Source: Verrucomicrobiia bacterium (GTDB taxonomy: Bacteria; Verrucomicrobiota; Verrucomicrobiia; Verrucomicrobiales; Akkermansiaceae). From it: 64,000 nucleotides of DNA. Positions 1 through 64,000 of the stretch are shown here, in pieces. The notes beneath the pieces are model-generated. The model had not been told where the DNA came from and did no database searches. It worked only from the letters and a program-made list of their open reading frames with translations. The position numbers were made by a program, and so were the translations under genes. The stretch's first letter is position 1. Each line of letters begins with the position of its first letter. The stretch lies in assembly GCA_030431475.1 (NCBI GenBank), contig JAUIJD010000014.1, forward strand, positions 1 through 64,000, given 5' to 3'.

Positions 1-127
1 CTCCGTCAGCCCTTCACCCGCAAGGAAAACCACCAACAACCAAGACGTCATGGTGTCCGCAATGTGAGGCAATGGGCGCTCACCCGAGCCAAAGGCTTCG
101 GTGTCCTGTTTCAATGAGGCAACAGGG
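1..127. other. Left edge, no assigned gene
   Basis: Nothing here can be assigned. Two forward frames are open from the window edge. One ends in TGA at 65-67 after about 21 codons and the other ends near 118 after about 38 codons. Either could be the tail of a gene lying to the left, but neither tail is recognisable. From 345 to 432, on the other side of the repeat element, I also see no gene. Confidence 0.3.
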
Positions 128-344
128 CAGGGCGATCAAGCCAGGGAAGGGGTCATGCGGAACGTCGGGAATGGGGGAGCATGATGGACCTGATGGGCAG
201 GATGAATGGGATCCTTTTTCCAGTTTCCGGCATCTTGCAGGACGTTCCGCGCACCGTCGGACCGACAAAATTGAGATCTCATCATGCTCATCCTTTGAAT
301 CCTCTCCATCAAGCAACCAATCTCTCCCTGGCTTGATCACCCTG
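128..344 (+). repeat. MITE-like element, left copy (217 bp)
   Basis: The element is bounded by 20-bp terminal inverted repeats, 128-147 (CAGGGCGATCAAGCCAGGGA) and 325-344 (inverse), which match at 19 of 20 positions. A second copy lies in opposite orientation at 63698-63894. It encodes no transposase and is short enough to be a non-autonomous element. It carries a 20-bp segment at about 211-230 that the other copy lacks. No clear target-site duplication flanks it. Confidence 0.75.
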
Positions 345-432
345 TCGGTCGGTGGATGCGGTTTCGACGGCGCCCCGGAACGCGAGGCCTTCCGGATGAA
401 CGGCGGAGGGCCGTGAGTCGGCCGGCGATCGG

Positions 433-2412
433 TCACTCCGCGCGTTTGACCCCTTCGCTGGTCTGGATCACGCGCTTGATGGAGCCGTCGTCGTGGTAGT
501 GGAGTTCATCGACGCAGACGGAGCGATGGAAGCTGCCGCCGCCGTTGTGGCCCTCCCCGGCGCCCTGGTTGTGCTGCATCATGCCGCTGTGATAGAAGAA
601 GTAGTCCTTCCCCTTGAAGGTGATGATGCCCTGGTGGATCGTGTTGCTGTTCTGGGCTCCTTCGGCGATGAGGCCCTTGTAGACCCACGGTCCGGTGATG
701 CTTTTCGAGACGGAGTATCCGGTCTTCTCCGGAAAGCCGACGGCATAGCTGAGATAGTAGATGTCGTTGCGCTTGTGGATCCAGGGGGCCTCGGTGAAGA
801 CATTGCCCAGTTCCTCGTCGGGGATCACCTGGATCTCGCCATCGAGCTCGATCATGTTCGGCTTCAGCTTGGCGTAGTAGCACTTCTGGTTGCCCCAGAA
901 GAGCCACGCGGTTCCGTCGTCATCGATGTAGGTGGCGGGGTCGATGTCGTCCCAACTGATCCCGGTCGCCTTGGTCATGTCGTTGGTCACCAGCGCGGTG
1001 CCGCGGGCATCGACGAACGGACCGGTCGGCGAGTCGGCGACGGCGACCCCGAGCGCCTTGCCGTGGATCCTGCCGTGGTCGACGGTGACGTACCAGTAGA
1101 ACTTGCCGTCCTTCTCGACGGTGTGGGCGGCCCATGAGGTGGGGCCACCGCTCGACCATTTGAAATCGGACGGCTTCAGCGGCGAGCCGTGATCGACCCA
1201 CTCGACCATGTCGTCGGTGGAATACACCCGCCAGCGCGGCATGTGGTAGCGCGAGCCGTCGCCCTCGTCCTGGCCGACGTAGAGATACACCCGGCCGTCG
1301 TGGACCATGGGGGCCGGGTCGGCGGTGAAGACCTCGGTGATGATGGGGTTCGGCCGCGAGTCGGGCTTCTCGACTTTCGCGGTGAGGTCGTCGGGAATGG
1401 TGTAGGGGCCGTCGGCCACCGGCTCGCCGAAGACCGGCATGCCGTCCTCGGTCCACTTGATCGCCTGTGCGCGGGTCGCGCGATCCGGGTTGCGGAGCGG
1501 GTCGCCCTCGATGCGCTCGTAGCTGCGGGCGTGATAGACGAGGAGGTCCGTCTTGCCGTCGGGCGTGGTGGTGAAGCAGTTGTGGCCGGGCCCGTACTGG
1601 CTCGTCTCGCGGCTGCTCTTGAGGACGGGTTTCGGCGACTTGGTCCACGACTCGGGATCGAGCAGGTCGGCATCCGCGTCGGCGGTCAGCAGGCCGAGGC
1701 AGTACACGGCGCCGGTGCCGCTGGCCGAGTAGGTCATGAACACCTTGCCGTGGCGGATCAGCACGGCGGGCGCCTCGTTCACCCGGTGGGCGCGGGTTTC
1801 CCAGGCGTATTCCGGATGGGTCAGCATCACCGGTTCGCCGGTGATCGAGGTCGGGCTGTCCATCTCGGCGATGTAGATGTTGGTGCCGTCGTAGGGCTTT
1901 TCGCCGCGCTGGGTCCACGCGTAGTAGCGTTTGCCGTTGTGGGCGAAGGTGGTGGCGTCGAGCGAGAAGGACTCCCAGGCCAGTTCGACCTTGCCCTTCT
2001 CGACCCACTTGCCGGTCAGCGGGTTGGCGTCGGCGCATTCGAGGATGTGCGGGCGGATTTCCCAGACGTGCTCGGCGGGCGCGGCGGTGAAATGGATGTA
2101 CCACTTGCCGGCGACGTGGTGGATTTCCGGAGCCCAGATGTGCGCGCCCATCTCGCCGCGGTCGTGCTTGCGCCAGATCGTCTCGACCCTGGCGCTGGAA
2201 AGCCCGCCGATGGACTTCGCGCGGCGCAGTTCGATGCGGTCGTACTCGGGCACGGTGGCGACCATGTAGTAGTAGCCGTCGTCGTGGAGGAAGACGTGCG
2301 GATCGGCGCGTTGTTCGACGATGGGGTTGGTCCAGTCGGCGGCGGTGGCGGTGGAAACGGCACTGAAAAACGCGGCGGCGAGGAGGCTTCGGGAGATGGA
2401 GATCAGCTTCAT
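433..2412 (-). CDS. Secreted tandem GH43 glycosidase
   Basis: This is a predicted exported enzyme of 659 aa that cleaves arabinose- or xylose-containing glycans. The signal peptide spans residues 1-25 and ends in ATA-A. Two five-bladed propellers follow, at about 26-345 and 355-650. Each keeps a plausible GH43 triad of base Asp, modulating Asp and acid Glu: D37/D152/E213 in the first and D365/D491/E541 in the second (VFTEAPW). I chose the ATG at 2412 because it starts directly at the MKLIS signal peptide; the reading frame is open upstream to 2529 without a credible leader. The gene has no operon partner and lies divergent to the response regulator. Substrate cannot be fixed from sequence: alpha-L-arabinofuranosidase or beta-xylosidase activity is the family expectation. 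Two intact active sites in one chain suggest two linkages are cleaved. Confidence 0.88.
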   Translation of the reverse strand: MKLISISRSLLAAAFFSAVSTATAADWTNPIVEQRADPHVFLHDDGYYYMVATVPEYDRIELRRAKSIGGLSSARVETIWRKHDRGEMGAHIWAPEIHHVAGKWYIHFTAAPAEHVWEIRPHILECADANPLTGKWVEKGKVELAWESFSLDATTFAHNGKRYYAWTQRGEKPYDGTNIYIAEMDSPTSITGEPVMLTHPEYAWETRAHRVNEAPAVLIRHGKVFMTYSASGTGAVYCLGLLTADADADLLDPESWTKSPKPVLKSSRETSQYGPGHNCFTTTPDGKTDLLVYHARSYERIEGDPLRNPDRATRAQAIKWTEDGMPVFGEPVADGPYTIPDDLTAKVEKPDSRPNPIITEVFTADPAPMVHDGRVYLYVGQDEGDGSRYHMPRWRVYSTDDMVEWVDHGSPLKPSDFKWSSGGPTSWAAHTVEKDGKFYWYVTVDHGRIHGKALGVAVADSPTGPFVDARGTALVTNDMTKATGISWDDIDPATYIDDDGTAWLFWGNQKCYYAKLKPNMIELDGEIQVIPDEELGNVFTEAPWIHKRNDIYYLSYAVGFPEKTGYSVSKSITGPWVYKGLIAEGAQNSNTIHQGIITFKGKDYFFYHSGMMQHNQGAGEGHNGGGSFHRSVCVDELHYHDDGSIKRVIQTSEGVKRAE

Positions 2413-2598
2413 GAAAACGGGCCCGGGATTCGGGTAAACACGGATAAGGGAGGGGGGCGAAGGGGGCAAGCTCCCCATTCGTGGGAGAGGCGGCATGGCG
2501 GCTCCCCCAGGGGGACTTTCGTTCGCCAAAGGCGCTTCCGCTTCTTAAGCTGCCATTCATTCTGGCCGAGGCACGATCGCCGGCCGGCAGCGGATGGA

Positions 2599-3270
2599 AT
2601 GAAGATTCTGGTGATCGAAGACGACGAGGACGTGCGGGACAGTCTCAGGTTGACCCTCGAGGACGAGCATTTCGTCGTCGATACCGCCGAGGACGGCGAG
2701 GTCGGGCTCTATCGTGCCCGGGAGTGGAAGTATGACCTCATCGTCCTCGATGTGATGCTTCCGGAGCTGGACGGGTGGGGGGTTCTCGAGGCGTTGCGCA
2801 GCGCGAAGGTTCCGACGCCGGTGTTGATGCTCACCGCGCTCGATTCGCTCGACGACCGGGTGAAGGGGCTCAACCAAGGTGCCGACGATTACCTCGCCAA
2901 GCCCTTCAGTGAACGGGAGTTGCTGGCCCGGATCCGTGCGCTGCACCGGCGTTCGGTCGGGCAGGCCTCCGATGTTCTCGAATTCGGCGATGTCGCCGTC
3001 CGCACCAGCGAGCGTCGTGTCGAGCGGAAGGGCGCGCCGGTCGAGTTGACGGCGGCGCAGTACCGCATCGTCGAGTATCTCGCCCTTAGGGCCGGCAAGG
3101 TGGTGCCGGGTGGCGAGCTTGCGGAGGCGATCACCGGCGAGGACGAGAGTGCGATGTCCAATGTGATCGAGGTTCAGATCCATCACATCCGTCGGAAGCT
3201 CGGGAAAGCCTTCATCCAGAACCGCCGCGGCCTCGGCTACCTCGTCCCCCGGCCAGAGTCGCGATCATGA
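2599..3270 (+). CDS. OmpR-family response regulator
   Basis: A DNA-binding response regulator of 223 aa. The receiver domain (1-115) has the acidic pocket EDDED at 7-11, the phospho-acceptor Asp51 (IVLDVMLP) and the conserved Lys in LAKPF near 101. A winged-helix domain (about 125-220) ends in the typical RRGLGYLV segment. The frame is open far upstream, but MKILVIEDD at 2599 is the expected N-terminus. The stop overlaps the start of the histidine kinase gene by 4 bp (ATGA), so the two form a translationally coupled two-component pair. The genes regulated are not evident. The secreted protein that begins at 4860 directly follows and is a possible target or co-transcribed gene. Confidence 0.95.
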   Translation: MKILVIEDDEDVRDSLRLTLEDEHFVVDTAEDGEVGLYRAREWKYDLIVLDVMLPELDGWGVLEALRSAKVPTPVLMLTALDSLDDRVKGLNQGADDYLAKPFSERELLARIRALHRRSVGQASDVLEFGDVAVRTSERRVERKGAPVELTAAQYRIVEYLALRAGKVVPGGELAEAITGEDESAMSNVIEVQIHHIRRKLGKAFIQNRRGLGYLVPRPESRS

Positions 3271-4796
3271 ATCTCTCGCTCAAATGGCGGATCCAACTGT
3301 GGCACGCGCTGATTCTCGGCGGGGTGCTCGCGGTGCTCGGTGTCGGCTTCTACTACTACGAGCGTGCCCATCGGCTCGACCAGATCGACGACCAGCTTTT
3401 CAACCACATCTTCCCCATGGTCGGGACGCTGAGAATGAGGGAGGGCCCCGGCGGAAGGCGTTCGGGGCCTCCGCGCGACGGTCCCCGTCAAGCGCGGGAG
3501 AACGAGACGCCGACGAGCAGGCCGGAGCCCATCGGCGAATGGGTGCCGCGTGTGATGAATCCCACCGGCAAGGTTCAGCGCCAGCGCGCCACGGGTGACT
3601 TTTCACATCTCGCGCCGCCGCAGCGGGTCTTCGAGGAGGATTGGGTGCCGCTTGGGTTTTATGTGCGGGCCGAGGCGCGGGGCGGAGGGGGGCCAGCCTT
3701 CCAGTCCAGCAACTATCCCGGTCTCGAGATGCCCTCCGGATTCGGCCGCGGGTATTTCCTCCGTTTGCGCGACGGGCGATTCCGGGAGATCTACCATGAG
3801 GCGGGGCCTTTCGACGTGTTGATCGGTACCGACCTGACCGTGCATCAGCAGGGGCTCGCCCGGCTCAAATGGCAGATCGCCGGAGGGGCCTCGATGCTCT
3901 TCGGATTCGGCATGCTCGTCGGGTCGCTGCTGGTGTCCCGTGCCATCCGCCCGTTGGTCGAGATCGAGCAGGTCGCCGGCGAGATCGCCGAGGGCGAGCT
4001 GTCGCGGCGGATTCCGTCGTCGAGCCGATCGGGCGCGAAGGAGCTCCAGCAACTGACCGGCAACCTGAACCACGCCTTCGAGCAGCTTGAGGCGCTGTTC
4101 GACCGGCAGCGGCGCTTCACGGCGGATGCCTCGCACGAACTCCGGACGCCGCTGACCGCGCTGCTGGCGCAGATCGAACACGGGCTCAAGCGATCACGCT
4201 CGGAGGAGGAATACGCGCGCATTCTCGAAGTCTGCCAACGATCCGGTTCGAGGATCCGGCGCATCACCGAGCAGTTGATCGAGCTTTCCCGCTACGACTC
4301 GGGTCGGGCGGAGATGGACTTCGAGGAGATCTCGCTTGAGCCGATGCTGGTCTCGCTCGCCGAGGAACTCACCCCCTATGTCGAAGGGCGCGGGCACGCG
4401 CTCCATACCGATCTCGTTGCCTGCGAGCTGTCCTGCGACCCCTTCCGCCTCGAGCAGGTGATCACGAACTTCGTCAACAACGCCGTGCAGCACAACGAGC
4501 GGCCGGTGACCGTCACGCTGCGCAGCCGCCTCTCTGACGGCGAGTGCGTGATCGAGGTCATCGACAATGGCAGGGGGATCCGGGCGGAGAATCTCGACAA
4601 GCTCTTCGACCGCTTCTTCCGCGAAAGCGCCTCGCGGACCCGGGAGAACGGAAGCAGCAACGTCGGGCTCGGGCTCGCGATCTCCCAAGCGATCGTCAAG
4701 GCGCACGGCGGGCGGGTAGAGGTCTTGAGCGAACCCGATGTGGAGACCGTTTTCCGCGTGGCTCTTCCGCTGGAGGGACCACGAGTGGATTCCTGA
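3267..4796 (+). CDS. Membrane sensor histidine kinase
   Basis: The sensor kinase partner of the preceding regulator, 509 aa. TM1 lies at about 13-30 and TM2 at about 204-224. Between them is a periplasmic sensor loop of about 170 residues with a Gly/Arg/Pro-rich stretch near 55-90. After TM2 come a HAMP linker (225-275), a HisKA domain with His290 (ASHELRTPL), and a HATPase_c domain with an N box (FVNNAVQHN), G1 box (DNGRGI) and G2 box (GLGLAI). The organisation is that of the EnvZ/BaeS/CpxA type, with no PAS or receiver module. The loop has no recognised ligand-binding family, so the stimulus is unknown. It overlaps the regulator gene by 4 bp. Confidence 0.94.
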   Translation: MNLSLKWRIQLWHALILGGVLAVLGVGFYYYERAHRLDQIDDQLFNHIFPMVGTLRMREGPGGRRSGPPRDGPRQARENETPTSRPEPIGEWVPRVMNPTGKVQRQRATGDFSHLAPPQRVFEEDWVPLGFYVRAEARGGGGPAFQSSNYPGLEMPSGFGRGYFLRLRDGRFREIYHEAGPFDVLIGTDLTVHQQGLARLKWQIAGGASMLFGFGMLVGSLLVSRAIRPLVEIEQVAGEIAEGELSRRIPSSSRSGAKELQQLTGNLNHAFEQLEALFDRQRRFTADASHELRTPLTALLAQIEHGLKRSRSEEEYARILEVCQRSGSRIRRITEQLIELSRYDSGRAEMDFEEISLEPMLVSLAEELTPYVEGRGHALHTDLVACELSCDPFRLEQVITNFVNNAVQHNERPVTVTLRSRLSDGECVIEVIDNGRGIRAENLDKLFDRFFRESASRTRENGSSNVGLGLAISQAIVKAHGGRVEVLSEPDVETVFRVALPLEGPRVDS

Positions 4797-4859
4797 AAAA
4801 ATCCACCGAATTCCGGATCATTAAGGCTCCGTTAATTTTGAAACGGGTAGGACGGGGGC

Positions 4860-7451
4860 ATGAAATCGAGCTTCCGTCTCACCCGACTTCTTCTCGTCAT
4901 GGGGGCGTCTCCTGTCCTTGCCCATCCCTTCGACGCCACGCTGGACGACCTTCCCGAAGGCTTCGCCCTGTTCGGAGACTCCCAGCGGGCCAGCGGGGTG
5001 ATCGAGACCTACAACATCCCGGTCACGGGCTGGCCCGACCAACTCTCGATCTCGGCCGTGGGTGGCGACGGTGGACGGGCGAAGGCCACCACCACCGCCG
5101 GCGCGGACCAGTCGGGTACTGGCGGGGGTGGAGCGTCATTGGTCACCTCCTTCGCGGTCGATCCCGACGATGCCGACGCCCTCCGTCCCGGTGGCGAGAT
5201 CCGTTTCATCATCGGCAACAGTGGAGGCACGAACAATCGCAGCCAGCAGGCCGGCGGTGGCGGCGGCGGTGCCACAGGGGTCCTCTATCGTGCACCCGTC
5301 GATGGTGCCGACTGGGAAATCCTCTTGGTCGCGGGCGGTGGTGGCGGCGCGGCGGCCTCCACCAAGGTCGCCGACACCTTTGGCCGGGACGGCGGCAACG
5401 CGAACGCGGACAGCTCGGGTGACGACAGCTCCATGGCTGGAGGAACAAACGGAGAACGTGGTGGCAACTACACCGACGGCGCGGGCGGCGGCGGTGGTGT
5501 GGTTTCCGGCTGGGGCAATGAGGATCCAACAGGCGGCAGGATTGCCTCGCCAACGGGCAGCGCCGGGGGCTCGCCCCTCGATACCGGAGGCGACGGTGGC
5601 TTCGGCTACGTCGGTGGCGGGGCGGGGTGGAGTCTCGTCAGCGGCTTTACCTATGGCGGAGGGGGCGGGGGTGGCGGCGGCTACTCCGGCGGCGGAGCTG
5701 GTGACTTCGGAGAAAGCAGCGACAGCAAGAAGCCGGGCGGCGGCGGCGGCAGCTACATCGACTCCCGCGCGAATCCTGCCATCGCCAGTACCCGCAACGG
5801 CAGCGGGAACAACGGCAGTGCCATCTACCAGTCGCAATTCAATCCGGGCTGGGTTTCCGAAAGCCTCCCCGGCCCGACCATCGTCTCGGCCAACGGCACC
5901 TCCACCGAGGTGGCCTACACCGAGTCCCAGGGCATCAGCGTGCCGACGGCGGACGCGACCGACTACTATGGAAATGAGGTCACGGTGATCCCGAGCTACC
6001 CGGATGGCTTCATCAACCGCGTTCCCGGCACCTACACCATGACCTTCTCCGCCACCGACCAGTTCGGAGCGACCTCCACTTTGGAGCACACCCTCATCCT
6101 CCTCGATCCGCTGCCGCCCTCCTTCACGCTGGCCAGGAGCAACGTCACGGTGGTGGAGGACAGCGGCGACTACACGCGGACGAACTTCGCCACCGACATC
6201 GACACCGAGAACGAGGGCGTCTCCTTCCTCGGCTTCACGGTGACGAACGACAACAGCAGCCTCTTCTCATCGCAGCCCGCCATCAGCAACGACGGCACCC
6301 TGACTTTCACCCCTGCGGACGAGGCCTATGGTTCCGCGACCGTGTCGGTGGTGGGGACGAACGACATCACCTACACCGACGATGTCAGCTCGGACCCGCA
6401 GACCTTCACCATCACCGTGACGCGGGATTGGACGGATGACCCTCCGACCGACCTGACCTTGAGCAATCAGAGCGTTCCCGAGGGGACAAGCGTCATCGGC
6501 ACCATCACGGCCACCAGTTTCCCGGGAGATGTCGTCACTTTCGAAATCGATGAGACGGAGGGGGATGCCGAGGAAATCATGATCGACGCCACCAGTGGCG
6601 AACTGACCTTCGTCGAGGTTCCCGACTACGAGTCGCCCAACGACATCGGCGGCAACAACCGCTACCGCATCGAGGTCTTCGGAACCGGTGAAGAAGGCAC
6701 CGTGCGGCGGACCTTCTACATCGACGTGACCAACGTCAACGAGTCGCCGGAGGACATCACCCTCAGCCAGAACGAGGTCGAGGAGAACACCATCGACATC
6801 GGCACCGTGACCGCCACCGACCCCGAGGGCAGCCAGGTGTTCTTCACCCTGGCGGGTGGCGATGATGCGTCCCAGGTCTCCATCGGCTACACGAGCGGCG
6901 TGCTCACGTTCCGCACGGCCCCCGACTTTGAAAACCCGTCCGATGCGAACGGCGACAACATCTACGAGTTCAACCTCCGGGCCACCGACAACAGCCGCAG
7001 CCGGACGCTCGCGGTGCAGGTGATCGTCACCGATGCCGACGAGAGCGCTCTGGCGGTCTTTCGCACCACCTACGGCCTCGCGAGTGATGGCTCGGATGAC
7101 GGAGCGGACTGGTCCGGAAACGGGATCGCGAATCTCCAGTATTTCGTTTTCGGCCTGGGTGATCCGAGCGAGTCGAGCGTGGACCGGAGTCTGCTGCCGA
7201 CACTGTCGATGGATGGTGAGAGCGTGACCTTCAGCTACCGCTACGCTTTCCCGACCGAGGGCTTCACGGTCCGCGGGGTGAGCTCGACAGACCTGCAGTC
7301 GTGGGACGGTTTCGAAAGCCTCATCGGCACCGATGAAGAGCCGCTGAATACCGATGTGGAGGCGGATGGCGAGGGCTTTGTCCGGGTGACCACGACCTTT
7401 CCGATCGGAAGCGCCAGCCGCTTCTTCGCGGTCGATGTGGAGAGCTTCTAA
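4860..7451 (+). CDS. Large secreted Gly-rich and cadherin-like protein
   Basis: An exported protein of 863 aa with a signal peptide (1-21, ending VLA-H). Residues about 45-320 form a glycine-rich domain full of GGGGG runs, resembling the ALK-type glycine-rich domain. An Ig/HYR-like module follows at about 335-420 (DQFGATS), then cadherin-like repeats with NESPEDITLS and TATDPEGS calcium-binding-type motifs (about 430-735). The C-terminal 130 residues contain a degenerate EF-hand-like loop (DGSDDGADWSGNGI) followed by NLQYFVFGL, an arrangement common at the ends of verrucomicrobial exported proteins. It is probably a cell-surface or matrix adhesin. No catalytic motif is seen. It starts 63 bp after the kinase gene, and its TAA stop is followed at once by a REP-like palindrome. 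Confidence 0.85.
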   Translation: MKSSFRLTRLLLVMGASPVLAHPFDATLDDLPEGFALFGDSQRASGVIETYNIPVTGWPDQLSISAVGGDGGRAKATTTAGADQSGTGGGGASLVTSFAVDPDDADALRPGGEIRFIIGNSGGTNNRSQQAGGGGGGATGVLYRAPVDGADWEILLVAGGGGGAAASTKVADTFGRDGGNANADSSGDDSSMAGGTNGERGGNYTDGAGGGGGVVSGWGNEDPTGGRIASPTGSAGGSPLDTGGDGGFGYVGGGAGWSLVSGFTYGGGGGGGGGYSGGGAGDFGESSDSKKPGGGGGSYIDSRANPAIASTRNGSGNNGSAIYQSQFNPGWVSESLPGPTIVSANGTSTEVAYTESQGISVPTADATDYYGNEVTVIPSYPDGFINRVPGTYTMTFSATDQFGATSTLEHTLILLDPLPPSFTLARSNVTVVEDSGDYTRTNFATDIDTENEGVSFLGFTVTNDNSSLFSSQPAISNDGTLTFTPADEAYGSATVSVVGTNDITYTDDVSSDPQTFTITVTRDWTDDPPTDLTLSNQSVPEGTSVIGTITATSFPGDVVTFEIDETEGDAEEIMIDATSGELTFVEVPDYESPNDIGGNNRYRIEVFGTGEEGTVRRTFYIDVTNVNESPEDITLSQNEVEENTIDIGTVTATDPEGSQVFFTLAGGDDASQVSIGYTSGVLTFRTAPDFENPSDANGDNIYEFNLRATDNSRSRTLAVQVIVTDADESALAVFRTTYGLASDGSDDGADWSGNGIANLQYFVFGLGDPSESSVDRSLLPTLSMDGESVTFSYRYAFPTEGFTVRGVSSTDLQSWDGFESLIGTDEEPLNTDVEADGEGFVRVTTTFPIGSASRFFAVDVESF

Positions 7452-7453
7452 TG

Positions 7454-7476
7454 AAGCGCCGATGATGAAATCGGCA
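7454..7476. repeat. REP-like palindrome, GCCGAT family
   Basis: GCCGAT-GATGAA-ATCGGC forms a 6-bp stem and lies 3 bp after the stop of the secreted protein gene. The core AGCGCCGATGATGAAATCGG recurs at 38686-38756. There is no T-run, so it is not a standard terminator. Confidence 0.65.
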
Positions 7477-7552
7477 CCGCCTGCTCGTCGGCCCGCGCAA
7501 CTCTGAAGGCAGTCCGCACTTCACCAGCGACTTCCTTGTCTCCTCATGTAAT

Positions 7553-7578
7553 TGCCGATCTCATGATCGGCGCTCCAC
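7553..7578. repeat. REP-like palindrome overlapping the RND gene end
   Basis: GCCGAT-CTCATG-ATCGGC is followed by GCTCCA. It belongs to the same family as the copies at 7454 and 38686. On the minus strand the repeat supplies the last codons (ERRS) and the TGA stop of the RND permease gene. Confidence 0.65.
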
Positions 7579-10500
7579 CAGCTCCAAGGCGGCATCGACC
7601 CGCTTCGAGGTGGCGTTCGGGCTGCCGGTGCGGCGGGAGATGAGGCGGTAGATGACCGGGACAACGAAGAGCGTGAAGACGGCCGAGAGGGCCACGCCGA
7701 AGAGGATCACCACGCCGACGACGAAGCGGGTCTCCGAGCCGGCGCCGGAGCTGATGACCAGCGGCAGCGAGCCCATCACGGTGGTCAGGCCGGTCATGAC
7801 GATGGGGCGGAAACGCAGCACCGAGGCCTCGACCACCGCCTCGTCGAAGCCCCGGCCCTCGTCGCGAAGCTGGTTGATGAACTCGACGATCAGGATCCCG
7901 TTCTTTGCCGCCAGGCCGATCAGCATGATCAGGCCGATCTGGCTGTAGATGCTCTGCGCCTGACCCGTGACCCACAGGCCGAGCAGCGCCCCGGCGACCG
8001 CGACCGGCACGCTGAGCAGGATGGTGAAGGGATGCACGAAGCTCTCGAACTGCGCTGCCAGCACGAGGAACACGACCACCAGTGCCAGGGCGAAGACGAA
8101 CAGCGCCGACTCGCCCTCCTCGCGCAGGTCGCGCGACTCGCCCTTGTAGTCGATCACCGCCTCGTCGGGCAGCGTTTCGGCGGCGACGCCATCGAGGTAG
8201 TCGAGCGCCTCGCTCAGCGGGTAGCCGGGCGCGAGGTTGGCTTCGAGGGTGATCGCGCGGATCCGGTTGAAGCGGTTCAGCGCGCCGGAGTCGGCGAACT
8301 CGCGCAGCTTGACCAGGTTCGACAGCGGGATCAGCTCGCCGCTGCGCTCGGAGCGGACGAAGACGTTCTGCAGGTCGTCCGGCGAGCGCTTGTCGTCCCA
8401 CTCGCCCTCGACGATCACGTCGTATTCCTCGCCGCCGGTGGTGAAGGTGGTCACCTGGCGCCCGCCGAGGAAGGTCTCGAGCGTGCGGCCGAGGTTGCTC
8501 ACCGAGACGCCGAGGTCGGCGGCGCGGGTGCGGTCGATGTCGACGCCGATCTGCGGCTTGGTCTCCTTGTAGTCCCAGTCGAGACCGACCAGCTTCGGAT
8601 TCTCCCGCGCCTTCGCCACGACCCGGTCGCGCCATTCGGTGAGCGCCTCGTAGGTGGGTCCGCCGATGACGAACTGCACCGGCTTCTGCAGGCCGCGGGT
8701 GAGCCCCTGGCGCATGATCACGAAGTGCTGCATGCCGCGCAGGTCGGAGAGCTTTTCGCGCACCTCGGCCATGATCTCGTCCGACGGCCGACGCTCCGAC
8801 CAGTCGTTGAGGTTGATGATGGTGACGACCTGGTTGTAGTCGACCGCCGCGCCGAAGCCGCGCGGCACGCGCACCAGCACCCGCTGCGCCTCGCCGTTGT
8901 CGATGAGATACATCAAGCGCTTCTCGATCTCGCCGGCCATGTCGAGGCTGTAGCCGTAACTCGTGCCCTCCGGTGCCTTCGACGTGACGAAGAACGCGCC
9001 GCGGTCCTCGCGCGGGGTGAACTCGCTCGGCAGCTCGCGGAAGAGCCACCAGCTCGCGCCCATGGTCGCCGCGACCAGCAGCACGCCGAGCCACGCCGCG
9101 CGCAGGAGTTTCCCCAGGCACCAGCGGTAGCCGGCCTCGAGCCTGCGGAACACGCAGGACACCGCCCGGGTGAGCGGGTTGCTCCGCGTGGCGGCGTCGG
9201 CCTTCAGGACCTTCGAGGCGAGCATCGGGGATAGCGTGAGCGCGACGAAGGAGGAGAAACCGACCGCCACCGCCAGCGTCACCGCGAACTCGGTGAAGAG
9301 TTTGCCGGTGTCGCCGCTCAGAAAGGTGATGGGCACGAAGACGGCGATCAGCACCAAGGTCGTCGCCACCACCGCGAAGCCGACCTGCCGGGTGCCGAGA
9401 TAGGCGGCGGCCAGGGGCTTTTCGCCGTTCTCAAGGCGGCGATAGATGTTCTCCAACACCACGATCGCATCATCGACCACCAGACCGATCGCCAGCACCA
9501 GTGCCAGCAGCGTGAGGATGTTCACCGAGAAATCGAAGCCGTAGAGCAGGGTCGCGGTGCCGATCAACGACACCGGCACGGTGACCGCCGGCACCAGCGT
9601 CGCCCGCAGGCTGCCGAGGAAGAGATAGATGACCAGCACCACCAGGCCGATCGCGATCAGCAGCGTGTTGCGCACTTCGCGCAGCGAGGCCTCGATGAAA
9701 ATGGAGGTGTCGTAGCTTTGCTCGAGCGCCATCCCCTCGGGCAGCGTCTTGCGAACGGCCTCGGCCTCCTTCTTGGCGGCGCGCGCGACCTCGAGGGTGT
9801 TGGCGCGCGACTGCTTGATGATCCCGACGCCGGTCATCGGCACGCCGTTTCCGCGGAAACTCAGCCGGGGTCGCTCGGCACCCAGCTCAACCTCCGCGAC
9901 CTCGTCCAGCCTCACCTGATAGCCGTCCTCGCCGCGGGCGACGATCAGCGCGCGGAAGGTCTCGGGATCGACGTATTCGCGCCCGAGCCGCACGGTGAAC
10001 TGGCGGTCGAGGCTTTGCACGGTGCCGGCGGGAAATTCGACATTCTGCGTGCGCAGCGCCTCCTCGATGTCGGCCACCGTCAGGCCGCGGGCGGCGAGCG
10101 CGTTGCGATCGACCCACACCCGCATCGCGTAGCGCGAGGCGCCGCTGAGCCGCACCCGCGCCACGCCCGGCAGCACCGCGAAGCGATCGGCGATGTAGCG
10201 GTCGGCGTAGTCGACGAGCTGCAGCGGCGTCATGCCTTCACCGGTCAGGTTCAGCCACATCAGCACCTCGGCCGAGGCGTCCTGCTTGGTGATCTGCGGC
10301 GGCTCGGCTTCCTCGGGAAGCTCGGCGAGCAAGGTCGACACCGCCTCGCGCAGGTCGTTCGCCGCGGCGTCGATGTCGCGATCGACGAGGAACTCGACGG
10401 TGACGGTGGAAACTTCGTCCACACTCGAAGACTCGATCGTCTTGATCGCCTCGACCGTGCTCACCGAGTCCTCGATGCGCTGGGTGATGCGGCGTTCGAC

Positions 10501-10674
10501 CACCGCTGCCGAGGCGCCCGGATAGACGGTCTCGATGGTGACGATGGGCGGCTCGATGTCGGGGTACTCCCGCACCTGGAGCCGGGTGTAGGCGACCACG
10601 CCGAAGGCCACCAGCAGCAGGCTCATCACCGTCGCCAGCACCGGCCGGCGCACCGAGATATCGGAAAGGAACAT
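7561..10674 (-). CDS. RND efflux transporter permease (AcrB/MexF-like)
   Basis: An inner-membrane proton-driven efflux pump subunit of 1037 aa, the usual length for hydrophobic/amphiphilic RND pumps. It begins with the family-typical SDISVRRPV and keeps the proton-relay pair of Asp residues in TM4 (LVVDDAIVVLENIYRR, about residue 400). Twelve membrane segments and two large periplasmic porter loops are laid out normally. The start codon overlaps the stop of the upstream adaptor gene (TGATG), so both are made from one message. No outer-membrane TolC-type channel is encoded nearby, so one elsewhere must be used. The last residues (ERRS) and the stop are encoded by a REP-like palindrome, so the natural C-terminus may have been changed. 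Confidence 0.95.
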   Translation of the reverse strand: MFLSDISVRRPVLATVMSLLLVAFGVVAYTRLQVREYPDIEPPIVTIETVYPGASAAVVERRITQRIEDSVSTVEAIKTIESSSVDEVSTVTVEFLVDRDIDAAANDLREAVSTLLAELPEEAEPPQITKQDASAEVLMWLNLTGEGMTPLQLVDYADRYIADRFAVLPGVARVRLSGASRYAMRVWVDRNALAARGLTVADIEEALRTQNVEFPAGTVQSLDRQFTVRLGREYVDPETFRALIVARGEDGYQVRLDEVAEVELGAERPRLSFRGNGVPMTGVGIIKQSRANTLEVARAAKKEAEAVRKTLPEGMALEQSYDTSIFIEASLREVRNTLLIAIGLVVLVIYLFLGSLRATLVPAVTVPVSLIGTATLLYGFDFSVNILTLLALVLAIGLVVDDAIVVLENIYRRLENGEKPLAAAYLGTRQVGFAVVATTLVLIAVFVPITFLSGDTGKLFTEFAVTLAVAVGFSSFVALTLSPMLASKVLKADAATRSNPLTRAVSCVFRRLEAGYRWCLGKLLRAAWLGVLLVAATMGASWWLFRELPSEFTPREDRGAFFVTSKAPEGTSYGYSLDMAGEIEKRLMYLIDNGEAQRVLVRVPRGFGAAVDYNQVVTIINLNDWSERRPSDEIMAEVREKLSDLRGMQHFVIMRQGLTRGLQKPVQFVIGGPTYEALTEWRDRVVAKARENPKLVGLDWDYKETKPQIGVDIDRTRAADLGVSVSNLGRTLETFLGGRQVTTFTTGGEEYDVIVEGEWDDKRSPDDLQNVFVRSERSGELIPLSNLVKLREFADSGALNRFNRIRAITLEANLAPGYPLSEALDYLDGVAAETLPDEAVIDYKGESRDLREEGESALFVFALALVVVFLVLAAQFESFVHPFTILLSVPVAVAGALLGLWVTGQAQSIYSQIGLIMLIGLAAKNGILIVEFINQLRDEGRGFDEAVVEASVLRFRPIVMTGLTTVMGSLPLVISSGAGSETRFVVGVVILFGVALSAVFTLFVVPVIYRLISRRTGSPNATSKRVDAALELVERRS

Positions 10675-11753
10675 CAGGAGGACTGACCGGATTTCGGATC
10701 GTAGCCGCCGACCGGGCCTTCATAGCGGCCCTCGACCTTCACCTCGGCGCCGTCGCGCAGCGAGAGCACGCCGTCGGTGACCACCTGGTCGCCATCCTTC
10801 AGCCCCTTGCGCACCTCGACCCAGCCGGGGTTGCGGCGTCCGGTCTCGAGGGTGACCCGCCGCGCGATTCCGTCCTCGATCCGATAGACCGCCTTGACCT
10901 CGCCCACCGGCACGATCGCCCGCTCGGGCACCGCCACGCTGCGCCGCGGGTTGCGGTTCAGGGTGACTGTCATGAGCATGCCCGGCCGCAGTTCGTCGTC
11001 GGGATTCGGGATCAGCGCGCGCACCGCCACGGCGCGGGTCACCGGGTCGACGCGGCTGTCGATCTCCGACACCTCGCCCTGGAAATCCCGACCGGGAAAG
11101 GCCCCGCTTCGCGCCTCGATCGCGAGGCCGGGGCGCAGGGTGTCGATGAAGGTCTCGGGCACGGTGAAGTCGAGCTTCATGGTGCCGGTCTGGTCGAGGG
11201 TGGTGATGACGTCACCGGGTTCGACCAGCGCGCCGGGGCTGATCCGGCGCAGGCCGACCCGGCCGTCGAAGGGGGCGATGATGCGGCGGTCGGCGAGCTG
11301 GGCCCGCACCTGGGCGATGCGTGCCTGCGCCACGGCGAGGCGCGTCCGGCGCGAGGCCACGTCGGCCTCGGAAACGCCGCGCCCGACCAGCGGCTCAAGC
11401 CGTTTCAGCTCGCGTTGCTCTTCCTCGAGGGTTGCCTCCGCCGATTCCAGAATCCCCTTTTCCTCCTCGGCCGCCAGCACCGCCAGCAGGTCGCCGGCCT
11501 TGACCTGCTGTCCGTCCTCGAAGCGCAGCTCCTCGATCCGCTCGGTAACGTTGGCGGAAATATCGGTCGATTCCTCGGCGCGCAGCGTGCCCGAAGCCAC
11601 CACCTCGTCGGCGAAGTCGCGCGGGGCGACCTCGTGGACCGTGACCGACACCGGCCCGCCGGCCCGTGCCTCCGCTTTCTCCGGCGGCGAGCACGCCACC
11701 AGGGCGGCGCCCAGACCCACCGCCAGCACCTTTCCGAAATCCATGCCACTCAT
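10674..11753 (-). CDS. RND efflux periplasmic adaptor lipoprotein
   Basis: A membrane-fusion protein of 359 aa that links the RND permease to an outer-membrane channel. The N-terminus at 11753 gives a lipoprotein signal with the lipobox LVAC (Cys21). The frame is open further upstream (to 11831), but only this start gives a signal sequence. Lipoyl/barrel-sandwich halves flank a coiled-coil hairpin (about 95-165, Glu/Arg-rich), followed by the beta-barrel domain. The conserved PFDGRVGLRRISPGALVEPG segment identifies the HlyD/AcrA family. It is translationally coupled to the permease gene. Substrates cannot be told from sequence. Confidence 0.93.
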   Translation of the reverse strand: MSGMDFGKVLAVGLGAALVACSPPEKAEARAGGPVSVTVHEVAPRDFADEVVASGTLRAEESTDISANVTERIEELRFEDGQQVKAGDLLAVLAAEEEKGILESAEATLEEEQRELKRLEPLVGRGVSEADVASRRTRLAVAQARIAQVRAQLADRRIIAPFDGRVGLRRISPGALVEPGDVITTLDQTGTMKLDFTVPETFIDTLRPGLAIEARSGAFPGRDFQGEVSEIDSRVDPVTRAVAVRALIPNPDDELRPGMLMTVTLNRNPRRSVAVPERAIVPVGEVKAVYRIEDGIARRVTLETGRRNPGWVEVRKGLKDGDQVVTDGVLSLRDGAEVKVEGRYEGPVGGYDPKSGQSS

Positions 11754-11856
11754 TCGCGGCTCCTCTACGCCGGGGAATGCGGGTCCACCAGCGATTTCAG
11801 CGATCCGGCGGGCAAGGGGGGCGGTCTCCACGCTTGTCTGCCGGGGGATTCTTCGG

Positions 11857-12558
11857 ATGGTCGGCGGCGTGAAGCCCTACCTCAACCTCGCCGAGGCCCG
11901 CCTGTCCGATGGCACGGTGTTCTCGTTGCACCAGCACGACGGTCAGTTCTACCTGAAGAACGACGGTCGCGAGTTGATGAGCACGCGGATGACCTACTCC
12001 GAGGAGATGCTTGCCGAGTTGGGTTGTGCGTCGCTGGCGGAGGGCACCGCGTCGCGGCCCGATCACCCGCGGGTGGTGATCGGCGGACTCGGCATGGGCT
12101 TCACCCTCAAGCGGGCGCTGGAGGTGATCGGAAGCCCCGCCACCGTGGAAGTCGCGGAGCTGATGCCCGAGATCATCGAATGGAACCGCACCTTCCTCGC
12201 GGAGCACAACGGCCCGATCCTCGAGGATCCCCGCACCCGCGTTTTCGAAGGCGATCTCTTCGAGTGCCTGGCGAAGTATGGGAAGGGCGGCCTCGACGCC
12301 CTGCTGGTCGACATCGACGACGGCCCGGACATGCTGATCACCGAGGGCAACTCCCGTCTCTACACCCCGTCCTTTTTCGCCCGGGTCCGGGAAGCCCTCA
12401 AGCCGAACGGGTGCGCGGCCTACTGGATGGCTCACCCGACGCCTGCCTTCGAGAAGAAGCTTCTCCGTGCCGGATTCCGGGTCGAGGCCCACCCGGCCAA
12501 GCCGCACGCCAAGGCGAAAAAGCCGCGGCACTGCATCTACGTCGCCCGCCGGAGCTGA
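11857..12558 (+). CDS. Spermidine-synthase-fold protein
   Basis: A protein of 233 aa with the Rossmann fold of spermidine synthases and related methyltransferases. Visible motifs are the nucleotide-binding loop VIGGLGMGFTLKRAL, the acidic strand end VEVAELMPEII, and LLVDIDDGPD, which corresponds to the DxxDG-type catalytic segment. It is shorter than true SpeE (about 280-310 aa) and lacks much of its N-terminal barrel, so the substrate is uncertain. The reading frame is open more than 900 bp upstream through the shadow of the adaptor gene. The start is placed at the first ATG past that gene (11857), and a GTG at 11869 is an alternative. It is divergent from the efflux operon. Confidence 0.75.
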   Translation: MVGGVKPYLNLAEARLSDGTVFSLHQHDGQFYLKNDGRELMSTRMTYSEEMLAELGCASLAEGTASRPDHPRVVIGGLGMGFTLKRALEVIGSPATVEVAELMPEIIEWNRTFLAEHNGPILEDPRTRVFEGDLFECLAKYGKGGLDALLVDIDDGPDMLITEGNSRLYTPSFFARVREALKPNGCAAYWMAHPTPAFEKKLLRAGFRVEAHPAKPHAKAKKPRHCIYVARRS

Positions 12559-12572
12559 CGAAGCCGTTCCGA

Positions 12573-13238
12573 TCAGAGCCGGAAGCCGGGATCGAGCCAC
12601 AGCCGCTCACCCCCCTCGAGGGCCATGCGGTTGTCCACCCGGCGGACTCCCTCCGGGAGTTGCTGCAGATACTTCGCCTCGCCCCCGCCGACCACGATCG
12701 AGTCGGGCAGCAGCGCGTTGCGCAGCAGGTCGACGACCGAATGGAAACGCTTCTCCCATCGGTCGTCGCCGACGCGTTTTCGCTCGGTCTTGGCGAGCTT
12801 CGATTCGAGGCTTGAGTTCTTCGACCACCGGAGATCGCACAGCTCGAGACCGATCACGTGGTGGTCGACAATCAGCGCCGACCCGAGCCCGGTGCCGAGG
12901 CTGAGGAAAAGCATCCGGCCTCCCTCGTAGCAGCCGACCGCCTGCATCGCGGCATCGTTGATCAGCTTGACCGGCTTGCCGAACTCCTTCTCGAAGTCGA
13001 AGTCCACCCAGCCGGTGCCCAGGTTGGTGGGTTCGTTCGGCAGCCGTCCGGCGACGACCGGGGCGGGGAAGCCCACGGTCACCGCCTCGAAATCCCAGCC
13101 GGTCGTGTGTTTCTCAAGCCCGGCTCGGAGGTCATCGGGCGAGAATTTCGGGCCGGAGGGAAACTTGGTCCGTTCCTCCTGACCGGACATCCACATCTTC
13201 ACGTTGCTTCCGCCGATATCGAGTACGAGCACCTTCAT
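12573..13238 (-). CDS. ROK-family kinase, polyphosphate-glucokinase-like
   Basis: A sugar kinase of 221 aa. It has the phosphate-1 loop DIGGSNVK at 7-14, the adenosine loop GTGLGSALI near 115, and FPSGPKFSPDDL and NDAAMQA segments that resemble the polyphosphate glucokinase branch of the ROK superfamily. It lacks the CxCGxxGCxE zinc motif of classical ROK glucokinases, as that branch does. The likely reaction is phosphorylation of glucose with polyphosphate or ATP in the cytoplasm. A PPK2-type enzyme is encoded 43 kb away in the same window. It is convergent with the spermidine-synthase-like gene (14 bp apart) and divergent from the MFS gene. Confidence 0.75.
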   Translation of the reverse strand: MKVLVLDIGGSNVKMWMSGQEERTKFPSGPKFSPDDLRAGLEKHTTGWDFEAVTVGFPAPVVAGRLPNEPTNLGTGWVDFDFEKEFGKPVKLINDAAMQAVGCYEGGRMLFLSLGTGLGSALIVDHHVIGLELCDLRWSKNSSLESKLAKTERKRVGDDRWEKRFHSVVDLLRNALLPDSIVVGGGEAKYLQQLPEGVRRVDNRMALEGGERLWLDPGFRL

Positions 13239-13384
13239 GCGTCATCGCCGGCCGCCGGCCGGTCACGGTCGGCATCTTGGCAGGCCCGTCGGTGGCTGGG
13301 GAGGGAAATCCCGCCGACCGGAACGCGTGGCGGGATGTTTCCGGCGCGGCGGGGGCTGGCATCCTATCTGCACGGACTCAGGGG

Positions 13385-14956
13385 ATGGCATGGTATCTTC
13401 CTCTCGAAACCCTCACCGACGAAGCGCGGGAGAAGGGCCTCAAGGCGTTCACCTGGGAAAGTCTCAGCGCGCATTCGATGACCATTCTGGTCACGGGTGC
13501 CTTCCTTCCGGGCATGGCGCTCGCGCTCGGCGCCAGCAACTTCATCATCGGCCTGCTCGCGAGCTTCGCGCCGATCGCCCAGATGGCGCAGATCCCGGCG
13601 ATCCTGGTGATCGAGAAGGTCGGTCTGAGGAAGCTGGTCAGCGTCGTCACCGCCGTCGTTTCACGGCTCTTCCTGGTGGCGGCGGCCCTGGTGCCGCTGC
13701 TCGCCCCGGAGGGGTCGAGGGTGACGCTCTTCACCACGTTCATGATCCTGTTCTTCGTCCTCGGCGCCTTCTCCGGGTGTTCGACCGCCTCGCTGATCAA
13801 GGATCTCCTGCCGGAGAAGACCCGCGGCTCCATCCTCGCCTCGCGCCTCGCCGCGGCGACCGGGCTCGGCGCGGCGCTCAGTCTTGCCGGCGGCTTCGGG
13901 CTGGGTCCTCTTTCCGGGTGGATGGGTGCCGAGGCAGGCGCCTATGCGGTGATCTTCCTGATCGCGGCCCTGTTCGGGCTGGTCGCGGCGTTTGCCGTCG
14001 GCTTCATGCCGGAGCCGCGGCTGCAGCGGGGCGAGGCCGGCACCCGGTGGTTGTCGCGGCTCGTTTCGCCGGTGAAGGATCCGAACTTCCGGCGCCTCCT
14101 CATCTTTTCGGCCGCATGGAGTTTCACCGTCATCATGTCCGGTGCCTTCTTCGCGGTCTACATCCTGAAGCGCATCGGGATCCCGATGAGCGGGGTCATC
14201 CTGCTGGCGATGCTCAGCCAGGTCGCCAACATCTACTTCTTCAGGATCTGGGGCCGCATCGCCGACCATTTCAGCAACAAGAGCGTGCTCGCCGTCACCG
14301 TGCCGCTCTTCATCGTCCTCCTGCTGCTCTACCCCTTCACCACGATGCCGGAGCGCTACAGCCTGACGATCCCGCTGCTGGTCGTGATCCATCTGATCGG
14401 CGGCATCTCGACCGCCGGCTTCAACCTGTGCGCCGCCAACATCGCGCTGCGCCTGGCCCCGCACGGCAACGCGACCTCCTACCTCGGCACCAACGCCTTC
14501 TGCGCCGGCCTCGCGGCCGCCATCGCTCCCATCGTGGGCGGCCTGCTCGGCTCGTTCTTCGCCACCAAGGAGGTCAGCATCGACCTCTTCTACCGTCGCG
14601 ACATCGCCGATGCCGCCGACGCCTTCACGCTCTCCGCCGTCAGCTTCCGGGGGATCGACTTCGTGTTCCTCTTCTCCGCGCTCACCGGGCTCTACGCGTG
14701 GCACCGGCTCTCGCTCATCGACGAGGAGGGGACGATCAGCGAGTCGGCCGTTCGCGAGCAGGTCTTCGCCTCGGTCCGCAGCAGCATGTTCACCGCGTCC
14801 GGCTTGAACATGGGGATGCGGCGGATGACCGCCTTTCCCTACGACATGTTGCGTCGGACGGGCCGGGGGGCGGGCGCCACGCTGTCGCGCGCGGCCCGCG
14901 CTGTGTCCGGCAAGCGGCCGCGTCCGGGCCCGCCAAGCAACCCATCCGGGTCGTGA
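13385..14956 (+). CDS. MFS transporter
   Basis: A major facilitator permease of 523 aa with about 12 predicted membrane segments. The first begins near residue 35 (FLPGMALALGASNFIIGLL). The A-motif region between TM2 and TM3 is replaced by EKVGLRKLVS, and a 40-residue basic tail follows the last helix. The start is set at MAWYLPLET; the open frame upstream overlaps the divergent kinase leader and has no hydrophobic character. The neighbouring gene (42 bp downstream, same strand) is a secreted double-GH43 enzyme, so uptake of sugars released by it is a reasonable inference, but the subfamily does not fix the substrate. Confidence 0.85.
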   Translation: MAWYLPLETLTDEAREKGLKAFTWESLSAHSMTILVTGAFLPGMALALGASNFIIGLLASFAPIAQMAQIPAILVIEKVGLRKLVSVVTAVVSRLFLVAAALVPLLAPEGSRVTLFTTFMILFFVLGAFSGCSTASLIKDLLPEKTRGSILASRLAAATGLGAALSLAGGFGLGPLSGWMGAEAGAYAVIFLIAALFGLVAAFAVGFMPEPRLQRGEAGTRWLSRLVSPVKDPNFRRLLIFSAAWSFTVIMSGAFFAVYILKRIGIPMSGVILLAMLSQVANIYFFRIWGRIADHFSNKSVLAVTVPLFIVLLLLYPFTTMPERYSLTIPLLVVIHLIGGISTAGFNLCAANIALRLAPHGNATSYLGTNAFCAGLAAAIAPIVGGLLGSFFATKEVSIDLFYRRDIADAADAFTLSAVSFRGIDFVFLFSALTGLYAWHRLSLIDEEGTISESAVREQVFASVRSSMFTASGLNMGMRRMTAFPYDMLRRTGRGAGATLSRAARAVSGKRPRPGPPSNPSGS

Positions 14957-14998
14957 GCGCCCGCGAAGGAATCCACCGCGGCCGGCGTAGGGGAGAGC

Positions 14999-16975
14999 AT
15001 GCATCGAAGCTTTCGATCGATCCTTCTTTTCGCCCTCGTGCTGGCCGGGGAGGTGCCGGCGGAGGATCCGGAGGTGTGGGCGCTCGCCTACTTCCGGCAG
15101 CGTTATCCGACCCGCATCGAGGTCGATGCCTCGGGAAAGGTGCTCGAGGTGCCGCTGCCCGACCCGATGAGCGTCGAGAAGCTCCATCTCGCGTTGAGCA
15201 CGGACGGCCGACACTGGATGCCCCTCGCCCAAAACGGGCCGGTGTGGGAACAGCGCTTGCGCGATCCCTTCATCCGGCGCGCGCCCGACGGGGTCTGGCA
15301 TCTCGTCGCCACCGGACGGGCGGCGGGTGATCCGGCCAATCGCCGGGGCCCCGTCTGTCTCCACGCCACCTCGCGCGATCTGCTCACCTGGGAGGTCGTC
15401 GAGTCGCTGCCGCTGATGCAGGGCGTGACGGATGCGGCGGGGAGGCCGGCGCGCAACATCTGGGCTCCCGAGTGGTTTCTCGATCCGGAGACCGGCGAGT
15501 TCTTCCTGTTCTGGTCGTCGAGCTTCGAGGATGCCGGCTGGAAGGACAGCCGGCTGTGGTTCTGCCGCACGCGGGACTGGAAGACCTTCACGCCGGCGGA
15601 GGTGCTCTTCGACCCGGATTACTCGGTAATCGACGGGACCCTCCGCGAGCACGAGGGTCGCTTTCACCTGTTTCACAAGGAGGAGGAATTCGGCGAGAGG
15701 ACCGGGGAACGTCGCGCCATCCGGCTCGCGGTGTCGAAGCATCTCGAGGGTCCCTACGAGGGACACGAGGGGTCGCTCAACGACGGACAACTCGTGCCGA
15801 CGATCACCGAGGGCTGCGCCGTCATGCCCGATCCGAAGCAGCCCGGGTGGTTGCTGCTCTACGACTACTGCATGTCGAATGGCTACGGCGTCTCGCGTTC
15901 TCCCGACCTGGTCGAGTGGACGGAGCTGGACGACACCGCCTTTCCCGCGGATGCCCGCCACGGCAGCGTCTTCGGGCTGAGTGCGGCCGAGGCCGGACGC
16001 CTGCAGGAGCGTCTGGGAAAAGCCCCCGACGCGGGCGAGCCCGGGGGGGCGCTCGAGGTGGTGTCGAGTCGCGGCGTGAGCGCGAGGGATCCGTCGACCA
16101 TCGTGCCCTGCGGCGACGAATTCTGGATGTTCTTCACCGGTCGCGGGGTGCGTTCGCTGCGCTCAAAGGACCTCGTGACCTGGGAACCGGGCCCGCGGGT
16201 CTTCGACCGGCCGCCCGGATGGATCGCCGACGCCGTTCCCAAGAACCGGGGCACCTACTGGGCGCCGGATGTGATGAAGGTGGGCGACCGCTACCTGCTC
16301 TATTACTCGGTCTCGAGTTTCGGCGCGATGGACTCGGCGATCGGGCTCGCCACCACGCCGACGCTGGACCCGGAGGATGCCGAGTTCGGCTGGGCCGACC
16401 GGGGCGAGGTCGTGCGCTCGCGGGACGGGGGAGACTTCAACGCCATCGATCCGGCCGTTTTCCAGGACGACGATGGCTCGCTGTGGCTGGCCTTCGGGTC
16501 GCAGTGGAGCGGGCTGAAACTTGCCGAGCTGGACCCGGCCACGGGGCTGCGGTGTCACCCGGAGAAGCCGCTCACACCGCTGGCGACCGGAGTGCCGATC
16601 GAAGCGGCATACATTCACAAGCACGCCGGCAACTACTATCTCTTCATCAACCGGGGGAGTTGCTGCCAGGGCGTCCGGAGCACCTATCACATCCAGGTCG
16701 GGCGCAGCGACAACCTGCTCGGTCCCTATCTCGACCGCGATGGCCGGGCGCTTCTCGACGGTGGGGGAACGACCGTTCTCGAGACCTGGGTGGGCCCGCT
16801 CGCCGGGGCGGGCCATGCGGGGATCGTCGAAAAGGACGGCCGGCTCTGGTTCAGCTGCCATTTCGAGTCGGACAACCGCATGGACGGCAAGGCGACCTTT
16901 GCCGTGATGCCCTTTGCGTGGTCCGACGACGGCTGGCCGGAGGTCGCGCCGCCGGAGCGGGTTGCCACCGAGTGA
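14999..16975 (+). CDS. Secreted tandem GH43 arabinanase-like enzyme
   Basis: A 658-aa exported glycosidase with a signal peptide at 1-21 (PAE cleavage). Two GH43 propellers are visible. The N-terminal one has candidates D89 (RDPFIRR), D212 (VIDGT) and E271 (ITEGCAV). The C-terminal one has D364 (ARDPS), D484 (AIDPAV) and E535 (PIEAAYI). The C-terminal half closely follows arabinan endo-1,5-alpha-L-arabinosidases (YWAPDV, FGSQWSG, YYLFINRGSCCQG and GHAGIVE segments), so alpha-1,5-arabinan is the likely substrate. It lies 42 bp after the MFS permease gene, suggesting one transcription unit for arabinan breakdown and uptake. It differs in sequence from the other double-GH43 enzyme at the left end of the window. 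Confidence 0.88.
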   Translation: MHRSFRSILLFALVLAGEVPAEDPEVWALAYFRQRYPTRIEVDASGKVLEVPLPDPMSVEKLHLALSTDGRHWMPLAQNGPVWEQRLRDPFIRRAPDGVWHLVATGRAAGDPANRRGPVCLHATSRDLLTWEVVESLPLMQGVTDAAGRPARNIWAPEWFLDPETGEFFLFWSSSFEDAGWKDSRLWFCRTRDWKTFTPAEVLFDPDYSVIDGTLREHEGRFHLFHKEEEFGERTGERRAIRLAVSKHLEGPYEGHEGSLNDGQLVPTITEGCAVMPDPKQPGWLLLYDYCMSNGYGVSRSPDLVEWTELDDTAFPADARHGSVFGLSAAEAGRLQERLGKAPDAGEPGGALEVVSSRGVSARDPSTIVPCGDEFWMFFTGRGVRSLRSKDLVTWEPGPRVFDRPPGWIADAVPKNRGTYWAPDVMKVGDRYLLYYSVSSFGAMDSAIGLATTPTLDPEDAEFGWADRGEVVRSRDGGDFNAIDPAVFQDDDGSLWLAFGSQWSGLKLAELDPATGLRCHPEKPLTPLATGVPIEAAYIHKHAGNYYLFINRGSCCQGVRSTYHIQVGRSDNLLGPYLDRDGRALLDGGGTTVLETWVGPLAGAGHAGIVEKDGRLWFSCHFESDNRMDGKATFAVMPFAWSDDGWPEVAPPERVATE

Positions 16976-17051
16976 CCGGGCCGTCGATCGGCACCGCGGC
17001 GGCGAAGTGCGGCGTTGTCAGGCCGCCGCCGTTCTCCCACGGTCGCCCTCG

Positions 17052-17522
17052 ATGACCGAGCCAGCGGAGGAGAACGACTTTCTTGCGGGGCACGTCGCGC
17101 TCCTGGCGAGGAGCTATCGCCTGCTCACCGGTCGCGAGTTGGTGCCGGACGGAGATTCGGATCCGGTGGCGCACGCTCGTCAACTTTATCAGGCTCCCTT
17201 CTTTCTCGCCTCGCACGACGGGACGGCCGACCCGGTCTTCAACTATGGCAACCGGACCGCGCAGTCGCTGTTTGCGATGGACTGGTCCGCGTTCACGGCC
17301 ACGCCGTCCCGCTTCACCGCCGAGGAGCCGGACCGCGCCGAGCGCGCCCGGTTGCTGGAAGCGGTCCGCACCCGGGGTTTCATCGACGACTACGCCGGCG
17401 TGCGCATCTCGCGGACCGGGAAGCGCTTCCGCATCGAGGCCGCCACGGTGTGGAACGTGCTGGACGACCACGGGCGGGCCATCGGCCAGGCCGCGACCTT
17501 CGCCCGCTGGGAGCCGCTTTGA
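17052..17522 (+). CDS. MEKHLA domain protein
   Basis: A 156-aa soluble protein that matches the stand-alone MEKHLA domain, a PAS-related fold. Seen are HVALLARSYRLLTGREL, FFLASHDGTADPVFNYGNRTAQSLFAMDW and the closing GQAATFARW, typical landmarks of bacterial members. The ATG at 17052 was chosen because the extension upstream overlaps the GH43 coding sequence and is basic and featureless. No enzymatic activity is known for the family; ligand sensing is inferred from the PAS-like fold. It is convergent with mgtE (23 bp apart). Confidence 0.85.
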   Translation: MTEPAEENDFLAGHVALLARSYRLLTGRELVPDGDSDPVAHARQLYQAPFFLASHDGTADPVFNYGNRTAQSLFAMDWSAFTATPSRFTAEEPDRAERARLLEAVRTRGFIDDYAGVRISRTGKRFRIEAATVWNVLDDHGRAIGQAATFARWEPL

Positions 17523-17545
17523 TTCCTCGCCGCCGACGGCTGGAA

Positions 17546-18943
17546 TCACGCCAGGTGCGAGAGCACGGCGGACGCGAGATTGAGCACCAGGAAGAAGCCG
17601 CACATGTCGGTGCAGGTCGTCAGGATCGGTCCCGACGCGAGGGCGGGATCGACCTTCAGGCGCTTGAGGAACAGCGGCACCATGCCGCCGAGAAGTACGG
17701 AGAGCATCGTATTCAGGCACAGCGCGCCGCCGACGACGAGTCCGAGATAGACATTCCCCTTCCACACCGCGGCGATGGTTCCGAGCAGCAGGCCGAGCAC
17801 GAATCCGTTCACGACGCCGAGGATGCCCTCCTTCCACACGATGCGGAGGAACTCGGTCGGGCGGATGAGCCCGAGCGTGAGCTCGCGGATCGAGACCGCC
17901 ACCGCCTGGTTGCCCGAGCAGCCGCTCATGTCGGAGACGATGGGCAGGAACACCGCGAGGGCGATGACCGCCTGCAGCGTGTCCTCGTACATCGCGATCA
18001 CGCTGGCGGCGACGAGGTTGAGGATGATGTTGGGACCCAGCCAGGCCAGGCGGCGGCCGCAGCGGGCGGCCATCGGCATCGACCGCAGTTCTTCGCCGCC
18101 GAGGATCCCCTGCGTGTGCAGGAAGTCCTCGGTCTGGTGTTCGGAGGTCGCCTCGCGAACCGCCTGTCGGGTGATCACGCCGACCAGCACGTCGCCTTCC
18201 TCCACCACCGGCAGGCCGATGTAGTTCTTCTCGTCGAAAAGGTTGCGGAGGCTTTCGAAATCGTCGGCCACGCTGACGCGCACCGGGTCCGGGATCATCA
18301 CCTGCGACACCGGCGTCGGGCGCGGCGTCATCACCAGATCCCGCAATCGGAGCACGCCGCGGAGCACGCCGCCCTCGCCGGTGACATAGACGTACTGCAC
18401 GTCCATGTCGGCGTAGGTTTCCGCGTGCTCGCCCAGATCGGTGAGCACGTCGCCGACGGTGGACGTTTCGGGAAACGACGCGAGCCGTGCCCGCATCAGG
18501 CCGCCGGCGGTGTCCCAGTCGTACTCGGAACGGATCCGCAGCTTCTCTGCCTCTTCCGGGTCGTCCAGCTCGGCGAGCACCGCCTGCGAGTCCTCGTCGT
18601 CCATCTCGCGGAGAAAGTCGGAACCGATCGAGCCGGGGAGCCTCTCCAGCACGTCGGCCGCGGTTTCCGAGGGCAGGGACTCGAGGATTTCGACCGCCTG
18701 CGACTCCGGCAGCACCTCGAGCACCTCGGCCGCGTCCTCGGCCGGCAGGGCGCCGACGAGGGTCGCCTGCGATTCCGAGGACAGGTGGGACATCGCGAGG
18801 CGCTGGTCCTCGACCCGCAGTTCGGCGAGGGCGGCCGCGGCGCCGGCTTCGTCGCCGGCCTCGAGCTTCTCTTCGAGGTGCTCCCAGGGGCGTTCTTTCT
18901 CCAACTCGGCGGCGTCGTCGGTGGCGGGCGGCGAAGGCTGCAT
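17546..18943 (-). CDS. mgtE: Magnesium transporter MgtE
   Basis: An inner-membrane Mg2+ channel/transporter of 465 aa. The N-terminal superhelical domain (about 20-140) consists of repeated ALP/LPSE-type helices. A CBS pair follows (about 145-270), then five membrane helices with the selectivity and pore signatures DMSGCSGNQAVAVSIREL and ILTTCTDMCGFF. In characterised homologues the N and CBS domains close the pore when Mg2+ is abundant, so activity is likely controlled post-translationally. The ATG at 18943 gives the family-like acidic N-terminus; an in-frame ATG at 19000 is the alternative. I saw no Mg2+ riboswitch in the 123 bp upstream, though I could not fold it. Confidence 0.95.
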   Translation of the reverse strand: MQPSPPATDDAAELEKERPWEHLEEKLEAGDEAGAAAALAELRVEDQRLAMSHLSSESQATLVGALPAEDAAEVLEVLPESQAVEILESLPSETAADVLERLPGSIGSDFLREMDDEDSQAVLAELDDPEEAEKLRIRSEYDWDTAGGLMRARLASFPETSTVGDVLTDLGEHAETYADMDVQYVYVTGEGGVLRGVLRLRDLVMTPRPTPVSQVMIPDPVRVSVADDFESLRNLFDEKNYIGLPVVEEGDVLVGVITRQAVREATSEHQTEDFLHTQGILGGEELRSMPMAARCGRRLAWLGPNIILNLVAASVIAMYEDTLQAVIALAVFLPIVSDMSGCSGNQAVAVSIRELTLGLIRPTEFLRIVWKEGILGVVNGFVLGLLLGTIAAVWKGNVYLGLVVGGALCLNTMLSVLLGGMVPLFLKRLKVDPALASGPILTTCTDMCGFFLVLNLASAVLSHLA

Positions 18944-19066
18944 GCGCGAGCCTACATCGAGATCGCCGGACTGGCGAAGACGGATGGACCCAACCCGCAT
19001 GTCTTTCGGGATGGACCGGATCCCGGGATTCTTCCCGTGGCTTTCAACCCGCTCGGGTGCCTTCGG

Positions 19067-20386
19067 TCAGGGACCTTCCCCGTTGATTTCGGTGAGCGAC
19101 TCGGCGTCGAAGACACGGATGCGCTCGTGGCCGGACATGCCCGTGTGGGTCATCAGGCGGGACCCGTCGGGGGAGAGGATCGTGCGGTGGAGGAAGTCCG
19201 TGACGCGGAGGGAGGCGACCGGCTTCATCTTCTCGAGGCCGAGCCGGATGACGTAGTAGTCGTAGTGGTCCTGGAGGATGAAGGCGGAGTTGTCGAAGAC
19301 GAGCCACGCGGAGGAGGCCTCGGGACCGGTGATGACGGACTCGAGCTGGGCGCGGGATGAATGGATTCCGGCGGGCTTTCCGGTTTCGAGGTCGGTGAGG
19401 CGAAGGGTCGAGTCGTAGCCGAAGGTGAAGACGCCGCGATCATCGGAGGTGGGAAGCGCTTGGCTGGCTTCGACATCGTCGTGCCGCGGAAGGGCGAGAT
19501 CGAGTTCGAGGGATGGCACGCGGAGGACCCGGGTGGTGCCTCTCCCGGGCGTGACCAGGAGGCGGTCGCCCCGGCCGAGGAAGCGGGCCGAAACGCCGTT
19601 CTTGTCGGCGATGGGCTCGCCGACCGGGCGACACGTGGTCAGGTCCCAGAGTTGGAGTTTCCCGTCCGGACCGTTCTCTCCCGGCGAATCGAAGGTGGCG
19701 GCGTAGCGCCCGTCGTCGCTGACCGCCGCTCCGATGTGATAGGCGGACTCGTTGGGGTGGAGCATCGGGCGTCCCTGGCTTTTCCACTGGGCGTCGAACT
19801 TCCGGAGCGTTCCGGTGGGATCCAGCATGAGGATGGTCTTTCCGTCCGGGATGAACTGGATCCGGGTCGGGATCTCGGAGTCGCCGGAACCGGCGGGGAG
19901 CGGAATGCTGGCGACAAGCTGGCCGCTTTCGATCTCGAAGACGCGCCATGAGCCATCCTTGTCGAGAACGGCGACCTGCAGGCCGTCGGGGGTGAAGACG
20001 AAACCCGGCATCGGGCGGAGGTCGGGGTTCGCGTTCAGTGGTGGCGACACCGGCTCGCCGCTCTTGAAGTCGAAGACGCGTGCCCGGCCGGATTCGAAGC
20101 CGACCAGGATGCGCGCCGCGGCGGGGTCGACTCCGTAGTGGCCCTTGGCGTCCGGTTCTCCGAGTGGAACGGAGATCGGTTCCTCACTGTTGCCATCCCA
20201 GATGCCGATCGACCCGTCGCGCATCTGCACGACGATACGGGAGGCGTCGTCGTTGAAGTCGGCCCGCCAGACGCCCCGGAGCTCGCCCAGGTTCGGCGCT
20301 TCCTCCGCGGTCAGGGGGGGCGGCACGGCGGTAAGGACCGCGACCAGGCCCGCGATGGGAAGGGACGTGAATCGGCGGGAAATCAT
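19067..20386 (-). CDS. Secreted WD40-like beta-propeller protein
   Basis: A 439-aa exported protein with a signal peptide (1-27, LTA-EEA). The remainder is a series of degenerate WD40/propeller blades with repeated patterns such as DGSIGIWDGN, GRARVFDFKSG, GSWRVFEIESG, GKLQLWDLTT and STLRLTDLETG, about seven in all. No catalytic motif or lipid attachment site is seen. Periplasmic propellers of this kind serve as binding scaffolds, but no partner is identifiable. It stands alone between mgtE and the four-helix-bundle gene, with 246 bp of DNA upstream in which I recognise nothing. Confidence 0.78.
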   Translation of the reverse strand: MISRRFTSLPIAGLVAVLTAVPPPLTAEEAPNLGELRGVWRADFNDDASRIVVQMRDGSIGIWDGNSEEPISVPLGEPDAKGHYGVDPAAARILVGFESGRARVFDFKSGEPVSPPLNANPDLRPMPGFVFTPDGLQVAVLDKDGSWRVFEIESGQLVASIPLPAGSGDSEIPTRIQFIPDGKTILMLDPTGTLRKFDAQWKSQGRPMLHPNESAYHIGAAVSDDGRYAATFDSPGENGPDGKLQLWDLTTCRPVGEPIADKNGVSARFLGRGDRLLVTPGRGTTRVLRVPSLELDLALPRHDDVEASQALPTSDDRGVFTFGYDSTLRLTDLETGKPAGIHSSRAQLESVITGPEASSAWLVFDNSAFILQDHYDYYVIRLGLEKMKPVASLRVTDFLHRTILSPDGSRLMTHTGMSGHERIRVFDAESLTEINGEGP

Positions 20387-20632
20387 CCAGAGGGGAGCGC
20401 CACCGATCGGGAAATCTGCTTCATTCCGTGGTGCGGCCTGATCGCGGAGGCATGCGATGCGACCGCGGAGGCTGCCTGCCCTGGCAGAAGGCAGGAGTCT
20501 CCAAGCTGGAGGCGATCTGGGTCAGTGAAGTCGGTTTCGACGATCTTGGCGGGGAAGCCAATACGCAGGGGACCCTTTTCCGGTGGGGACTTGAGCAGTG
20601 GCGGAGAGCTCCCTTTGCGCAAGCCTTCGGGG

Positions 20633-21193
20633 CTACGGGGTTGGGCCCCGCCGTGCCTTGATGCGGGCGCGGGTCATGCGTTCGCGGAGGCCGCCTTCCT
20701 TGAGGAAGTCGAGTTCGAGGCGACGGATCAGGTGGTCGAGGAGGCAGTTGGTCTGGTGGATGAGGCAGATGATGATGTTGGCGACGACGGCGGGTTCACG
20801 GGTTTCGAAATAGGTCCGATAGGTCTCATAGGACTCATTTTCCCGGCGGCCGAGATTCCTCACGAAGAGGGCTTCCCTGGAATTTTTGTCCCAGAGGGGG
20901 TGGTTGCCGGTGCGGAGGAAGTCCCGGTAGTCCTCCAACAGCTCTTCGAGGCTGGCACGGGCGACGTTCATGAGCTTGATCTCGGTTTCCTTGGAGGTGC
21001 CGGAGGCCTGGCTGCCTTCGAGGATGTTCTGCTTTCCAGAACGGGCCGCCTGGACCATCTGGTCGCGGGTGCGGGAGCGGCGATTGATGAAGCGGTCGCA
21101 GAAGAAGACGCTGGCATCGAAGACGATGCGGGATTTCCGGAAGCACTTGAGCTGGTCGTAGCCACCGTGAGCGGGGATGAAGCCCTCCTTCAT
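20633..21193 (-). CDS. Four-helix-bundle (suffix-type) protein
   Basis: A 186-aa soluble protein related to the S23/23S-rRNA-IVP-like four-helix bundles, with the longer C-terminal suffix region. Recognisable are GGYDQLKCFRKSRIVFDASV, the conserved RSRTRDQMVQAARSGKQNI and GSQASGTSKETE segments, and NVARASLEELLEDYRDFL. Related four-helix proteins act as accessory proteins of diversity-generating retroelements, but no reverse transcriptase is present here. Residues about 118-128 read ESYETYRTYFE. The DNA coding for this run matches the intergenic repeats at 21264, 21341 and 30071. The gene is followed by a small basic tail (RARIKARRGPTP). Function is unknown. Confidence 0.85.
   Translation of the reverse strand: MKEGFIPAHGGYDQLKCFRKSRIVFDASVFFCDRFINRRSRTRDQMVQAARSGKQNILEGSQASGTSKETEIKLMNVARASLEELLEDYRDFLRTGNHPLWDKNSREALFVRNLGRRENESYETYRTYFETREPAVVANIIICLIHQTNCLLDHLIRRLELDFLKEGGLRERMTRARIKARRGPTP
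20807..20842 (-). repeat. Genic copy of the ATAGGTC repeat
   Basis: This stretch inside the four-helix-bundle gene (GAAATAGGTCCGATAGGTCT and on) matches the intergenic copy at 30071-30106 at most positions. On the coding strand it reads as 9-bp units (TATGAGACC, TATCGGACC, TATTTC), that is Tyr-Glu-Thr, Tyr-Arg-Thr, Tyr-Phe. Confidence 0.7.
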
Positions 21194-21256
21194 GGGAGCA
21201 GCCTGCTGTGGGGAGGCGCGGATGGCAAGAAGGTGGTGAGCATGTGAACAGTTTTA

Positions 21257-21411
21257 CTGCTGGGGAATAGGTCCTATGGGTCCTATAAGACCTATGGGGG
21301 AAGAGCCCGCCAGTTCGAGGAAGGTGAGGCGGGCTGCTGGGGAATAGGTCCTATGGGTCCCACAAGACCTATGGGAGAAGAGCCCGCCAGTTCAGGAAGG
21401 AGAGGCGGGCT
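21257..21411. repeat. 77-bp tandem duplication with ATAGGTC repeat
   Basis: Two direct copies lie side by side, 21257-21333 and 21334-21411. Each contains one ATAGGTC repeat (21264-21300 and 21341-21376) followed by a hairpin with the 8-bp stem AGCCCGCC/GGCGGGCT (21304-21335 and 21381-21411). They fill the 241-bp gap between the four-helix-bundle gene and the 3-prime end of priA. With only two copies and no spacers, it is not a CRISPR array. Confidence 0.85.
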
Positions 21412-21434
21412 GCCAGGGTATGGCATCGAGTCCG

Positions 21435-23747
21435 TCAGCTGAAGGAAAGTGCATCCATGTCGAAGACGACGGTCACGTCTTCCGGCAGCGTGGTTTTCTC
21501 AAGCACCTGCTGGACGTGCTTGGTGAGCGTGCGCCCTTTCGGCCCGCGGAGCATGAGCTGAAAACGGAACTGCCCGTGAGCCTTCACCAGGGGGCTGGGG
21601 AGAGGCTCGCCGAGTTCGATGCCCTTGGGGAGATCCTCCTTCAGCCGACGGTGCAGCGTCTGCAGCGTGAACTCGGCGCGGCGTTCGTGGGTGGAGCGGC
21701 TGGTGAGGACGGCGCAACGGGTGAAGGGGGGGAAGCCGAACTGGCGGCGCATTTCGAGCTCCTGATCGGCGAAGCCGTCGAAGTCGTGGTGACGCGCGAA
21801 CTGGATGCTCGGGCTGTGGGGTGTGAAGGTCTGGACGATGACCTCCCCCTCGAGCGACCCGCGGCCGGCGCGGCCGGCAACCTGGGTCATGAGCTGGAAG
21901 ACGCGCTCGCCGGCGCGGAAGTCGGGGACGTGCAGGCCGATGTCGGCATTGAGGATGCCGACCAGGGTGACGTTGGGGAAATGGAGCCCCTTGGCGATCA
22001 TCTGGGTGCCGATGAGGACGTCGATCTTCTTGGCGCGGAAGGCGTTGAGGAGGTCGCGCAGGGCGTTCTTCTTGCGCAGGGCGTCGGCATCGATGCGGGC
22101 GATGCGGGCAGCGGGGAAGACCTTGCGGAAGACGTCCTCGACCTTCTGGGTGCCGAAGCCCTGGAGGGCGATGCCGCGATCGGAGCACTCGGGGCATCTC
22201 CGCGGGACAATCGCCTGGTGGCCGCAGATGTGGCAGATCAGGCGGTCGTCGGTGCGGTGGTAGGTGAGCGCGAGCGCGCAGTGCGGGCAGGTGCAGACGT
22301 GGCCGCAGGACGGGCACTGGAGCGAGCGGGCGAAGCCGCGGCGGTTGAGGAAGAGGATGCTCTGTTCGTTCTTCTCGAGGCGGTCGGTGATGGCGTTGCG
22401 CAGGCGGTCGGAGAGGAAGGTGTCCTTCGACTTCTGCTTCTTCGACTCGAGGCGCATGTCGATGACGCGGATGAGCGGCAGACTCTGGTCGTCGACGCGC
22501 TTGGTCAGGCGCAGGAGCTGGTATTTTCCGTCGAGGGCGTTCTGCCATGACTCGAGGGAAGGAGTGGCGGAGCCGAGGACGACGGTGGCGCCTTCGAGGT
22601 GGCCGCGGAGCACGGCGACATCGCGTCCGTGGTAGCGGGGGACCTGGTCCTGCTTGTAGGAATTCTCGTGTTCCTCATCGACGAGGATGAGCCCGAGGTC
22701 GGGCAGCGGGGCGAAGACGGCGGAGCGGGCGCCGATGACGATGCGCGCCTTGCCCTTGCGGATGCGGTGCCATTCGTCGAAACGCTCGCCTTGGGAAAGG
22801 TGGGAGTGGAGGACCGCGACCTGGTCCTGGATGTCGGCGAAGCGGGCGCGGAAGCGGCGGACGGTTTGGGGGGTGAGGGAGATTTCGGGAACGAGGACGA
22901 GGACGGTCTTGCCGGCGTCGAGGACCTGGCGCGCGGCCTGGAGGTAGACCTCGGTCTTGCCCGAGCCGGTGACGCCGTGGAGGAGGAAGGGCCGCTGCGC
23001 GGCAGTGCCGAGTGCCGAGTGAGAAGTGGGAAGTGGTGAAGTTCGGTCCCGCGTTTGCGGGACCGGGGGGAGGGATGAAGGGGTTTCAAACCCCTTCTCC
23101 ATAGCCAGGATGGCGTCCAGAGCGGCTTGTTGCTCCTCCGTCAGCGGGAGGTCGGTGGTGGGGAGGAGTTCGTCGGAGTTGTCGGCCTCGGGATCGCGGC
23201 GGACCTCGAGGTTGATGAGTTTGACGAAGCCCTTTTTTTCGAGGCTTCTGACGCTGGTGGAGGCGGCGTTGCCGAGGTCGGTGAGGGCGAGGGTCCGGTC
23301 CGGGGCGTGGGCCAGGAGGGTGAGGATGGTGGCCTGCTTGGGGGCTCGCTTCTCGAGCTTCTCGAGCTCGTCGGCGTCGGGCTCGTTCTCGAGGACGGCG
23401 GCCTTGCGGGTCTTGGCGGACTTGTCCTCGGTGCGGACGGCTTCGGGGAGCAGGACGCGGACGACGCTCTCAATACTGCACCCGTAGTAATGGGTGATCC
23501 AGCGGGCGAGCTCGAGGAGCTTGGGGGTGACGAGAGGTTCGGGATCGGTGAGGGAGTCCAGCGGGCGCAGGGCGAAGCCGAGGTCGGCGGGATCGGCGTC
23601 GGAGACGGCGAGCACGGTGCCGGTGGAGCTGCGGTTGCGCAGCGGGACGCGGACGCGGCAGCCGGCCTGGACGGGGAGCCCGTCGGGGATGGCGTAGTCG
23701 AAGACGAGCTCGGAGGGGCCGTCGATGAGGACGCGGGCGGCGGGCAC
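21435..23747 (-). CDS. priA: Primosomal helicase PriA (N-prime)
   Basis: The replication-restart 3'-5' helicase, 770 aa, close to normal length. The N-terminal 3'-DNA-binding domain spans 1-105. The helicase core has Walker A (GVTGSGKTE, about 257-265), DEEH Walker B (about 356-359) and a motif III-like GSATPSLES. The zinc-binding insertion contains eight cysteines (CPSCG, CPHC, CHICG, CPECS; about 475-520). Helicase motifs V/VI (GTQMIAKGLHFPNV, QVAGRAGRG) and the C-terminal domain follow. A GTG start at 23747 is used because no ATG lies near the conserved N-terminus. Residues about 217-251, just before Walker A, are an extra segment encoded by repeat DNA (22995-23099); homologues have only a short linker there. 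The frame is intact, so the protein is probably functional. Confidence 0.95.
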   Translation of the reverse strand: MPAARVLIDGPSELVFDYAIPDGLPVQAGCRVRVPLRNRSSTGTVLAVSDADPADLGFALRPLDSLTDPEPLVTPKLLELARWITHYYGCSIESVVRVLLPEAVRTEDKSAKTRKAAVLENEPDADELEKLEKRAPKQATILTLLAHAPDRTLALTDLGNAASTSVRSLEKKGFVKLINLEVRRDPEADNSDELLPTTDLPLTEEQQAALDAILAMEKGFETPSSLPPVPQTRDRTSPLPTSHSALGTAAQRPFLLHGVTGSGKTEVYLQAARQVLDAGKTVLVLVPEISLTPQTVRRFRARFADIQDQVAVLHSHLSQGERFDEWHRIRKGKARIVIGARSAVFAPLPDLGLILVDEEHENSYKQDQVPRYHGRDVAVLRGHLEGATVVLGSATPSLESWQNALDGKYQLLRLTKRVDDQSLPLIRVIDMRLESKKQKSKDTFLSDRLRNAITDRLEKNEQSILFLNRRGFARSLQCPSCGHVCTCPHCALALTYHRTDDRLICHICGHQAIVPRRCPECSDRGIALQGFGTQKVEDVFRKVFPAARIARIDADALRKKNALRDLLNAFRAKKIDVLIGTQMIAKGLHFPNVTLVGILNADIGLHVPDFRAGERVFQLMTQVAGRAGRGSLEGEVIVQTFTPHSPSIQFARHHDFDGFADQELEMRRQFGFPPFTRCAVLTSRSTHERRAEFTLQTLHRRLKEDLPKGIELGEPLPSPLVKAHGQFRFQLMLRGPKGRTLTKHVQQVLEKTTLPEDVTVVFDMDALSFS
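22995..23099. repeat. REP-like cluster inserted in frame in priA
   Basis: About 105 bp (35 codons). It contains the perfect palindromes GGTCCCGC-GTTT-GCGGGACC (23045-23064) and AAGGGGTTTCAAACCCCTT (23078-23096), plus a CACT-rich simple repeat (about 23005-23040). The second palindrome belongs to the same family as the one after rsgA (62494-62523). The CACT-rich part resembles DNA just upstream of priA (23767-23807). Confidence 0.75.
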
Positions 23748-23766
23748 GGGAACGAGGCTGCGCCTC

Positions 23767-23936
23767 GAGTGACGAGTGGAAAGTAAAAAGTAAAAAGTGG
23801 AAAGTGGCAGTCAGCGGCCTGCGGCCGGGGTGATAGGAGCCGGCTGAAGCCGGCGGTCCAAGTTCTGACTCTTGGCTCTATGCTCCGGACTCCAAGTTTC
23901 CAGCCTGCATTTCTCGCGAGTGAGAAATCCGGGCTA
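23767..23936. repeat. Mixed repeat cluster upstream of priA
   Basis: Three pieces follow one another. First is a simple repeat of AAGTAAAAAGT units (23767-23807). Next is the palindrome GCCGGC-TGAA-GCCGGC (23839-23854). Last is the palindrome ATTTCTC-GCGAGT-GAGAAAT (about 23910-23929) inside GCATTTCTCGCGAGTGAGAA. The last element runs into the TAG stop of the DUF3634 gene. No gene or clear promoter is visible between 23748 and 23933. Confidence 0.65.
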
Positions 23937-24164
23937 GAGGAGGATGTCGCGCAGGGCCTGGCGAAGGGCGTCGGGGAAGTTGGGCTTGAAGTGGAGCTGG
24001 CGGGAGCGGGTGATCCAGAAGGCGGTGTGGGCGGGAAAGTCGGGGGCTTCGACGAGTTCACGGATTTCGCGCAGGCGGGCGACGCCGGGGTTTCCCTTGC
24101 GGACGTGGAGGTTGCCGGCCCGGATTTCGACCCATTCGATGGCGTGGCGTTCGAGGTGGAGCAT
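23934..24164 (-). CDS. DUF3634-like protein, copy A
   Basis: A small protein of 76 aa starting MLHLERHAIEW. It aligns over its full length with the neighbouring protein encoded at 24306-24536: a beta strand plus G (VEIRAGNLHV), RG/KG-P-V/L, a helix with L-L, then a HFxxNFPDALRQALRDIL segment that corresponds to the HFSSTVPANAHQRIRNVL of copy B. The pattern fits DUF3634. It lacks the N-terminal membrane helix of many family members. The ATG at 24164 is preceded by DNA homologous to that before copy B, which supports this start. Its TAG stop lies in a REP-like palindrome. Function unknown. Confidence 0.6.
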   Translation of the reverse strand: MLHLERHAIEWVEIRAGNLHVRKGNPGVARLREIRELVEAPDFPAHTAFWITRSRQLHFKPNFPDALRQALRDILL

Positions 24165-24305
24165 GGGCGTCGGAGAAACCTGGAACTCCAAACTCGAAAT
24201 CTCAAGGGGAGAGCGCGGCGGCCTCTTTCGCAAAGGCTACGGCGAGCCAGCGGAGCCATGCGGTCCGTTGTTCCGCCGAGGGAACTGGAGGCAGTCCCTG
24301 CTTGT

Positions 24306-24536
24306 TCAGCTCAGCACGTTGCGGATCCGCTGATGGGCGTTGGCGGGGACGGTGGAGGAGAAATGGCAGCGGCCCCGGCCGTCGAGGGCGATGGTGGCGC
24401 GGCGGATGTCGAAGTCCGCACAGAGCAGCTCGAGATCGCGGAGGACGGCGCCGGGGAGGCGGCCCCTGGCAGCGGTGGCCCGGCCGTCCCGGATGACGAT
24501 GACGGTGGGATGGAGGAGCTTCTGGAGCCAGAGCAT
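24306..24536 (-). CDS. DUF3634-like protein, copy B
   Basis: A small protein of 76 aa, MLWLQKLLHPTVIVI at the start. The core VIRDGRATAARGRLPGAVLRDLE, the strand RATIALDGRGRCHFS, and QRIRNVLS at the end fit DUF3634 well. It is a tandem paralogue of the protein encoded at 23934-24164; the two are about 30-35 percent alike by eye. The leader DNA before both ATGs is also duplicated. It lies about 100 bp downstream of dxs on the same strand, so it may be read as a tail gene of that operon. Its function and that of the family are unknown. Between the two genes, 24205-24303 holds a minus-strand open stretch (QRTAWLRWLAVAFAKEAAA) that I cannot assign. Confidence 0.65.
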   Translation of the reverse strand: MLWLQKLLHPTVIVIRDGRATAARGRLPGAVLRDLELLCADFDIRRATIALDGRGRCHFSSTVPANAHQRIRNVLS

Positions 24537-24593
24537 GGGCCTTCGGGAAACTTGAAACTCCAAACTCCAAATACCGAAGGGGAGCTTGCGGCC
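24530..24593 (-). repeat. Duplicated leader of the DUF3634 genes
   Basis: This stretch matches 24160-24222 at roughly three quarters of positions. Both contain the start ATG, a GAAAC block, AACTCCAAACTC and AAGGGGAG. It shows that the gene and its leader were duplicated together, although the leader itself may be a simple TTTGGAGTTT-type repeat. Confidence 0.6.
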
Positions 24594-24608
24594 GGTGGCC
24601 GGGAAGGG

Positions 24609-24637
24609 GTGCCGGTCTGAAGACCGGCGCTCCATCA
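24609..24637. repeat. REP-like palindrome on the dxs stop codon
   Basis: GCCGGTC-TGAA-GACCGGC (7-bp stem) is followed by GCTCCA. On the minus strand it reads TGA TGGAGCGCCGG..., so the dxs stop codon is its first triplet. The TGGAGCGCCG core is shared with the copies near 7553 and 38686. Confidence 0.65.
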
Positions 24638-26536
24638 GAGGTGGCGGGAGATCTTTTCCACCGCATTGTCGACGGTGAGGCCGTGGAGTTCGCGGAGGAT
24701 GGGAATCTTGCCGTGCTCGACGAACTCGTCCGGCCAGCCGATGCGCTCGACGGGGACCTGGATGCCGGCATCGTGGAGGTGTTCGATGACGCCGCAGCCG
24801 AAGCCGTTCATGAGAACGTGGTCCTCGAAGGTGCAGACGACCTTGGCGGAGCGGGCGACCTTCTCGATCAGGGCGGTGTCGAAGGGCTTGATGAAGCGCG
24901 GATTGACCAGCGAGACCGAGAGTCCGCGCTCCTCGAGCCGGGCCTTCGTTTCCTCGGCCATCTCGAACATGGTGCCGAGGCCGATCAGCGCGACATCGGT
25001 GCCCTCGGCGATCAGCTCGCCCTTGCCGAGCTCGATGGGGGCGCAGGGGCTGTCGGTGGCTTTTCCGGCGATGGGGCCGCGCGGGTAGCGGATGGCGGTG
25101 GGGCCGTCGTCGTAGGCGGCCATCCACTTCAGCATCGTGACGAACTCGGCCTCGTCCTTCGGGGCCATGTGGATGATGCCGGGGACCGGGCGCAGGTAGG
25201 CGATGTCGAAGAGCCCGTGGTGCGTCGGACCGTCGTCGCCGGACAGGCCGCCACGGTCCATGCACAGGCGGACCGGGAGGTCCTGCAGGGCCATGTCGTG
25301 GATGATCATGTCGTAGGCCCGCTGCATGAAGGTCGAGTAGATCGCGAGGAAGGGGCGGATGCCGCGGGTGGCGAGTCCGCAGGCGAACAGCGCGGCGTGT
25401 TCCTCGGCGATGCCGACGTCGAAGTAGCGCTCGGGGATCTCCTTCTTGAAGATGTCGAGCTTCGAGCCGCCGGGCATGGCGGGGGTGATGGCGACGATCT
25501 TCTCGTCCTCCTTGGCGAGGTCGGTGACGGTGCGGCCGAAGATCTCGGAGGCGCTCGGTTTGCCGCCGCCGTTGGTCGACCCGTCCTCGATCTTGTAGGC
25601 GCCGAGGCCGTGGAACTTGCCCGGGTTCTCCAGGGCCGGCTGGTAGCCGCGGCCCTTCTCGGTGATGATGTGCAGGACGACCGGCTCGTTGAGCTTTTTC
25701 AGGTAGTCGAAGGTCTTGACCAGCAGCGGCAGGTCGTGGCCGTCGATCGGCCCGAAGTAGCGGATCCCGAACTTCTCGAAGAGCACGTTCGGGAAGAGCA
25801 GGTTCTTGGCGCCCTCCTCGACCTTGTGGGCGAGGTTGCGGGCGGCCTTGCCGGCGATCCACTCGACGAATTCGGCGGCCTTGTTGCGCACCGACGAGTA
25901 GGTCGAGTGGGTCTGGAGCGCATTGAAGTAGCGGGCGATGGCGCCGACGTTCTTGTCGATCGACCACTCGTTGTCGTTGAGGACGACGATGAACTTCTTG
26001 GTGGTCTCGGCGATGTTGTTGAGCGCCTCGAGCGTGGGGCCGCAGGTGAAGGCGGCGTCGCCGGCGAGGGCGACGACATGGGAGTCCTCCTTGAGCTGGT
26101 CGCGGGCGGCGGCCATGCCGAGGGCGGCGGAAAGGGCGGTGCCGGCGTGGCCGGCGCCGTAGCAATCGTGCTCGGATTCGGTCCTCAGCAGGAAGCCGTT
26201 GAGGCCCTGGTACTGGCGGATCGTGTGGATTTTGTCCGCCCGGCCGGTGAGCATCTTGTGGACGTAGCCCTGGTGGGCGACGTCGAAGACGAACTTGTCG
26301 GCAGGCGTCGAGAAGATCCGGTGCATCGCGATGGTCAGCTCCACCACGCCGAGGTTGGGGCCGAGGTGGCCGCCGGTCTTCGACAGGTTGGTGATGAGCG
26401 CCTCGCGGATCTCGTCGGCGAGCTTGGGCAGATCCGCCTCGTCAAGGGCCTTCACGTCCTCGGGCGAGCCGATGCCGGACAGCAGCGGGCCGAGGTTCGG
26501 GGGCTCGGGGGGGTCAGAAGAGGCGGATTTCGTCAT
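24635..26536 (-). CDS. dxs: 1-deoxy-D-xylulose-5-phosphate synthase
   Basis: The first enzyme of the MEP isoprenoid pathway: pyruvate plus glyceraldehyde 3-phosphate gives DXP, with thiamine diphosphate as cofactor. It is 633 aa, normal length. TPP-binding segments are present but diverged: DVAHQGYVHKMLTGR (usually DVGHQ) and ALAGDAAFTCG (usually GDGA), followed by EALNN and LNDNEWSID. The transketolase pyrimidine-binding domain (FDVGIAEEHAALFACGLA, STFMQRAYDMI, DRGGLSGDDGPTHHG) and the C-terminal domain are complete. The start overlaps the end of xseB by 23 bp, so the two are coupled; the xseB-dxs order is common in bacteria. The stop codon is part of a REP-like palindrome. Confidence 0.96.
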   Translation of the reverse strand: MTKSASSDPPEPPNLGPLLSGIGSPEDVKALDEADLPKLADEIREALITNLSKTGGHLGPNLGVVELTIAMHRIFSTPADKFVFDVAHQGYVHKMLTGRADKIHTIRQYQGLNGFLLRTESEHDCYGAGHAGTALSAALGMAAARDQLKEDSHVVALAGDAAFTCGPTLEALNNIAETTKKFIVVLNDNEWSIDKNVGAIARYFNALQTHSTYSSVRNKAAEFVEWIAGKAARNLAHKVEEGAKNLLFPNVLFEKFGIRYFGPIDGHDLPLLVKTFDYLKKLNEPVVLHIITEKGRGYQPALENPGKFHGLGAYKIEDGSTNGGGKPSASEIFGRTVTDLAKEDEKIVAITPAMPGGSKLDIFKKEIPERYFDVGIAEEHAALFACGLATRGIRPFLAIYSTFMQRAYDMIIHDMALQDLPVRLCMDRGGLSGDDGPTHHGLFDIAYLRPVPGIIHMAPKDEAEFVTMLKWMAAYDDGPTAIRYPRGPIAGKATDSPCAPIELGKGELIAEGTDVALIGLGTMFEMAEETKARLEERGLSVSLVNPRFIKPFDTALIEKVARSAKVVCTFEDHVLMNGFGCGVIEHLHDAGIQVPVERIGWPDEFVEHGKIPILRELHGLTVDNAVEKISRHL

Positions 26537-26831
26537 GTTCGTCAGACGCGTCGGTGTCGTCGGAGGCGTCCGGGGTCAAGGGCTTTCCGCCCTCGTCTCC
26601 GGACGAGGCGGCGGTGTCGCGAGCGGCGATGGTCTTGAGGCGCTTGCGGGCGGAGCCGAGGACCTCCTCGCAGCGGCGGAGGAGATTCGTGCCCTGCTCG
26701 AAGCGCTCGACCATTTCCTCGAGCGGGAGCGAGTCCTCCTCGAGGGCGGAGACGATCTTCTCGAGCTCGGCCACGGCTTCCTCGAAGCCGGGCTCGTCCT
26801 TGGGCGGGGTGCTGGACTTTTTCCGGGGCAT
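26514..26831 (-). CDS. xseB: Exodeoxyribonuclease VII small subunit
   Basis: A 105-aa cytoplasmic subunit that assembles on XseA to form exonuclease VII, which degrades single-stranded DNA. The core motif runs GFEEAVAELEKIVSALEEDSLPLEEMVERFEQGTNLLRRCEEVL (about 14-58), an almost textbook XseB helix. The tail is longer than in many homologues: about 30 acidic residues (SDDTDASDEHDEIRLF) of low complexity. No xseA is present in the window. The ATG is embedded in the TGATG junction with the upstream membrane-protein gene, and the 3-prime end overlaps dxs by 23 bp, so expression is tightly coupled. Confidence 0.95.
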   Translation of the reverse strand: MPRKKSSTPPKDEPGFEEAVAELEKIVSALEEDSLPLEEMVERFEQGTNLLRRCEEVLGSARKRLKTIAARDTAASSGDEGGKPLTPDASDDTDASDEHDEIRLF

Positions 26832-28672
26832 CAGTCGCGGCTGGGGTCGCGCAGTTGTCCTTCGCTGTAGTAGATCATCTCCTGATTGAGGATCGGGTAG
26901 CGATTGGGGAAGCGGCGGTAGATCTCGGAGATGCTTCCCGCCTTGTCGTAGATGGAGAAGCCGGGGCTCGAGGGGGTGGGGCCGCTGATCGAGGCGACGC
27001 GGCCGTCGAGGACCAGGGCGGCGAAATCGCCGTACTCGGCCTTCACGTCGCTACTGGGCCCCGAGTCCCGCGAGGCGGGGGTGATCAGGATCCCCGAAAA
27101 GCGGGTGCCGAGCTCGGTCGCCTTGCCGTCGAGCGTGAGGAAGTCGTCCTTGGATTTCGGCAACCACAGGCTGTAGGCGTCGGCATACCAGGCGACGGCC
27201 CACGGCTGGTCGGAAACGACGATCTCGGGCTGGCCGGGATCCTTGCTGACCCAGTCGGCCAGTCCCTTTTCCGAGTTGAGGATGAGCGGGTAGTAGGGTG
27301 GCCACTGCGGCCAGCCTCCCTTGTCGGCGGCGAAGTTCAGGTACATCTTCACATCCTTCGGCAGGGTCAGCAGGATCGGAGCGGCTGAGAAGGCGACGAT
27401 GGCGATGTAGTGGGCATTTCGCAGGAAGGGGGCCGAGGAGACGAAGTCGAGCCGGCTCCAGAGGATGGAGAGGAAGGCCAGTCCGTAGGCCGCCATGATG
27501 GGGGCGAAGAGCAGGTGAATCTGGTTGGGGTGGAGCTGGTTGTCGGCCCGGATGCCGAAGATGGCCATGCCGAGCGCGGCGAACAGCCACATCAGCGCGA
27601 TCATCCAGCGGAAGCGGGCGATGGAGGCGCGCTTGAAGGGGTGGAGGAGGGCGACGAAGAACACCGGGGCGGCGAGGATGCCGCCGAGGAAGGGGATGAG
27701 GTCGGTGGCCTGGACCAGGGTGGTGCCGAGGATTTTCAGCAGCAGGCCGTCGATGAGGAGCGGCGTGGAGCTGAGGTCCAGGGTCCGCATGATCGCCGAC
27801 TCCGAGCCGTTGGCGAGGCCGTTGTAGAAGACAAAACGGGCGACGCCGAAGGGCTGGCCCGTGACGTCCGCCATGCGGATCAGCGGGTAGAGCACCGCCA
27901 GGAAGAGGATGGCCAGCGAGGAAAGGGCGACGATGCCCCGGGGGCGGAAGGCGATCGCGGCGTAGATGAGGTAGCCGAAGAAGATCCACGCGGTGATCCA
28001 GTGGGTGAGCACCATCAGCGCGAAGAAGGCGGCGGCGATCAGCGGCGGGACGATGGAGTGGTTGCCCTCCTCCTGGTTCTCGACGGCCCGGTAGGCGAAA
28101 TAGAGGCCGCAGCTGAAGAGGAGCAGCAGCAGCATCTGCGGCAGGCCGCTTTGGGAATACTTCCAGAACAGGTCGCATAGGACCATCAGCAGCGCCGTGA
28201 CGCCGGCGATCTTGGCATCGAAGACGCGGCTGACGAGCAGGTAGCTGACCCCGATCGCCATCAGGAAGAACAGGGTGGAGACGAGGGCGACGACCCGGTC
28301 GAGCGGGTAGATCAGCTCGGTGCTTCCCATGCGCCAGTTGTCGAAGTCGTCGGCGCCCACCAGCTTGAACACGGCCCCGAGGACCAGGGGATTGAGCGGC
28401 GCGTGGTAGGTGTCGCGGAGCCCGACCAGCGGGACGGTGCCCTCGGCCTCGGTCTCCGCCAGGTGGTGCTCGAGCGGGCGGACGAACTTGGTGGTCAGGC
28501 CCTCTCCCCGCGAGACCTGGCGGGCGATCTGCGCCTGATCCATGGCCTGCTCGGTGCCGAGGCCCCGGAAAAGGATGAACAGGTGGACCAGCGCGAGGGC
28601 GAAGAGGATGACGAAGAACAGGATGCGGCGGGTAATGACCGCTCCGTCAAACGAGGCAGAAGGTGGTTTCAT
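26831..28672 (-). CDS. GT-C-like membrane glycosyltransferase
   Basis: An integral membrane protein of 613 aa with about 10-11 hydrophobic helices between residues 15 and 430 and a soluble C-terminal part (about 440-613). The first external loop carries MDQAQIARQVSRGEG followed by TTKFVRP, the acidic position and context expected of dolichyl-phosphate-mannose-dependent (GT39/PMT/ArnT-like) enzymes. This suggests transfer of a sugar from a lipid carrier, but the acceptor cannot be inferred. It sits 15 bp after the NtrC-type regulator gene and overlaps xseB by 1 bp, so it is inside the same operon. Assignment as a glycosyltransferase is from layout and the loop motif only. Confidence 0.7.
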   Translation of the reverse strand: MKPPSASFDGAVITRRILFFVILFALALVHLFILFRGLGTEQAMDQAQIARQVSRGEGLTTKFVRPLEHHLAETEAEGTVPLVGLRDTYHAPLNPLVLGAVFKLVGADDFDNWRMGSTELIYPLDRVVALVSTLFFLMAIGVSYLLVSRVFDAKIAGVTALLMVLCDLFWKYSQSGLPQMLLLLLFSCGLYFAYRAVENQEEGNHSIVPPLIAAAFFALMVLTHWITAWIFFGYLIYAAIAFRPRGIVALSSLAILFLAVLYPLIRMADVTGQPFGVARFVFYNGLANGSESAIMRTLDLSSTPLLIDGLLLKILGTTLVQATDLIPFLGGILAAPVFFVALLHPFKRASIARFRWMIALMWLFAALGMAIFGIRADNQLHPNQIHLLFAPIMAAYGLAFLSILWSRLDFVSSAPFLRNAHYIAIVAFSAAPILLTLPKDVKMYLNFAADKGGWPQWPPYYPLILNSEKGLADWVSKDPGQPEIVVSDQPWAVAWYADAYSLWLPKSKDDFLTLDGKATELGTRFSGILITPASRDSGPSSDVKAEYGDFAALVLDGRVASISGPTPSSPGFSIYDKAGSISEIYRRFPNRYPILNQEMIYYSEGQLRDPSRD

Positions 28673-28687
28673 GAATGGGGAGAGGGG

Positions 28688-30052
<1,365 letters not shown>

Positions 30053-30070
30053 GGGCGGGCGGAGGTTCGG

Positions 30071-30106
30071 GAAATAGGTCCCATGGGTCTTATAGGACCT
30101 ATGGGG
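30071..30106. repeat. Intergenic ATAGGTC repeat between kinase and regulator
   Basis: A 36-bp copy that begins GAAATAGGTCCCATGGG. It contains the inverted pair ATAGGTCC/GGACCTAT and the inner palindrome CCCATGGG. It is the closest match to the copy inside the four-helix-bundle gene. Confidence 0.8.
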
Positions 30107-30130
30107 AAGGATCCGGAGGCATCTGGCGGT

Positions 30131-31294
30131 TCAATCAATATCAATGACGCTGCTCTCCAGGAGGCGGACGGGTTTCGGGCCGCGGGGGAGGTGGATGTGG
30201 ATGGAGGTGCCGACGTCGGGTTCGGATTCGATCTCGATCTCGCCGCCGTGTTCGCGGACGACGCGGCGGACGATGAGCAGGCCGAGGCCGGTGCCGGCCT
30301 GCTTGGTGGTGCGGTAGGGCTCGAAGAGCGAGCCCATCTGCTCGGGAGGAATGCCGGTGCCGTTGTCCTGGATGGAAATACGGCACTCGTAGTCGTTGTG
30401 CCCGGTCGTGATGCGGATCAGTCCCTCCGAGCCGCGGATGGCCTGGTAGGCGTTGCGGATGAGGTTGTAGAAGACCTGCTGGAACTGGGTCGCGTCGAGC
30501 TCGAGCTCGGGGAAGCCGGGTTCGAGGTCGAGTTCGACCTTGATGTCGCGGCTGGAGAGCTCGGGCTCGAGGAGCTTGAGGGTGTCGTGGAGGATCTGGT
30601 GAAGGTCGCAGGCCTCGCGGTCGGGCGTGGTCGGGCGGATCGCCTCGAGAAACTGGCGGAGGATGGTGTCGAGGCGCTGGATTTCGCGGCGGGCGGTGTC
30701 GACGTGCTCCTCGAGCGGTCCGCGGTCGCCGGGCGGGAGCTTGCGCAGCTTTCGCTCGATGAGCTGGAGATGGATGTCGAGCGAGTTGAGCGGGTTGCCG
30801 ATCTCGTGGGCGACGCCGGCGGCCAGCAGGGTAAGCGCGTTGAGGCGTTCGCTCTCAAGGTGGTCCTCGGCCTCACGGCGGGAGGCGGTCTGGTCGCGGA
30901 CCAGCATGACCCAGCCGAAGTTCCCGCCGCTCATGGGCGAGTCGATTGGGGAGAGGTAGAAATTGAGGTAGCGGTTCTCGGGGTAGAACACCTCGAGGTC
31001 GCGCGAGACGGTTTTGCCGGGTTTGGCGAGCGTGTCCCATTCGAGGCCGGGGACGCGTTGCTTGAGCGGCTGGCCGATGATCGCGTCGTCGAGGCCGAAG
31101 AAGCGCTGGGCCGCGCCGTTGATGAAGGTGACGAGGCCGTCCTCGTCCATCACGATGACGCCTTCGTGGAGCGCCTCGAAGACCTGCTCGAGGAAGCCCT
31201 TCTCCCGGATCAGGCGGGAAAGGAGCTGCTGGGCCTCGGCCGGGTCGATGCGGTCGAGGCGGGCGAGGAGCTTTTCGAGGAAGCCGGACTTCAT
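30131..31294 (-). CDS. PAS histidine kinase (NtrB-like)
   Basis: A soluble sensor kinase of 387 aa that is the likely partner of the NtrC-type regulator downstream. A PAS domain spans about 32-140 (VFEALHEGVIVMDEDGLVTF). The HisKA domain has His163 (GVAHEIGNPLNSLDIHL), and HATPase_c has NLIRNAYQAI, DNGTGIPP and GTGLGLLIVRR. There is no membrane segment, so it senses a cytoplasmic signal. The ATG at 31294 was chosen because residues upstream in the same open frame overlap the divergent cutA gene and look random. The 81-bp gap to cutA must hold both promoters. Confidence 0.93.
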   Translation of the reverse strand: MKSGFLEKLLARLDRIDPAEAQQLLSRLIREKGFLEQVFEALHEGVIVMDEDGLVTFINGAAQRFFGLDDAIIGQPLKQRVPGLEWDTLAKPGKTVSRDLEVFYPENRYLNFYLSPIDSPMSGGNFGWVMLVRDQTASRREAEDHLESERLNALTLLAAGVAHEIGNPLNSLDIHLQLIERKLRKLPPGDRGPLEEHVDTARREIQRLDTILRQFLEAIRPTTPDREACDLHQILHDTLKLLEPELSSRDIKVELDLEPGFPELELDATQFQQVFYNLIRNAYQAIRGSEGLIRITTGHNDYECRISIQDNGTGIPPEQMGSLFEPYRTTKQAGTGLGLLIVRRVVREHGGEIEIESEPDVGTSIHIHLPRGPKPVRLLESSVIDID

Positions 31295-31375
31295 GGGGAG
31301 ACGGAAGACTTCGAGACGGAAGACGGGTTCCGTTTCGAAGGTTGAGGGCGGAGCGAGAGTGGCTAGGAAGGGGGG

Positions 31376-31702
31376 ATGAAAGATGAAGTTTTCGTGGTTT
31401 TGTGCACCTTTCCGGATGAGGTGAAGGCGCGACAGATTGGCGCGCTGCTGGTGGAAAGGCAAGTGGCGGCCTGCGTGAACGTGGTGCCGGGGCTGCGTTC
31501 GATCTATCGCTGGCAGGGCACGGTGCACGACGACCCCGAGGTGCTGGCGGTGATCAAGACCACCCGGGCCGGCTATCCCAGACTGGAGAAGCTGCTTCTG
31601 GAAGCCCATCCCTACGACACGCCGGAGGTGCTGGCGCTATCTGTCGAGGCGGGATCGGAGAGCTATTTGAAGTGGGTCGCCGAGCAGTGCGGCTCGGCGT
31701 AG
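31376..31702 (+). CDS. cutA: Divalent-cation tolerance protein CutA
   Basis: A 108-aa protein of the CutA1 family, which folds as a trimer related to PII signalling proteins. The characteristic segments VVLCTFPDEVKARQIGALLV, RQVAACVNVVPGLRSIYRWQG, VLAVIKTTRAGYPRLEKLL and HPYDTPEVLALSVEAGSESYLKWV are all present, covering the whole family length. It is linked to copper or other divalent-cation tolerance in bacteria, but its biochemical role is not settled. It is transcribed alone, divergent from the kinase gene. Confidence 0.95.
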   Translation: MKDEVFVVLCTFPDEVKARQIGALLVERQVAACVNVVPGLRSIYRWQGTVHDDPEVLAVIKTTRAGYPRLEKLLLEAHPYDTPEVLALSVEAGSESYLKWVAEQCGSA

Positions 31703-31983
31703 CCGGCACGTGGATTCGTGTTGATGGCATTTTCAGACGGTGACCCGCCCGGCGCGGCCGGTGGACCTCGATACGCCGGGCGATGGCTTCGGGCTGCAGG
31801 TTCTCCGAAGGGCTGCCTGTACAATCAAGTTTTGCAGGCGGGTGCGCCGAAAGCCTCTTTTCATGGGGAAAACGAGGGGTGATGCTTTCCGAGCATCGAA
31901 CGGGAGGTGGCACGTGGACCGGGAGAGTCCGTCGGGTGCCGGCGGCCCGGTGACCTGCGATCCGCCGACCCCAACTTGCTGTG
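31703..31983. other. 281-bp gap, possible leader of the DUF6288 gene
   Basis: No supported gene. A hairpin GATGCT-TTCCG-AGCATC lies at 31881-31897. Short frames open on both strands (plus 31740-32129; minus 31733-31864, basic and Arg/Thr-rich) but neither shows known family features. The DUF6288 promoter and leader must lie here. Confidence 0.4.
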
Positions 31984-34900
31984 ATGAACGACCTGCTCCG
32001 ATGGACCTTGATTCCGTTCGCCCTGATCGGCGGAATGTTCTCCTGCCCGGGCGTCGAGTCATTGGCGCCGCTGAAGCCGGAGTCGGTTGCCGATGCGGCG
32101 GGAAAGTCGGGAGGTCCGTGGTCGGGTGAAGGAATCGAGGCGGTGCCAGGGCCGGTCGGACGGAGCCTGCGTGTGGATCCCGCGGGACGTCTCCGGAGAA
32201 AGCTGGCGCTGTCGTCGGTGGAGTCCCTCGATGGAGAGACGTGGTTGTGGGGCTCCGTCGGGATCTGGGGAACGGCCGCGGGGGATGAGGACTCCGGGGA
32301 GATCTCGCTGCGATGGCTCGATGGATCCGGACGCGTGCTGGGGGAGGGGGCCTCCGGGGTGGAGGCGGGGGCTCCGGTCATGAGCTGGAGCCGGTATTCG
32401 GGCGAGGCACCGGCACCAAACTACGGCCGGGTCGCCACGCGGGCGACGGACGGCCACCTTTCCAACGAATGGGTATCGACGCCGCGAGATGCCGAGGGGC
32501 TGTATTTCGACCTCGTCCTCTCCAACAAGGAGAAGGTGAAGGGGCTGCGCTATCTGCCGCGGACCGGCCGGCTCGATGCGGGGCAGGTGCTTCGCTACGA
32601 GGTTCTGGTGCCCGACGGCGAAGCAGGGTGGCGTCGTGCCGCGGGCGGGAGCTGGCCCCGGGAAAGGGGCTGGAAGCGGGTGGATTTCCCGGAGCCGTTG
32701 GTGGTCGACCGACTTCGCCTGCGGGCTCTCGAGACCGCCGACCTTCCGGAGAAGCCGGATCAGTTCGCGATGTCCGCGGCAGAGATCGAGCCGGTGTTCG
32801 ATCCGGAGAACTCCACGATCGGGGTCGATTTCGGCTCGGCACCCGCAGAGGTGGTGGTTCCGGTTCCGGCGGCCGAGCTGGCCGCTCTCCGGGGAAAGGA
32901 GATCACCTGCGAGATCGTCAATACCGGGAGGTCGCCCGTCGTCCTCGGCGACGTGATGCTGGGGGAACGCGGGGTGGCGACGCCGGCGCGGGATTTCAAG
33001 GTTCGAAGGAGCCAGTACATCGACCTCAATGCGCTCGGGTTGGTCGGGTTTTCGCAGCCGCACTGGTCGGCGATGCAGGTGCACGAGGTGAGGCCGGACT
33101 CTCCCGCCGCCGGGCTGGTGCCCGGCGAGGTGGTGCTCCGGGTTGATGGCGAGCGGTTCGGGCCGCCGGTATTGAACGCGACCCGCTATCCGCTCGACCG
33201 GGAATGGCTGGAGCGGCATCACGAGCCTTTCGTGGCTCGCCTCTACGCCCGTGCTCTGGCGGAGGGACGGGACCACATGGAGTTCGAGACGTGGGATCCC
33301 CGAACCGGACGGACGGCGAAGCGGGTGGTGCGTCTTCCTCGAACCGAGCCGGGCGACTGGGAGGGGTTTCCGCTGCGGGGAAAGATGGCCGACGAGCTCT
33401 ACGCGGAGTTGATCGACCTGATTGTTCGCGAGCAGCGGGACAATGGAACCTGGGGCAACATGCCGGCGAGCATGGGTGAGGCCTTCGGCATGATGGCGCT
33501 GCTCGGCACCCGGGACCCAAGGCATGCCGAGGTGATCCACCGCACGGCGGGGCACCTTCTCAGCACGCCGCCCAGTGGCGGGTCGAGCCGCTACCTCGGC
33601 TTGTGGGAGATCGCCTTCCGGACGATCGCGCTCGGCGAGTACGCGCTGGCGACCGGTGATCCGCGGGCGATCGCCTGGCTCGACACGACTTGCAACGCGA
33701 TGGTTCAGGGCGCGCACGTGAACCGCTCGAACTACCTGGCCTTCGGCCATGATCGCCGCGTGCTGCCGTATGGAACATCGGGGCTGATCGCTCCGCTTTC
33801 CCACCTGGTGATCGGCGATTCGCTGGCCCGTCGGGCCGGGGTCGATAGCGGGATGGCGCGGGTCTTCGATCCCTACATCCGCGGCGGCTGGGCGTCGAAC
33901 CAACCGGTCGGGAAGCAGTCGCAGGGCTACGGCTCTCCTTCGGGTGGGGGAGGCTCGGATCAAGCGTGGTGCCGCTCGGGGCTGATCGCGCTCAACTGCC
34001 ATCTCCGGGGTGAGAACGACGACATCCGCCGGGGCTTGGTGGCCTTCATGGCCGAACACCATGGATTCATGCGGCGCAGCCACGGCTATGGAAATCCGGG
34101 CGGACACCTCGGGCTGATGGCGCTGGCCGGTGCGGCGCCGGAGCCGTTCGAGGCGGTGATGGATGCGTGGGCGCCGGTGTTTGCCATGCAGTGGATGCGT
34201 GGCGGGGGACTCGGCCACGTCGAGAGCCAGATCACGAACACCTTCGCCAAGAACCCCGCGGCGAGTGCCAAGGTCTTCAACTACTCCTTGGCCGTGGTGC
34301 TGAGCGCGCGCCGGCAGGGGTTGCACGTGACCGGTGCGGACGACCGCAGCTGGCTGCCACTGGCGGAGGACGCGATCCCGCCCGCGCCGATCCTGTATCG
34401 TGACCTCGACGGGATCCGTGAGTTGCGGCGCGCCCTGCTCGACTACGTGACCGCCCGCTACACGACCGACGGCTCCGAACCGACCGCCGGCAGTCCGGTG
34501 TGGTCGCCCGGGACGGAGACCGGCGGCGAGTTTCTGAAGGTCGCCTATGAGGCGGCCAACGGACGCATGGGGCCGTCGGACGGGATCACCACCGATGGCG
34601 AACTCTCGGAGGCCTGGCAGGTGATCGAGGCGGACTGTGGGTTCCCGGATCTGATCCACGGCATCGACGACGTCGGGAAGCTGGCCGTCGAACGAGCCCA
34701 GTATGCTTTCGATGGTGATCCCTCGACCTGGCTGAGGTCCAACGGAGGAATCCGGCCCGAGACCGCCGGCAGCGAAAGTGGCTGGAGCGTGACGCTGAAG
34801 TGGCGTGGGGATGCCACTCCGGCAGCGGTCGCCGGATGGGTTTTTCCGACCGCGCCTTCTGAAAGAAAGGGAGTCGATGACTCGGCGAAGACGGTGCGTG

Positions 34901-35085
34901 TCGAGGCGAGCGACGACGGGGTTTCCTGGAAGGAGGTCATCGAGACCGAGATTCCCACGGACCGTCGCGTTCGGGTCCGAGAGCCGCTCGCGAGCCGGTT
35001 TCTTAGGTTCACCCTGACCTCGCGCTCGGGTGGACTGCTGATCCTGCCCGACGTCGAGTTCATCCCCGACGCGGCTAACCCGTGA
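31984..35085 (+). CDS. Secreted DUF6288 toroid protein with discoidin-like domains
   Basis: A large exported protein of 1034 aa (or 1035 if the GTG at 31981 is used), with a signal-like N-terminus (MNDLLRWTLIPFALIGGMFS). An F5/8-type C (discoidin-like) region lies at about 140-260 and a PDZ-like domain at about 360-430 (MQVHEVRPDSPAAGLVPGEVVLRVDG). An alpha/alpha-toroid region of the DUF6288 type spans about 465-830 (LIVREQRDNGTWG, WEIAFRTIALGEYAL, GGHLGLMAL), followed by a second discoidin-like domain (about 880-1030). Such a layout suggests binding and possibly modification of a polysaccharide or surface ligand, but no catalytic residue can be named. It is monocistronic and overlaps the convergent acylphosphatase gene tail-to-tail by 11 bp. 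Confidence 0.8.
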   Translation: MNDLLRWTLIPFALIGGMFSCPGVESLAPLKPESVADAAGKSGGPWSGEGIEAVPGPVGRSLRVDPAGRLRRKLALSSVESLDGETWLWGSVGIWGTAAGDEDSGEISLRWLDGSGRVLGEGASGVEAGAPVMSWSRYSGEAPAPNYGRVATRATDGHLSNEWVSTPRDAEGLYFDLVLSNKEKVKGLRYLPRTGRLDAGQVLRYEVLVPDGEAGWRRAAGGSWPRERGWKRVDFPEPLVVDRLRLRALETADLPEKPDQFAMSAAEIEPVFDPENSTIGVDFGSAPAEVVVPVPAAELAALRGKEITCEIVNTGRSPVVLGDVMLGERGVATPARDFKVRRSQYIDLNALGLVGFSQPHWSAMQVHEVRPDSPAAGLVPGEVVLRVDGERFGPPVLNATRYPLDREWLERHHEPFVARLYARALAEGRDHMEFETWDPRTGRTAKRVVRLPRTEPGDWEGFPLRGKMADELYAELIDLIVREQRDNGTWGNMPASMGEAFGMMALLGTRDPRHAEVIHRTAGHLLSTPPSGGSSRYLGLWEIAFRTIALGEYALATGDPRAIAWLDTTCNAMVQGAHVNRSNYLAFGHDRRVLPYGTSGLIAPLSHLVIGDSLARRAGVDSGMARVFDPYIRGGWASNQPVGKQSQGYGSPSGGGGSDQAWCRSGLIALNCHLRGENDDIRRGLVAFMAEHHGFMRRSHGYGNPGGHLGLMALAGAAPEPFEAVMDAWAPVFAMQWMRGGGLGHVESQITNTFAKNPAASAKVFNYSLAVVLSARRQGLHVTGADDRSWLPLAEDAIPPAPILYRDLDGIRELRRALLDYVTARYTTDGSEPTAGSPVWSPGTETGGEFLKVAYEAANGRMGPSDGITTDGELSEAWQVIEADCGFPDLIHGIDDVGKLAVERAQYAFDGDPSTWLRSNGGIRPETAGSESGWSVTLKWRGDATPAAVAGWVFPTAPSERKGVDDSAKTVRVEASDDGVSWKEVIETEIPTDRRVRVREPLASRFLRFTLTSRSGGLLILPDVEFIPDAANP

Positions 35086-35350
35086 TGGTGAAGCCCTTCA
35101 CCCCCTCGAGGGGCTGGACGTTCTTCACATGCATGCCCCGGATGTTGTGGGCCATGGGGCTTTCCTCGGCGATTTCCTTGATGAAGTCCTCGACCTCGTC
35201 GGCTTCGCCCATGACCTCGAGCTCGACGGTGCCGTCGACAAGGTTCTTCACCGTGCCGATGACCTCGAAGCCCTTGGCGATGTCCTTGCAGGTGTAGCGG
35301 AAGCCGACTCCCTGGACCCGGCCGTCGAAGATGACGCGTCGTGCGATCAC
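35075..35350 (-). CDS. acyP: Acylphosphatase
   Basis: A small cytoplasmic enzyme of 91 aa that hydrolyses acyl phosphates. The signature RVQGVGFRYTCKDIAK supplies the phosphate loop and the catalytic Arg18, and GTVKNLVDG supplies Asn36. The closing GFTITG is also typical. It starts at GTG 35350 within the four-base GTGA overlap with marC, and no ATG is available near the conserved N-terminus. It is the last gene of a four-gene minus-strand operon. Confidence 0.95.
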   Translation of the reverse strand: MIARRVIFDGRVQGVGFRYTCKDIAKGFEVIGTVKNLVDGTVELEVMGEADEVEDFIKEIAEESPMAHNIRGMHVKNVQPLEGVKGFTITG

Positions 35351-35943
35351 GGGGCCAAGGTTGATTGGTAATCGGCCAGTCCGTCGAGGAACATCTGAAC
35401 GGAGACCAGAATCAGCAGGAGGCCCATCAGGCGCTCCAGCGCACGGGTACCCCTGCGGCCGAGGAACCGCATCAGCAGCGGGGAAAGCAGCAGGATCACC
35501 GCCGAGGCGGTCCAGGCGAGGCCGAGCGCGGCGCCGATCTGCAGCGTCTGCCCGGGAAACTTGGTGGTGGTGAGCAGCAGCAGGGCGATGGCGGACGGTC
35601 CGGCGAACATCGGCACGGCCATGGGAACGATGAAGGGCTCGTCGTCGCCATTCTCGTCGCCGAGCACCGAGCGGGCGGGGAACAGCATGCCGAGGGCGAT
35701 GAGGAAGAGGATGATGCCGCCGGAAATGCTCAGGGCCGGCGGCTCGAGGCCGAGGAAGCCGAGGAAGCGGTCGCCGAGCAGGAGGAAGACGACCATCACC
35801 CCCAGCGCGATCAGCATTTCCCGGATCAGCACCACCCGCCGCCGGTGCTCGGGCAGCTTCGAAAGCAGGGTGTGGAAGACCGCGACGTTGCCGAAGGGGT
35901 CGAAGACGAGGAAGAAGGTGGTGGCCAGCGCGAGCAGGTTCAT
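35347..35943 (-). CDS. MarC family membrane protein
   Basis: A 198-aa inner-membrane protein with six predicted helices in the usual MarC/UPF0056 arrangement. Family landmarks include FLVFDPFGNVAVF near the N-terminus, LSISGGIILFLIALGMLF and VPMAVPMFAGPSAIALLLL. Early claims that MarC is a drug-resistance determinant have not held up, so the function is best left open. Both its start (overlap with the preceding gene's stop) and its end (overlap with the acylphosphatase start) are coupled to neighbours, which places it firmly inside the operon. Confidence 0.93.
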   Translation of the reverse strand: MNLLALATTFFLVFDPFGNVAVFHTLLSKLPEHRRRVVLIREMLIALGVMVVFLLLGDRFLGFLGLEPPALSISGGIILFLIALGMLFPARSVLGDENGDDEPFIVPMAVPMFAGPSAIALLLLTTTKFPGQTLQIGAALGLAWTASAVILLLSPLLMRFLGRRGTRALERLMGLLLILVSVQMFLDGLADYQSTLAP

Positions 35944-37202
35944 TCCGCGGCGAGGTGGGTGAAGCGGACCCGGTCGGACGCCGGGCGGCTGACCGTGATC
36001 CGGTCGCCGGTGGGCGCGGTGACGGTTTCCCCGAGGGCGGGATCGGTTTCGGCATCCGCCAGCAGGCCGGCCATGATGCGGCCGGCCTCGGCGACGGCGG
36101 CGGCGTCTTCAGGATCGGCGAGGGCAATCTCCCAGATCAGGTCGAGCCGGGTGTCGGATCGGGCCGTGAGCCGGTAACGGTCGCCCCGCCAGGCATCGGC
36201 GTGGACCGCGAGTTCCGGGTCGATGCTCTCCAGCCAAAGTCGAAGCCCGAGCCAGCCGGCCGATTCCTCGAGCACCGGCTCGGTGCCGTTGTCGGGGATC
36301 GTCACTTCGACGGGCTCGACGCCTTCGAGTTCCGGGGAGAAGCGGGAGGTCTGCCGCGGGGGATCGTGGAGCGCGCCGAGCAGCTCTTCCTGGTCCATCA
36401 GCCGGTTGGCGACCGGCGCGCCCATCTGCGAGGGGAAGGTGGCGAGGCCGCGGATGAAGGCGGGGAGGTTGTTCAGCAGGTCGGCGGCACCCGAGCTGTC
36501 CTGAGTGCCGGTGAAGCCGATGCCGAGCGCCTGGCGGGCAAGGAAGCGGGTTTCGATGGCGATCGCGGTGCCGTGGTGGAGCGCGGTGCGGGCACGGTCG
36601 GCCTCGTCGCCGGGGTAGCCGGGAGCGGGCGGGTAGTGCTGGTGGAGGAGGATGCGGACGAGGGCCCGCAGCAGCGCCGACTGGTCGGGCACGCTGGCGT
36701 CGTCGAAGCGGTCCGTCACCCACGCCTCGCCGGTCTGGTCGTCGAACCACGAACGGGCCCCGAGGCTGTAGGTCGCGGCGAGCTGGCCGGCGAAGCGGTC
36801 GTCGGGGGCGAGCAGCCCCATCTTCGCCCAGGCGCTCTGGCGGTGGCCGAGCGAGTTCGGGGGGAAGCGGCTTTCGATCGACGCCGCGACGCGGTCGAGC
36901 AGTTCCTCGCCGGCGATGCGGTGGACGACCGGGGTGCTGCGGAAGTCGAGACCGATCGCGCTCTCGACGAACTCGAGGATCGCCTCGGGTACCTTGACCT
37001 CGCCACCGCCCTGGGCGAGCGAGCGCAGGCTTTCATTCTCCCGTTCGAGCAGGGCGACCCGGTCCTCGAGGCTGGTGATGGTGGCGCGCAGCTCCTCGGC
37101 GTCCGCGTTGGCGGCGGCCTTCCGGGTTTTCAGCCCGTGGAGGAGACCGGCCGCCCCGACCGCGGCGCCGATCAGGACCGGCAGCAGGGTTTGCGGGCGC
37201 AT
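35940..37202 (-). CDS. Membrane-anchored protein of unknown function
   Basis: A protein of 420 aa that I do not recognise. An N-terminal membrane anchor lies at about 6-24 (LLPVLIGAAVGAAGLLHGL), followed by a coiled coil at about 34-65 (ELRATITSLEDRVALLERENESL), and then a soluble domain (about 75-420) presumably in the periplasm. The soluble part contains a YPPAPGYPGDEADRARTALHHGTA segment and a C-terminal region of beta character (DRYRLTARSDTRLDLIWEIAL). It is coupled to marC (start/stop overlap) and follows the 196-aa secreted-protein gene by only 7 bp, so all four genes of this operon are probably made together. Confidence 0.75.
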   Translation of the reverse strand: MRPQTLLPVLIGAAVGAAGLLHGLKTRKAAANADAEELRATITSLEDRVALLERENESLRSLAQGGGEVKVPEAILEFVESAIGLDFRSTPVVHRIAGEELLDRVAASIESRFPPNSLGHRQSAWAKMGLLAPDDRFAGQLAATYSLGARSWFDDQTGEAWVTDRFDDASVPDQSALLRALVRILLHQHYPPAPGYPGDEADRARTALHHGTAIAIETRFLARQALGIGFTGTQDSSGAADLLNNLPAFIRGLATFPSQMGAPVANRLMDQEELLGALHDPPRQTSRFSPELEGVEPVEVTIPDNGTEPVLEESAGWLGLRLWLESIDPELAVHADAWRGDRYRLTARSDTRLDLIWEIALADPEDAAAVAEAGRIMAGLLADAETDPALGETVTAPTGDRITVSRPASDRVRFTHLAAE

Positions 37203-37209
37203 GGCGGAC

Positions 37210-37800
37210 TCAGCGGTTGCCGAGCGGCCGGGCGTTCGGGTTCACCGGGTCGACTTCCTCCAGCTCGCGCAGGTCGGGAAGCGTCTGGCTTTCGACGCCG
37301 TTGCCGAAGACGTCCTCGGCGAGTTCGCCGTCGATCAGCGTGATGCCGACCGGGCGTTCCGGCGAGCCGTCGGCCTTGTACTTGTACTGGAACATGTGCA
37401 CCGGCATCTCGTTGCGGGTGCCGGGGAAGTAGCGCTTCACGCGGGTGTCGTAGAGCAGCTCCTGGACGAGCTTGCCGTAGGTGACGCCCGGGCGCTTCGA
37501 GTAGCCGAACTTGGTCTTGTAGAGCTTGTTGCCGAGGCCGTCGTAGATGTCGCACTTCAGCGGGTTGCCCTTGTCGTCGAGCCGGTAGATCGTCTTCACG
37601 CTGACGTTGCCGTTGGCGGTGTAGGTCGTCTTGGTCAGCGAGCGATCGTCGTTGCCCCGCTCGAAGACGGTGCGCGATCCGTCCTTGTTGCGCATCACGC
37701 GGACGAAGGGGCCTTCGATGCCGATGCCGGGGAGTCCCTGCGCGGGCAGCGCGGGGACGAGGCAGGCAAGGAAGAGGAAGAGAAGGACGCGGCGGATCAT
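37210..37800 (-). CDS. Secreted protein of unknown function
   Basis: A 196-aa exported protein, first gene of the minus-strand operon that leads to marC and the acylphosphatase. The signal peptide is clear (MIRRVLLFLFLACLVPALPA). The mature part has repeated short beta-like stretches (GSRTVFERGNDDRSLTKTTYT, NVSVKTIYRLDDKGNPLKCDIYDGLGNKLYKTKFGYSK) that resemble RHS/YD-like wound strands, then an acidic tail (DLRELEEVDPVNPNARPLG). No catalytic motif is visible. The promoter must lie within the 59 bp that separate it from the divergent folP. Confidence 0.72.
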   Translation of the reverse strand: MIRRVLLFLFLACLVPALPAQGLPGIGIEGPFVRVMRNKDGSRTVFERGNDDRSLTKTTYTANGNVSVKTIYRLDDKGNPLKCDIYDGLGNKLYKTKFGYSKRPGVTYGKLVQELLYDTRVKRYFPGTRNEMPVHMFQYKYKADGSPERPVGITLIDGELAEDVFGNGVESQTLPDLRELEEVDPVNPNARPLGNR

Positions 37801-37859
37801 GGGCGGCGGACGGTAGGACTTGGCGGAGGCGGGTTCAAGGCGGCATTTTGGGCGGGCCG

Positions 37860-38717
37860 ATGCGCTGGAGAACGAAACGCAACACCCATGACCTGAGCCA
37901 CCGCGGCATGATCATGGGCATCCTCAACGTCACCCCGGATTCGTTTTCCGACGGCGGGCGCCACGACGATCCCGGAGCGGCGCTGGCGCGGGCCCGGCGG
38001 ATGATCGGGGAGGGGGTGGACATCATCGATGTGGGCGGCGAGTCGACCCGGCCCGGGGCCGATCCGGTGGGCGAGGCCGAGGAGATCGAGCGGGTGGCGC
38101 CGGTGATCTCGGCGCTGAGGGCCGAGTGGGACGGTTTGATCTCGATCGACACCATGAAGCCGTCCGTCGCCGAGGCGGCGGTGGAGGCGGGGGCTGACAT
38201 CGTCAACGACGTCTCGGGCCTGAGGGATCCCGCGATGGTCGAGCTCTGCGCCGGCACGGGCTGCGGGGTGGTCGCGATGCACATGCGCGGCGAGCCGCGG
38301 ACCATGCAGCAGGCGCCGGTGTATGGAGACGTCGTGGCGGAGGTGCGCGGGTTCTTCGAGGAGCGCTTCGCGACGCTCACCGCGGCCGGCGTCGCGGCCG
38401 AGGCGCTGTGTTTCGACCCCGGTATCGGTTTCGGGAAGACGCTCGGGCACAACCTCGATCTGCTGCGCGGCCTGCCGGCGCTCGAGGTCGAGGGCCGGCC
38501 GTTGCTGGTCGGCGTCTCGCGCAAGAGCTTCATCGGCAAGTTGCTCAAGAGCGAGGCGCTGGAGGATCGGGAATGGCCGACGGTCGCGCTGACCGCCTGG
38601 ACGCGGGAAAGCGGCGCGCGGATTCACCGGGTGCATGAAGTCCGCCCGAACCGGGAGGCCCTGAGGATGGTCGAGGCGGTGATGGGTGGAGCGCCGATGA
38701 TGAAATCGGCGTCCTGA
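37860..38717 (+). CDS. folP: Dihydropteroate synthase
   Basis: Catalyses condensation of hydroxymethyl-dihydropterin pyrophosphate with p-aminobenzoate in folate synthesis. It is 285 aa with a TIM barrel. The pterin/pyrophosphate loop MGILNVTPDSFSDGG, the second signature IIDVGGESTRPGA, the ISIDTMKPSV and DIVNDVSG segments, DPGIGFGKT, and SRKSFIG are all present. The ATG at 37860 was preferred to the in-frame TTG at 37848. The C-terminal residues after VEAVM (GGAPMMKSAS) and the stop region are encoded by a REP-like palindrome that also exists between genes elsewhere, so the original C-terminus has probably been replaced or extended. Confidence 0.95.
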   Translation: MRWRTKRNTHDLSHRGMIMGILNVTPDSFSDGGRHDDPGAALARARRMIGEGVDIIDVGGESTRPGADPVGEAEEIERVAPVISALRAEWDGLISIDTMKPSVAEAAVEAGADIVNDVSGLRDPAMVELCAGTGCGVVAMHMRGEPRTMQQAPVYGDVVAEVRGFFEERFATLTAAGVAAEALCFDPGIGFGKTLGHNLDLLRGLPALEVEGRPLLVGVSRKSFIGKLLKSEALEDREWPTVALTAWTRESGARIHRVHEVRPNREALRMVEAVMGGAPMMKSAS

Positions 38718-38756
38718 CGGAGCGGTGCGGCGCCGATTTCATCATCGGCGCTCCAT
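38686..38756. repeat. Inverted pair of REP-like repeats at the folP end
   Basis: Two copies face each other: 38686-38714 (TGGAGCGCCGATGATGAAAT...) and 38727-38756 (inverse, ending GGCGCTCCAT). The first lies inside the folP coding sequence and the second is intergenic. The pair could form one long hairpin, and each copy also has its own GCCGAT/ATCGGC stem. Confidence 0.75.
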
Positions 38757-38837
38757 GGCAGGACGTCCCGAGGGCTTGCTCCGGCGCGTACAAGTCGCAA
38801 TAGATTCCCCGGTACCCATCATCGTCTCGCGACCCCG

Positions 38838-39311
38838 ATGAACACCGTCACCCATGCCCTGCTTCCTGTGCTTGCGGCGAAAGCCATCGCCGGCAAGAAG
38901 GTCACCGGCCGGGAGCTGGTGCTGGTGGGGCTGCTCGGGGCGTCCCCGGATTTGATCAATCCACACCTCACCCTCACCGCGCGGATGAACAGTTGGTCGC
39001 ACGGTCTGCCGGCATGGGGCGGCATCACGCTGCTGCTGGTCGCTGCGGCGCTTCTCAGTCGCGGAAAGGTGCGTTGGCGCGTGGCCGGGATCGGTTCGCT
39101 GGCCTATCTGCTGCATCTTTTCTGCGACGCGATCGCCGGCGGAATCAATTGGCTCTCGCCGGTCGGTGAGGCCTTTTGGGGCGACTATTGGTTTCCCGTG
39201 ATCCTCTGGACGCCGGCGGACGCGGTGCTCGCGCTCACCGCCTACTTCGTCTTCCGGGCGATCCCGAAATGGAAGGAAGCGAGGCGGGCGAAGGTGCCCG
39301 CCGTTTCGTAG
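38838..39311 (+). CDS. YdjM-like membrane-bound hydrolase family protein
   Basis: A membrane protein of 157 aa that resembles the YdjM/LexA-regulated putative metal-dependent hydrolase family. It begins MNTVTHALLPVLAAKA, which gives the early Thr-His characteristic of the family, and has LVGLLGASPDLINPHLTLTARMNSWSHG, which supplies the Asp and the WSHG His. About four membrane helices are predicted. The reaction is unknown for the family; phospholipase-C-like fold has been suggested. It is separated from kdsD by a hairpin (39338-39356). Confidence 0.8.
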   Translation: MNTVTHALLPVLAAKAIAGKKVTGRELVLVGLLGASPDLINPHLTLTARMNSWSHGLPAWGGITLLLVAAALLSRGKVRWRVAGIGSLAYLLHLFCDAIAGGINWLSPVGEAFWGDYWFPVILWTPADAVLALTAYFVFRAIPKWKEARRAKVPAVS

Positions 39312-39337
39312 GGACGACCGCCGGCACCTGAAAGGAG

Positions 39338-39356
39338 CCGCTCCTTGAGGGAGCGG
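39338..39356. terminator. Hairpin between YdjM-like gene and kdsD
   Basis: CCGCTCC-TTGAG-GGAGCGG forms a 7-bp GC-rich stem 27 bp after the stop at 39311 and 8 bp before the kdsD ATG. The following GCTTGTC is only weakly T-rich, so it may be an attenuator or a REP-like sequence rather than a true terminator. Confidence 0.35.
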
Positions 39357-39363
39357 GCTTGTC

Positions 39364-40365
39364 ATGAGAGATCGGCCCTCCACACTCGGCGCCATGGACC
39401 ACGTGAGCCTCGGTCGGCGGGTGATTGAAATGGAAACCGATGCGCTGCGCGCGATGCACGCGCGTCTCGGCGAACCCTTCGACCGCGCGGTGTCGATGCT
39501 CAAGGACGTGCTGGATGGCCGCGGGAAGATCGTCGTCGTCGGCATCGGCAAGTCCGGCAACATCGGCCACAAGCTCGCCGCGACGCTCAACTCGACCGGT
39601 TCGACGGCGGTCGTACTCAACTCGCAGAACGCCCTCCATGGCGACCTGGGCCTCGTTTCCGACGGGGACGCGGTGATCGCGCTGTCCTACTCGGGCGAGA
39701 CCGCCGAACTGCTCGACCTGCTGCCGCACATCAAGCGCTTCGACGTGAAGCTCGTCGCGATGACCGGCAAGCCGGAGTCGACGCTTTCGAAGTATTCGGA
39801 CGTTACCCTCGACACCTCGGTCGAGCGTGAGGCCTGTCCGCTGAACCTGGCGCCGACCTCGTCGTCGACCGCGATGCTGGTGATGGGCGATGCCTTGGCG
39901 ATGGTGCTGCTCGAAGCCCGCGGCTTCACCGAGGAGGAATTCGCACGCTTTCATCCGGGCGGGGCGCTGGGCCGGGCGCTGTTGCTGAAGGTTTCGGACA
40001 TCATGCGGGCCGGCGAGGCGCTGGCCTCCGTGCCGGAGGGAGGCACCGTCCGCGATGCGCTGGTGGCGATGTCCGGCAGTCGCTCCGGCGCCTGCGTGGT
40101 GGTCGCGGGCGATGGAAAGCTCGCCGGAATCTTCACCCACGGCGACTTCGCCCGCAGCTATCAGGCCGATCCGCTGGTCGGCGACAAGCCGGTGGCCGAG
40201 TTGATGACCCGCGATCCGATCAGCGTGTCGGCCGACGCCCTTGCGGCGGAGGCGGTGAAGACAATCGGTTCCCACCGCATCGACGATGTGGTGGTGCTCG
40301 ACGACGGCGGTCGACCGGTCGGCCTGATCGACACCCAGGACCTGGCGCGGCTGAAGATCGTCTGA
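39364..40365 (+). CDS. kdsD: Arabinose-5-phosphate isomerase (KpsF/GutQ)
   Basis: Interconverts ribulose 5-phosphate and arabinose 5-phosphate, the precursor of KDO for lipopolysaccharide. It is 333 aa, normal length. The SIS domain (about 40-175) has GIGKSGNIGHKLAATLNSTG and SYSGETAEL, and the LAPTSSSTAMLVMGDALA segment contains the family-typical Thr/Ser run. A CBS pair follows (about 205-330; SDIMRAGEAL, ELMTRDPISVSADALA). An internal ATG at 39394 (MDHVSLG) could also be the start; the 39364 ATG gives slightly more than average length. Its presence argues for a KDO-containing outer membrane. Confidence 0.94.
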   Translation: MRDRPSTLGAMDHVSLGRRVIEMETDALRAMHARLGEPFDRAVSMLKDVLDGRGKIVVVGIGKSGNIGHKLAATLNSTGSTAVVLNSQNALHGDLGLVSDGDAVIALSYSGETAELLDLLPHIKRFDVKLVAMTGKPESTLSKYSDVTLDTSVEREACPLNLAPTSSSTAMLVMGDALAMVLLEARGFTEEEFARFHPGGALGRALLLKVSDIMRAGEALASVPEGGTVRDALVAMSGSRSGACVVVAGDGKLAGIFTHGDFARSYQADPLVGDKPVAELMTRDPISVSADALAAEAVKTIGSHRIDDVVVLDDGGRPVGLIDTQDLARLKIV

Positions 40366-40399
40366 AGAAAGTTCGACACTTCTTCACTCGGGCGACGCA

Positions 40400-40415
40400 T
40401 TCCTATAGATAGGAA
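40400..40415 (+). promoter_or_regulatory. Palindrome in the A2M promoter region
   Basis: TTCCTATAGATAGGAA is a perfect 7-bp inverted repeat around AG, ending 10 bp before the A2M ATG. It contains a TATAGA -10-like hexamer, with CTTCAC 16 bp upstream as a poor -35. A similar motif, TTCCGATAGTTAGGAT, lies at 53300-53315 before another secreted-protein gene. It is a promoter or operator candidate. Confidence 0.45.
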
Positions 40416-40425
40416 CCGTATCGCC

Positions 40426-43400
40426 ATGAAATCGCTCGCCTTGCTCTTCGCAGCTCTCGTGCTGCCCCTCGCCGCCGCCCCGCGGCTCCACGTTTCCGGC
40501 CCCACGATCCAGGCCGGCACGGAGATTGAAATCGTCCTCGATCACGAAGCCTGCCCGGCCGAGCGCATCGGAAAGGAAGCCGCGACGAAATGGCTGGAGA
40601 TCGAACCGGCATGGGCAGGCAAGACGGTTTGGAAGGAGGCCAACGTGTTGCGTTTCGTGCCGTCCGAGAGCCCGGTCCTCGGTACGACCTACACCTTCAC
40701 GCTGGTTGGAAAGCACATCCATCTCGACGGCTCGCCGGTGCCCGTCGGCAAGCTCGGCGCGGGGAAAACCCCGCATCCCGGGATCGACTACGCGACCCTG
40801 CTCGGCCGCTACGTGGATGGCTGGTCAACGCGCACCGCGCCGTACTACCTGGTCTTCAACGGGGAGGTGGACCCGGACGCGGTGGCGCCGTTCTTCCACT
40901 ACGCCGACAAGGAGGGGCAGCGGGTCGCGGCCAAGGTCCGCCAGCCGGACTTCGGGGAGCTGAAACAACCCGGCTACGTGCGGCCGACCTTTCGCCAGCG
41001 CTACGATGCCTTCCTGTCCGGCGAACCCTTCAAGCCCGAGCTCGTTGACGATCTCCGGCTGACCAATGCGCTGGTCGTCGAACCCGCCTCGCCGCTGCCG
41101 GTCGGCGACGAATGGTATCTGGTGTCGAGGCAGGGCCTGCCGATCGGCGACGAGGGCATGGCGGTGGAAAGCCGACGCCGCATCGGCGACGTCGACCCCT
41201 TCAAGCTCCAGCGGGCCTACGCGCTGACCATCGCCGACGTGCCGCGCCGGATCGTGGTCGACTTCACCCGCGACCTGCCGAAGCAACTGCCGGCGGGTTT
41301 GCTCCGCGTCGAGCCGGAGGTGCCGGGGATGAAGGTGATCACCGACGACGACGAGATCGAGATTCATGGCGATTTCTCGGGTCACGACGACTGGACGGTG
41401 GTGCTGGAGGGCGGAATTGCGTCCTACGACGGCCTCGCGCTCGGCAAACGGCTCGTCGAGAAGGTGAAGTTCAAGCACCTCGCTCCCGGCGTCGGGCTGG
41501 CCAGCGAGGATGAAAGCCAGCTTGCCAGCGGTTCGCGACTGTATCGCGTTTCGACGGTCAACATCGACTCGCTGCGGGTCCGGATCAAGCAGCTCAACGG
41601 CAGCCAGCTCATCCGCGCCCAGCAGGGATACCGCTACTACACCGGCCGGGGTCCCGACGGCGAATCGCTGCGCCCGCAGCGCCTCATGCCTTACGAGATG
41701 ATGGTCGGCACGACGGTGGCCGACTTCGAGATCGAGCTCGAGAACCCCATCGACACCTCCCGCCCGCTCTATCTCGACTGGGACAAGGTGCTCGCCGGCG
41801 AGGACCAGCCCTACGTGATCGGCAAGGCACCGGAGGAACCGCGCGAGGTGAAGGCGACCCGCCCGGCCGCGTTCTTCGTCGAGATCGTCGGCGATCCGAA
41901 GCCCGGGGCGAATCCGGCCAAGTCACGCGCGGTGCAGTCGCTGGTGCAGCTCACCGACCTCGGCATGGCGTGGAAGAGCAACCGCGACGAAGCGAAGGCC
42001 TTCGTCTTCTCCTGCCGCACCGGCGAGCCGCTCGAGGGCGTGACCATCGACCTTTTCGGGGAGGACGCCGAGCGCGTCGGCCGGGTGAAGACCGGGGCCG
42101 ACGGCATGGCGACGCTGCCCCGCGACCCGGCGATGCGCCACCTCCGGGCCAGCCTCGGGCGCGACCAGTTCTCCGCCCCCTACGACGACGCCATGCCCAC
42201 CGTCGGGCTGTGGCGGTTCCCGGTGCGCTACTCCTGGCAGGAGCCGCCGATGGAGGAGCGGCGGGTGATGCTGTTCTCGGATCGTTCGCTCTATCGGCCG
42301 GGGGAGGAAGTGCACGTGAAGGGGCTGGTGCGCCGCCAGAACGGCAACGCGATCGAAAAGGATGCGCCGTCGACCGTGCGCTTCCGGGTGACCAACCCGA
42401 CCGGCGTCGAGATCGTCAGCGAGCCGGTGGAGGTGTCCGCCGCCGGGTCCTTCGACCGGACCTTCCGCCTGCCGCCGGAAACGACCGGTTTCCATCGCGT
42501 GGAGGTGGTCTGGGAAAAGGAGAACGAGGCCGCCGGCGAAATCGAGAACTGGGTCGAGCGTTCGCACGCCGTTCAGAACAGCCGCGCGACGATGAAGCTG
42601 CGGGTCGAGGAGTTCCGTCGCAATGCCTTCGAGATCACCCACGAGCTGTCCGAGCCGGAGCCCGGCGCTCCGCAAGTCGAGCTGGCGCTTTCCGCCGAGA
42701 ACTACAACGGCCAGCCGCTCGACGGTGCGGAGGTGCAGGTCTGGTCGCAGGTCTCCGACCGCAATTTCTATCCGGAGCGGTTCCGCGACCATCTCTTCGG
42801 CGACCACCGCCGCCCGGACTTCGGCTACTGGTACCACTACTTCGGCTACCGCTGGCAGGACAGCCATGCCAACCGCCGGAGCGACACCGAGACGAACGAG
42901 CTGAAACTCGACGACCAGGGCGCCGCGACGGTGACCGCGAAGGTGCCGGAGGCCGAGTTTCCGATGCTGCGTGAGGTGATGATCCAGACCGAGGTCACCG
43001 ATGCCAACCGCCAGACCCTCAGCAAGACGAGCAACGCCACGGTGCATCCGGCCTCCGTCTACGTCGGAGTCCAGCGGGTCGATCGCCTCGTGCGCGTGGG
43101 TGACAAGCTGCCGCTCGAATTGATCGCTGTGGACGTCGAGGGGAACCGCTTCGAGGGCGGGCTCGAGGTCACCGCGAAGCTGTCGCGCGAAGTCAACGAA
43201 CAGGTCCGGCTGCGCACGCCGGGCGGCGGCGCCGTCCGCAACGAGTCGCGCACCGAGGAGCTGTCGACGACTTCCCTGATCATCGGGGGCGAAGCCTCGG
43301 AGTTCCTCCTGGCACCGGAGAAGCCGGGGCTCCACACGATCGACATCCGCGGCACCGATGCCGCCGGCCTGCCCTTCGCCACGGCGGTCACGGTGCACGT

Positions 43401-46203
43401 CTACGGCACCGACGAGTATCCGTGGGCCTACGAGGACAACATGCGCATCAAGCTGGTCGCCGAGAAGAAGCTCCATCGTCCCGGCGACACCGCACGGGTG
43501 CTGGTGCTCTCGCCCATCGAGGGCACGGCGCTGGTCACCATGGAGCGCGAGGGCGTGAGCCGGTCGTTCACCACCACGCTCGACCCGGCCGATCCGGTGA
43601 TCGAGCTGCCGGTGACCGACGACGACGCGCCGAATGTCTTCGTTTCGGTGCTCGTGATCAAGGGCGCCGAGGAGAGCCAGCGGAAGTTCAAGGAGCCGCA
43701 GCTCCGGCTCGGCTACTGCGAGCTGATGGTCGAGAACCTGCGCGACCGCCTGACGGTCGAGATCGGCAAGGTCGACGGCGAGCATTCGGCGGACCCGGTG
43801 GAGGGCGAGCTCGTCTCGCTTCTGCCGGGCAGCGGGGTGGTGGTGGAAGGACGGGTCCTCACCGCCGGCGGGAAACCGGCCGCCGGGGCCGAGGTGACGG
43901 TCTACGCCGAGGACGAGGGCACGCTGGCGGTGGTCGGTTACGAAACGCCCGATCCGATGTCGTTCTTCTACAACCCGCGCCTGCTGCGGGTCGAATGCGG
44001 CACCTCGCTCGGCAACTTCGTGCCGGAGGCGCCCGACGAGCAGACCTTCTACAACAAGGGGCTCTTCATCGGGGGCGGTGATGGTTTCGGGTCGGCCAAC
44101 GCGCTGGAAATGACGCGGCGCGACTTCAATCCCTGCGCCTTCTGGATGCCGAAGGTGGTGACCGATGCCGGCGGACGCTTCCGGATCGAGTCCGACCTGC
44201 CGGATACCCTCACGCGCTACCGCCTGATCGCCGTGGCTCATCAGAATGCCTCGCGCTTCGGCCATGCGGAGGAGGCGTTCCTGGTCAACAAACCGCTGAT
44301 GCTCGAACCGCAGCAGCCGCGCTTCGCCAACGAGGGCGACCGGCTGGCGATGCGGGCGACGATCCGCAACGCGTCCGATCTGGACGGCGAGTGGAGGATC
44401 ACGCTGGTGCCGAACCCGCCGGCCTCGGATCCGGTCGCCGAACTGGTCGAGGGCGTGGCGGACAGCACCACGGTCACGCTCGCCGCCGGCAAGGCGACGA
44501 CGGTGCGCTTCGACGTGGATTTCCGGAATACCGGCGAAGCGGTGATGAACTGGCGCGCTGAGCCGGTGAAGCTGTCCGGTGGGGAGCCGACGCCGGCGGA
44601 GCGACGCCGCCATGCCGACGCGGTTAAATCGGTCTTTCCCGTCGAGTATCCGGTGCCGCTGCTGCGGCAGACGCGCCTGGTGCGGCTCGACGCGGAGGGC
44701 GACCCGCTCGATCTTCTGAAGGATCTCGATCCCGCGCTGCTCGACGGACGCGGTCATCTCGAACTCGAACTCTCCCGCTCGCTGCTGCTCGAGGCCGGGG
44801 GGGCGGTCGATTATCTACTGCGCTACCCGTACGGGTGCGTCGAGCAGACGACCTCGGCGCTGATCCCGTGGCTCGCCGTCGAGCGGCTGCGCGCCGCCTC
44901 GCCCGAGCTGGCCAAGCACACGCCGGAGGAAGTCCGGTCGGTGATCCAGAAGGGCATCGACCGCCTGCTTTCGATGCAGAACCGCGACGGCGGCTTCGGC
45001 TACTGGAGCCAGGCGAAGGAATCGAGCCGGTGGTCGAGCAGCTATGCCGGCATGGGGCTCATCATGGCCTCGCAGCACGGCAGCGTTCCGCCCGGGGCGA
45101 TCGATCGATTCGCCGAATACCTGACCCGCCAGTTCCGCGACATCGATCAAGACACCTCGCCCGCCGAGCTCGAAATCGTCGCCCGAGACCTGTGGGTGCT
45201 GGGCATGGCCGGGAAGCCGCAGGCGGCCTACGTCGACCTGCTGCGCAAGCGCCTCGACGAGTTGTCCGGCCGGGGCCGGTGTTTCCTGGCGCTGGCCGAA
45301 GTCACCGCGGGTCGGGAAGCGGCCGCCCGCGACCTGCTCGAGCACCTGGGCGACGCACCCGAAAGGCAGGGGTGGTGGATGCGCTGGCAGCCGGACGACG
45401 CGCTCAAGCTGCTCGCCTGGTCGGCGGTCGATCGCGATTCGCCGGAGGCGGTTTCGGCCTTCGACAAGATGCTGCGCGACCGCAACCCCTACGGCCACTG
45501 GCGTACGACCTGGATGAATGCCTGGTCGCTGCTGGCAATGGCCGCCTACGCCGGCGAGGAGAACTGGGAGCCTTCCGAGTTGGTCATCGAAACCGGCGGA
45601 GACCCCGAAGTGGTCACCGTCGACATGAAGAATCCGGTGGCGTCGCGCCGCCTCCCGCTGCATCCCGGGCTCAAGCTCGGCGTGCGCTCGGACGGTCCCG
45701 CCTTCGCCCGGGTGACGTTGGCTTCAAAGCCGAAGATCGCGCCGCTGAAGCCGGTCTCGGCCGAGGGCATGGAGGTCACCCGCTTCTACAAACGGGTGAA
45801 GGCCGACGGCACGACCGAGCCGCTCGACGTGCCGCGGATCGGGGATCTCGTGCGGGTCGAACTGCGGGTCACGCTGCCGACCGACGATGCCCGCTACATG
45901 GTCGTCGAGGATCGCCTGCCGGGAATCTTCGAGGCGGTGAACAACACCTTCGAGTCGCAGGCCGCCCAGATGAATGCCGGGCCGACCAGCGAGAAGGGGT
46001 GGGCGGTGTCGCACAGCGAGATCCGCGCCGACCGCGTGATGTTCTTCATGGACCGTTGCTACGGCCGCGGCACCCGCACGCTGAGCTACGTGGCCCGGGT
46101 CACGATGGAAGGCAGCGCCTACGCGCCGCCGGCCAAGGTCGAGGCGATGTACGACCCCGAGAAGCTCGCGCTCTCGGCCAGCCGGAACTTCGGGGTGGAG
46201 TGA
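40426..46203 (+). CDS. Thioester alpha-2-macroglobulin
   Basis: A giant exported protease-trap protein of 1925 aa (signal peptide 1-18, LAAA). It has N-terminal MG domains, an MG2-like region with DRSLYRPGEEVHVKG (about 620-640), a bait-region and A2M domain (LMLEPQQPRFANEGD, about 1285-1300), and a thioester domain with the reactive motif GCVEQ (Cys1471 to Gln1474) followed by the expected helical toroid. In bacteria this family covalently traps invading proteases in the periplasm. Unlike the E. coli YfhM protein it has no lipobox Cys, so it may be soluble or exported. The usual partner gene pbpC lies just downstream but is separated by an opposite-strand gene. Confidence 0.94.
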   Translation: MKSLALLFAALVLPLAAAPRLHVSGPTIQAGTEIEIVLDHEACPAERIGKEAATKWLEIEPAWAGKTVWKEANVLRFVPSESPVLGTTYTFTLVGKHIHLDGSPVPVGKLGAGKTPHPGIDYATLLGRYVDGWSTRTAPYYLVFNGEVDPDAVAPFFHYADKEGQRVAAKVRQPDFGELKQPGYVRPTFRQRYDAFLSGEPFKPELVDDLRLTNALVVEPASPLPVGDEWYLVSRQGLPIGDEGMAVESRRRIGDVDPFKLQRAYALTIADVPRRIVVDFTRDLPKQLPAGLLRVEPEVPGMKVITDDDEIEIHGDFSGHDDWTVVLEGGIASYDGLALGKRLVEKVKFKHLAPGVGLASEDESQLASGSRLYRVSTVNIDSLRVRIKQLNGSQLIRAQQGYRYYTGRGPDGESLRPQRLMPYEMMVGTTVADFEIELENPIDTSRPLYLDWDKVLAGEDQPYVIGKAPEEPREVKATRPAAFFVEIVGDPKPGANPAKSRAVQSLVQLTDLGMAWKSNRDEAKAFVFSCRTGEPLEGVTIDLFGEDAERVGRVKTGADGMATLPRDPAMRHLRASLGRDQFSAPYDDAMPTVGLWRFPVRYSWQEPPMEERRVMLFSDRSLYRPGEEVHVKGLVRRQNGNAIEKDAPSTVRFRVTNPTGVEIVSEPVEVSAAGSFDRTFRLPPETTGFHRVEVVWEKENEAAGEIENWVERSHAVQNSRATMKLRVEEFRRNAFEITHELSEPEPGAPQVELALSAENYNGQPLDGAEVQVWSQVSDRNFYPERFRDHLFGDHRRPDFGYWYHYFGYRWQDSHANRRSDTETNELKLDDQGAATVTAKVPEAEFPMLREVMIQTEVTDANRQTLSKTSNATVHPASVYVGVQRVDRLVRVGDKLPLELIAVDVEGNRFEGGLEVTAKLSREVNEQVRLRTPGGGAVRNESRTEELSTTSLIIGGEASEFLLAPEKPGLHTIDIRGTDAAGLPFATAVTVHVYGTDEYPWAYEDNMRIKLVAEKKLHRPGDTARVLVLSPIEGTALVTMEREGVSRSFTTTLDPADPVIELPVTDDDAPNVFVSVLVIKGAEESQRKFKEPQLRLGYCELMVENLRDRLTVEIGKVDGEHSADPVEGELVSLLPGSGVVVEGRVLTAGGKPAAGAEVTVYAEDEGTLAVVGYETPDPMSFFYNPRLLRVECGTSLGNFVPEAPDEQTFYNKGLFIGGGDGFGSANALEMTRRDFNPCAFWMPKVVTDAGGRFRIESDLPDTLTRYRLIAVAHQNASRFGHAEEAFLVNKPLMLEPQQPRFANEGDRLAMRATIRNASDLDGEWRITLVPNPPASDPVAELVEGVADSTTVTLAAGKATTVRFDVDFRNTGEAVMNWRAEPVKLSGGEPTPAERRRHADAVKSVFPVEYPVPLLRQTRLVRLDAEGDPLDLLKDLDPALLDGRGHLELELSRSLLLEAGGAVDYLLRYPYGCVEQTTSALIPWLAVERLRAASPELAKHTPEEVRSVIQKGIDRLLSMQNRDGGFGYWSQAKESSRWSSSYAGMGLIMASQHGSVPPGAIDRFAEYLTRQFRDIDQDTSPAELEIVARDLWVLGMAGKPQAAYVDLLRKRLDELSGRGRCFLALAEVTAGREAAARDLLEHLGDAPERQGWWMRWQPDDALKLLAWSAVDRDSPEAVSAFDKMLRDRNPYGHWRTTWMNAWSLLAMAAYAGEENWEPSELVIETGGDPEVVTVDMKNPVASRRLPLHPGLKLGVRSDGPAFARVTLASKPKIAPLKPVSAEGMEVTRFYKRVKADGTTEPLDVPRIGDLVRVELRVTLPTDDARYMVVEDRLPGIFEAVNNTFESQAAQMNAGPTSEKGWAVSHSEIRADRVMFFMDRCYGRGTRTLSYVARVTMEGSAYAPPAKVEAMYDPEKLALSASRNFGVE

Positions 46204-46221
46204 TCCGGAGCGGCGGCGTGA

Positions 46222-46836
46222 TCATTTGCGCCGCCGCCTCAGGCCGACACCGAGGGCGGCGAGGGAGGAGATCAGCGGGACCGACGGTTCCGGGACACCG
46301 GTCGCGCGGAGCTCGGCGATCGACCAGTTCACCGGCGCGGTCGTGATCAGGAAACGATCGGCTTCGGTGGCCGGCAGGGCGTCGATCCCGGTGGCTCCGG
46401 CCGTGTTGTCGATGAAGACGCCCGTGATGGTCTCGACCGGCGTCGTCCAGTCTCCGTTGTAGAACCGGAAGGTGAGGCTGTCATCGCGGTTGTAGGCACC
46501 GGGGTCGTCGGTCCTCGGGTAGAAATCGATGTGGATCTCACTGTACACCCCGTCGAAAAGCACGGCGTACTGTTGATTCGATTGGCCGTCCGGAGAGTGC
46601 CAGAGATCCGTGGGATCGACGGTGTAGTCGCCCTGGGGAAGCGCCGAGTTGGGATCCTCAGGGTCATACGCGAAGGAGTCGTTCAGCGGCCCCGAAAGGG
46701 TGGTTCCGAACCAGGCGGCATCGCTCTGGAACGGATCGTTGGTGAGGGGGATCACGACGGAAGCGGCCCAGGCAGGTGCCAGCCCGACCAGCCACACGGC
46801 ACCGACGGAGGACAAAGGGATGCACTTCAATTTCAT
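46222..46836 (-). CDS. PEP-CTERM exported protein
   Basis: A 204-aa secreted protein with a signal peptide (1-27, WA-ASV) and a C-terminal PEP-CTERM sorting signal: VPEPSVPLISSLAALGVGLRRRRK, that is PEP, a hydrophobic helix and a basic cluster. Such proteins are processed by an exosortase, which is not in the window. The body (about 28-178) is a beta-rich, Asp-rich domain with no family I can name. It is placed on the minus strand between the A2M and pbpC genes, which elsewhere are neighbours. A near-leaderless promoter is visible upstream. Confidence 0.85.
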   Translation of the reverse strand: MKLKCIPLSSVGAVWLVGLAPAWAASVVIPLTNDPFQSDAAWFGTTLSGPLNDSFAYDPEDPNSALPQGDYTVDPTDLWHSPDGQSNQQYAVLFDGVYSEIHIDFYPRTDDPGAYNRDDSLTFRFYNGDWTTPVETITGVFIDNTAGATGIDALPATEADRFLITTAPVNWSIAELRATGVPEPSVPLISSLAALGVGLRRRRK

Positions 46837-46848
46837 GAGGACTACGTG

Positions 46849-46876
46849 TCTATACGTATCGGACGCCCGGTGACAA
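46849..46876 (-). promoter_or_regulatory. Sigma-70-like promoter of the PEP-CTERM gene
   Basis: On the minus strand, TTGTCA (46871-46876) and TATAGA (46849-46854) are 16 bp apart. A start about 7 bp downstream would fall near 46842, only about 6 nt before the ATG at 46836, so the message would be nearly leaderless. The region also holds the palindrome ATACGTAT. Confidence 0.45.
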
Positions 46877-46982
46877 GTCGAAATCCGTGTCGGCAGAGCG
46901 GAGCGCCGGTGGGCCGCTGGCCATGCGAGCCGGCCTGGGGCAGTTGAGTGGCCCGATTCGGGTTTCGGTGTCGCTATGTAGG

Positions 46983-49226
46983 ATGCAGCCACTTCTGGAG
47001 ATGCCGAAATGCCGAAAACGCTACCTGGTTCCCCCCGCGATCCTGATCGCCGGGGTGGCGGGGTGGTTCGGCCTCCCCTGGCTGGTCGGCCTGCCGGAGG
47101 GCCTCGACGGGGCACCGGCGTCGCCGGTGCTGATCGACCGCCATGGTGAGCCGCTGCACCATCTCACCCTGCCGGACTTCACCCGTCGCGCTCCGGTCGG
47201 ACTCGAGGCGGTGCCGGGGGAGCTGATCGATTGCACCCTCGCCGCCGAGGACAAGCGCTTCTTCGACCATGGCGGGATCGACCTCCTCGCGACGGCCCGG
47301 GCGGCGAGGGACTGGATGACCCGCGGCGAGGCGGTGTCCGGGGCATCGACGATCACCCAGCAGCTGGTGAAGCTCTCGTCGCCAACCGCCCCCCGAACCT
47401 TGAGGACCAAGGCACGCGAGGCACTCGTGGCACGGCGGCTGGAGATGAGCTGGTCGAAGGACCGCATCCTCGAGACCTACCTGAACCGCCTCAGCTACGG
47501 CCATCGCCGCATCGGTCCGGCGGAGGCGGCCCGCTTCTACTTCCAGAAGCCGCTCGGCCAGTTGTCGCTCGGCGAGTGCGCGCTGCTCGCCGGGCTGCCG
47601 CAGGCGCCGTCGCGCCTCGACCCGCTCGACCACCCGGAGCGGGCTCTCGCCCGGCGCGACACGGTGCTCGACCGGCTGGCGGCGACGGGGAAGTACGAGG
47701 ACGATCGTGTTTCCGCCGCCCGCACCGAGCCGCTCCGCCTTCGCCCCCTGGCCGAGGATCCGGTGGCGCCGTGGCTGCCGGAAATGGCGGAAGGCCGGGT
47801 GCGGACGACCCTCGACGCGGCCCTCCAGCGTGAGGTCGAGGGCATCGTGTCCGAGGAGCTGTCGCCGCTGCGGGAGTCCAACCTGCGGCACGTCGCGGTG
47901 GTGGTGATCGACAATCCGAGCGGAGAGATTCTCGCGCTGGTGTCGTCGGGTGATTGGGACGATCCGCGCGGCGGGAGGATCAACGGGGCGCTGGCGCCGC
48001 GCTCGCCGGGCTCGGCCCTGAAGCCCTTCACTTACCTGCTGTCGTTCCGCAACGGCCGGCATCCGGGCTCGATCGTGGCCGACATCCCGACCCGCTTCCG
48101 TACCCGCGAGGGTCTCGATGCGCCGGAGAACTTCGACCGCGCCTTCCGCGGCCCGGTGACGATCCGGCAGGCGCTGGCGTGTTCGTTGAACGTGCCGGCG
48201 ATGCGCGAGCTCAACCGCCTCGGCGGTCCGGCACCGCTGGGCCGCCTGCTCGATCGACTGGGCGTGATCGAGGCGGCGGGGGTCGAGGCGGACTCGGGGC
48301 TGGGGCTGACCCTCGGCAACACCCCGGTGCGCCTGCTCGACCTGACCAATGCCTACGCCACCCTCGCCCGGGGCGGGATTCACCGGCCGGTGACCCTCGA
48401 TCCCGGGTCCGGCAAACAGGCGGAGCGGATCTTCGGCGGGGTTGAATCCTGGCTGGTCGCCGACATCCTGGCCGACCCGGGGGCGAGGGCTCCGGCCTTC
48501 GGTCGCGACGGTCCCCTCGAGCTGCCCTTTCCCTGCGCGGCGAAGACCGGCACGTCCTCGGATTTCCGCGACAACTGGTGCCTCGGCTTCACCGCCCGGT
48601 TCACGGTCGGCGTGTGGGCGGGAAATTTCGACAACTCGCCGCTCAAGGGGCTCTCCGGGGTGGCCGGGGCGGGTCCGGTGTTCCACCGCACGATGCTCGC
48701 GTTGCACGAAGGCACGGCGCCGGAGTGGTCGCCGCGACCGGAGGGGTTGGTGGAGGTGCGCATCGATCCGCGGAGCGGGAAGGCGGTGGCGGACGGGGCG
48801 CGTCACTCGGTGCTCGAGTGGGTGCCGTCCGGCGCGGAACCCGAGCCTGCCGGTCCCGACGACTACGACGAGAGCGGGCGCCTCTACCTCGATTCCTCCT
48901 ACGGCGAATGGCTGGCGTCGGATCACAACCGGCGTCGGAGCGAGTTCGCGCCGCGTCCCGATCGTGTCGCCGATTCGCCGCTGCGCATCCTCGCGCCACG
49001 GGAGGGTGCGGTGTATGTGCTCGATCCCGAGTTGCCGAACGGAGGGCGCCTCCACCTGGCGACCAATCTGCCGGGGCTGGCCGAGTGGTCGTGCGACACC
49101 CTCGAGCTGGTCGGGGGCGATCCCGAGCCGATCGTGATCCTCGCCCCCGGAACCCACCGGCTCCGCGCCACCGACCCGCGTGGCGGCGGGACGCGGGAGA
49201 TCGAGATCGTGGTCGAGGAGCGGTGA
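46983..49226 (+). CDS. pbpC: Penicillin-binding protein 1C
   Basis: A bifunctional peptidoglycan enzyme of 747 aa: a membrane anchor (about 16-36), a GT51 glycosyltransferase with catalytic Glu89 (AAEDKRFFDHGG) and GASTITQQLVKL, and a transpeptidase with SxxK at Ser344 (GSALKP), SLN (CSLNVPA) and KTG at Lys521 (KTGTSSDF). The C-terminal BiPBP_C domain is present (about 655-745). All active residues are intact. The start could be 46983 or the ATG at 47001 (MPKCRKRY). The A2M-pbpC association is well known and is thought to couple cell-wall repair with protease trapping. Here the two genes are 779 bp apart with an opposite-strand gene in between. Confidence 0.93.
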   Translation: MQPLLEMPKCRKRYLVPPAILIAGVAGWFGLPWLVGLPEGLDGAPASPVLIDRHGEPLHHLTLPDFTRRAPVGLEAVPGELIDCTLAAEDKRFFDHGGIDLLATARAARDWMTRGEAVSGASTITQQLVKLSSPTAPRTLRTKAREALVARRLEMSWSKDRILETYLNRLSYGHRRIGPAEAARFYFQKPLGQLSLGECALLAGLPQAPSRLDPLDHPERALARRDTVLDRLAATGKYEDDRVSAARTEPLRLRPLAEDPVAPWLPEMAEGRVRTTLDAALQREVEGIVSEELSPLRESNLRHVAVVVIDNPSGEILALVSSGDWDDPRGGRINGALAPRSPGSALKPFTYLLSFRNGRHPGSIVADIPTRFRTREGLDAPENFDRAFRGPVTIRQALACSLNVPAMRELNRLGGPAPLGRLLDRLGVIEAAGVEADSGLGLTLGNTPVRLLDLTNAYATLARGGIHRPVTLDPGSGKQAERIFGGVESWLVADILADPGARAPAFGRDGPLELPFPCAAKTGTSSDFRDNWCLGFTARFTVGVWAGNFDNSPLKGLSGVAGAGPVFHRTMLALHEGTAPEWSPRPEGLVEVRIDPRSGKAVADGARHSVLEWVPSGAEPEPAGPDDYDESGRLYLDSSYGEWLASDHNRRRSEFAPRPDRVADSPLRILAPREGAVYVLDPELPNGGRLHLATNLPGLAEWSCDTLELVGGDPEPIVILAPGTHRLRATDPRGGGTREIEIVVEER

Positions 49227-49285
49227 GGGGGGCGAACCGCCTCCCACGCAAATATTCCTTCCGGCCCGCGGCCGGTCGCGGCAGC

Positions 49286-51712
49286 ATGCCGCCCATGATC
49301 TCCCCCGAGACCTACGAGAACCTTGGTAGCTTCTACCTCGGCCGCGAGTTCGATCCGAAATCCGGCGCCGCCGAGGGCGAGGCGCTGCTCTACGACTCGA
49401 AGGACCTCGTCACCCACGGCGTCGTCCTCGGCATGACCGGCTCGGGCAAGACCGGCCTCTGCGTCGCGCTCCTCGAGGAGGCGGCGATGGACCACGTGCC
49501 GGCGATCGTGATCGACCCGAAGGGCGACATCGCCAACCTGATGCTCACCTTTCCCGACCTCGCCCCGTCGGACTTCCGGCCGTGGATCAACGAGGACGAC
49601 GCGACGAAGAAGGGCATCACCCCCGACGCCTTCGCCGAGAAGACCGCCGCGATGTGGAAGCAGGGTCTCGCCGACTGGGGCCAGCCGCCCGAGCGGATCG
49701 CGACCCTCAAGGAACGCGTCGACGTGAACATCTTCACCCCCGGCTCCAAGGCGGGGGTTCCGGTCTCCATCCTCTCCTCGCTCGAGGTGCCGCCCTTCGA
49801 GGTGATCGACGACGGAGAACTGCTCGGCGAGCGCATCGAATCGACCGTTTCCTCGCTGCTCTCTCTCGTCGGCGTCGATGCCGATCCCATCCAGTCGCCC
49901 GAGGCCATCCTGCTGGCCAACATCTTCGCCCATGAGTGGCGTGCCGGTCGCGACCTGTCGCTGGAAAGCCTGATCCGCCACATCCAGTCGCCGCCCTTCG
50001 ACAAGGTCGGCGTGATCGACCTCGAGTCCTTCCTTTCGTCGAAGGATCGCCAGGAACTCGCGCTGCGCTTCAACAACCTGCTCGCCTCGCCCGGCTTCTC
50101 GACCTGGCTCGAGGGCCCGCCGCTGGACATCGCGAAGATGCTCCACACGCCCGAGGGCCGGCCGCGGATCTCGATCTTCTCCATCGCCCACCTCTCCGAC
50201 AGCGAGCGCATGTTCTTCGTCAGCCTGCTGCTCAACCAGATGCTCGGCTGGATGCGCTCGCAGAACGGGACGACCTCGCTGCGGGCCCTGCTCTACATGG
50301 ATGAAATCTTCGGCTACCTGCCGCCGACGGCCAACCCGCCGAGCAAGAAGCCGATGATGACGATGCTCAAGCAGGCCCGCGCCTACGGGCTCGGCTGCCT
50401 GCTGGCGACGCAGAACCCGGTCGATCTCGACTACAAGGCGCTCTCGAACATGGGCTCGTGGTTCCTCGGCCGGCTGCAGACCGAGCGCGACAAGCTGCGC
50501 GTGCTCGACGGCCTCGAGGGCGCCGCCGCGGCGCAGGATTCCGGTTTCGATCGCAAGGCGATGGAGACCCTGCTCTCCGGCCTCGGCAGCCGCGTCTTCC
50601 TGCTCAACAACGTCCACGAGGACGAGCCGGTGCTGTTCCACACCCGCTGGGTGATGAGCTACCTCGCCGGTCCGCTGACCCGCACCAGCATCAAGAAGCT
50701 GATGGATCCGAAGCGCGATGCCTTCGGCGAAACGGAGCGCCGTCCCGCAGCCGCGGGACGGGCACCTTCCCCGAACCCGATGGCGATGCCCTCGGCCGCG
50801 GCGGCGCCGAAAGGGGAGCGTCCGGTGGTCGGGCCGGGGGTGGTCGAGCGCTTCATGCCGGTCGCCGGCACCGGGGCGGACGTCCGCTACCGTCCGCACC
50901 TGCTGCGGCGGGGCACCGTGCGCTTCGCGCTGAAGAAGGCCGACCTCGAGGGGATGCGGGAGGTGGTGAAGGCCAACCCGATGAGCGCCTCGGGCATCGA
51001 CTGGGAGGATGAGATCGAGGTCAAGGCGGAGGGACTCTCGGACCAGCCCGCGGCCGATGCTGGCTTCGACGAGCTTCCCGGTTTCGCGATGAATGCGGAC
51101 AACTACAAGCAGGTCGAAAAGGACTTCTCCGACTGGCTCTATCACCACGAGCGCTGCGAGATTCTCGAGTGTCCTGAGCTCGACGCCTTCGGCGGCATCG
51201 GCGAGTCGGAGGCGGAGTTCCGCGCCCGCCTCGGCCAGGCCGCCCGCGAGGCTCGGGACGAGGCGGTGGAGAAGCTGCGCGACAAGGTCGAGTCGAAGAT
51301 CAAGACGCTGGAAAACCGCAAGGAATCCGCCGAGCGCACGTTGGAGCGGGAGAAGGCGCAGGCCGATGCCGCCAAGGTGGACGCCGGCATGAGCGTGCTC
51401 GGCAGCATTCTCGGGGGCATCCTCGGCGGGCGGCGTCGCAGCGCGTCGACCGCGGTCCGGCGCTCGTCGCGGGCGCTCCAGCAGCACCGCGATGTCGCTG
51501 CCGCGCGGAAGAAAGTCGAGGGGGTGGAGGAGGACATGCTCGAACTCAAGGATGAGCTCGAGGCGGACATCGCCGAGCTCACCGAGCAGTTCGACCCACA
51601 GGCGCTCGAGCTGGAAACCGAAACGCTCAAGCCGACCCGGGCCGGCGTCGAGGTCGACGAAATCGCCTTGCTGTGGCTGCCCTACGATGCGCAGGGCGGG
51701 AAGGCGTGGTGA
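49286..51712 (+). CDS. HerA-like ATPase (DUF853-type)
   Basis: A cytoplasmic ATPase of 808 aa in the HerA/FtsK superfamily. Walker A is GMTGSGKTG (Lys55), DPKGDIANL follows at about 73-81, and Walker B is ALLYMDEIFGYLP (about 332-344), then the sensor segment GLGCLLATQNPVDLDYKALSN and an arginine-finger region. Residues about 480-640 form a linker. From about 650 to 790 there is a long charged coiled coil interrupted by a Gly/Arg-rich stretch (GSILGGILGGRRRS). The role is unknown; HerA proteins pump or resect DNA. The ATG at 49295 (MISPETYENLG) is an alternative start. It stands alone, 59 bp after pbpC. Confidence 0.85.
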   Translation: MPPMISPETYENLGSFYLGREFDPKSGAAEGEALLYDSKDLVTHGVVLGMTGSGKTGLCVALLEEAAMDHVPAIVIDPKGDIANLMLTFPDLAPSDFRPWINEDDATKKGITPDAFAEKTAAMWKQGLADWGQPPERIATLKERVDVNIFTPGSKAGVPVSILSSLEVPPFEVIDDGELLGERIESTVSSLLSLVGVDADPIQSPEAILLANIFAHEWRAGRDLSLESLIRHIQSPPFDKVGVIDLESFLSSKDRQELALRFNNLLASPGFSTWLEGPPLDIAKMLHTPEGRPRISIFSIAHLSDSERMFFVSLLLNQMLGWMRSQNGTTSLRALLYMDEIFGYLPPTANPPSKKPMMTMLKQARAYGLGCLLATQNPVDLDYKALSNMGSWFLGRLQTERDKLRVLDGLEGAAAAQDSGFDRKAMETLLSGLGSRVFLLNNVHEDEPVLFHTRWVMSYLAGPLTRTSIKKLMDPKRDAFGETERRPAAAGRAPSPNPMAMPSAAAAPKGERPVVGPGVVERFMPVAGTGADVRYRPHLLRRGTVRFALKKADLEGMREVVKANPMSASGIDWEDEIEVKAEGLSDQPAADAGFDELPGFAMNADNYKQVEKDFSDWLYHHERCEILECPELDAFGGIGESEAEFRARLGQAAREARDEAVEKLRDKVESKIKTLENRKESAERTLEREKAQADAAKVDAGMSVLGSILGGILGGRRRSASTAVRRSSRALQQHRDVAAARKKVEGVEEDMLELKDELEADIAELTEQFDPQALELETETLKPTRAGVEVDEIALLWLPYDAQGGKAW

Positions 51713-51867
51713 GCATCGTTCGAGCCTGAACGGTCACCCGAGCGGTTCTCGCGACCCTGCGGGCCGCGGGGGGTGCGGGGGTTCGTCCACCCGGGACCGT
51801 GTCGCCCACGTTCGCGGGCTCCTTGCCCCGGGCTTCGTTCTCATGACCCTTCGGGCCCTTTCAACGA

Positions 51868-53199
51868 TCATCCTCCCGCGACCTTCACGCCGACTTCTTC
51901 GGCCATCTTCTCCATCCGCTGGCGGAGTTCGGCGACGCGTTTGGGCATCTGCCCGGCGCGGTTCACGCGCTCGTAGGGGTCGGTGACCATGTCGAAGAGC
52001 TCGGGCTTGCCGGTGGTGGTCCGGAGTTTCCAGCGGCCGATCCGCACCGCCTCCAGTCCACTACGGAAATAGTAGTAGTCGTCCCGCGGCGACCTGTCCG
52101 CCTCGCCCGCCAGGAAGGGGGTCAGGTCGTGTCCGTCGATCGGGTGCTCCGGCGGGGTCCCGCCACCGGCGGCGATGAAGGTGCGGTAGATGTCGGGCAT
52201 GCCGACGAGGTCGCCCTCGACCCGGCCAGCCTCGATTTTCCCCGGCCAGCGGAGGATGGCGGGCACCCGCGGGCCGCCCTCGTAGGTCTGTCCCTTCGAG
52301 CCGCGCAGAGGGCCCGTCGAGCCGGCGTGCCAGCGTTTGTTCTGCGTCCGCAGCATGCGCGGCGGCATCTCGACCCACGGGCCGTTGTCCGAGGCGAAGA
52401 AGACCAGCGTGTCGTCGTCGATGCCCTTCTTCTCCAAGGCGGCGAGCACCTCGCCCACCGACCAATCAACCTCCTCGATCACGTCGCCGTAGAGGCCGGC
52501 TTCCGATTTTCCCCGCCGCTCGTCGGAGACGTGCAGTGGCAGGTGGGGCATGGCGTAGGCGAGGTAGAGGAAGAAGGGTCCGTCCGACTCCTCGATGATC
52601 TTCACCGCTTCGGCCGTGTAGCGCGTGGTGAGCGGATCCTGGTCGAAGGGATGCTCGACCATCTCCTCGCCGCGGTAGAGGCCGAGGGGCTCGTCGGTCT
52701 GCACCCAGGGCTTGATGTAGTCGTTGGAGTAGGGGAGCCCGAACCAGCTGTCGAAGCCCTGGTTCACCGGGAGGAAGCGCTTCTCCTTGTACCCGAGGTG
52801 CCACTTGCCGACCATGTGGGTTGCGTAGCCGGCCTCCTTGAGCGCCTCGGGCAGGGTCTTCTCGGTGTCGGGCAGGCCGCCGCGTCCGTCGGCCCCGGTG
52901 CCGCCCTTGAATTTCACCCGTGGCATGTAGCGGCCGGTGATGAGCTGGGTGCGCGAGGGCACGCACCAACTGCCGGTGAGGAAGGAAGTGAGGCGCATCC
53001 CCTGGTTCGCCAGCCGGTCGAGGTGGGGCGTCTTGATCAGCGGGTGCCCGTAGCAGCCGGGATCGCCGTAACCCATGTCGTCGGCGAAAAGGATGACCAG
53101 GTTCGGGCGCTCTTCGGCGGCGGAGGAGGACGTGGGCGTGCCGAAAAACGCGGCGGCGAGGAGGAGCGGGAAGAAGCTGGAACGCATGGGTCGATTCAA
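51868..53199 (-). CDS. Secreted arylsulfatase-type sulfatase
   Basis: A type I sulfatase of 443 aa with a signal peptide (1-27) and metal-binding DD at 40-41 (ILFADDMGYGDPGC). The active site is Cys79 in CVPSRTQLITGR (CxPSR, needs conversion to formylglycine). GKWHLGY and FFASDNGPW supply further metal and substrate ligands. Such enzymes remove sulfate esters from algal or animal polysaccharides or glycosaminoglycans. The converting enzyme (FGE) is not in the window. The protein is slightly shorter than average (about 450-550 aa) but complete. Its upstream region faces the promoter of the three-gene secreted-protein operon. Confidence 0.93.
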   Translation of the reverse strand: MNRPMRSSFFPLLLAAAFFGTPTSSSAAEERPNLVILFADDMGYGDPGCYGHPLIKTPHLDRLANQGMRLTSFLTGSWCVPSRTQLITGRYMPRVKFKGGTGADGRGGLPDTEKTLPEALKEAGYATHMVGKWHLGYKEKRFLPVNQGFDSWFGLPYSNDYIKPWVQTDEPLGLYRGEEMVEHPFDQDPLTTRYTAEAVKIIEESDGPFFLYLAYAMPHLPLHVSDERRGKSEAGLYGDVIEEVDWSVGEVLAALEKKGIDDDTLVFFASDNGPWVEMPPRMLRTQNKRWHAGSTGPLRGSKGQTYEGGPRVPAILRWPGKIEAGRVEGDLVGMPDIYRTFIAAGGGTPPEHPIDGHDLTPFLAGEADRSPRDDYYYFRSGLEAVRIGRWKLRTTTGKPELFDMVTDPYERVNRAGQMPKRVAELRQRMEKMAEEVGVKVAGG

Positions 53200-53299
53200 G
53201 GGGATCCGAACTTCCGGAGAAGCGCGGAATTCAGGGTTCGGAACGAAGTTTCAACGGTTCCGACGCCCGACCCTACGCGATCACGTTAAGCTTTCGTTC

Positions 53300-53405
53300 T
53301 TCCGATAGTTAGGATTCGTGGCATGATGATCGGCGTCTGGCACCCACCAGGCCGCCGCATCGTCCCCAAGGATGCGGTCCCCCAACCCCCACCCCCCCAC
53401 CCCCC
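53300..53405 (+). promoter_or_regulatory. Leader of the three-gene secreted-protein operon
   Basis: Three elements lie in order: the motif TTCCGATAGTTAGGAT (53300-53315), similar to that before the A2M gene; a hairpin with the 7-bp stem CCGCATC/GATGCGG (53355-53377, 9-nt loop); and a C-run (53378-53405) directly before the ATG. No Shine-Dalgarno sequence is present. Confidence 0.4.
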
Positions 53406-54137
53406 ATGAAAACTGGCCACCCCCTGCCGGTTCGCGTTCTCTGGACGCTGCTGACCGGCATCCTAGCCTTCGCCTCTCCGGCGCTCGGCAGCAACAAGGG
53501 CACCCCGACCGGATGGCTCACCGCCACGCCCGGTGTCGTGAAAGTCGGTGCTTTCCCCACGCTCAAGTGGGAGATCGACCACCCGCGCATCATCGACGAA
53601 TACGTCGACATCGACCCGCCCGGCGAGATCGAGACCAAGGAAAAGCTCCGCATGGAGATCCGCGTCCTCGGTGCCGGTGTGACCTCCGGAAGCGGTCATC
53701 GCATCGAGTTTGTTCATACCGAAGCCTGGTTCAGCGTGAACCATGGCAGCTGGGGCCGTCTTTTCTCAGGCGACAACTGGGACGTCCGTCAGGACCGCGT
53801 GGTCGACTCCAGGATCGTCAATGCGGGTTCGTCGGTCCGCTTCGGCGGCCGCTACTGGTGGAATCGCCGATGGAGCGACTTCTATTCGTCCAACGACGGC
53901 ACCCGCAACGTCTGCGTGCTCAAGGACGGCGACGAGGTCCCGACCAACTATCCGATCGCCTCGGCCCCGAGCGTCGAGGACTTCATCAAGCCCTACCTGG
54001 ATGCCGGCGGCAAGGTCCGCATCGGTCCGATGGACTGCATCGTGATGATGGAGCTGACCCACGACGAGAAGCAGCGCCACCAGCTCGGCTACGACCTTCA
54101 GGACATGGTCCTGCTCGTTACCTTCGAGCCCGTCTGA
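53406..54137 (+). CDS. Secreted protein of unknown function, operon gene 1
   Basis: A 243-aa exported protein (signal peptide 1-28, ALG-SNK). I do not recognise a family. It is rich in beta-strand pattern and aromatic residues: PTLKWEIDHPRIIDEYVDIDPPG, VHTEAWFSVNHGSWGRLFSGDNW and GRYWWNRRWSDFYSS. It ends with HDEKQRHQLGYDLQDMVLLVTFEPV. The two genes that follow on the same strand (gaps 43 and 20 bp) also encode exported proteins of unknown function. The ATG follows a run of C residues with no Shine-Dalgarno sequence. A structural or surface role is possible but not shown. Confidence 0.75.
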   Translation: MKTGHPLPVRVLWTLLTGILAFASPALGSNKGTPTGWLTATPGVVKVGAFPTLKWEIDHPRIIDEYVDIDPPGEIETKEKLRMEIRVLGAGVTSGSGHRIEFVHTEAWFSVNHGSWGRLFSGDNWDVRQDRVVDSRIVNAGSSVRFGGRYWWNRRWSDFYSSNDGTRNVCVLKDGDEVPTNYPIASAPSVEDFIKPYLDAGGKVRIGPMDCIVMMELTHDEKQRHQLGYDLQDMVLLVTFEPV

Positions 54138-54180
54138 ATCCCTCTCTGAGCCCCCCGGAACAACCGCTCCCCCATTTGCC

Positions 54181-55215
54181 ATGAAAACGATTGCCCCCAT
54201 GACCCTGGCCCTTGCGATGGCCACCCCCCAGGCCCTCGGCCAGGACAGCGGCTACACGAATTTCATCCGGCAGACCCTTCTCGAGACCTCACCGCCCCTT
54301 TACTGGGACATGAGCGTTCCAGATGACGGGGAGCGGTTGTCTCTGGTGCCCATCGATCTCGCCGGTTCGCGCTACGAGCTGTGGACGGTGAAGACCGGAT
54401 CCTTGCCGCAGAGCCATCTGCTCGATACCGCCTACGTCAGCGCCTATGCGCCGGTGGCGACGATGACCATCCGCACCGAGGACCCCTACACCGGTCCCAT
54501 TCCCCGGACCCGGGCCGACCGGCCCTTCCATGTCGACATCGAGGTGCAGGGGCTGCTCAACGGCCTGCTTGATCCTCCCGAATCGAAATCCGTGCGTCTG
54601 CTGCGCCACGTCCAGTCGTATGGCAACACGGACGGATCCAACATCGACCGGAGTCAGGCGATTCTCCATTCGCAGGCGGTTCTGGACCGCAACGGGACGA
54701 CGACCCTGTCCTACGAAATGACCTCGATTCCGGGCCCGAATCGGCTGCAGATCCGCGGCGAGGAGCGCTTCTCGGTCTTCACCCGCAACTCCGACGGCAG
54801 CAACGACCAGCAGCTCGTCTCGCGCTACCTCCAGATCTGGCCGGTCCCGAGTGCCAGCATCTCCGGGGTGTCCGAAGGGCTGACGGTGAAGTTCAAGGTG
54901 CCGACCCTCACGGTGTCGGTCGACGATCTCTACCCGACCTCCTACACCTACACCCAGATCTACAAGGGAGCGCCGGCGCTCGGCACCGAGGGCGAGATCA
55001 TCCCCTCCGCCCAGCTCCAGATCGACCAGGCCACGCCCGAGGACCGCGTCTGGACCTCGGCCAACTACGGCAACCTGATCACCGAAGACGGCCAGTGGAC
55101 CATCGAGGTCATCACCAGGAGCGTGTTCGGCACCGAGCGCCTCGCCTACGTCACCTTCAACGTCAACCGCACCCTCGAGGTCAATTCGATGATCTCCACC
55201 GTCTCGGGATCCTGA
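54181..55215 (+). CDS. Secreted protein of unknown function, operon gene 2
   Basis: A 344-aa exported protein (signal peptide about 1-20, ALG-QDS). No known domain was recognised. The sequence suggests two or three beta-sandwich segments with conserved-looking aromatic and Thr-rich strands (LPQSHLLDTAYVSAYAPVATMTIRTEDPY, LTVSVDDLYPTSYTYTQIYKG, TEDGQWTIEVITRSVFGTERLAYVTF). The closing strand-rich part resembles the Ig-like ends of adhesins. It is gene 2 of a three-gene operon. Its ATG also follows a C-rich leader (CTCCCCCATTTGCC) with no Shine-Dalgarno sequence. Confidence 0.75.
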   Translation: MKTIAPMTLALAMATPQALGQDSGYTNFIRQTLLETSPPLYWDMSVPDDGERLSLVPIDLAGSRYELWTVKTGSLPQSHLLDTAYVSAYAPVATMTIRTEDPYTGPIPRTRADRPFHVDIEVQGLLNGLLDPPESKSVRLLRHVQSYGNTDGSNIDRSQAILHSQAVLDRNGTTTLSYEMTSIPGPNRLQIRGEERFSVFTRNSDGSNDQQLVSRYLQIWPVPSASISGVSEGLTVKFKVPTLTVSVDDLYPTSYTYTQIYKGAPALGTEGEIIPSAQLQIDQATPEDRVWTSANYGNLITEDGQWTIEVITRSVFGTERLAYVTFNVNRTLEVNSMISTVSGS

Positions 55216-55235
55216 ACCTCAGTCCCCCAGCCCCC

Positions 55236-55760
55236 ATGAAGACCCTTTCCCTGCTCCCGCTCCTCGCGGTGCCGCTTTTCGCCGTCGAAATGCGCGACAT
55301 CGCCAGCCACGAACAACTCAGCCAGCGCCTGCGTGCCAGCGAGCAGCGCGATCCGATGAAGAACCTGGCACCGGCCGAGGGCGAGGACCCTTCGAAGGCA
55401 GCACGCCCCGCCGATCTGCTCGCGACCTCGGAGGTGTTGTGCTTCAACGGCGTCGCCACCCTCGTGCCGAAAGGCGCGGTGCTCGCCGTTCCGGCGAACC
55501 TGAAGGCGCGCACCGGATTCCAGGCGGGTGCCCGCATCGTGCCATGGCAGCAGTTCTATGTGAACAACCGCAACTGGCTCAGCACCGCGGAGGTCAGCTT
55601 CGAGCAGGCGGCCGGACGCAAGGAGCTGCCGGAGGGGCTGCGCAATCAGCTCGAGGAAAGCCGCACCATCATCGTCGCCACCATGCGCCAGGGCCCGATT
55701 TCGGTGAATCCGTTCGAGCCCCCGGCGGAGGACGCCGACCCGCAGACGGCGGCCCGCTGA
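55236..55760 (+). CDS. Secreted protein of unknown function, operon gene 3
   Basis: A 174-aa exported protein with a short signal peptide (MKTLSLLPLLAVPLFA-VEM). The mature part begins with a charged segment (about 18-60), then a beta-like core, VLCFNGVATLVPKGAVLAVPANL and GARIVPWQQFYVNNRNWLSTAEVSFEQA, and ends in an acidic proline-rich tail (VNPFEPPAEDADPQTAAR). No family recognised. The start at 55236 was chosen over an open frame that extends back to 55095 inside gene 2, because only this one gives a signal peptide. It is the last of the operon and lies 7 bp from the convergent PPK2 gene. Confidence 0.72.
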   Translation: MKTLSLLPLLAVPLFAVEMRDIASHEQLSQRLRASEQRDPMKNLAPAEGEDPSKAARPADLLATSEVLCFNGVATLVPKGAVLAVPANLKARTGFQAGARIVPWQQFYVNNRNWLSTAEVSFEQAAGRKELPEGLRNQLEESRTIIVATMRQGPISVNPFEPPAEDADPQTAAR

Positions 55761-55767
55761 ACGGGGC

Positions 55768-56673
55768 CTACTTCTCGTTCATCAGCGCCTCGCGGGCCTG
55801 CGCGAGATGCTCGCGGTCCTCGTCGCTGACCTCGGGCGTGCGCAGGTCGAGGTGGCTGATCCGCTCGGCGATGATGTCGGCCACCGCGGCCCGGGCGAAC
55901 CACTTGCGGTCGGCCGGGATCACATACCAGGGCGCGTGCTCGGTGGAGGTCGCGGCGATCATCTCCTGGTAGGCCTGCTGGTAGTCGTCCCAGTAGCCGC
56001 GCTCGCTCAGGTCGGCGGCGCTGAACTTCCAGTGCTTGTCGGGCTCGTTGAGACGGTCGAGGAAGCGCTCGCGCTGCTCGTCCTTCGAGACGTTGAGGAA
56101 AAACTTGAGCACCAGGGTGTCGTTGTGGACGAGGGCCTTCTCGAAGGCGTTGATGTCCTCGTAGCGCTCGCGCCACAGGTCCTCCAGCGGCAGCTCCCGC
56201 CGCCGGGCGGAGAGGAACTGCTGGTCGAGGAACGCGGGATGCACCCGCACCACCAGCGTCTCTTCATAGTAGGACCGGTTGAAGATCGCGATGCGGCCCT
56301 TGCGGGGCAGGAAACGGGTCGGGCGCCACAGGAAGTGATGCTGGCGTTCCTCCTCGTTCGGGGCCTTGAAGCCGTGGACGGCCACTCCCTGCGGGTTCAC
56401 GCCGGACATCACGTGGCGGATGGTCCCGTCCTTCCCCGCGGCGTCCATCGCCTGGAGGATGATCAGCACCGAGTGGCGGCCGTCCGCCCACAGCCGCTTC
56501 TGGGCGTCGGCGAGGGCATCGATGTCGTCGGCGAGCGCCTTCCGGCCCTCCTTCTTGCTCTTGAGCCCCGCCGAGTAGCGCGGGTCGTGGTCCGCGAGGC
56601 GGAACGACTTCCCGGGCTGGGCACGGAAAGGTTCGTGGTCGAGACGGTGCGGCGTTTCATCCTTCTTGCTCAT
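55768..56673 (-). CDS. Polyphosphate kinase 2 family nucleotide phosphotransferase
   Basis: A cytoplasmic PPK2 enzyme of 301 aa that transfers phosphate between polyphosphate and nucleotides. Walker A is AMDAAGKDGT (Lys81), followed by RHVMSGVNPQGVAVHGFK. Walker B-type FNRSYYEETLVVRVHP and the lid segment FLNVSKDEQRERFLDRLNEPDKHWKFS are all present. The sequence is closest to the single-domain branch that includes polyphosphate:AMP/ADP phosphotransferases (class III-like). The direction and nucleotide preference cannot be read from sequence. The ATG at 56673 gives the basic N-terminus; an open frame further upstream overlaps the divergent DUF5329 gene. Confidence 0.92.
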   Translation of the reverse strand: MSKKDETPHRLDHEPFRAQPGKSFRLADHDPRYSAGLKSKKEGRKALADDIDALADAQKRLWADGRHSVLIILQAMDAAGKDGTIRHVMSGVNPQGVAVHGFKAPNEEERQHHFLWRPTRFLPRKGRIAIFNRSYYEETLVVRVHPAFLDQQFLSARRRELPLEDLWRERYEDINAFEKALVHNDTLVLKFFLNVSKDEQRERFLDRLNEPDKHWKFSAADLSERGYWDDYQQAYQEMIAATSTEHAPWYVIPADRKWFARAAVADIIAERISHLDLRTPEVSDEDREHLAQAREALMNEK

Positions 56674-56770
56674 GATCCCCGTCACCCTGAAGGCGGGGTG
56701 CCGGGTCTGGCGATCGGATTCCGCCGACGGGATCGCTTGTGATGCCCGGCGACGCGGGTAGCATGGCGCC

Positions 56771-57121
56771 ATGATCCGTCGACTTGTTCTGCTGCTGCTG
56801 ATGGTCGCCGTGCCCGTCCTCGCCCGCGACGCGAAGGAGGATGCCCGCATCGACGCCCTGCTCGGGAAGATCGAGGCGCTGGAGGGGGCGAAGTTCATTC
56901 GCAACGGCACGGCGCACGAGGCGGGCGAGGCGGCGGATCATCTCCGCATGAAGCTGAAGCGCGCCGGCGAGCGGGTGAAGACCGCCGAGGACTTCATCGA
57001 CGGGCTGGCGACCAAGTCGTCGTTCTCCGGCAAGGCGTATCGCATCCGCTTCAAGGATGGATCGGAAAAGGAGACCGGCCCGTGGTTGCACCAGCAGTTG
57101 AAAAAGATCGATGACGAATGA
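56771..57121 (+). CDS. DUF5329 family secreted protein
   Basis: A small exported protein of 116 aa. Signal peptide 1-18 (MIRRLVLLLLMVAVPVLA). The core matches DUF5329: IDALLGKIEALEGAKFIRNGTAHEAGEAADHLRMKL, DFIDGLATKSSFSGKAYRIRFKDG and WLHQQLKKI. The family has no known function. Its stop overlaps the start of the next gene by 4 bp (ATGA), so the two are coupled. It is divergent from PPK2; the 97 bp between them must hold both promoters. Confidence 0.88.
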   Translation: MIRRLVLLLLMVAVPVLARDAKEDARIDALLGKIEALEGAKFIRNGTAHEAGEAADHLRMKLKRAGERVKTAEDFIDGLATKSSFSGKAYRIRFKDGSEKETGPWLHQQLKKIDDE

Positions 57122-57543
57122 GCAAGGAGGACGCGGAATGCCGGGAGATTCTGGAGGGGGCGGACCTTTGTCTCTGCTGCCTCGAGCCGGTGCGGCCGGG
57201 GGCGAGCCGGTGCGTGAAATGCGGGGCGCCGCTGGACTTCTTCGCCGCCACGCTGCCCTTCCTGCGGGTGCTGGCCGAGGGCTTCGTCTATCACCGGGCC
57301 GTCCAGACGCCCCGCTCGTGGTGGTCGGTGGCCGGGATCTGGCTGATCTTCGGTGAGACGGCGGTCGGTGGTCTTCTCTCCCTCTGGTGGTGGGTGCCGA
57401 TGGTCCTCGAATTCCGCAACCTCGAACTCCTGATCCGTGGGATCCCCTTCGTTGCCTTGACGGTCGTCGGAGTTTCCGGAATCGCCATCTCCACCGCCAA
57501 CTACGTCGCCTACCGTAGGTGCCTGCGCGGAAATGCTTCGTGA
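57118..57543 (+). CDS. Zinc-ribbon membrane protein
   Basis: A 141-aa protein with an N-terminal zinc ribbon (CLCCLEPVRPGASRCVKCGAPL, two CxxC pairs at about 18-39) and two hydrophobic helices (about 70-90 and 107-127, with IPFVALTVVGVSGIAI). It was not matched to a named family. The ATGA overlap with the DUF5329 gene suggests that the two proteins are made together and may act together at the inner membrane. Downstream is a repeat-rich gap. Confidence 0.75.
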   Translation: MSKEDAECREILEGADLCLCCLEPVRPGASRCVKCGAPLDFFAATLPFLRVLAEGFVYHRAVQTPRSWWSVAGIWLIFGETAVGGLLSLWWWVPMVLEFRNLELLIRGIPFVALTVVGVSGIAISTANYVAYRRCLRGNAS

Positions 57544-57556
57544 CCTGGCCGGGAAA

Positions 57557-57693
57557 GGGACGCGCGACGCCGTCGCGCATCGCGTCGCCGGGCGAGTCGG
57601 CGGTTGCCGGGGAGGGACCGCCAGCTCTCGGGGCGGGTTTCGATGGGTTCCCGCCTTTCCGGCACGGCGATGCGCGACAGCGTCGCGCGTCCC
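57557..57693. repeat. Inverted repeats with GCGCGAC hairpins
   Basis: GGGACGCGCGACGCCGTCGC (57557-57583, 27 bp in all) and its inverse at 57667-57693 match at 26 of 27 positions. Each copy also folds as GCGCGAC-N3-GTCGCGC. Further fragments (GGGACGCGCGATG type) at 57714-57736 reach the stop of the next gene on the minus strand. The 181-bp gap 57544-57724 holds no gene. Confidence 0.75.
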
Positions 57694-57724
57694 GTGGAGT
57701 TCGGCATCGCGCGTCCCATCGGGA

Positions 57725-58624
57725 TCAGCGCATCGCGCGGGCGACCAGCGCCCGGGCGCCCTCGGCGCCCTCGCGGGCGTTGTGCAGCCACTCGACGGCG
57801 AAGCCCTGGAAGCTCATCTCGGGCGAGGCGAGGCAGGTCAGGGAGACGAGGATGAGGAGGTTGGCGAGGTAGATGATCACCAGCGACAGGAAGGTCCCGT
57901 TCTCGCGCAGGTCCGGCTGGTCGCGGGGGATCATCCACAGCGTCCACAACAGGTGGAAGGCCCAGAAAAAACCGAGCAGGGCGTAGAGTGATTTGAGGGC
58001 GGCGGGGGAGAGGTCGACGAAGACGCCGACGCAGGCGTAGAGCCCGACCGTCAGCGAGGCCCACAGCGGCACGAAGTAGGGGGCGAGGGCGATGAGGATG
58101 TTCGACTTGTCGGTGGTGACGTAGCCGCCGTCGGCGCTCGCGCCCCACTCGCTGACGGTGCCGCGGCACAGCCGGATGAAGAGGATGTGGGTGAGCTCGT
58201 GGCCGAGCACGTAGAGGTAGAGGAAGGCGTCCCACAGCAGTCCGGTCGCGAACCAGGCGACCATCAGCACGGCGCCGGTGGCGAAGTACCAGAACGGCGC
58301 CGAGGTCCAGAACTGGTGGTCGAGCGCCGCGCTGGAGAAGAGATTGAAGAAAGTCAGGCTGGTGACCACCGCCAGCGGCGCCAGGGCGAGTCCGAGGGCC
58401 CAGCGGAACAATCGGAGCAGGAGGTGCGGCGTGTCGTCGACCGGGTAGGTCTCGGCGATCGCCGCATGGACCCACTTCCGCCCGCGCCGGTGGGCCGGCT
58501 TGTTGGCACGCACCCGGGCCCGCGCCTGCGCCAGTTTCAGCGACTCGGTGAAGCCCGGCCGCGTCCGGCGGCGGTTGCCGCCGGTCTTCGAACCGAGCCG
58601 AATGCTTTTCCGAGGTGGCGCCAT
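57725..58624 (-). CDS. M50-like zinc metalloprotease membrane protein
   Basis: A multi-spanning membrane protein of 299 aa with a GHELTHILF zinc motif (His142, Glu143, His146) in a membrane segment, as in site-2 protease-type M50 peptidases. An N-terminal basic stretch (1-55, many Arg/Lys) precedes about six helices. A third zinc ligand (NPDG/LDG-type motif) was not found with confidence, so function as a protease is uncertain. The last residues (ARAMR) and the stop lie in repeat DNA of the GCGCGATGCG type. Confidence 0.65.
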   Translation of the reverse strand: MAPPRKSIRLGSKTGGNRRRTRPGFTESLKLAQARARVRANKPAHRRGRKWVHAAIAETYPVDDTPHLLLRLFRWALGLALAPLAVVTSLTFFNLFSSAALDHQFWTSAPFWYFATGAVLMVAWFATGLLWDAFLYLYVLGHELTHILFIRLCRGTVSEWGASADGGYVTTDKSNILIALAPYFVPLWASLTVGLYACVGVFVDLSPAALKSLYALLGFFWAFHLLWTLWMIPRDQPDLRENGTFLSLVIIYLANLLILVSLTCLASPEMSFQGFAVEWLHNAREGAEGARALVARAMR

Positions 58625-58687
58625 GAGCGGCCCCCGGAATACTTCGGCCTTCTTAAGTTTTCAAGGTCGAAGACGAGAAAGAGGTGT

Positions 58688-59065
58688 TTATTTGACCACC
58701 TTTTTTCCGTCCTTCTCCCAGGCGAGGATGCCGCCCTTCAGGTCGTAGACGGTTTTGAAACCGAGCGCCTCGAGCTGTTTCGCGGCCCGAGCGCTGCGGG
58801 CGCCGCTGCGGCAGTAGACGAGCAGCGGCTTCGACTCGTCGAAGCGGGCCTTCACCTGCTCGGCGAAGTCGTCGCTGCCGATCTGGATGCGGACGGCGCC
58901 ATCGAGTCGGCCTTCGTTCCACTCCTCCTCGGTGCGGACGTCGAGGAGCTGGATCTCCTGGTCGATCATCGGTGCGGCCTTCTCCGGGGGGAGCTTTTTC
59001 GGGGCTTCGGCACCCGAGGCGCAGGCGGAAAGAGCGAGGGCGAGAGCAAGGAAGATTCGACGCAT
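58688..59065 (-). CDS. Rhodanese-like lipoprotein
   Basis: A single-domain rhodanese of 125 aa, probably anchored to a membrane. The signal ends in the lipobox LSAC (Cys15). The active site is Cys85 in LLVYCRSGARSARAAKQL, followed by DLKGGILAWE at the C-terminus, typical of sulfur-transferase or thiol-redox single-domain rhodaneses. The start at 59065 gives a clean signal; an in-frame start at 59125 does not. It is monocistronic on the minus strand. Confidence 0.9.
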   Translation of the reverse strand: MRRIFLALALALSACASGAEAPKKLPPEKAAPMIDQEIQLLDVRTEEEWNEGRLDGAVRIQIGSDDFAEQVKARFDESKPLLVYCRSGARSARAAKQLEALGFKTVYDLKGGILAWEKDGKKVVK

Positions 59066-59163
59066 GAGCGCGACGATAGGCAGGATGGCGGCCTTGTCCC
59101 GGAGTTTTTTGGGCGCTCCGCTCAACGGAACTGCCGAAAACGTCGGCGGGCCACCTTCCCCGA

Positions 59164-60276
59164 TCAGGGCTGGAAGCGTTCGAGGGACTCAAGCTTCAGC
59201 CCGATGCCCTGGTCGAGCGAATCGATCACGCCCTTGACCCGGGCAAACTGGAAGCGGGGGCGCGCTTCGATCTCGGGGAGGAGGTCTCGGGGCGCCTCGA
59301 AGGCGATGATCCAGGACCTGCCCGGACCGGGCCGGGATTGGCTGGCCTTCACCGCGAGGACGCCGTTTTCCTCGTCGACCACCATCAGCTTCACCTCCCA
59401 ATCGATGGTCATCCCGACGAACTCCGCCTTCTTCGCCTCCCGCTGGTCCTCGGGGAGCTCCATGACGGCATCGTGGATCTCGTGGGCGGGCGGGCCCTCG
59501 AAGCTCTTTTCCCGGTAATCCGACAGCCGGCGTGCCTCCTCCGCCTCCGCCCGGCGTCGCTCCCGCTCGCGCGCCGCGAGATCGACCTTCTCGAGCGCCC
59601 GCAAGTCATCCCACGCGTCCCGGACGGCTTCCGGGGCCACCAGTTCGAAACCGCCGCTCGGGTAGCGGTCGGAACGCTGGCTGACCGCGAGCCGCATCGC
59701 CTCGTGTTCCGGATCCAGCATCAGCACCGCAAGTCCCGGTTCGTCGCCGGCCGGCTTCAGTTCGACCTTCCAGCACTCGCGGTTCCGTCCGAGCTCGGGA
59801 TCACCGGGGCCGCCCGGCACGCAGTCGGACGAGAACGCCTCGCCCAGCCGCGTGACGAAGCCCTCGAGGACCTCCATGCCTTCCTCGCCGGGGCCGAACT
59901 TGTCGAAGCGGCCGAAGGTCGCGGTCTGCACCTGCCATTCCCTGAGCACCGTCGACGCTTCCTCCTGAAGGCGCCCGGTGGCCGCCTCCCGCGCCGCTTG
60001 GTGATGCTCGGCCGCCGCCTTCTCCTGCTTCCACTCGATGAGCAGCCAGCCGCACGCCAACAGGGCTCCGACGCCGATGAGCGGACACAGCACCAGGCCC
60101 AGGGTCTCGCCGACGCGGCGGTTGGCGTCGTCGTCGACTCCCGCCGCCCACGCGGCACCCCGTTTCAGCCGGAACATGAACCGCAGCGCGGGAAACTTGA
60201 TGGCGGCGAACATGTAGACGGCCACCGCGAGGCAGAGGCCGATGAGGACGGGAAATGGATCGGTCAGGGCGAGCAT
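59164..60276 (-). CDS. Membrane protein with long coiled-coil, unknown
   Basis: A 370-aa protein with two N-terminal helices (about 8-28 and 60-80), followed by a charged soluble part. A coiled coil lies at about 80-110 (EWKQEKAAAEHHQAAREAATGRLQEE) and another at about 230-255 (LAARERERRRAEAEEARRLSDYREK). The final 90 residues are beta-like (VGMTIDWEVKLMVVDEENGVLAVKASQ), and the segment about 300-340 repeats a DWEVKL-type pattern. Not recognised. The ATG at 60276 sits just before the hydrophobic segment. Confidence 0.7.
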   Translation of the reverse strand: MLALTDPFPVLIGLCLAVAVYMFAAIKFPALRFMFRLKRGAAWAAGVDDDANRRVGETLGLVLCPLIGVGALLACGWLLIEWKQEKAAAEHHQAAREAATGRLQEEASTVLREWQVQTATFGRFDKFGPGEEGMEVLEGFVTRLGEAFSSDCVPGGPGDPELGRNRECWKVELKPAGDEPGLAVLMLDPEHEAMRLAVSQRSDRYPSGGFELVAPEAVRDAWDDLRALEKVDLAARERERRRAEAEEARRLSDYREKSFEGPPAHEIHDAVMELPEDQREAKKAEFVGMTIDWEVKLMVVDEENGVLAVKASQSRPGPGRSWIIAFEAPRDLLPEIEARPRFQFARVKGVIDSLDQGIGLKLESLERFQP

Positions 60277-60406
60277 GGGTTCAGGAGGGTCGGTGAGGGT
60301 TGAGAAGGGATGGGGGCGGTCGCGCATTGTCGTGGCGGCTGCCGGATGGAAAGCGTCATCGACTAGCAGTCGCGTCCGTGTCCGGCAAGGCTGAGCCCCT
60401 CCCGGA

Positions 60407-60757
60407 TCAGGCGAAAAGCCACCATCCCACCGTGAAGACGAGCCCGTGGATGAGGGCCATGCCCGCCCCGATGAGCAGCAGCATGCCCATGCCCCGGGCG
60501 CCGCGGGTCGACAGGAGATAGACGGGGAAGAAGACCATGCAGAACAGCATGCTCCAATCGGTGGGGAAGGTCGTCCGGCGGGACCGTGCATCGTGTTGGA
60601 CCCAGGCGGCCAGCAGGTAGCAGAACAGGAGATTCTGGAGCCAGCTGGCGACGATGCCGACCACCTGGGCACGGGCTGCGAGGCGGACGTCGAGCAGCGC
60701 GACAACGGCGTGCGCGACGAAGAACCAGGTCAGCGGACTGAGAATCCATCGGGTCAT
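60407..60757 (-). CDS. Small four-helix membrane protein
   Basis: A hydrophobic protein of 116 aa with about four predicted membrane helices (LTWFFVAHAVVALLDV, VVGIVASWLQNLLFCYLLAAW, MLFCMVFFPVYLL and MGMLLLIGAGMALIHGLVF). No family recognised. It overlaps the glyoxalase-family gene upstream by 4 bp (ATGA-type), so the two are coupled. Confidence 0.7.
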   Translation of the reverse strand: MTRWILSPLTWFFVAHAVVALLDVRLAARAQVVGIVASWLQNLLFCYLLAAWVQHDARSRRTTFPTDWSMLFCMVFFPVYLLSTRGARGMGMLLLIGAGMALIHGLVFTVGWWLFA

Positions 60758-61227
60758 GGGGGCTCTTCGAGCACCAGGCTGCCATCGGGATGAAACTTCC
60801 AGGAGTCCGCCCACGCGACTTCCCAGAGATGGCCGTCGGGATCGGCGAAGTAGCCGCTGTAGCCTCCCCAGAAGGTCTCTTCCGGATCCTTCTCGATCGT
60901 TCCACCGGAGCGTTCCGCGAGCGCGAGGACTTCCTCGACCTGATGCTTCTCGCGCGTGTTGTAGGCCAGCCCCACGCCCGGCATCAGCGTCCGGTCGATC
61001 GCGCGATCCACCTCGAGCCGCCGCTTCAGCTTCTCGGCTTTCAGCTCCTCATACGGATAGAGGCAGAAGCAGATTCCGTTCAGCCGGAAGCCGATCCAGG
61101 TGTCCTCCGGCTTGCGGGTCGTCGGAAAGCCCAGACCCTCGGCGTAGAAGCGATAGGAGCGGGGCAGATCCCGGACGTACAAGCCGATGATGCTGATCCG
61201 GGGTTCCAGCTTCGCGATCGGGTCCAT
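60754..61227 (-). CDS. VOC/glyoxalase-family protein
   Basis: A 157-aa protein of the vicinal oxygen chelate superfamily. It has the paired beta-alpha-beta-beta-beta units: ISIIGLYVRDLPRSYRFYAEGLGFPTTRKPEDTWIGFRLNGICFCLYPYEEL in the first half, and VEEVLALAERSGGTIEKDPEETFWGGYSGYFADPDGHLWEVAWA in the second. The closing PDGHLWEVAW is the family hallmark, and the metal-ligand Glu is in WEV. The substrate is unknown. It overlaps the small membrane-protein gene. Confidence 0.9.
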   Translation of the reverse strand: MDPIAKLEPRISIIGLYVRDLPRSYRFYAEGLGFPTTRKPEDTWIGFRLNGICFCLYPYEELKAEKLKRRLEVDRAIDRTLMPGVGLAYNTREKHQVEEVLALAERSGGTIEKDPEETFWGGYSGYFADPDGHLWEVAWADSWKFHPDGSLVLEEPP

Positions 61228-61322
61228 GCGTTGGCGAGTGTCTCGCGGCCGGCACCACGTGTCGAGGCGCGAGAGGGCGGGGAGAGTCGGTCACGTTGGG
61301 TTCGGACCGGCTTCTTTCAGAA

Positions 61323-61601
61323 CTACGCTGCCCGATTCGCCTTGGACCTGATTCGAGTTCGCCACCTTGAGGCCGCCGGCATCATGCTTGACACCAGCAC
61401 GCCGGCCAACAACAGGAATGCCGCGTAGCCAAGGAGGTTCGACGGCCAGTTCAGCTTCCAGGTCGCCCAATGATCGATACCGGGAGCGGGTTCTCTTGCC
61501 TCGGTGCACTCTCGGGTGCCGACAACGGCTCCGCAGTGGATCGCCCCCGCGAAAAGCCACAGTCCGAAGCTGGCAAACACAGCGAGATGCTTCCAGTCCA
61601 T
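61323..61601 (-). CDS. Small two-helix membrane protein
   Basis: A 92-aa protein with two membrane helices, about 6-29 (LAVFASFGLWLFAGAIHCGAVVG) and about 55-76 (LLGYAAFLLLAGVLVSSMMPA), and an Arg-rich C-terminal tail. No family recognised. The helix pattern and separate start support a real gene, but support is limited. Confidence 0.5.
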   Translation of the reverse strand: MDWKHLAVFASFGLWLFAGAIHCGAVVGTRECTEAREPAPGIDHWATWKLNWPSNLLGYAAFLLLAGVLVSSMMPAASRWRTRIRSKANRAA

Positions 61602-61776
61602 GGTTTCGACTCAACGAGGGTTCGGCCCGGTAACGTGGTGACCCAGATTCTTTGTCTGGCGAGCGCCGAGTTGTTCTGACCGGTATCTTGGCGGGAGTAT
61701 GGAACACCACCGGGGTCTCCCGAAGTTTTCCTCAACAATTGAAGATGCATCTATCGTTTCCAACGGCGTCACTTTA

Positions 61777-61989
61777 CTATCCTGCAATCGCAGCTTCTTC
61801 AGATGTCTCGGGCCTGACCCGTTTGACTTTCGACACGTCGGGGCGAAAGCCGCCACGGATGGGTTCGAGATCATTGTCGTTGACGATGGCGACTCCACCC
61901 ACTGGGTGAAGTAGCTCGGGTGTCGGCTGAGCCAGCAACACCGCGGTCAGTGCGGCGAGGAGCCCTGAAGTTCGGATGAGGCACATCAT
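61777..61989 (-). CDS. Possible small secreted protein
   Basis: A 70-aa open frame with a signal-like N-terminus (MMCLIRTSGLLAALTAVLLA) followed by a short polar body. No family match and limited coding evidence; start could be either of two adjacent ATGs (61989, 61986). It might be a spurious frame. Confidence 0.35.
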   Translation of the reverse strand: MMCLIRTSGLLAALTAVLLAQPTPELLHPVGGVAIVNDNDLEPIRGGFRPDVSKVKRVRPETSEEAAIAG

Positions 61990-62094
61990 GCGGCAAGTTC
62001 CAGCGAGACCTATCAGCAAGAGCCTGTGCCAATAAGTTTGCGGGCGAGGTCTTGGGTTTGTGAGGGGGGACGGTCGACCGGATCTTTGGCTTCG

Positions 62095-62412
62095 TCAGCC
62101 CAGTTCGTCGTCGTCGGCCGGATAGAATGCCAGACCAGGATCCCGCCATGGCAGCAACGCCCTCCACCAGGGGACTGGATGAACTTCGTCGACCTCGAGG
62201 CGGGGAGTGAGGCCCGAGGCTCGGGCAGAATCCATGATTTCACTCACCTTGGGATCGGCTTCCAGGGCGGATCGGAGTGCTTTGAATGCCAGTTCCGGAG
62301 TCGCCCCCTTGGCGCGGCGCGCAGTGTAGAATCCGATGGCCTTGGAGTCATCGCCGTCGCCGAATTCGATCGCGATGCCACTCACATGGAGAAGGAACTG
62401 GAAGGTCTTCAT
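62095..62412 (-). CDS. Small protein of unknown function
   Basis: A 105-aa soluble protein. Visible are the N-terminal beta strand MKTFQFLLHVSGIAIEF, GFYTARRAKGATPELAFKALRSAL, and a C-terminal WWRALLPWRDPGLAFYPADDD segment. It resembles a ferredoxin-like alpha-beta fold by pattern, but no named family can be assigned. It is separated from rsgA by a REP-like element. Confidence 0.6.
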   Translation of the reverse strand: MKTFQFLLHVSGIAIEFGDGDDSKAIGFYTARRAKGATPELAFKALRSALEADPKVSEIMDSARASGLTPRLEVDEVHPVPWWRALLPWRDPGLAFYPADDDELG

Positions 62413-62493
62413 GCTGGATCGAAAAAGGTGAATGTTGGCGGCCCTTCCAATCGGACGGGTGGCCGAGGCGGTGACGAGTTGCGGCGGCGGGAA

Positions 62494-62523
62494 GAGGAAG
62501 GGATTGAAAATCCCTTCTCCCTA
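62494..62523. repeat. REP-like palindrome at the rsgA stop
   Basis: GAAGGGATT-GAA-AATCCCTTC (9-bp stem) runs into the rsgA TAG stop (62521-62523). On the minus strand it begins TAGGGAGAAGGGATTTT. It is the same family as the palindrome inside priA (23077-23097), where it is preceded by ATGGAGAAGGGG. Confidence 0.7.
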
Positions 62524-63639
62524 TTCGTGCCACTCGCCGCGTTGCTCGCGCTCGTGTTCGATGCGGTCGGCGAGGTTGCGGGCCTTGACGCGGTGGGCGC
62601 GCTTGGCGCGTCGCTCGATGTTGATCTGGCGCTTCTTCGCCCGTCGGCGGAGGTGCTCGATTTCGTCGTCGAGGCGCAGGAAGCTCTCGAGGCGGTCGAC
62701 TTCCAGCTCGCCGGCCTCGACCGCGGCGCGGATCGCGCAGCCCTTGTCGGTGCCGTGCTTGCAGTCGTGGAAGCGGCATTCCGCGGCCAGCGCCTCAACG
62801 TCGGCGAAGCTCTCGCGCAGCGTCTTCTCATCGGTCCACATCTGGATCTCCCGCATGCCGGGGTTGTCGATGAGCATGCCGCCGCCGGGGAGCAGGACGA
62901 GCTCGCGCGAGGTGGTGGTGTGGCGTCCCTTGCCGGTGACCTCGTTGACCTCGCTGGTCCATTGCCACTCCTCGCCCATGAGCTGGTTGACCAGGGTCGA
63001 TTTGCCGACGCCGCTGGAGCCGACGACGCACATGGTGGTGCCGGGGGAGAGGTAGCGCTTGAGCACCTCAAGGCCGCTGCCCTCGAGGGCGCTGGTGAGG
63101 TGGATGGCGGCGTCGGGGTTTAGCGCCTGCAACTCGGCGGCGGCCTCGCGGCAGTGGTCGTCCGGAAAGGCGTCGGCCTTGTTGACCAGGACGACGGCCT
63201 TCGCGCCGCTGCGGCCGATGAGGGTGAAGTAGCGCTCCATGCGGCGCGGGTTGTGGTCGGGGCCGGGGTCGGTGACGACCGCGACGACATCGACATTGGC
63301 ACCGATGACCTGCTCCTCGACGCTCTTGCCGGGGACCTTGCGCGAAAAACAGGAGCGCCGGGGGAGGCGGGCGCGGATCACGTGGTCCTCGTTCTCGCCG
63401 CCGAGCTCGACGGCGACCCAGTCGCCGACGGCCGGCAGTTCGGCGTCGGTCTCCGCCTCGTGCCAGACCTTGCCGGAGAGGACGACGTCGATGTCGGCCA
63501 GCTCGCCGTCCTCATCGACGATGAAGGCGCCGTAGTTGATCGGGGTCTCGCGATTCAGCCGGGCGGGCACGCAGCCCTTCGCAGTCCACGGTTCGAGCGC
63601 GTGGGCGAGGTCGTCGTTCCAACCGAGCGGTTCGAGCAT
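62521..63639 (-). CDS. rsgA: Ribosome small-subunit GTPase RsgA
   Basis: A circularly permuted GTPase of 372 aa that checks the maturation of the 30S subunit. Order is G4 (VNKAD, about 155), G5-type (TSALEGSG), G1 (GSSGVGKSTLVN, about 205), G3 (DNPGMREI, about 255), as expected for the permuted family. A zinc-binding region has AAECRFHDCKHGTDKGCAI. An OB-fold N-terminus is present (WVAVELGGENEDHVIRARLPRRSCF). The C-terminal part (EHLRRRAKKRQINIERRAKRAHR) is strongly basic, fitting an rRNA contact. The stop overlaps a REP-like palindrome. Confidence 0.95.
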   Translation of the reverse strand: MLEPLGWNDDLAHALEPWTAKGCVPARLNRETPINYGAFIVDEDGELADIDVVLSGKVWHEAETDAELPAVGDWVAVELGGENEDHVIRARLPRRSCFSRKVPGKSVEEQVIGANVDVVAVVTDPGPDHNPRRMERYFTLIGRSGAKAVVLVNKADAFPDDHCREAAAELQALNPDAAIHLTSALEGSGLEVLKRYLSPGTTMCVVGSSGVGKSTLVNQLMGEEWQWTSEVNEVTGKGRHTTTSRELVLLPGGGMLIDNPGMREIQMWTDEKTLRESFADVEALAAECRFHDCKHGTDKGCAIRAAVEAGELEVDRLESFLRLDDEIEHLRRRAKKRQINIERRAKRAHRVKARNLADRIEHEREQRGEWHE

Positions 63640-63697
63640 GCGGCGAGGCTAGGCTGCGGAATTTCCAAAGTCCAAATGACAAATGCCGGAGGAGGAC

Positions 63698-63894
63698 CAG
63701 GGTGATCAAACCAGGGAGAGATCGGTTGCTTGATGGAGAGGATTCCAAGGATGACCCTGATGAGATTTCAATTTTGTCGGTCCGACGGTGCGCGGAACGT
63801 CCTGCGAGATGCCCATTCATCCTGCCCATCAAGTCCATCATGCTCCCCCAGTCCCGGCGTTCCGCATGATCCTTTCCCTGGCTTGATCGCCCTG
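63698..63894 (-). repeat. MITE-like element, right copy (197 bp)
   Basis: Inverted copy of the element at 128-344. Its terminal repeats are 63698-63717 and 63875-63894 (18 of 20 positions match). It lacks the 20-bp segment found in the left copy. It sits 58 bp upstream of the rsgA start. A GGAGG-type sequence is present on both flanks and could be a short target duplication. Confidence 0.75.
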
Positions 63895-64000
63895 GGAGGG
63901 GGGCGGCCGGGGTGGGGGTGCGGAGCGGGGCGGTTTCGGCGGGATGTCACATCTTTTCCCCTTTTGGGGGACGAAAGTTCCCGCTAGAGCCGTTAATCAG
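63895..64000. other. Right edge, no assigned gene
   Basis: No gene is visible. The stretch is G-rich (63895-63940) and then contains ATCTTTTCCCCTTTTGG. It probably belongs to the upstream region of a gene to the right. Confidence 0.3.

Follow-up and report, generated by a model that had tools for sequence, protein, structure and literature searches.

MITEPye1 of Paracoccus yeei is a type I bacterial MITE related to IS1182 (PMC11578231), and the repeat analysed here resembles it in being short and non-coding, in carrying the ends of an insertion-sequence family, in its direct repeats and in its stem-loop fold, but differs in its verrucomicrobial host and in its proposed driver, ISAs1. Our search of the openly licensed literature returned general MITE papers only, and none on ISAs1-type MITEs or on MITEs of Verrucomicrobia. 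A second comparison is offered by ISAs1 elements in two relatives of the host (genomes G211 and G157), which, like our element, have a 10-bp duplication, complete at G211, and 20-bp ends that depart from its end pattern at no more than one fixed base. In contrast to our element, which has no gene, is about 200 bp long and has an unrelated interior, they measure about 1,260 bp and encode a transposase of about 390 aa.

We consider the repeat very probably to be an ISAs1-family MITE of type I, presumably moved in trans by an ISAs1-type DDE transposase and generating 10-bp duplications. Such an element would comprise two 20-bp ISAs1-type ends around some 175 bp of non-coding filler. We suggest that a DDE transposase of the ISAs1 family, acting in trans, would recognise the CAGGGYGATCAAGCNNGGGA ends and insert the element at a staggered 10-bp target, which would be duplicated in the process. 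The element may be an ISAs1 that lost its internal part, an origin for which a bridging element in a relative (L103, described below) provides a precedent. The initial annotation stated that no transposase is encoded, and indeed the element codes for nothing: it is non-coding, too short for a transposase gene, and lacks the DDE transposase (PF13808 and PF01609) that an ISAs1 element encodes. Because it has no room for that gene, we file it as an ISAs1-related MITE and not as an ISAs1 element.

Copies, edges and target-site duplications

The window, by which we mean the whole 64,000-nucleotide stretch analysed, contains the inverted pair of 217-bp and 197-bp elements with near-perfect 20-bp ends that had been annotated from the sequence alone (Table 1). 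Copy 2 differs from copy 1 by lying on the opposite strand and by a single central deletion of about 20 bp; the two are 94% identical over aligned columns, with a BLAST identity of 85%. A 60-bp pattern from the left part of the element matched twice in the window and in 0 of 100 shuffles. The terminal inverted repeat of the family is 20 bp long and reads CAGGGYGATCAAGCNNGGGA.

Table 1. Positions of the two MITE copies and associated features in the window
Feature	Position	Strand	Remarks
MITE copy 1	128..344	+	217 bp; same sequence as C93:134769-134985
Copy 1 left terminal inverted repeat	128..147	+	CAGGGCGATCAAGCCAGGGA
Copy 1 right terminal inverted repeat	325..344	-	19/20 to left one; element end reads TCCCTGGCTTGATCACCCTG
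MITE copy 2	63698..63894	-	197 bp; ~20-bp central deletion; divergent intergenic region
Copy 2 left terminal inverted repeat	63875..63894	-	18/20 between copy 2 ends
Copy 2 right terminal inverted repeat	63698..63717	+	18/20 between copy 2 ends
Copy 2 target-site duplication, one side	63688..63697	+	10 bp, GGAGGAGGAC; 8/10 to 63895-63904
Copy 2 target-site duplication, other side	63895..63904	+	10 bp, GGAGGGGGGC
End of a different multi-copy repeat	1..126	+	one base from copy 1; nearly identical at ~10 places

The pair belongs to a larger family. The host genome, a 4.73 Mb draft in 109 contigs, holds 16 copies, so that the family extends well past the two in the window; they are 197-244 bp long, 82-100% identical to copy 1 and, pairwise over aligned columns, a median of 90% identical to one another, and they account for all the well-matched ends in this genome. 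Being multi-copy, shorter than about 600 bp and free of a transposase gene, these 16 elements have the form of MITEs. Copy 1 is 100% identical to the copy at C93:134769-134985, which points to recent copying of one of the two, or to their homogenisation. The proposal that this is a recently mobile non-autonomous family is thus borne out by the 16 copies, their edges at the terminal repeats, their 10-bp target-site duplications, the identical pair and the full-length ISAs1 elements of relatives that have the same ends. No copies of the element were found in the plasmid, phage and viral collections searched. A look for genes interrupted by copies, made across reconstructed empty sites, gave many spurious open frames, the DNA being GC-rich. 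Two copies in the host (L008, 1501-1744; L005, 1501-1726) have additional head-to-tail units, TGATGGACC in L008, and the interior therefore appears to grow by short tandem units.

When the copies are placed in the same orientation, their similarity ends at CAGGG...CCCTG; the copies thus cease to resemble one another just where the terminal inverted repeats stop, which disposes of the concern that the ends might lie elsewhere. Target-site duplications, whose presence had been left to be checked, are of a fixed length of 10 bp. At that length the left and right flanks of the same copy agree at 122 of 160 bases, compared with 49.3 +/- 7.4 for permuted flanks (z 9.8), and the signal falls to z 3.9 at length 9, z 2.5 at length 11 and z <2 at lengths 6-8 and 12-14. 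Agreement of 8/10 or more is reached by 10 self pairs of flanks and by 0 of 240 cross pairs. In the copy at L015 the flank comparison can be read as a duplication apparently displaced by a change of 1-2 bases at the element end.

The minus-strand gene at 433-2529, presumably a glycoside hydrolase from its translation, is followed 89 bp downstream by copy 1, and copy 2 lies between a minus-strand rsgA-like gene and a divergent plus-strand thioredoxin-like gene, names that we likewise take from reading the translations. In G002, a genome of the same genus, the same rsgA/thioredoxin-like pair stands without the element; the intergenic DNA is too diverged there for a base-exact empty site.

ISAs1 elements in relatives and the remnant in the host

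The ISAs1-type transposase domain PF13808 occurs in 44 of 195 genomes of the family, and among the elements that encode it are full-length transposons with the ends of our MITE, as the initial annotation had proposed to seek; G211 and G157 share these ends, and they are found in relatives only, not within the host assembly. The G211 element (C16:29945-31212), an ISAs1 of 1,268 bp, has CACGGCGATCAAGCTAGGGA as the sequence of either end, encodes a 388-aa transposase and is flanked by a 10/10 duplication, TGGATCAGGC. Its counterpart in G157 (contig C98) is 1,270 bp long, begins and ends with CAGGGCGATCAAGCTCGGGA and encodes a transposase of 392 aa, and it reaches the contig end, where a duplication is unreadable. 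Both transposases match PF13808 and PF01609. A near variant in G040 (C39) measures 1,247 bp and has a 10/10 duplication, and several other ISAs1 elements of the family, with different inner ends and the host's own remnant among them, have 10-bp duplications too. Starts in CAGGG combined with a 10-bp duplication, the end features of ISAs1, are likewise what we find in comparison with L045, L055, L060, L072, L073 and L077, all from the same bacterial family.

One locus bears on how such MITEs may arise. L103 (G103, 1501-1710), 210 bp long, resembles the G211 element in each of the latter's two subterminal parts, which suggests that L103 is likely an internally deleted ISAs1, a snapshot of MITE birth; its flanks agree at 3/10, without a duplication. 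The interior of the window MITE matched none of the ISAs1 interiors examined, a point against our reading.

The host's sole ISAs1 (C51, L045 1237-1897) is a 661-bp internally deleted remnant with the ends CAGGGTGACCTCACTT and CACGGTGACTTCACTT, which are of a different subtype, and a perfect 10-bp duplication, GTATTTCTAG. Searching the host genome with the G157 transposase found this remnant alone, and it is also the only PF13808 match there; the host assembly, which is 95% complete, broken at repeats and could miss an unassembled partner, contains no transposase with matching ends, which likewise speaks against our reading. Because the host holds just a deleted ISAs1 with different ends, the MITE family looks orphaned, and it is probably either immobile in this host at present or reliant on a transposase outside the assembly.

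Alternative readings of the repeat and of the pair

The full element folds better than its shuffles (z about -4), as would be expected of a retained regulatory or structural RNA, be it a hairpin, a terminator or a small RNA, rather than a transposon. That excess vanishes from copy 1 once the terminal repeats are removed (z 0.14), as it does from most other copies, so that the signal comes solely from those repeats: the hairpin is their by-product. With a negligible pair covariation term (-0.31), no Rfam match in the window, and target-site duplications that show insertion, we regard an RNA function as very unlikely. A REP/BIME-like or CRISPR-like repeat, dispersed by other means such as a RAYT transposase, would also be short, multi-copy, palindromic at its ends and in some copies intergenic, but the lengths of 197-244 bp, the 20-bp ends, a spacing neither tandem nor regular and target duplications of 10 bp, as in the ISAs1 elements of relatives, leave that origin with a negligible probability.

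The opposite orientation of the two copies, each close to one end of the window, had led to the suggestion that the 63 kb between them could invert or be excised. That they bound a functional invertible or excisable segment is scarcely credible: the limits of the window within its 89.8-kb contig are arbitrary, 14 further copies exist and the pair is not special, and the longest identical run between the two copies is 38 bp. Copy 2 moreover retains its own 8/10 duplication, which an exchange of flanks would have broken, and none of the left flanks of the copies matches the right flank of copy 1, the closest agreeing with it at 4/10. We see no sign of inversion, and recombination between inverted copies cannot excise the segment that they enclose.

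The ISAs1-related MITE reading leaves copy 1 to be accounted for, as its flanks show no target-site duplication. The end of the different repeat beside it (Table 1) is probably that of an insertion sequence; its ~10 near-identical places lie in many cases at contig ends, and it adjoins different DNA in its other copies. We think that the loss of the duplication is probably due to this neighbouring end, one base away, and not to recombination between MITEs, for which cross-matching of flanks revealed no partner (best left flank against the right flank of copy 1, 4/10). The predicted far-side junction of the neighbouring repeat, TCGGTCGGTGCAGGGC, had no exact match. Beside a repeat of the same type on contig C17, an open frame (L112, 3-440) resembles the C-terminus of an integrase-type transposase and has no Pfam match.

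The same ends across the Akkermansiaceae

With at most one mismatch, the 20-bp end pattern occurs in 62 of 195 sampled Akkermansiaceae genomes, whereas a reversed control pattern gave 0 matches in the genomes listed. Exact end matches in the GTDB collection fall nearly all within the Akkermansiaceae and Verrucomicrobiales, and we estimate the scattered exact matches outside at about chance expectation, roughly 15 or fewer. Of the 44 short candidate pairs at the related loci retrieved, 26 had flanks matching at 8/10 or better. Elements of 150-300 bp in relatives are bounded by the same ends and fall, by their interiors, into several unrelated groups; interior sequence in common with the window element appears only in copies from the same-genus genome G017. 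At two loci of that genome (L049 and L050) the two arms of the window family, of about 90 bp each, are kept around a different central stretch of about 65 bp. In other Akkermansiaceae, L131, L182, L189, L193, L197 and L213 are further short elements, which share these ends, lie between perfect 10-bp duplications and have interiors unrelated to the window MITE; L131, L182, L189, L193 and L213 are alike to the window MITE in their 20-bp ends and 10-bp duplications and differ from it in their interiors, of several unrelated kinds.

These elements may together form an Akkermansiaceae-wide clan of ISAs1-driven MITEs, in which shared 20-bp ISAs1 ends surround many unrelated interiors of ~150-300 bp and the elements outlast the matching transposase in their genomes, an idea to which we give an even chance. 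For the family as a whole, our analysis names a likely mobiliser, ISAs1, and a duplication length for a repeat family of many Akkermansiaceae genomes. The underlying biology is standard, and the ISAs1 assignment is useful in annotating and assembling genomes of the Akkermansiaceae. Should the clan of ISAs1-driven MITEs prove real, it would imply that such elements have formed de novo repeatedly and have been cross-mobilised between ISAs1 relatives.

What the first reader, a model, noticed from the sequence alone, without database searches (positions are those of the whole stretch)
20807..20842. Same 36-bp repeat inside a protein gene and between genes
The four-helix-bundle protein gene contains a DNA stretch (coding Tyr-Glu-Thr-Tyr-Arg-Thr-Tyr-Phe) that closely matches three intergenic copies at 21264, 21341 and 30071. 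In the gene it lies in 9-bp units, in phase with codons, and the intergenic copies keep the period (TATAAGACC, CATGGGACC, TATTTC or similar). Related four-helix proteins accompany retroelements, which raises the possibility that the protein recognises or helps spread this sequence. I know of no described system of this kind.
Basis: partly seen in the sequence, partly recalled or inferred. Interest (0 to 1): 0.75.

Follow-up and report, generated by a model that had tools for sequence, protein, structure and literature searches.

The report
Gene cassettes with matching short repeats
A small bacterial gene travels with scattered short DNA repeats of its own type, which points to an undescribed kind of mobile element and offers a first lead on very common bacterial repeats whose role is unknown.

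Summary
A 9-bp-periodic sequence (unit TATRRGACC) lies in frame in a TIGR04258 four-helix-suffix gene and in three intergenic copies. The genome has 12 pattern matches at nine places, the reversed pattern none.

It is one case of a wider pattern. Around 118 suffix genes, 68 of 72 period-9 arrays lie in or within 250 bp of the gene, 27-fold denser than farther out; 80 loci from many phyla agree. Units share a GTCC/GGAC core but differ by protein clade. Genome-wide, one unit follows its clade (DPS: 18 of 23 versus 6 of 57 genomes), a second less clearly. In-gene copies recur in the helix 3-4 linker with repeat codons (TAT:TAC 96:20 versus 155:166).

Plain four-helix (S23/IVP) genes have inverted heptamer arrays instead: 22 of 29 loci, controls 0 of 28; cyanobacterial plasmids 12 of 15, controls 0 of 15. 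Occupied and empty sites exist.

Best reading: minimal mobile cassettes whose protein recognises its own array. Binding and catalyst are not shown. Against: the window's repeat is commonest in a congener without the gene.

The parts
20633..21193 (-). four-helix-bundle suffix protein gene, 186 aa, pI 9.7
   Evidence: TIGR04258 77.2 bits (cut-off 40) and TIGR02436 27.3 bits (cut-off 24); PF05635 25.1 bits, below its 33.8 cut-off; AlphaFold2 mean pLDDT 90.5; pI
20807..20842 (-). in-frame copy of the 9-bp repeat, encoding the linker between helices 3 and 4 (ENESYETYRTYF)
   Evidence: predicted short helix at residues 122-131
20648..20794 (-). TIGR04258 suffix domain; in the model it is the fourth long helix (residues 134-166) plus a C-terminal helix
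21264..21299 (-). intergenic repeat copy 1, upstream of the gene
   Evidence: predicted 11-bp hairpin, -15.9 kcal/mol, no shuffle control,
21341..21376 (-). intergenic repeat copy 2, upstream of the gene, in the second unit of a tandem duplication
   Evidence: predicted 11-bp hairpin, -16.8 kcal/mol, no shuffle control,
30071..30106 (-). intergenic repeat copy 3, in the gap between two ORFs that read as sensor kinase and response regulator (labels from my reading, not from a family search); not seen in the orthologous gap of 15 congeners
   Evidence: predicted 12-bp hairpin, -19.3 kcal/mol, no shuffle control,

Best explanation
The gene and the repeats are parts of one family of minimal mobile elements. 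A cassette is a small four-helix-bundle gene bounded, and in the suffix subfamily also interrupted at its helix 3-4 linker, by arrays of a short unit. The unit is 7 bp in inverted orientation for plain S23/IVP genes, and 9 bp, mostly with a GTCC/GGAC core, for suffix (TIGR04258) genes. Protein clades tend to have their own unit. Gene-less arrays scattered over the genome, such as the copies at 21264, 21341 and 30071, are non-autonomous derivatives. Shown: the clustering, the difference in period between the two subfamilies, in-frame copies with repeat codons, and, for plain cassettes, occupied and empty states of the same site with a gene-less state at one of them. Partly shown: the clade-unit match (by inspection of the tree, and genome-wide for one unit). 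Inferred: the basic four-helix protein binds its own array, probably as a hairpin in single-stranded DNA or RNA, and helps copy it to new places together with an enzyme from the host or another element, since it has no recognisable catalytic domain. Also inferred: the in-gene copy is an array that inserted at a permissive linker and became part of the protein.
For: Period-9 arrays: 38 in the gene span, 30 within 250 bp and 4 farther out in 118 suffix loci (binomial p = 1e-23 if arrays were independent). In 80 loci of many phyla, the best 80 of at least 552, the numbers are 6, 27 and 11 (p = 9e-17). 1 of 30 plain four-helix loci has a period-9 array, and it lacks the core; 2 of 118 suffix loci have a period-7 array nearby. 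44 of 68 units contain GTCC or GGAC, against 11.5% of shuffled units. Clades Z, F, N and L each cut across host families and carry typical units. DPS unit in 18 of 23 genomes with a Z gene versus 6 of 57 others, p = 8e-9; away from the gene at least 10 of 23, p = 0.002. SIP unit in 14 of 22 with an F gene versus 12 of 58, p = 5e-4. Linker Tyr codons TAT:TAC 96:20 versus 155:166 elsewhere in the same 52 genes, p = 4e-11. Of 72 arrays none lies in the suffix helix and 22 lie in the linker. Plain genes: inverted flanks 22 of 29 versus 0 of 28; cyanobacterial plasmids 12 of 15 versus 0 of 15. Orthologous gap in the genus: the window's unit only in the window genome, the DPS unit in G008, which has a Z gene, no array in G004. 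Empty, occupied and gene-less states in Nostoc plasmids. Protein pI 9.69 here, median 9.28 in 76 relatives.
Against: No binding, excision or insertion was observed, and no catalytic domain was found in the window protein. Arrays above threshold occur at 45 of 118 and 24 of 80 suffix loci only. The window's unit is most abundant in G001 and G015, which lack the gene, and G031, with only a Z gene, has 8 matches; this needs gene loss or mobilisation in trans. The SIP unit has 10 matches each in G000 and G226 and 5 each in G152 and G293, all without an F gene. Part of the genome-wide signal comes from copies beside the gene: away from it the SIP contrast is 4 of 16 versus 12 of 58 (p = 0.7), with six F genomes whose places were not listed set aside, and 10 of 22 (p = 0.047) if all six had such copies. 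No formal test of unit against clade on the tree was run, and genome counts are not corrected for relatedness. Several of the 15 cyanobacterial loci are related copies of one insertion. Avd-like fold scores are not above the background of helical bundles. The exact ends of 9-bp cassettes were not determined, and no empty site was obtained for a suffix gene.
Confidence: 0.58

Rival explanations
1. The arrays arise first by replication slippage as simple repeats, and four-helix cassettes are passengers that insert into or next to such arrays without causing their spread.
For: Slippage is a published proposal for heptamers (passage of PMC4692102). Arrays exist in genomes without the gene. Two closely related strains differ mostly by indels in 7-nt steps (PMC4679880 section 10).
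Against: Slippage does not explain inverted arrays on the two sides of plain genes, the 7-bp versus 9-bp difference between the two subfamilies, the link between Z clade and DPS unit, or cassettes at sites whose empty form has no array (L380-L382).
Confidence: 0.17
2. The arrays are regulatory sites: the four-helix protein is a DNA- or RNA-binding regulator that controls itself and other genes through short periodic operators or leader hairpins, and its gene is mobile only in the usual sense.
For: In the window two copies lie between the gene and the next gene upstream. Heptamers upstream of start codons were proposed as translational sites (abstract of PMC4679880). The protein is basic.
Against: Arrays also lie downstream of and inside the gene. 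The orthologous gap carries unrelated arrays, other ORFs or no array in 15 congeners, which argues against conserved operators.
Confidence: 0.12
3. The in-gene match is only a conserved peptide (SYETYRxY) that happens to resemble an unrelated intergenic repeat.
For: The motif is conserved at protein level. In L013-L015 it is encoded largely by TAC and CGC codons that do not match the repeat.
Against: Linker Tyr codons are strongly TAT-biased compared with the rest of the same genes, also in 30 GC3-rich genes (44:18 versus 65:110, p = 6e-6). Z- and F-type genes have other linker peptides that their own units encode. L280 carries two consecutive arrays in the linker.
Confidence: 0.05
4. The repeats are ends of non-autonomous transposons moved by an ordinary transposase or a REP-type tyrosine transposase elsewhere in the genome, and the four-helix gene is cargo.
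For: G001 has a multi-copy element with inverted arms that contains the unit. REPINs behave in this way (abstract of PMC3116915). In 3 of 15 cyanobacterial loci the four-helix gene is the direct neighbour of a phage integrase or transposase gene (L363, L368, L369).
Against: In the other 12 of those loci it is not, and the arrays bound the four-helix ORF alone. The unit goes with the four-helix subfamily across phyla. I did not search these genomes for a unit-matched transposase, so this rival stays open.
Confidence: 0.12

Closest known systems
REPIN / RAYT (REP-associated tyrosine transposase)
   Same: A gene goes with short dispersed hairpins of a matching type, and doublets are inverted (abstract of PMC3116915).
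   Different: The protein is a four-helix bundle without a recognised nuclease domain, and the repeats are arrays of 7- or 9-bp units. Family scans of the window protein gave no transposase.
23S rRNA intervening sequence (IVS) with its IVP/S23 protein
   Same: Same protein superfamily (PF05635, TIGR02436); a small ORF between inverted repeats (recalled for IVS; for the cassettes here).
   Different: The cassettes examined lie beside protein-coding genes and their arms are short tandem units. None was sought in rRNA genes.
Cyanobacterial short tandemly repeated repetitive (STRR) heptamers, TAACTGA repeats of Beggiatoaceae, GGGAATC/GGGGAYT heptamers
   Same: 7-bp arrays between genes; heptamers such as GGGAACA and GTAGGGA flank four-helix genes in Nostoc plasmids.
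   Different: Term searches of the main texts of PMC4679880, PMC4692102 and PMC6344855 found no mention of an S23 or four-helix protein. PMC4679880 does note a similar phylogenetic distribution of XisH/XisI and of a hypothetical protein (section 10).
Diversity-generating retroelement accessory protein Avd
   Same: Four-helix fold; Z 11.5-12.2 with the model.
   Different: No reverse transcriptase or template/variable repeat pair was sought; unrelated helical bundles score up to 11.5.
GxxExxY (TIGR04256, PDDEXK_3) genes between arrays
   Same: In G017 such a gene lies at the same orthologous site, between inverted arrays with a GAC-containing unit; the ORF in G002 looks alike by eye and was not scanned.
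   Different: A different protein, a predicted nuclease fold; seen in two genomes only.

Membership tests
TIGR04258 four helix bundle suffix family | suffix domain above the curated cut-off | tested here: met
   77.2 bits against a cut-off of 40
23S rRNA IVP / S23 (PF05635, TIGR02436) | four-helix IVP domain above the curated cut-off | tested here: inconclusive
   TIGR02436 27.3 bits, above its cut-off of 24; PF05635 25.1 bits, below its cut-off of 33.8; fold match to S23-family 2rld Z 13.8 and to 2gsc Z 16.0
23S rRNA IVS element | insertion in a 23S rRNA gene | tested here: not met
   the window gene lies between two protein ORFs, 19067-20386 and 21435-23747
REPIN/RAYT | Y1 transposase (RAYT) as the associated protein | tested here: not met
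   the associated protein matches four-helix families and no transposase family
REPIN/RAYT | dispersed inverted doublets that can form hairpins | tested here: met
   inverted array pairs at several places in G160 by their coordinates; window intergenic copies fold into 11-12-bp hairpins
Diversity-generating retroelement | reverse transcriptase with template and variable repeats | not tested
   no search for reverse transcriptases was made
Avd | Avd fold, above unrelated helical bundles | tested here: inconclusive
   Z 12.2 (8ub8) and 11.5 (4dwl) against 11.5 for an unrelated chain (7tnl)
Cyanobacterial heptamer repeats (STRR) | tandem 7-bp units beside plain four-helix genes | tested here: met
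   21 of 30 class loci have a period-7 array within 250 bp; inverted flanks in 12 of 15 cyanobacterial plasmid loci
Cyanobacterial heptamer repeats (STRR) | 7-bp unit at the window element | tested here: not met
   the window repeat has a 9-bp unit

The most novel reading that the evidence does not exclude
Four-helix-bundle proteins of the S23/IVP superfamily are the dedicated partners of the short tandem repeats (7-bp and 9-bp) found between genes of many bacteria. Each protein reads its own unit in a hairpin and drives the copying of that array, with or without the gene, to new sites without a transposase of its own, for example by recruiting a reverse transcriptase or replication enzymes, as Avd works with a reverse transcriptase in diversity-generating retroelements. 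In-gene linkers are arrays that became protein.
Probability: 0.3. Interest if true: 0.95.

Novelty: categorically new. Interest (0 to 1): 0.88.

Why it matters
A survey of 7006 prokaryote genomes found tandem heptamers to be the most abundant periodic repeats between genes and reported 'no clear clue' about their function (passage of PMC6344855). The TAACTGA study suspected horizontal spread with no mechanism evident (abstract of PMC4679880). The arrays described here bound small four-helix genes, with the period set by the protein subfamily and, at least in part, the unit by the clade. That gives a candidate protein for such repeats, so their origin becomes directly testable by binding assays, deletions and mobility assays. 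It also offers a role for the S23/IVP family, whose function is not known to me from any source opened here. If spread is driven by the protein, it would be a mobile element without a recognisable transposase.

Tried and rejected
Chance or pure peptide coincidence: rejected by the reversed-pattern control, shuffles and codon bias. A repeat restricted to the window's phylum: rejected. A simple present/absent correlation for the window's repeat type: weak (12 of 32 versus 5 of 48), because G001, G009, G015, G017 and G028 carry the repeat without the gene. Cross-locus flank comparison as a control for inverted repeats was not usable for plain genes (99th percentile of mismatched pairs at 48); replaced by windows 600-850 bp out in the same loci. 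Empty site for the window gene: none of 16 congeners has the gene beside priA, but what follows priA differs among them, so no clean junction was obtained (priA and WD40 are my readings, not family searches). Avd kinship by fold: not separable from background. Phage collection: no match to one plain four-helix protein. Papers: ten searches of the open-licence library. No listing or passage that I saw names the association, but five papers were opened, none read whole, and the rest seen as listings only. Not done: search for reverse transcriptases or unit-matched transposases, correction of genome counts for phylogeny, survey of complete chromosomes, genome-wide search of the N and L units.

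Rows dropped before counts: the 118 suffix loci are 108 of the 138 matches and 10 of the 11. Left out were further copies from genus g3, most partial or weak matches, and three broken or cut ones (L020, L141, L176). The 'gene span' in that set is an estimate, from 400 bp before the suffix domain to 90 bp after it. The tree holds 109 of these 118; nine with short sequence were left out. Clade labels of genomes were set by me from the tree and, for a few short genes (such as those of G131, G157, G182 and G265), from the domain sequence. The named set is the best 80 of at least 552 loci. The codon test used 52 genes with a recognisable linker motif, 51 of the 80 named loci plus the window. Plain loci are the 30 given loci; L313 lacks one flank, so the inverted test has 29. 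The 15 cyanobacterial loci are 15 of 30 plasmid records, and several (L364, L371, L373, L374) are related. Copies beside the gene were not removed from the counts; one search redoes them as far as the listed places allow. In checking I corrected 24 of 30 plain loci (arrays anywhere) to 21 of 30 (within 250 bp), and lowered confidence from 0.62 to 0.58 and the novel case from 0.33 to 0.30 because the SIP contrast is not firm away from the gene.

Full report
1. The observation. In the window the double unit matches 13 times against 0.26 expected. In the genome the 22-bp pattern matches 12 times at nine places and its reversed control never. The copies at 21264 and 21341 are two units of a tandem duplication of about 77 bp, so they count as one event. 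For the copies outside the window the position relative to real genes was not established; several lie in long mechanical ORFs.

2. The protein. It matches TIGR04258 (77.2 bits, cut-off 40) and, weakly, TIGR02436. The AlphaFold2 model (48-sequence alignment, mean pLDDT 90.5) has three long helices, then a region with two short helices, then a fourth long helix that is the 'suffix', and a C-terminal helix. The repeat-encoded residues form the short helix at 122-131, between helices 3 and 4. The best solved relatives are 2gsc (Z 16.0) and the S23-family protein 2rld (Z 13.8). Avd reaches 11.5-12.2, but unrelated bundles reach 11.5, so kinship with retroelement proteins is not shown.

3. A general rule for suffix genes. 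TIGR04258 was found in 82 of 286 genomes of the class. I collected 118 gene loci with flanks and scanned them without any motif for segments that repeat at a given lag. Period 9 stands out: 38 segments in the estimated gene span, 30 within 250 bp outside, 4 in the remaining 210 kb (51, 52 and 1.9 per 100 kb). Of the other lags from 7 to 21 only 18, a multiple of 9, behaves in the same way; binomial p = 1e-23 if segments were independent. 45 of 118 loci have at least one such array. Units differ, but 44 of 68 contain GTCC or GGAC, against 11.5% of shuffled units. A second set, the best 80 of at least 552 named loci (Verrucomicrobia, Lentisphaerae, Planctomycetes, Desulfobacterales and Desulfuromonadales, Bacteroidetes, Nitrospirae, Acidobacteria and others), gives 6, 27 and 11, in 24 of 80 loci (p = 9e-17). 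The TATAGGACC unit of the window appears there in several phyla.

4. Clade and unit. In a tree of 109 proteins clade Z (with a topoisomerase-type zinc ribbon in the one member tested) typically carries GTCSGATCN units, clade F GTCCATCNN; four loci of clade N have GTCCCTTTC-like and two of clade L GTCAATCCG units. Each clade is spread over several host families. This match is by inspection; no formal test on the tree was run. Some genomes hold genes of several clades with their several units, for example G006. In 80 genomes the Z unit is present in 18 of 23 with a Z gene and 6 of 57 others (163 versus 13 matches, p = 8e-9). One of these six, G071, has three of its six matches around a partial suffix-domain match. 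The F unit is present in 14 of 22 with an F gene and 12 of 58 others (242 versus 38 matches, p = 5e-4). These counts include copies beside the gene. Away from it (another contig, or far off on the same one) the Z contrast holds, at least 10 of 23 versus 6 of 57, p = 0.002. The F contrast does not as far as the listed places go, 4 of 16 versus 12 of 58, although the three highest F counts, in G165, G160 and G270, are spread over many contigs. The window's own unit fits less well: 12 of 32 versus 5 of 48, and the largest numbers are in G001 (123) and G015 (32), which lack the gene. I read this as gene loss or hit-and-run spread, but it is a result against a strict pairing. Counts are not corrected for relatedness.

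5. In-gene copies. Of 72 arrays, 22 (20 loci) lie in the linker between helices 3 and 4, 18 at the upstream edge, 24 at or beyond the C-terminus, 4 just inside the N-terminal edge, 4 far upstream and none in the suffix helix. Linker peptides correspond to the clade's own unit: YxT, DPS/DPT and SIP repeats. Linker arrays of the window type recur in L260 (a Desulfobacterales chromosome), L265, L273 and L280. In 52 genes linker tyrosines use TAT:TAC 96:20, other tyrosines 155:166 (p = 4e-11); in 30 GC3-rich genes 44:18 versus 65:110 (p = 6e-6); in the window gene 3:0 versus 0:2. So the linker is, or recently was, the DNA repeat itself, although in some lineages (L013-L015) mainly the peptide remains.

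6. The control that became a finding. I used plain four-helix genes (TIGR02436, 99 of 141 genomes) as a control. They lack period-9 arrays (1 of 30 loci) but have period-7 arrays: 36 segments within 250 bp and 13 farther out (p = 2e-12), with at least one nearby in 21 of 30 loci. Suffix genes show the reverse, period 7 nearby in 2 of 118. The flanks of plain genes are inverted repeats of each other in 22 of 29 loci, direct in 2 of 29, and neither in 28 control windows. In cyanobacterial plasmids 12 of 15 four-helix genes lie between inverted heptamer arrays, 2 of 15 have direct ones, and 0 of 15 controls do; several of these loci are related copies. For suffix genes inverted and direct flank matches are both present (13 and 18 of 77; 15 and 24 of 115; controls 0 of 71 and 1 of 111).

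7. Occupied and empty sites. The gap between the two ORFs that read as kinase and regulator (window 30053-30130) was found in 15 of 16 congeners and measures 30 to 496 bp: no array in G004, the Z-type unit in G008 (which has a Z gene), a heptamer-like array in G001, a GxxExxY gene between inverted arrays in G017 and a similar ORF in G002, other sequences elsewhere, and the window's unit only in the window genome. None of 16 congeners has the suffix gene beside priA, and the remnant in G013 (81% identity) lies about 59 kb from its priA. In Nostoc plasmids the same site is occupied in L371 and L383 and empty in L380-L382; in L383 ATTCTAA stands at both ends and the empty sites have one similar word, which is compatible with a 7-bp target duplication. 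A second Nostoc site has a four-helix cassette in L370 and L379, none in L377, L384 and L385, and in L378 a pair of arrays without an annotated gene. The PCC 7003 cassette between cas10 and cmr3 is absent from PCC 7002. These empty sites concern plain genes; none was obtained for a suffix gene.

8. Mechanism. Shown: plain genes come and go together with their arrays, arrays occur without the gene, and the period follows the protein subfamily. Partly shown: the unit follows the clade. Inferred: recognition of the array by the protein, which is basic (pI 9.69; median 9.28 in 76 relatives), probably as a hairpin (the window's intergenic copies fold into 11-12-bp stems, no shuffle control), and copying by a borrowed enzyme. 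An ordinary transposase acting in trans is not excluded: 3 of 15 cyanobacterial loci have an integrase or transposase gene as direct neighbour. It works like a REPIN/RAYT pair and looks like the IVS with its ORF, but it fails a defining feature of each (transposase; position in 23S rRNA). I therefore file it under neither.

9. Literature. Opened: PMC4679880 (abstract, passages, section 10), PMC4692102, PMC6344855 and PMC8934634 (passages) and PMC3116915 (abstract and outline). Term searches in the first three found no S23 or four-helix protein; PMC4679880 notes a similar distribution of XisH/XisI and of a hypothetical protein. [quoted passage not shown] The ten library searches were made; most listed papers were not opened, and subscription papers are not held. 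The IVS anatomy and Avd's role are recalled.

Noticed in passing
window 28900-31400 and its orthologues L321-L335: The gap between the two ORFs that read as kinase and regulator is an insertion hotspot in the genus: different arrays, a GxxExxY (PDDEXK_3) gene between inverted arrays, or other ORFs in different species.
   Followed up: partly
L032, L054-L073 (G001): A multi-copy element with inverted arms contains the TATAGGACC unit; 16 of 20 other places in G001 align with the copy in L058 over 237-368 bp at 81-89% identity.
   Followed up: partly
window 21257-21410: A tandem duplication of about 77 bp carries the repeat together with a GCCCGCC/GGCGGGC stem upstream of the suffix gene.
   Followed up: no
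L144, L151 (genus g3): A long run of tandem GGGGTGATA units directly after the suffix domain, a 9-bp array without the GTCC core.
   Followed up: no
L361, L366, L372: Plain four-helix genes with heptamer-type arrays sit inside CRISPR-Cas operons of cyanobacterial plasmids, between cas6 and cas4 or between cas10 and a cmr3-family gene.
   Followed up: partly
G000 (window genome): The window genome has 14 matches to the plain four-helix family and 10 matches of the F-clade unit although it has no F-clade gene.
   Followed up: no
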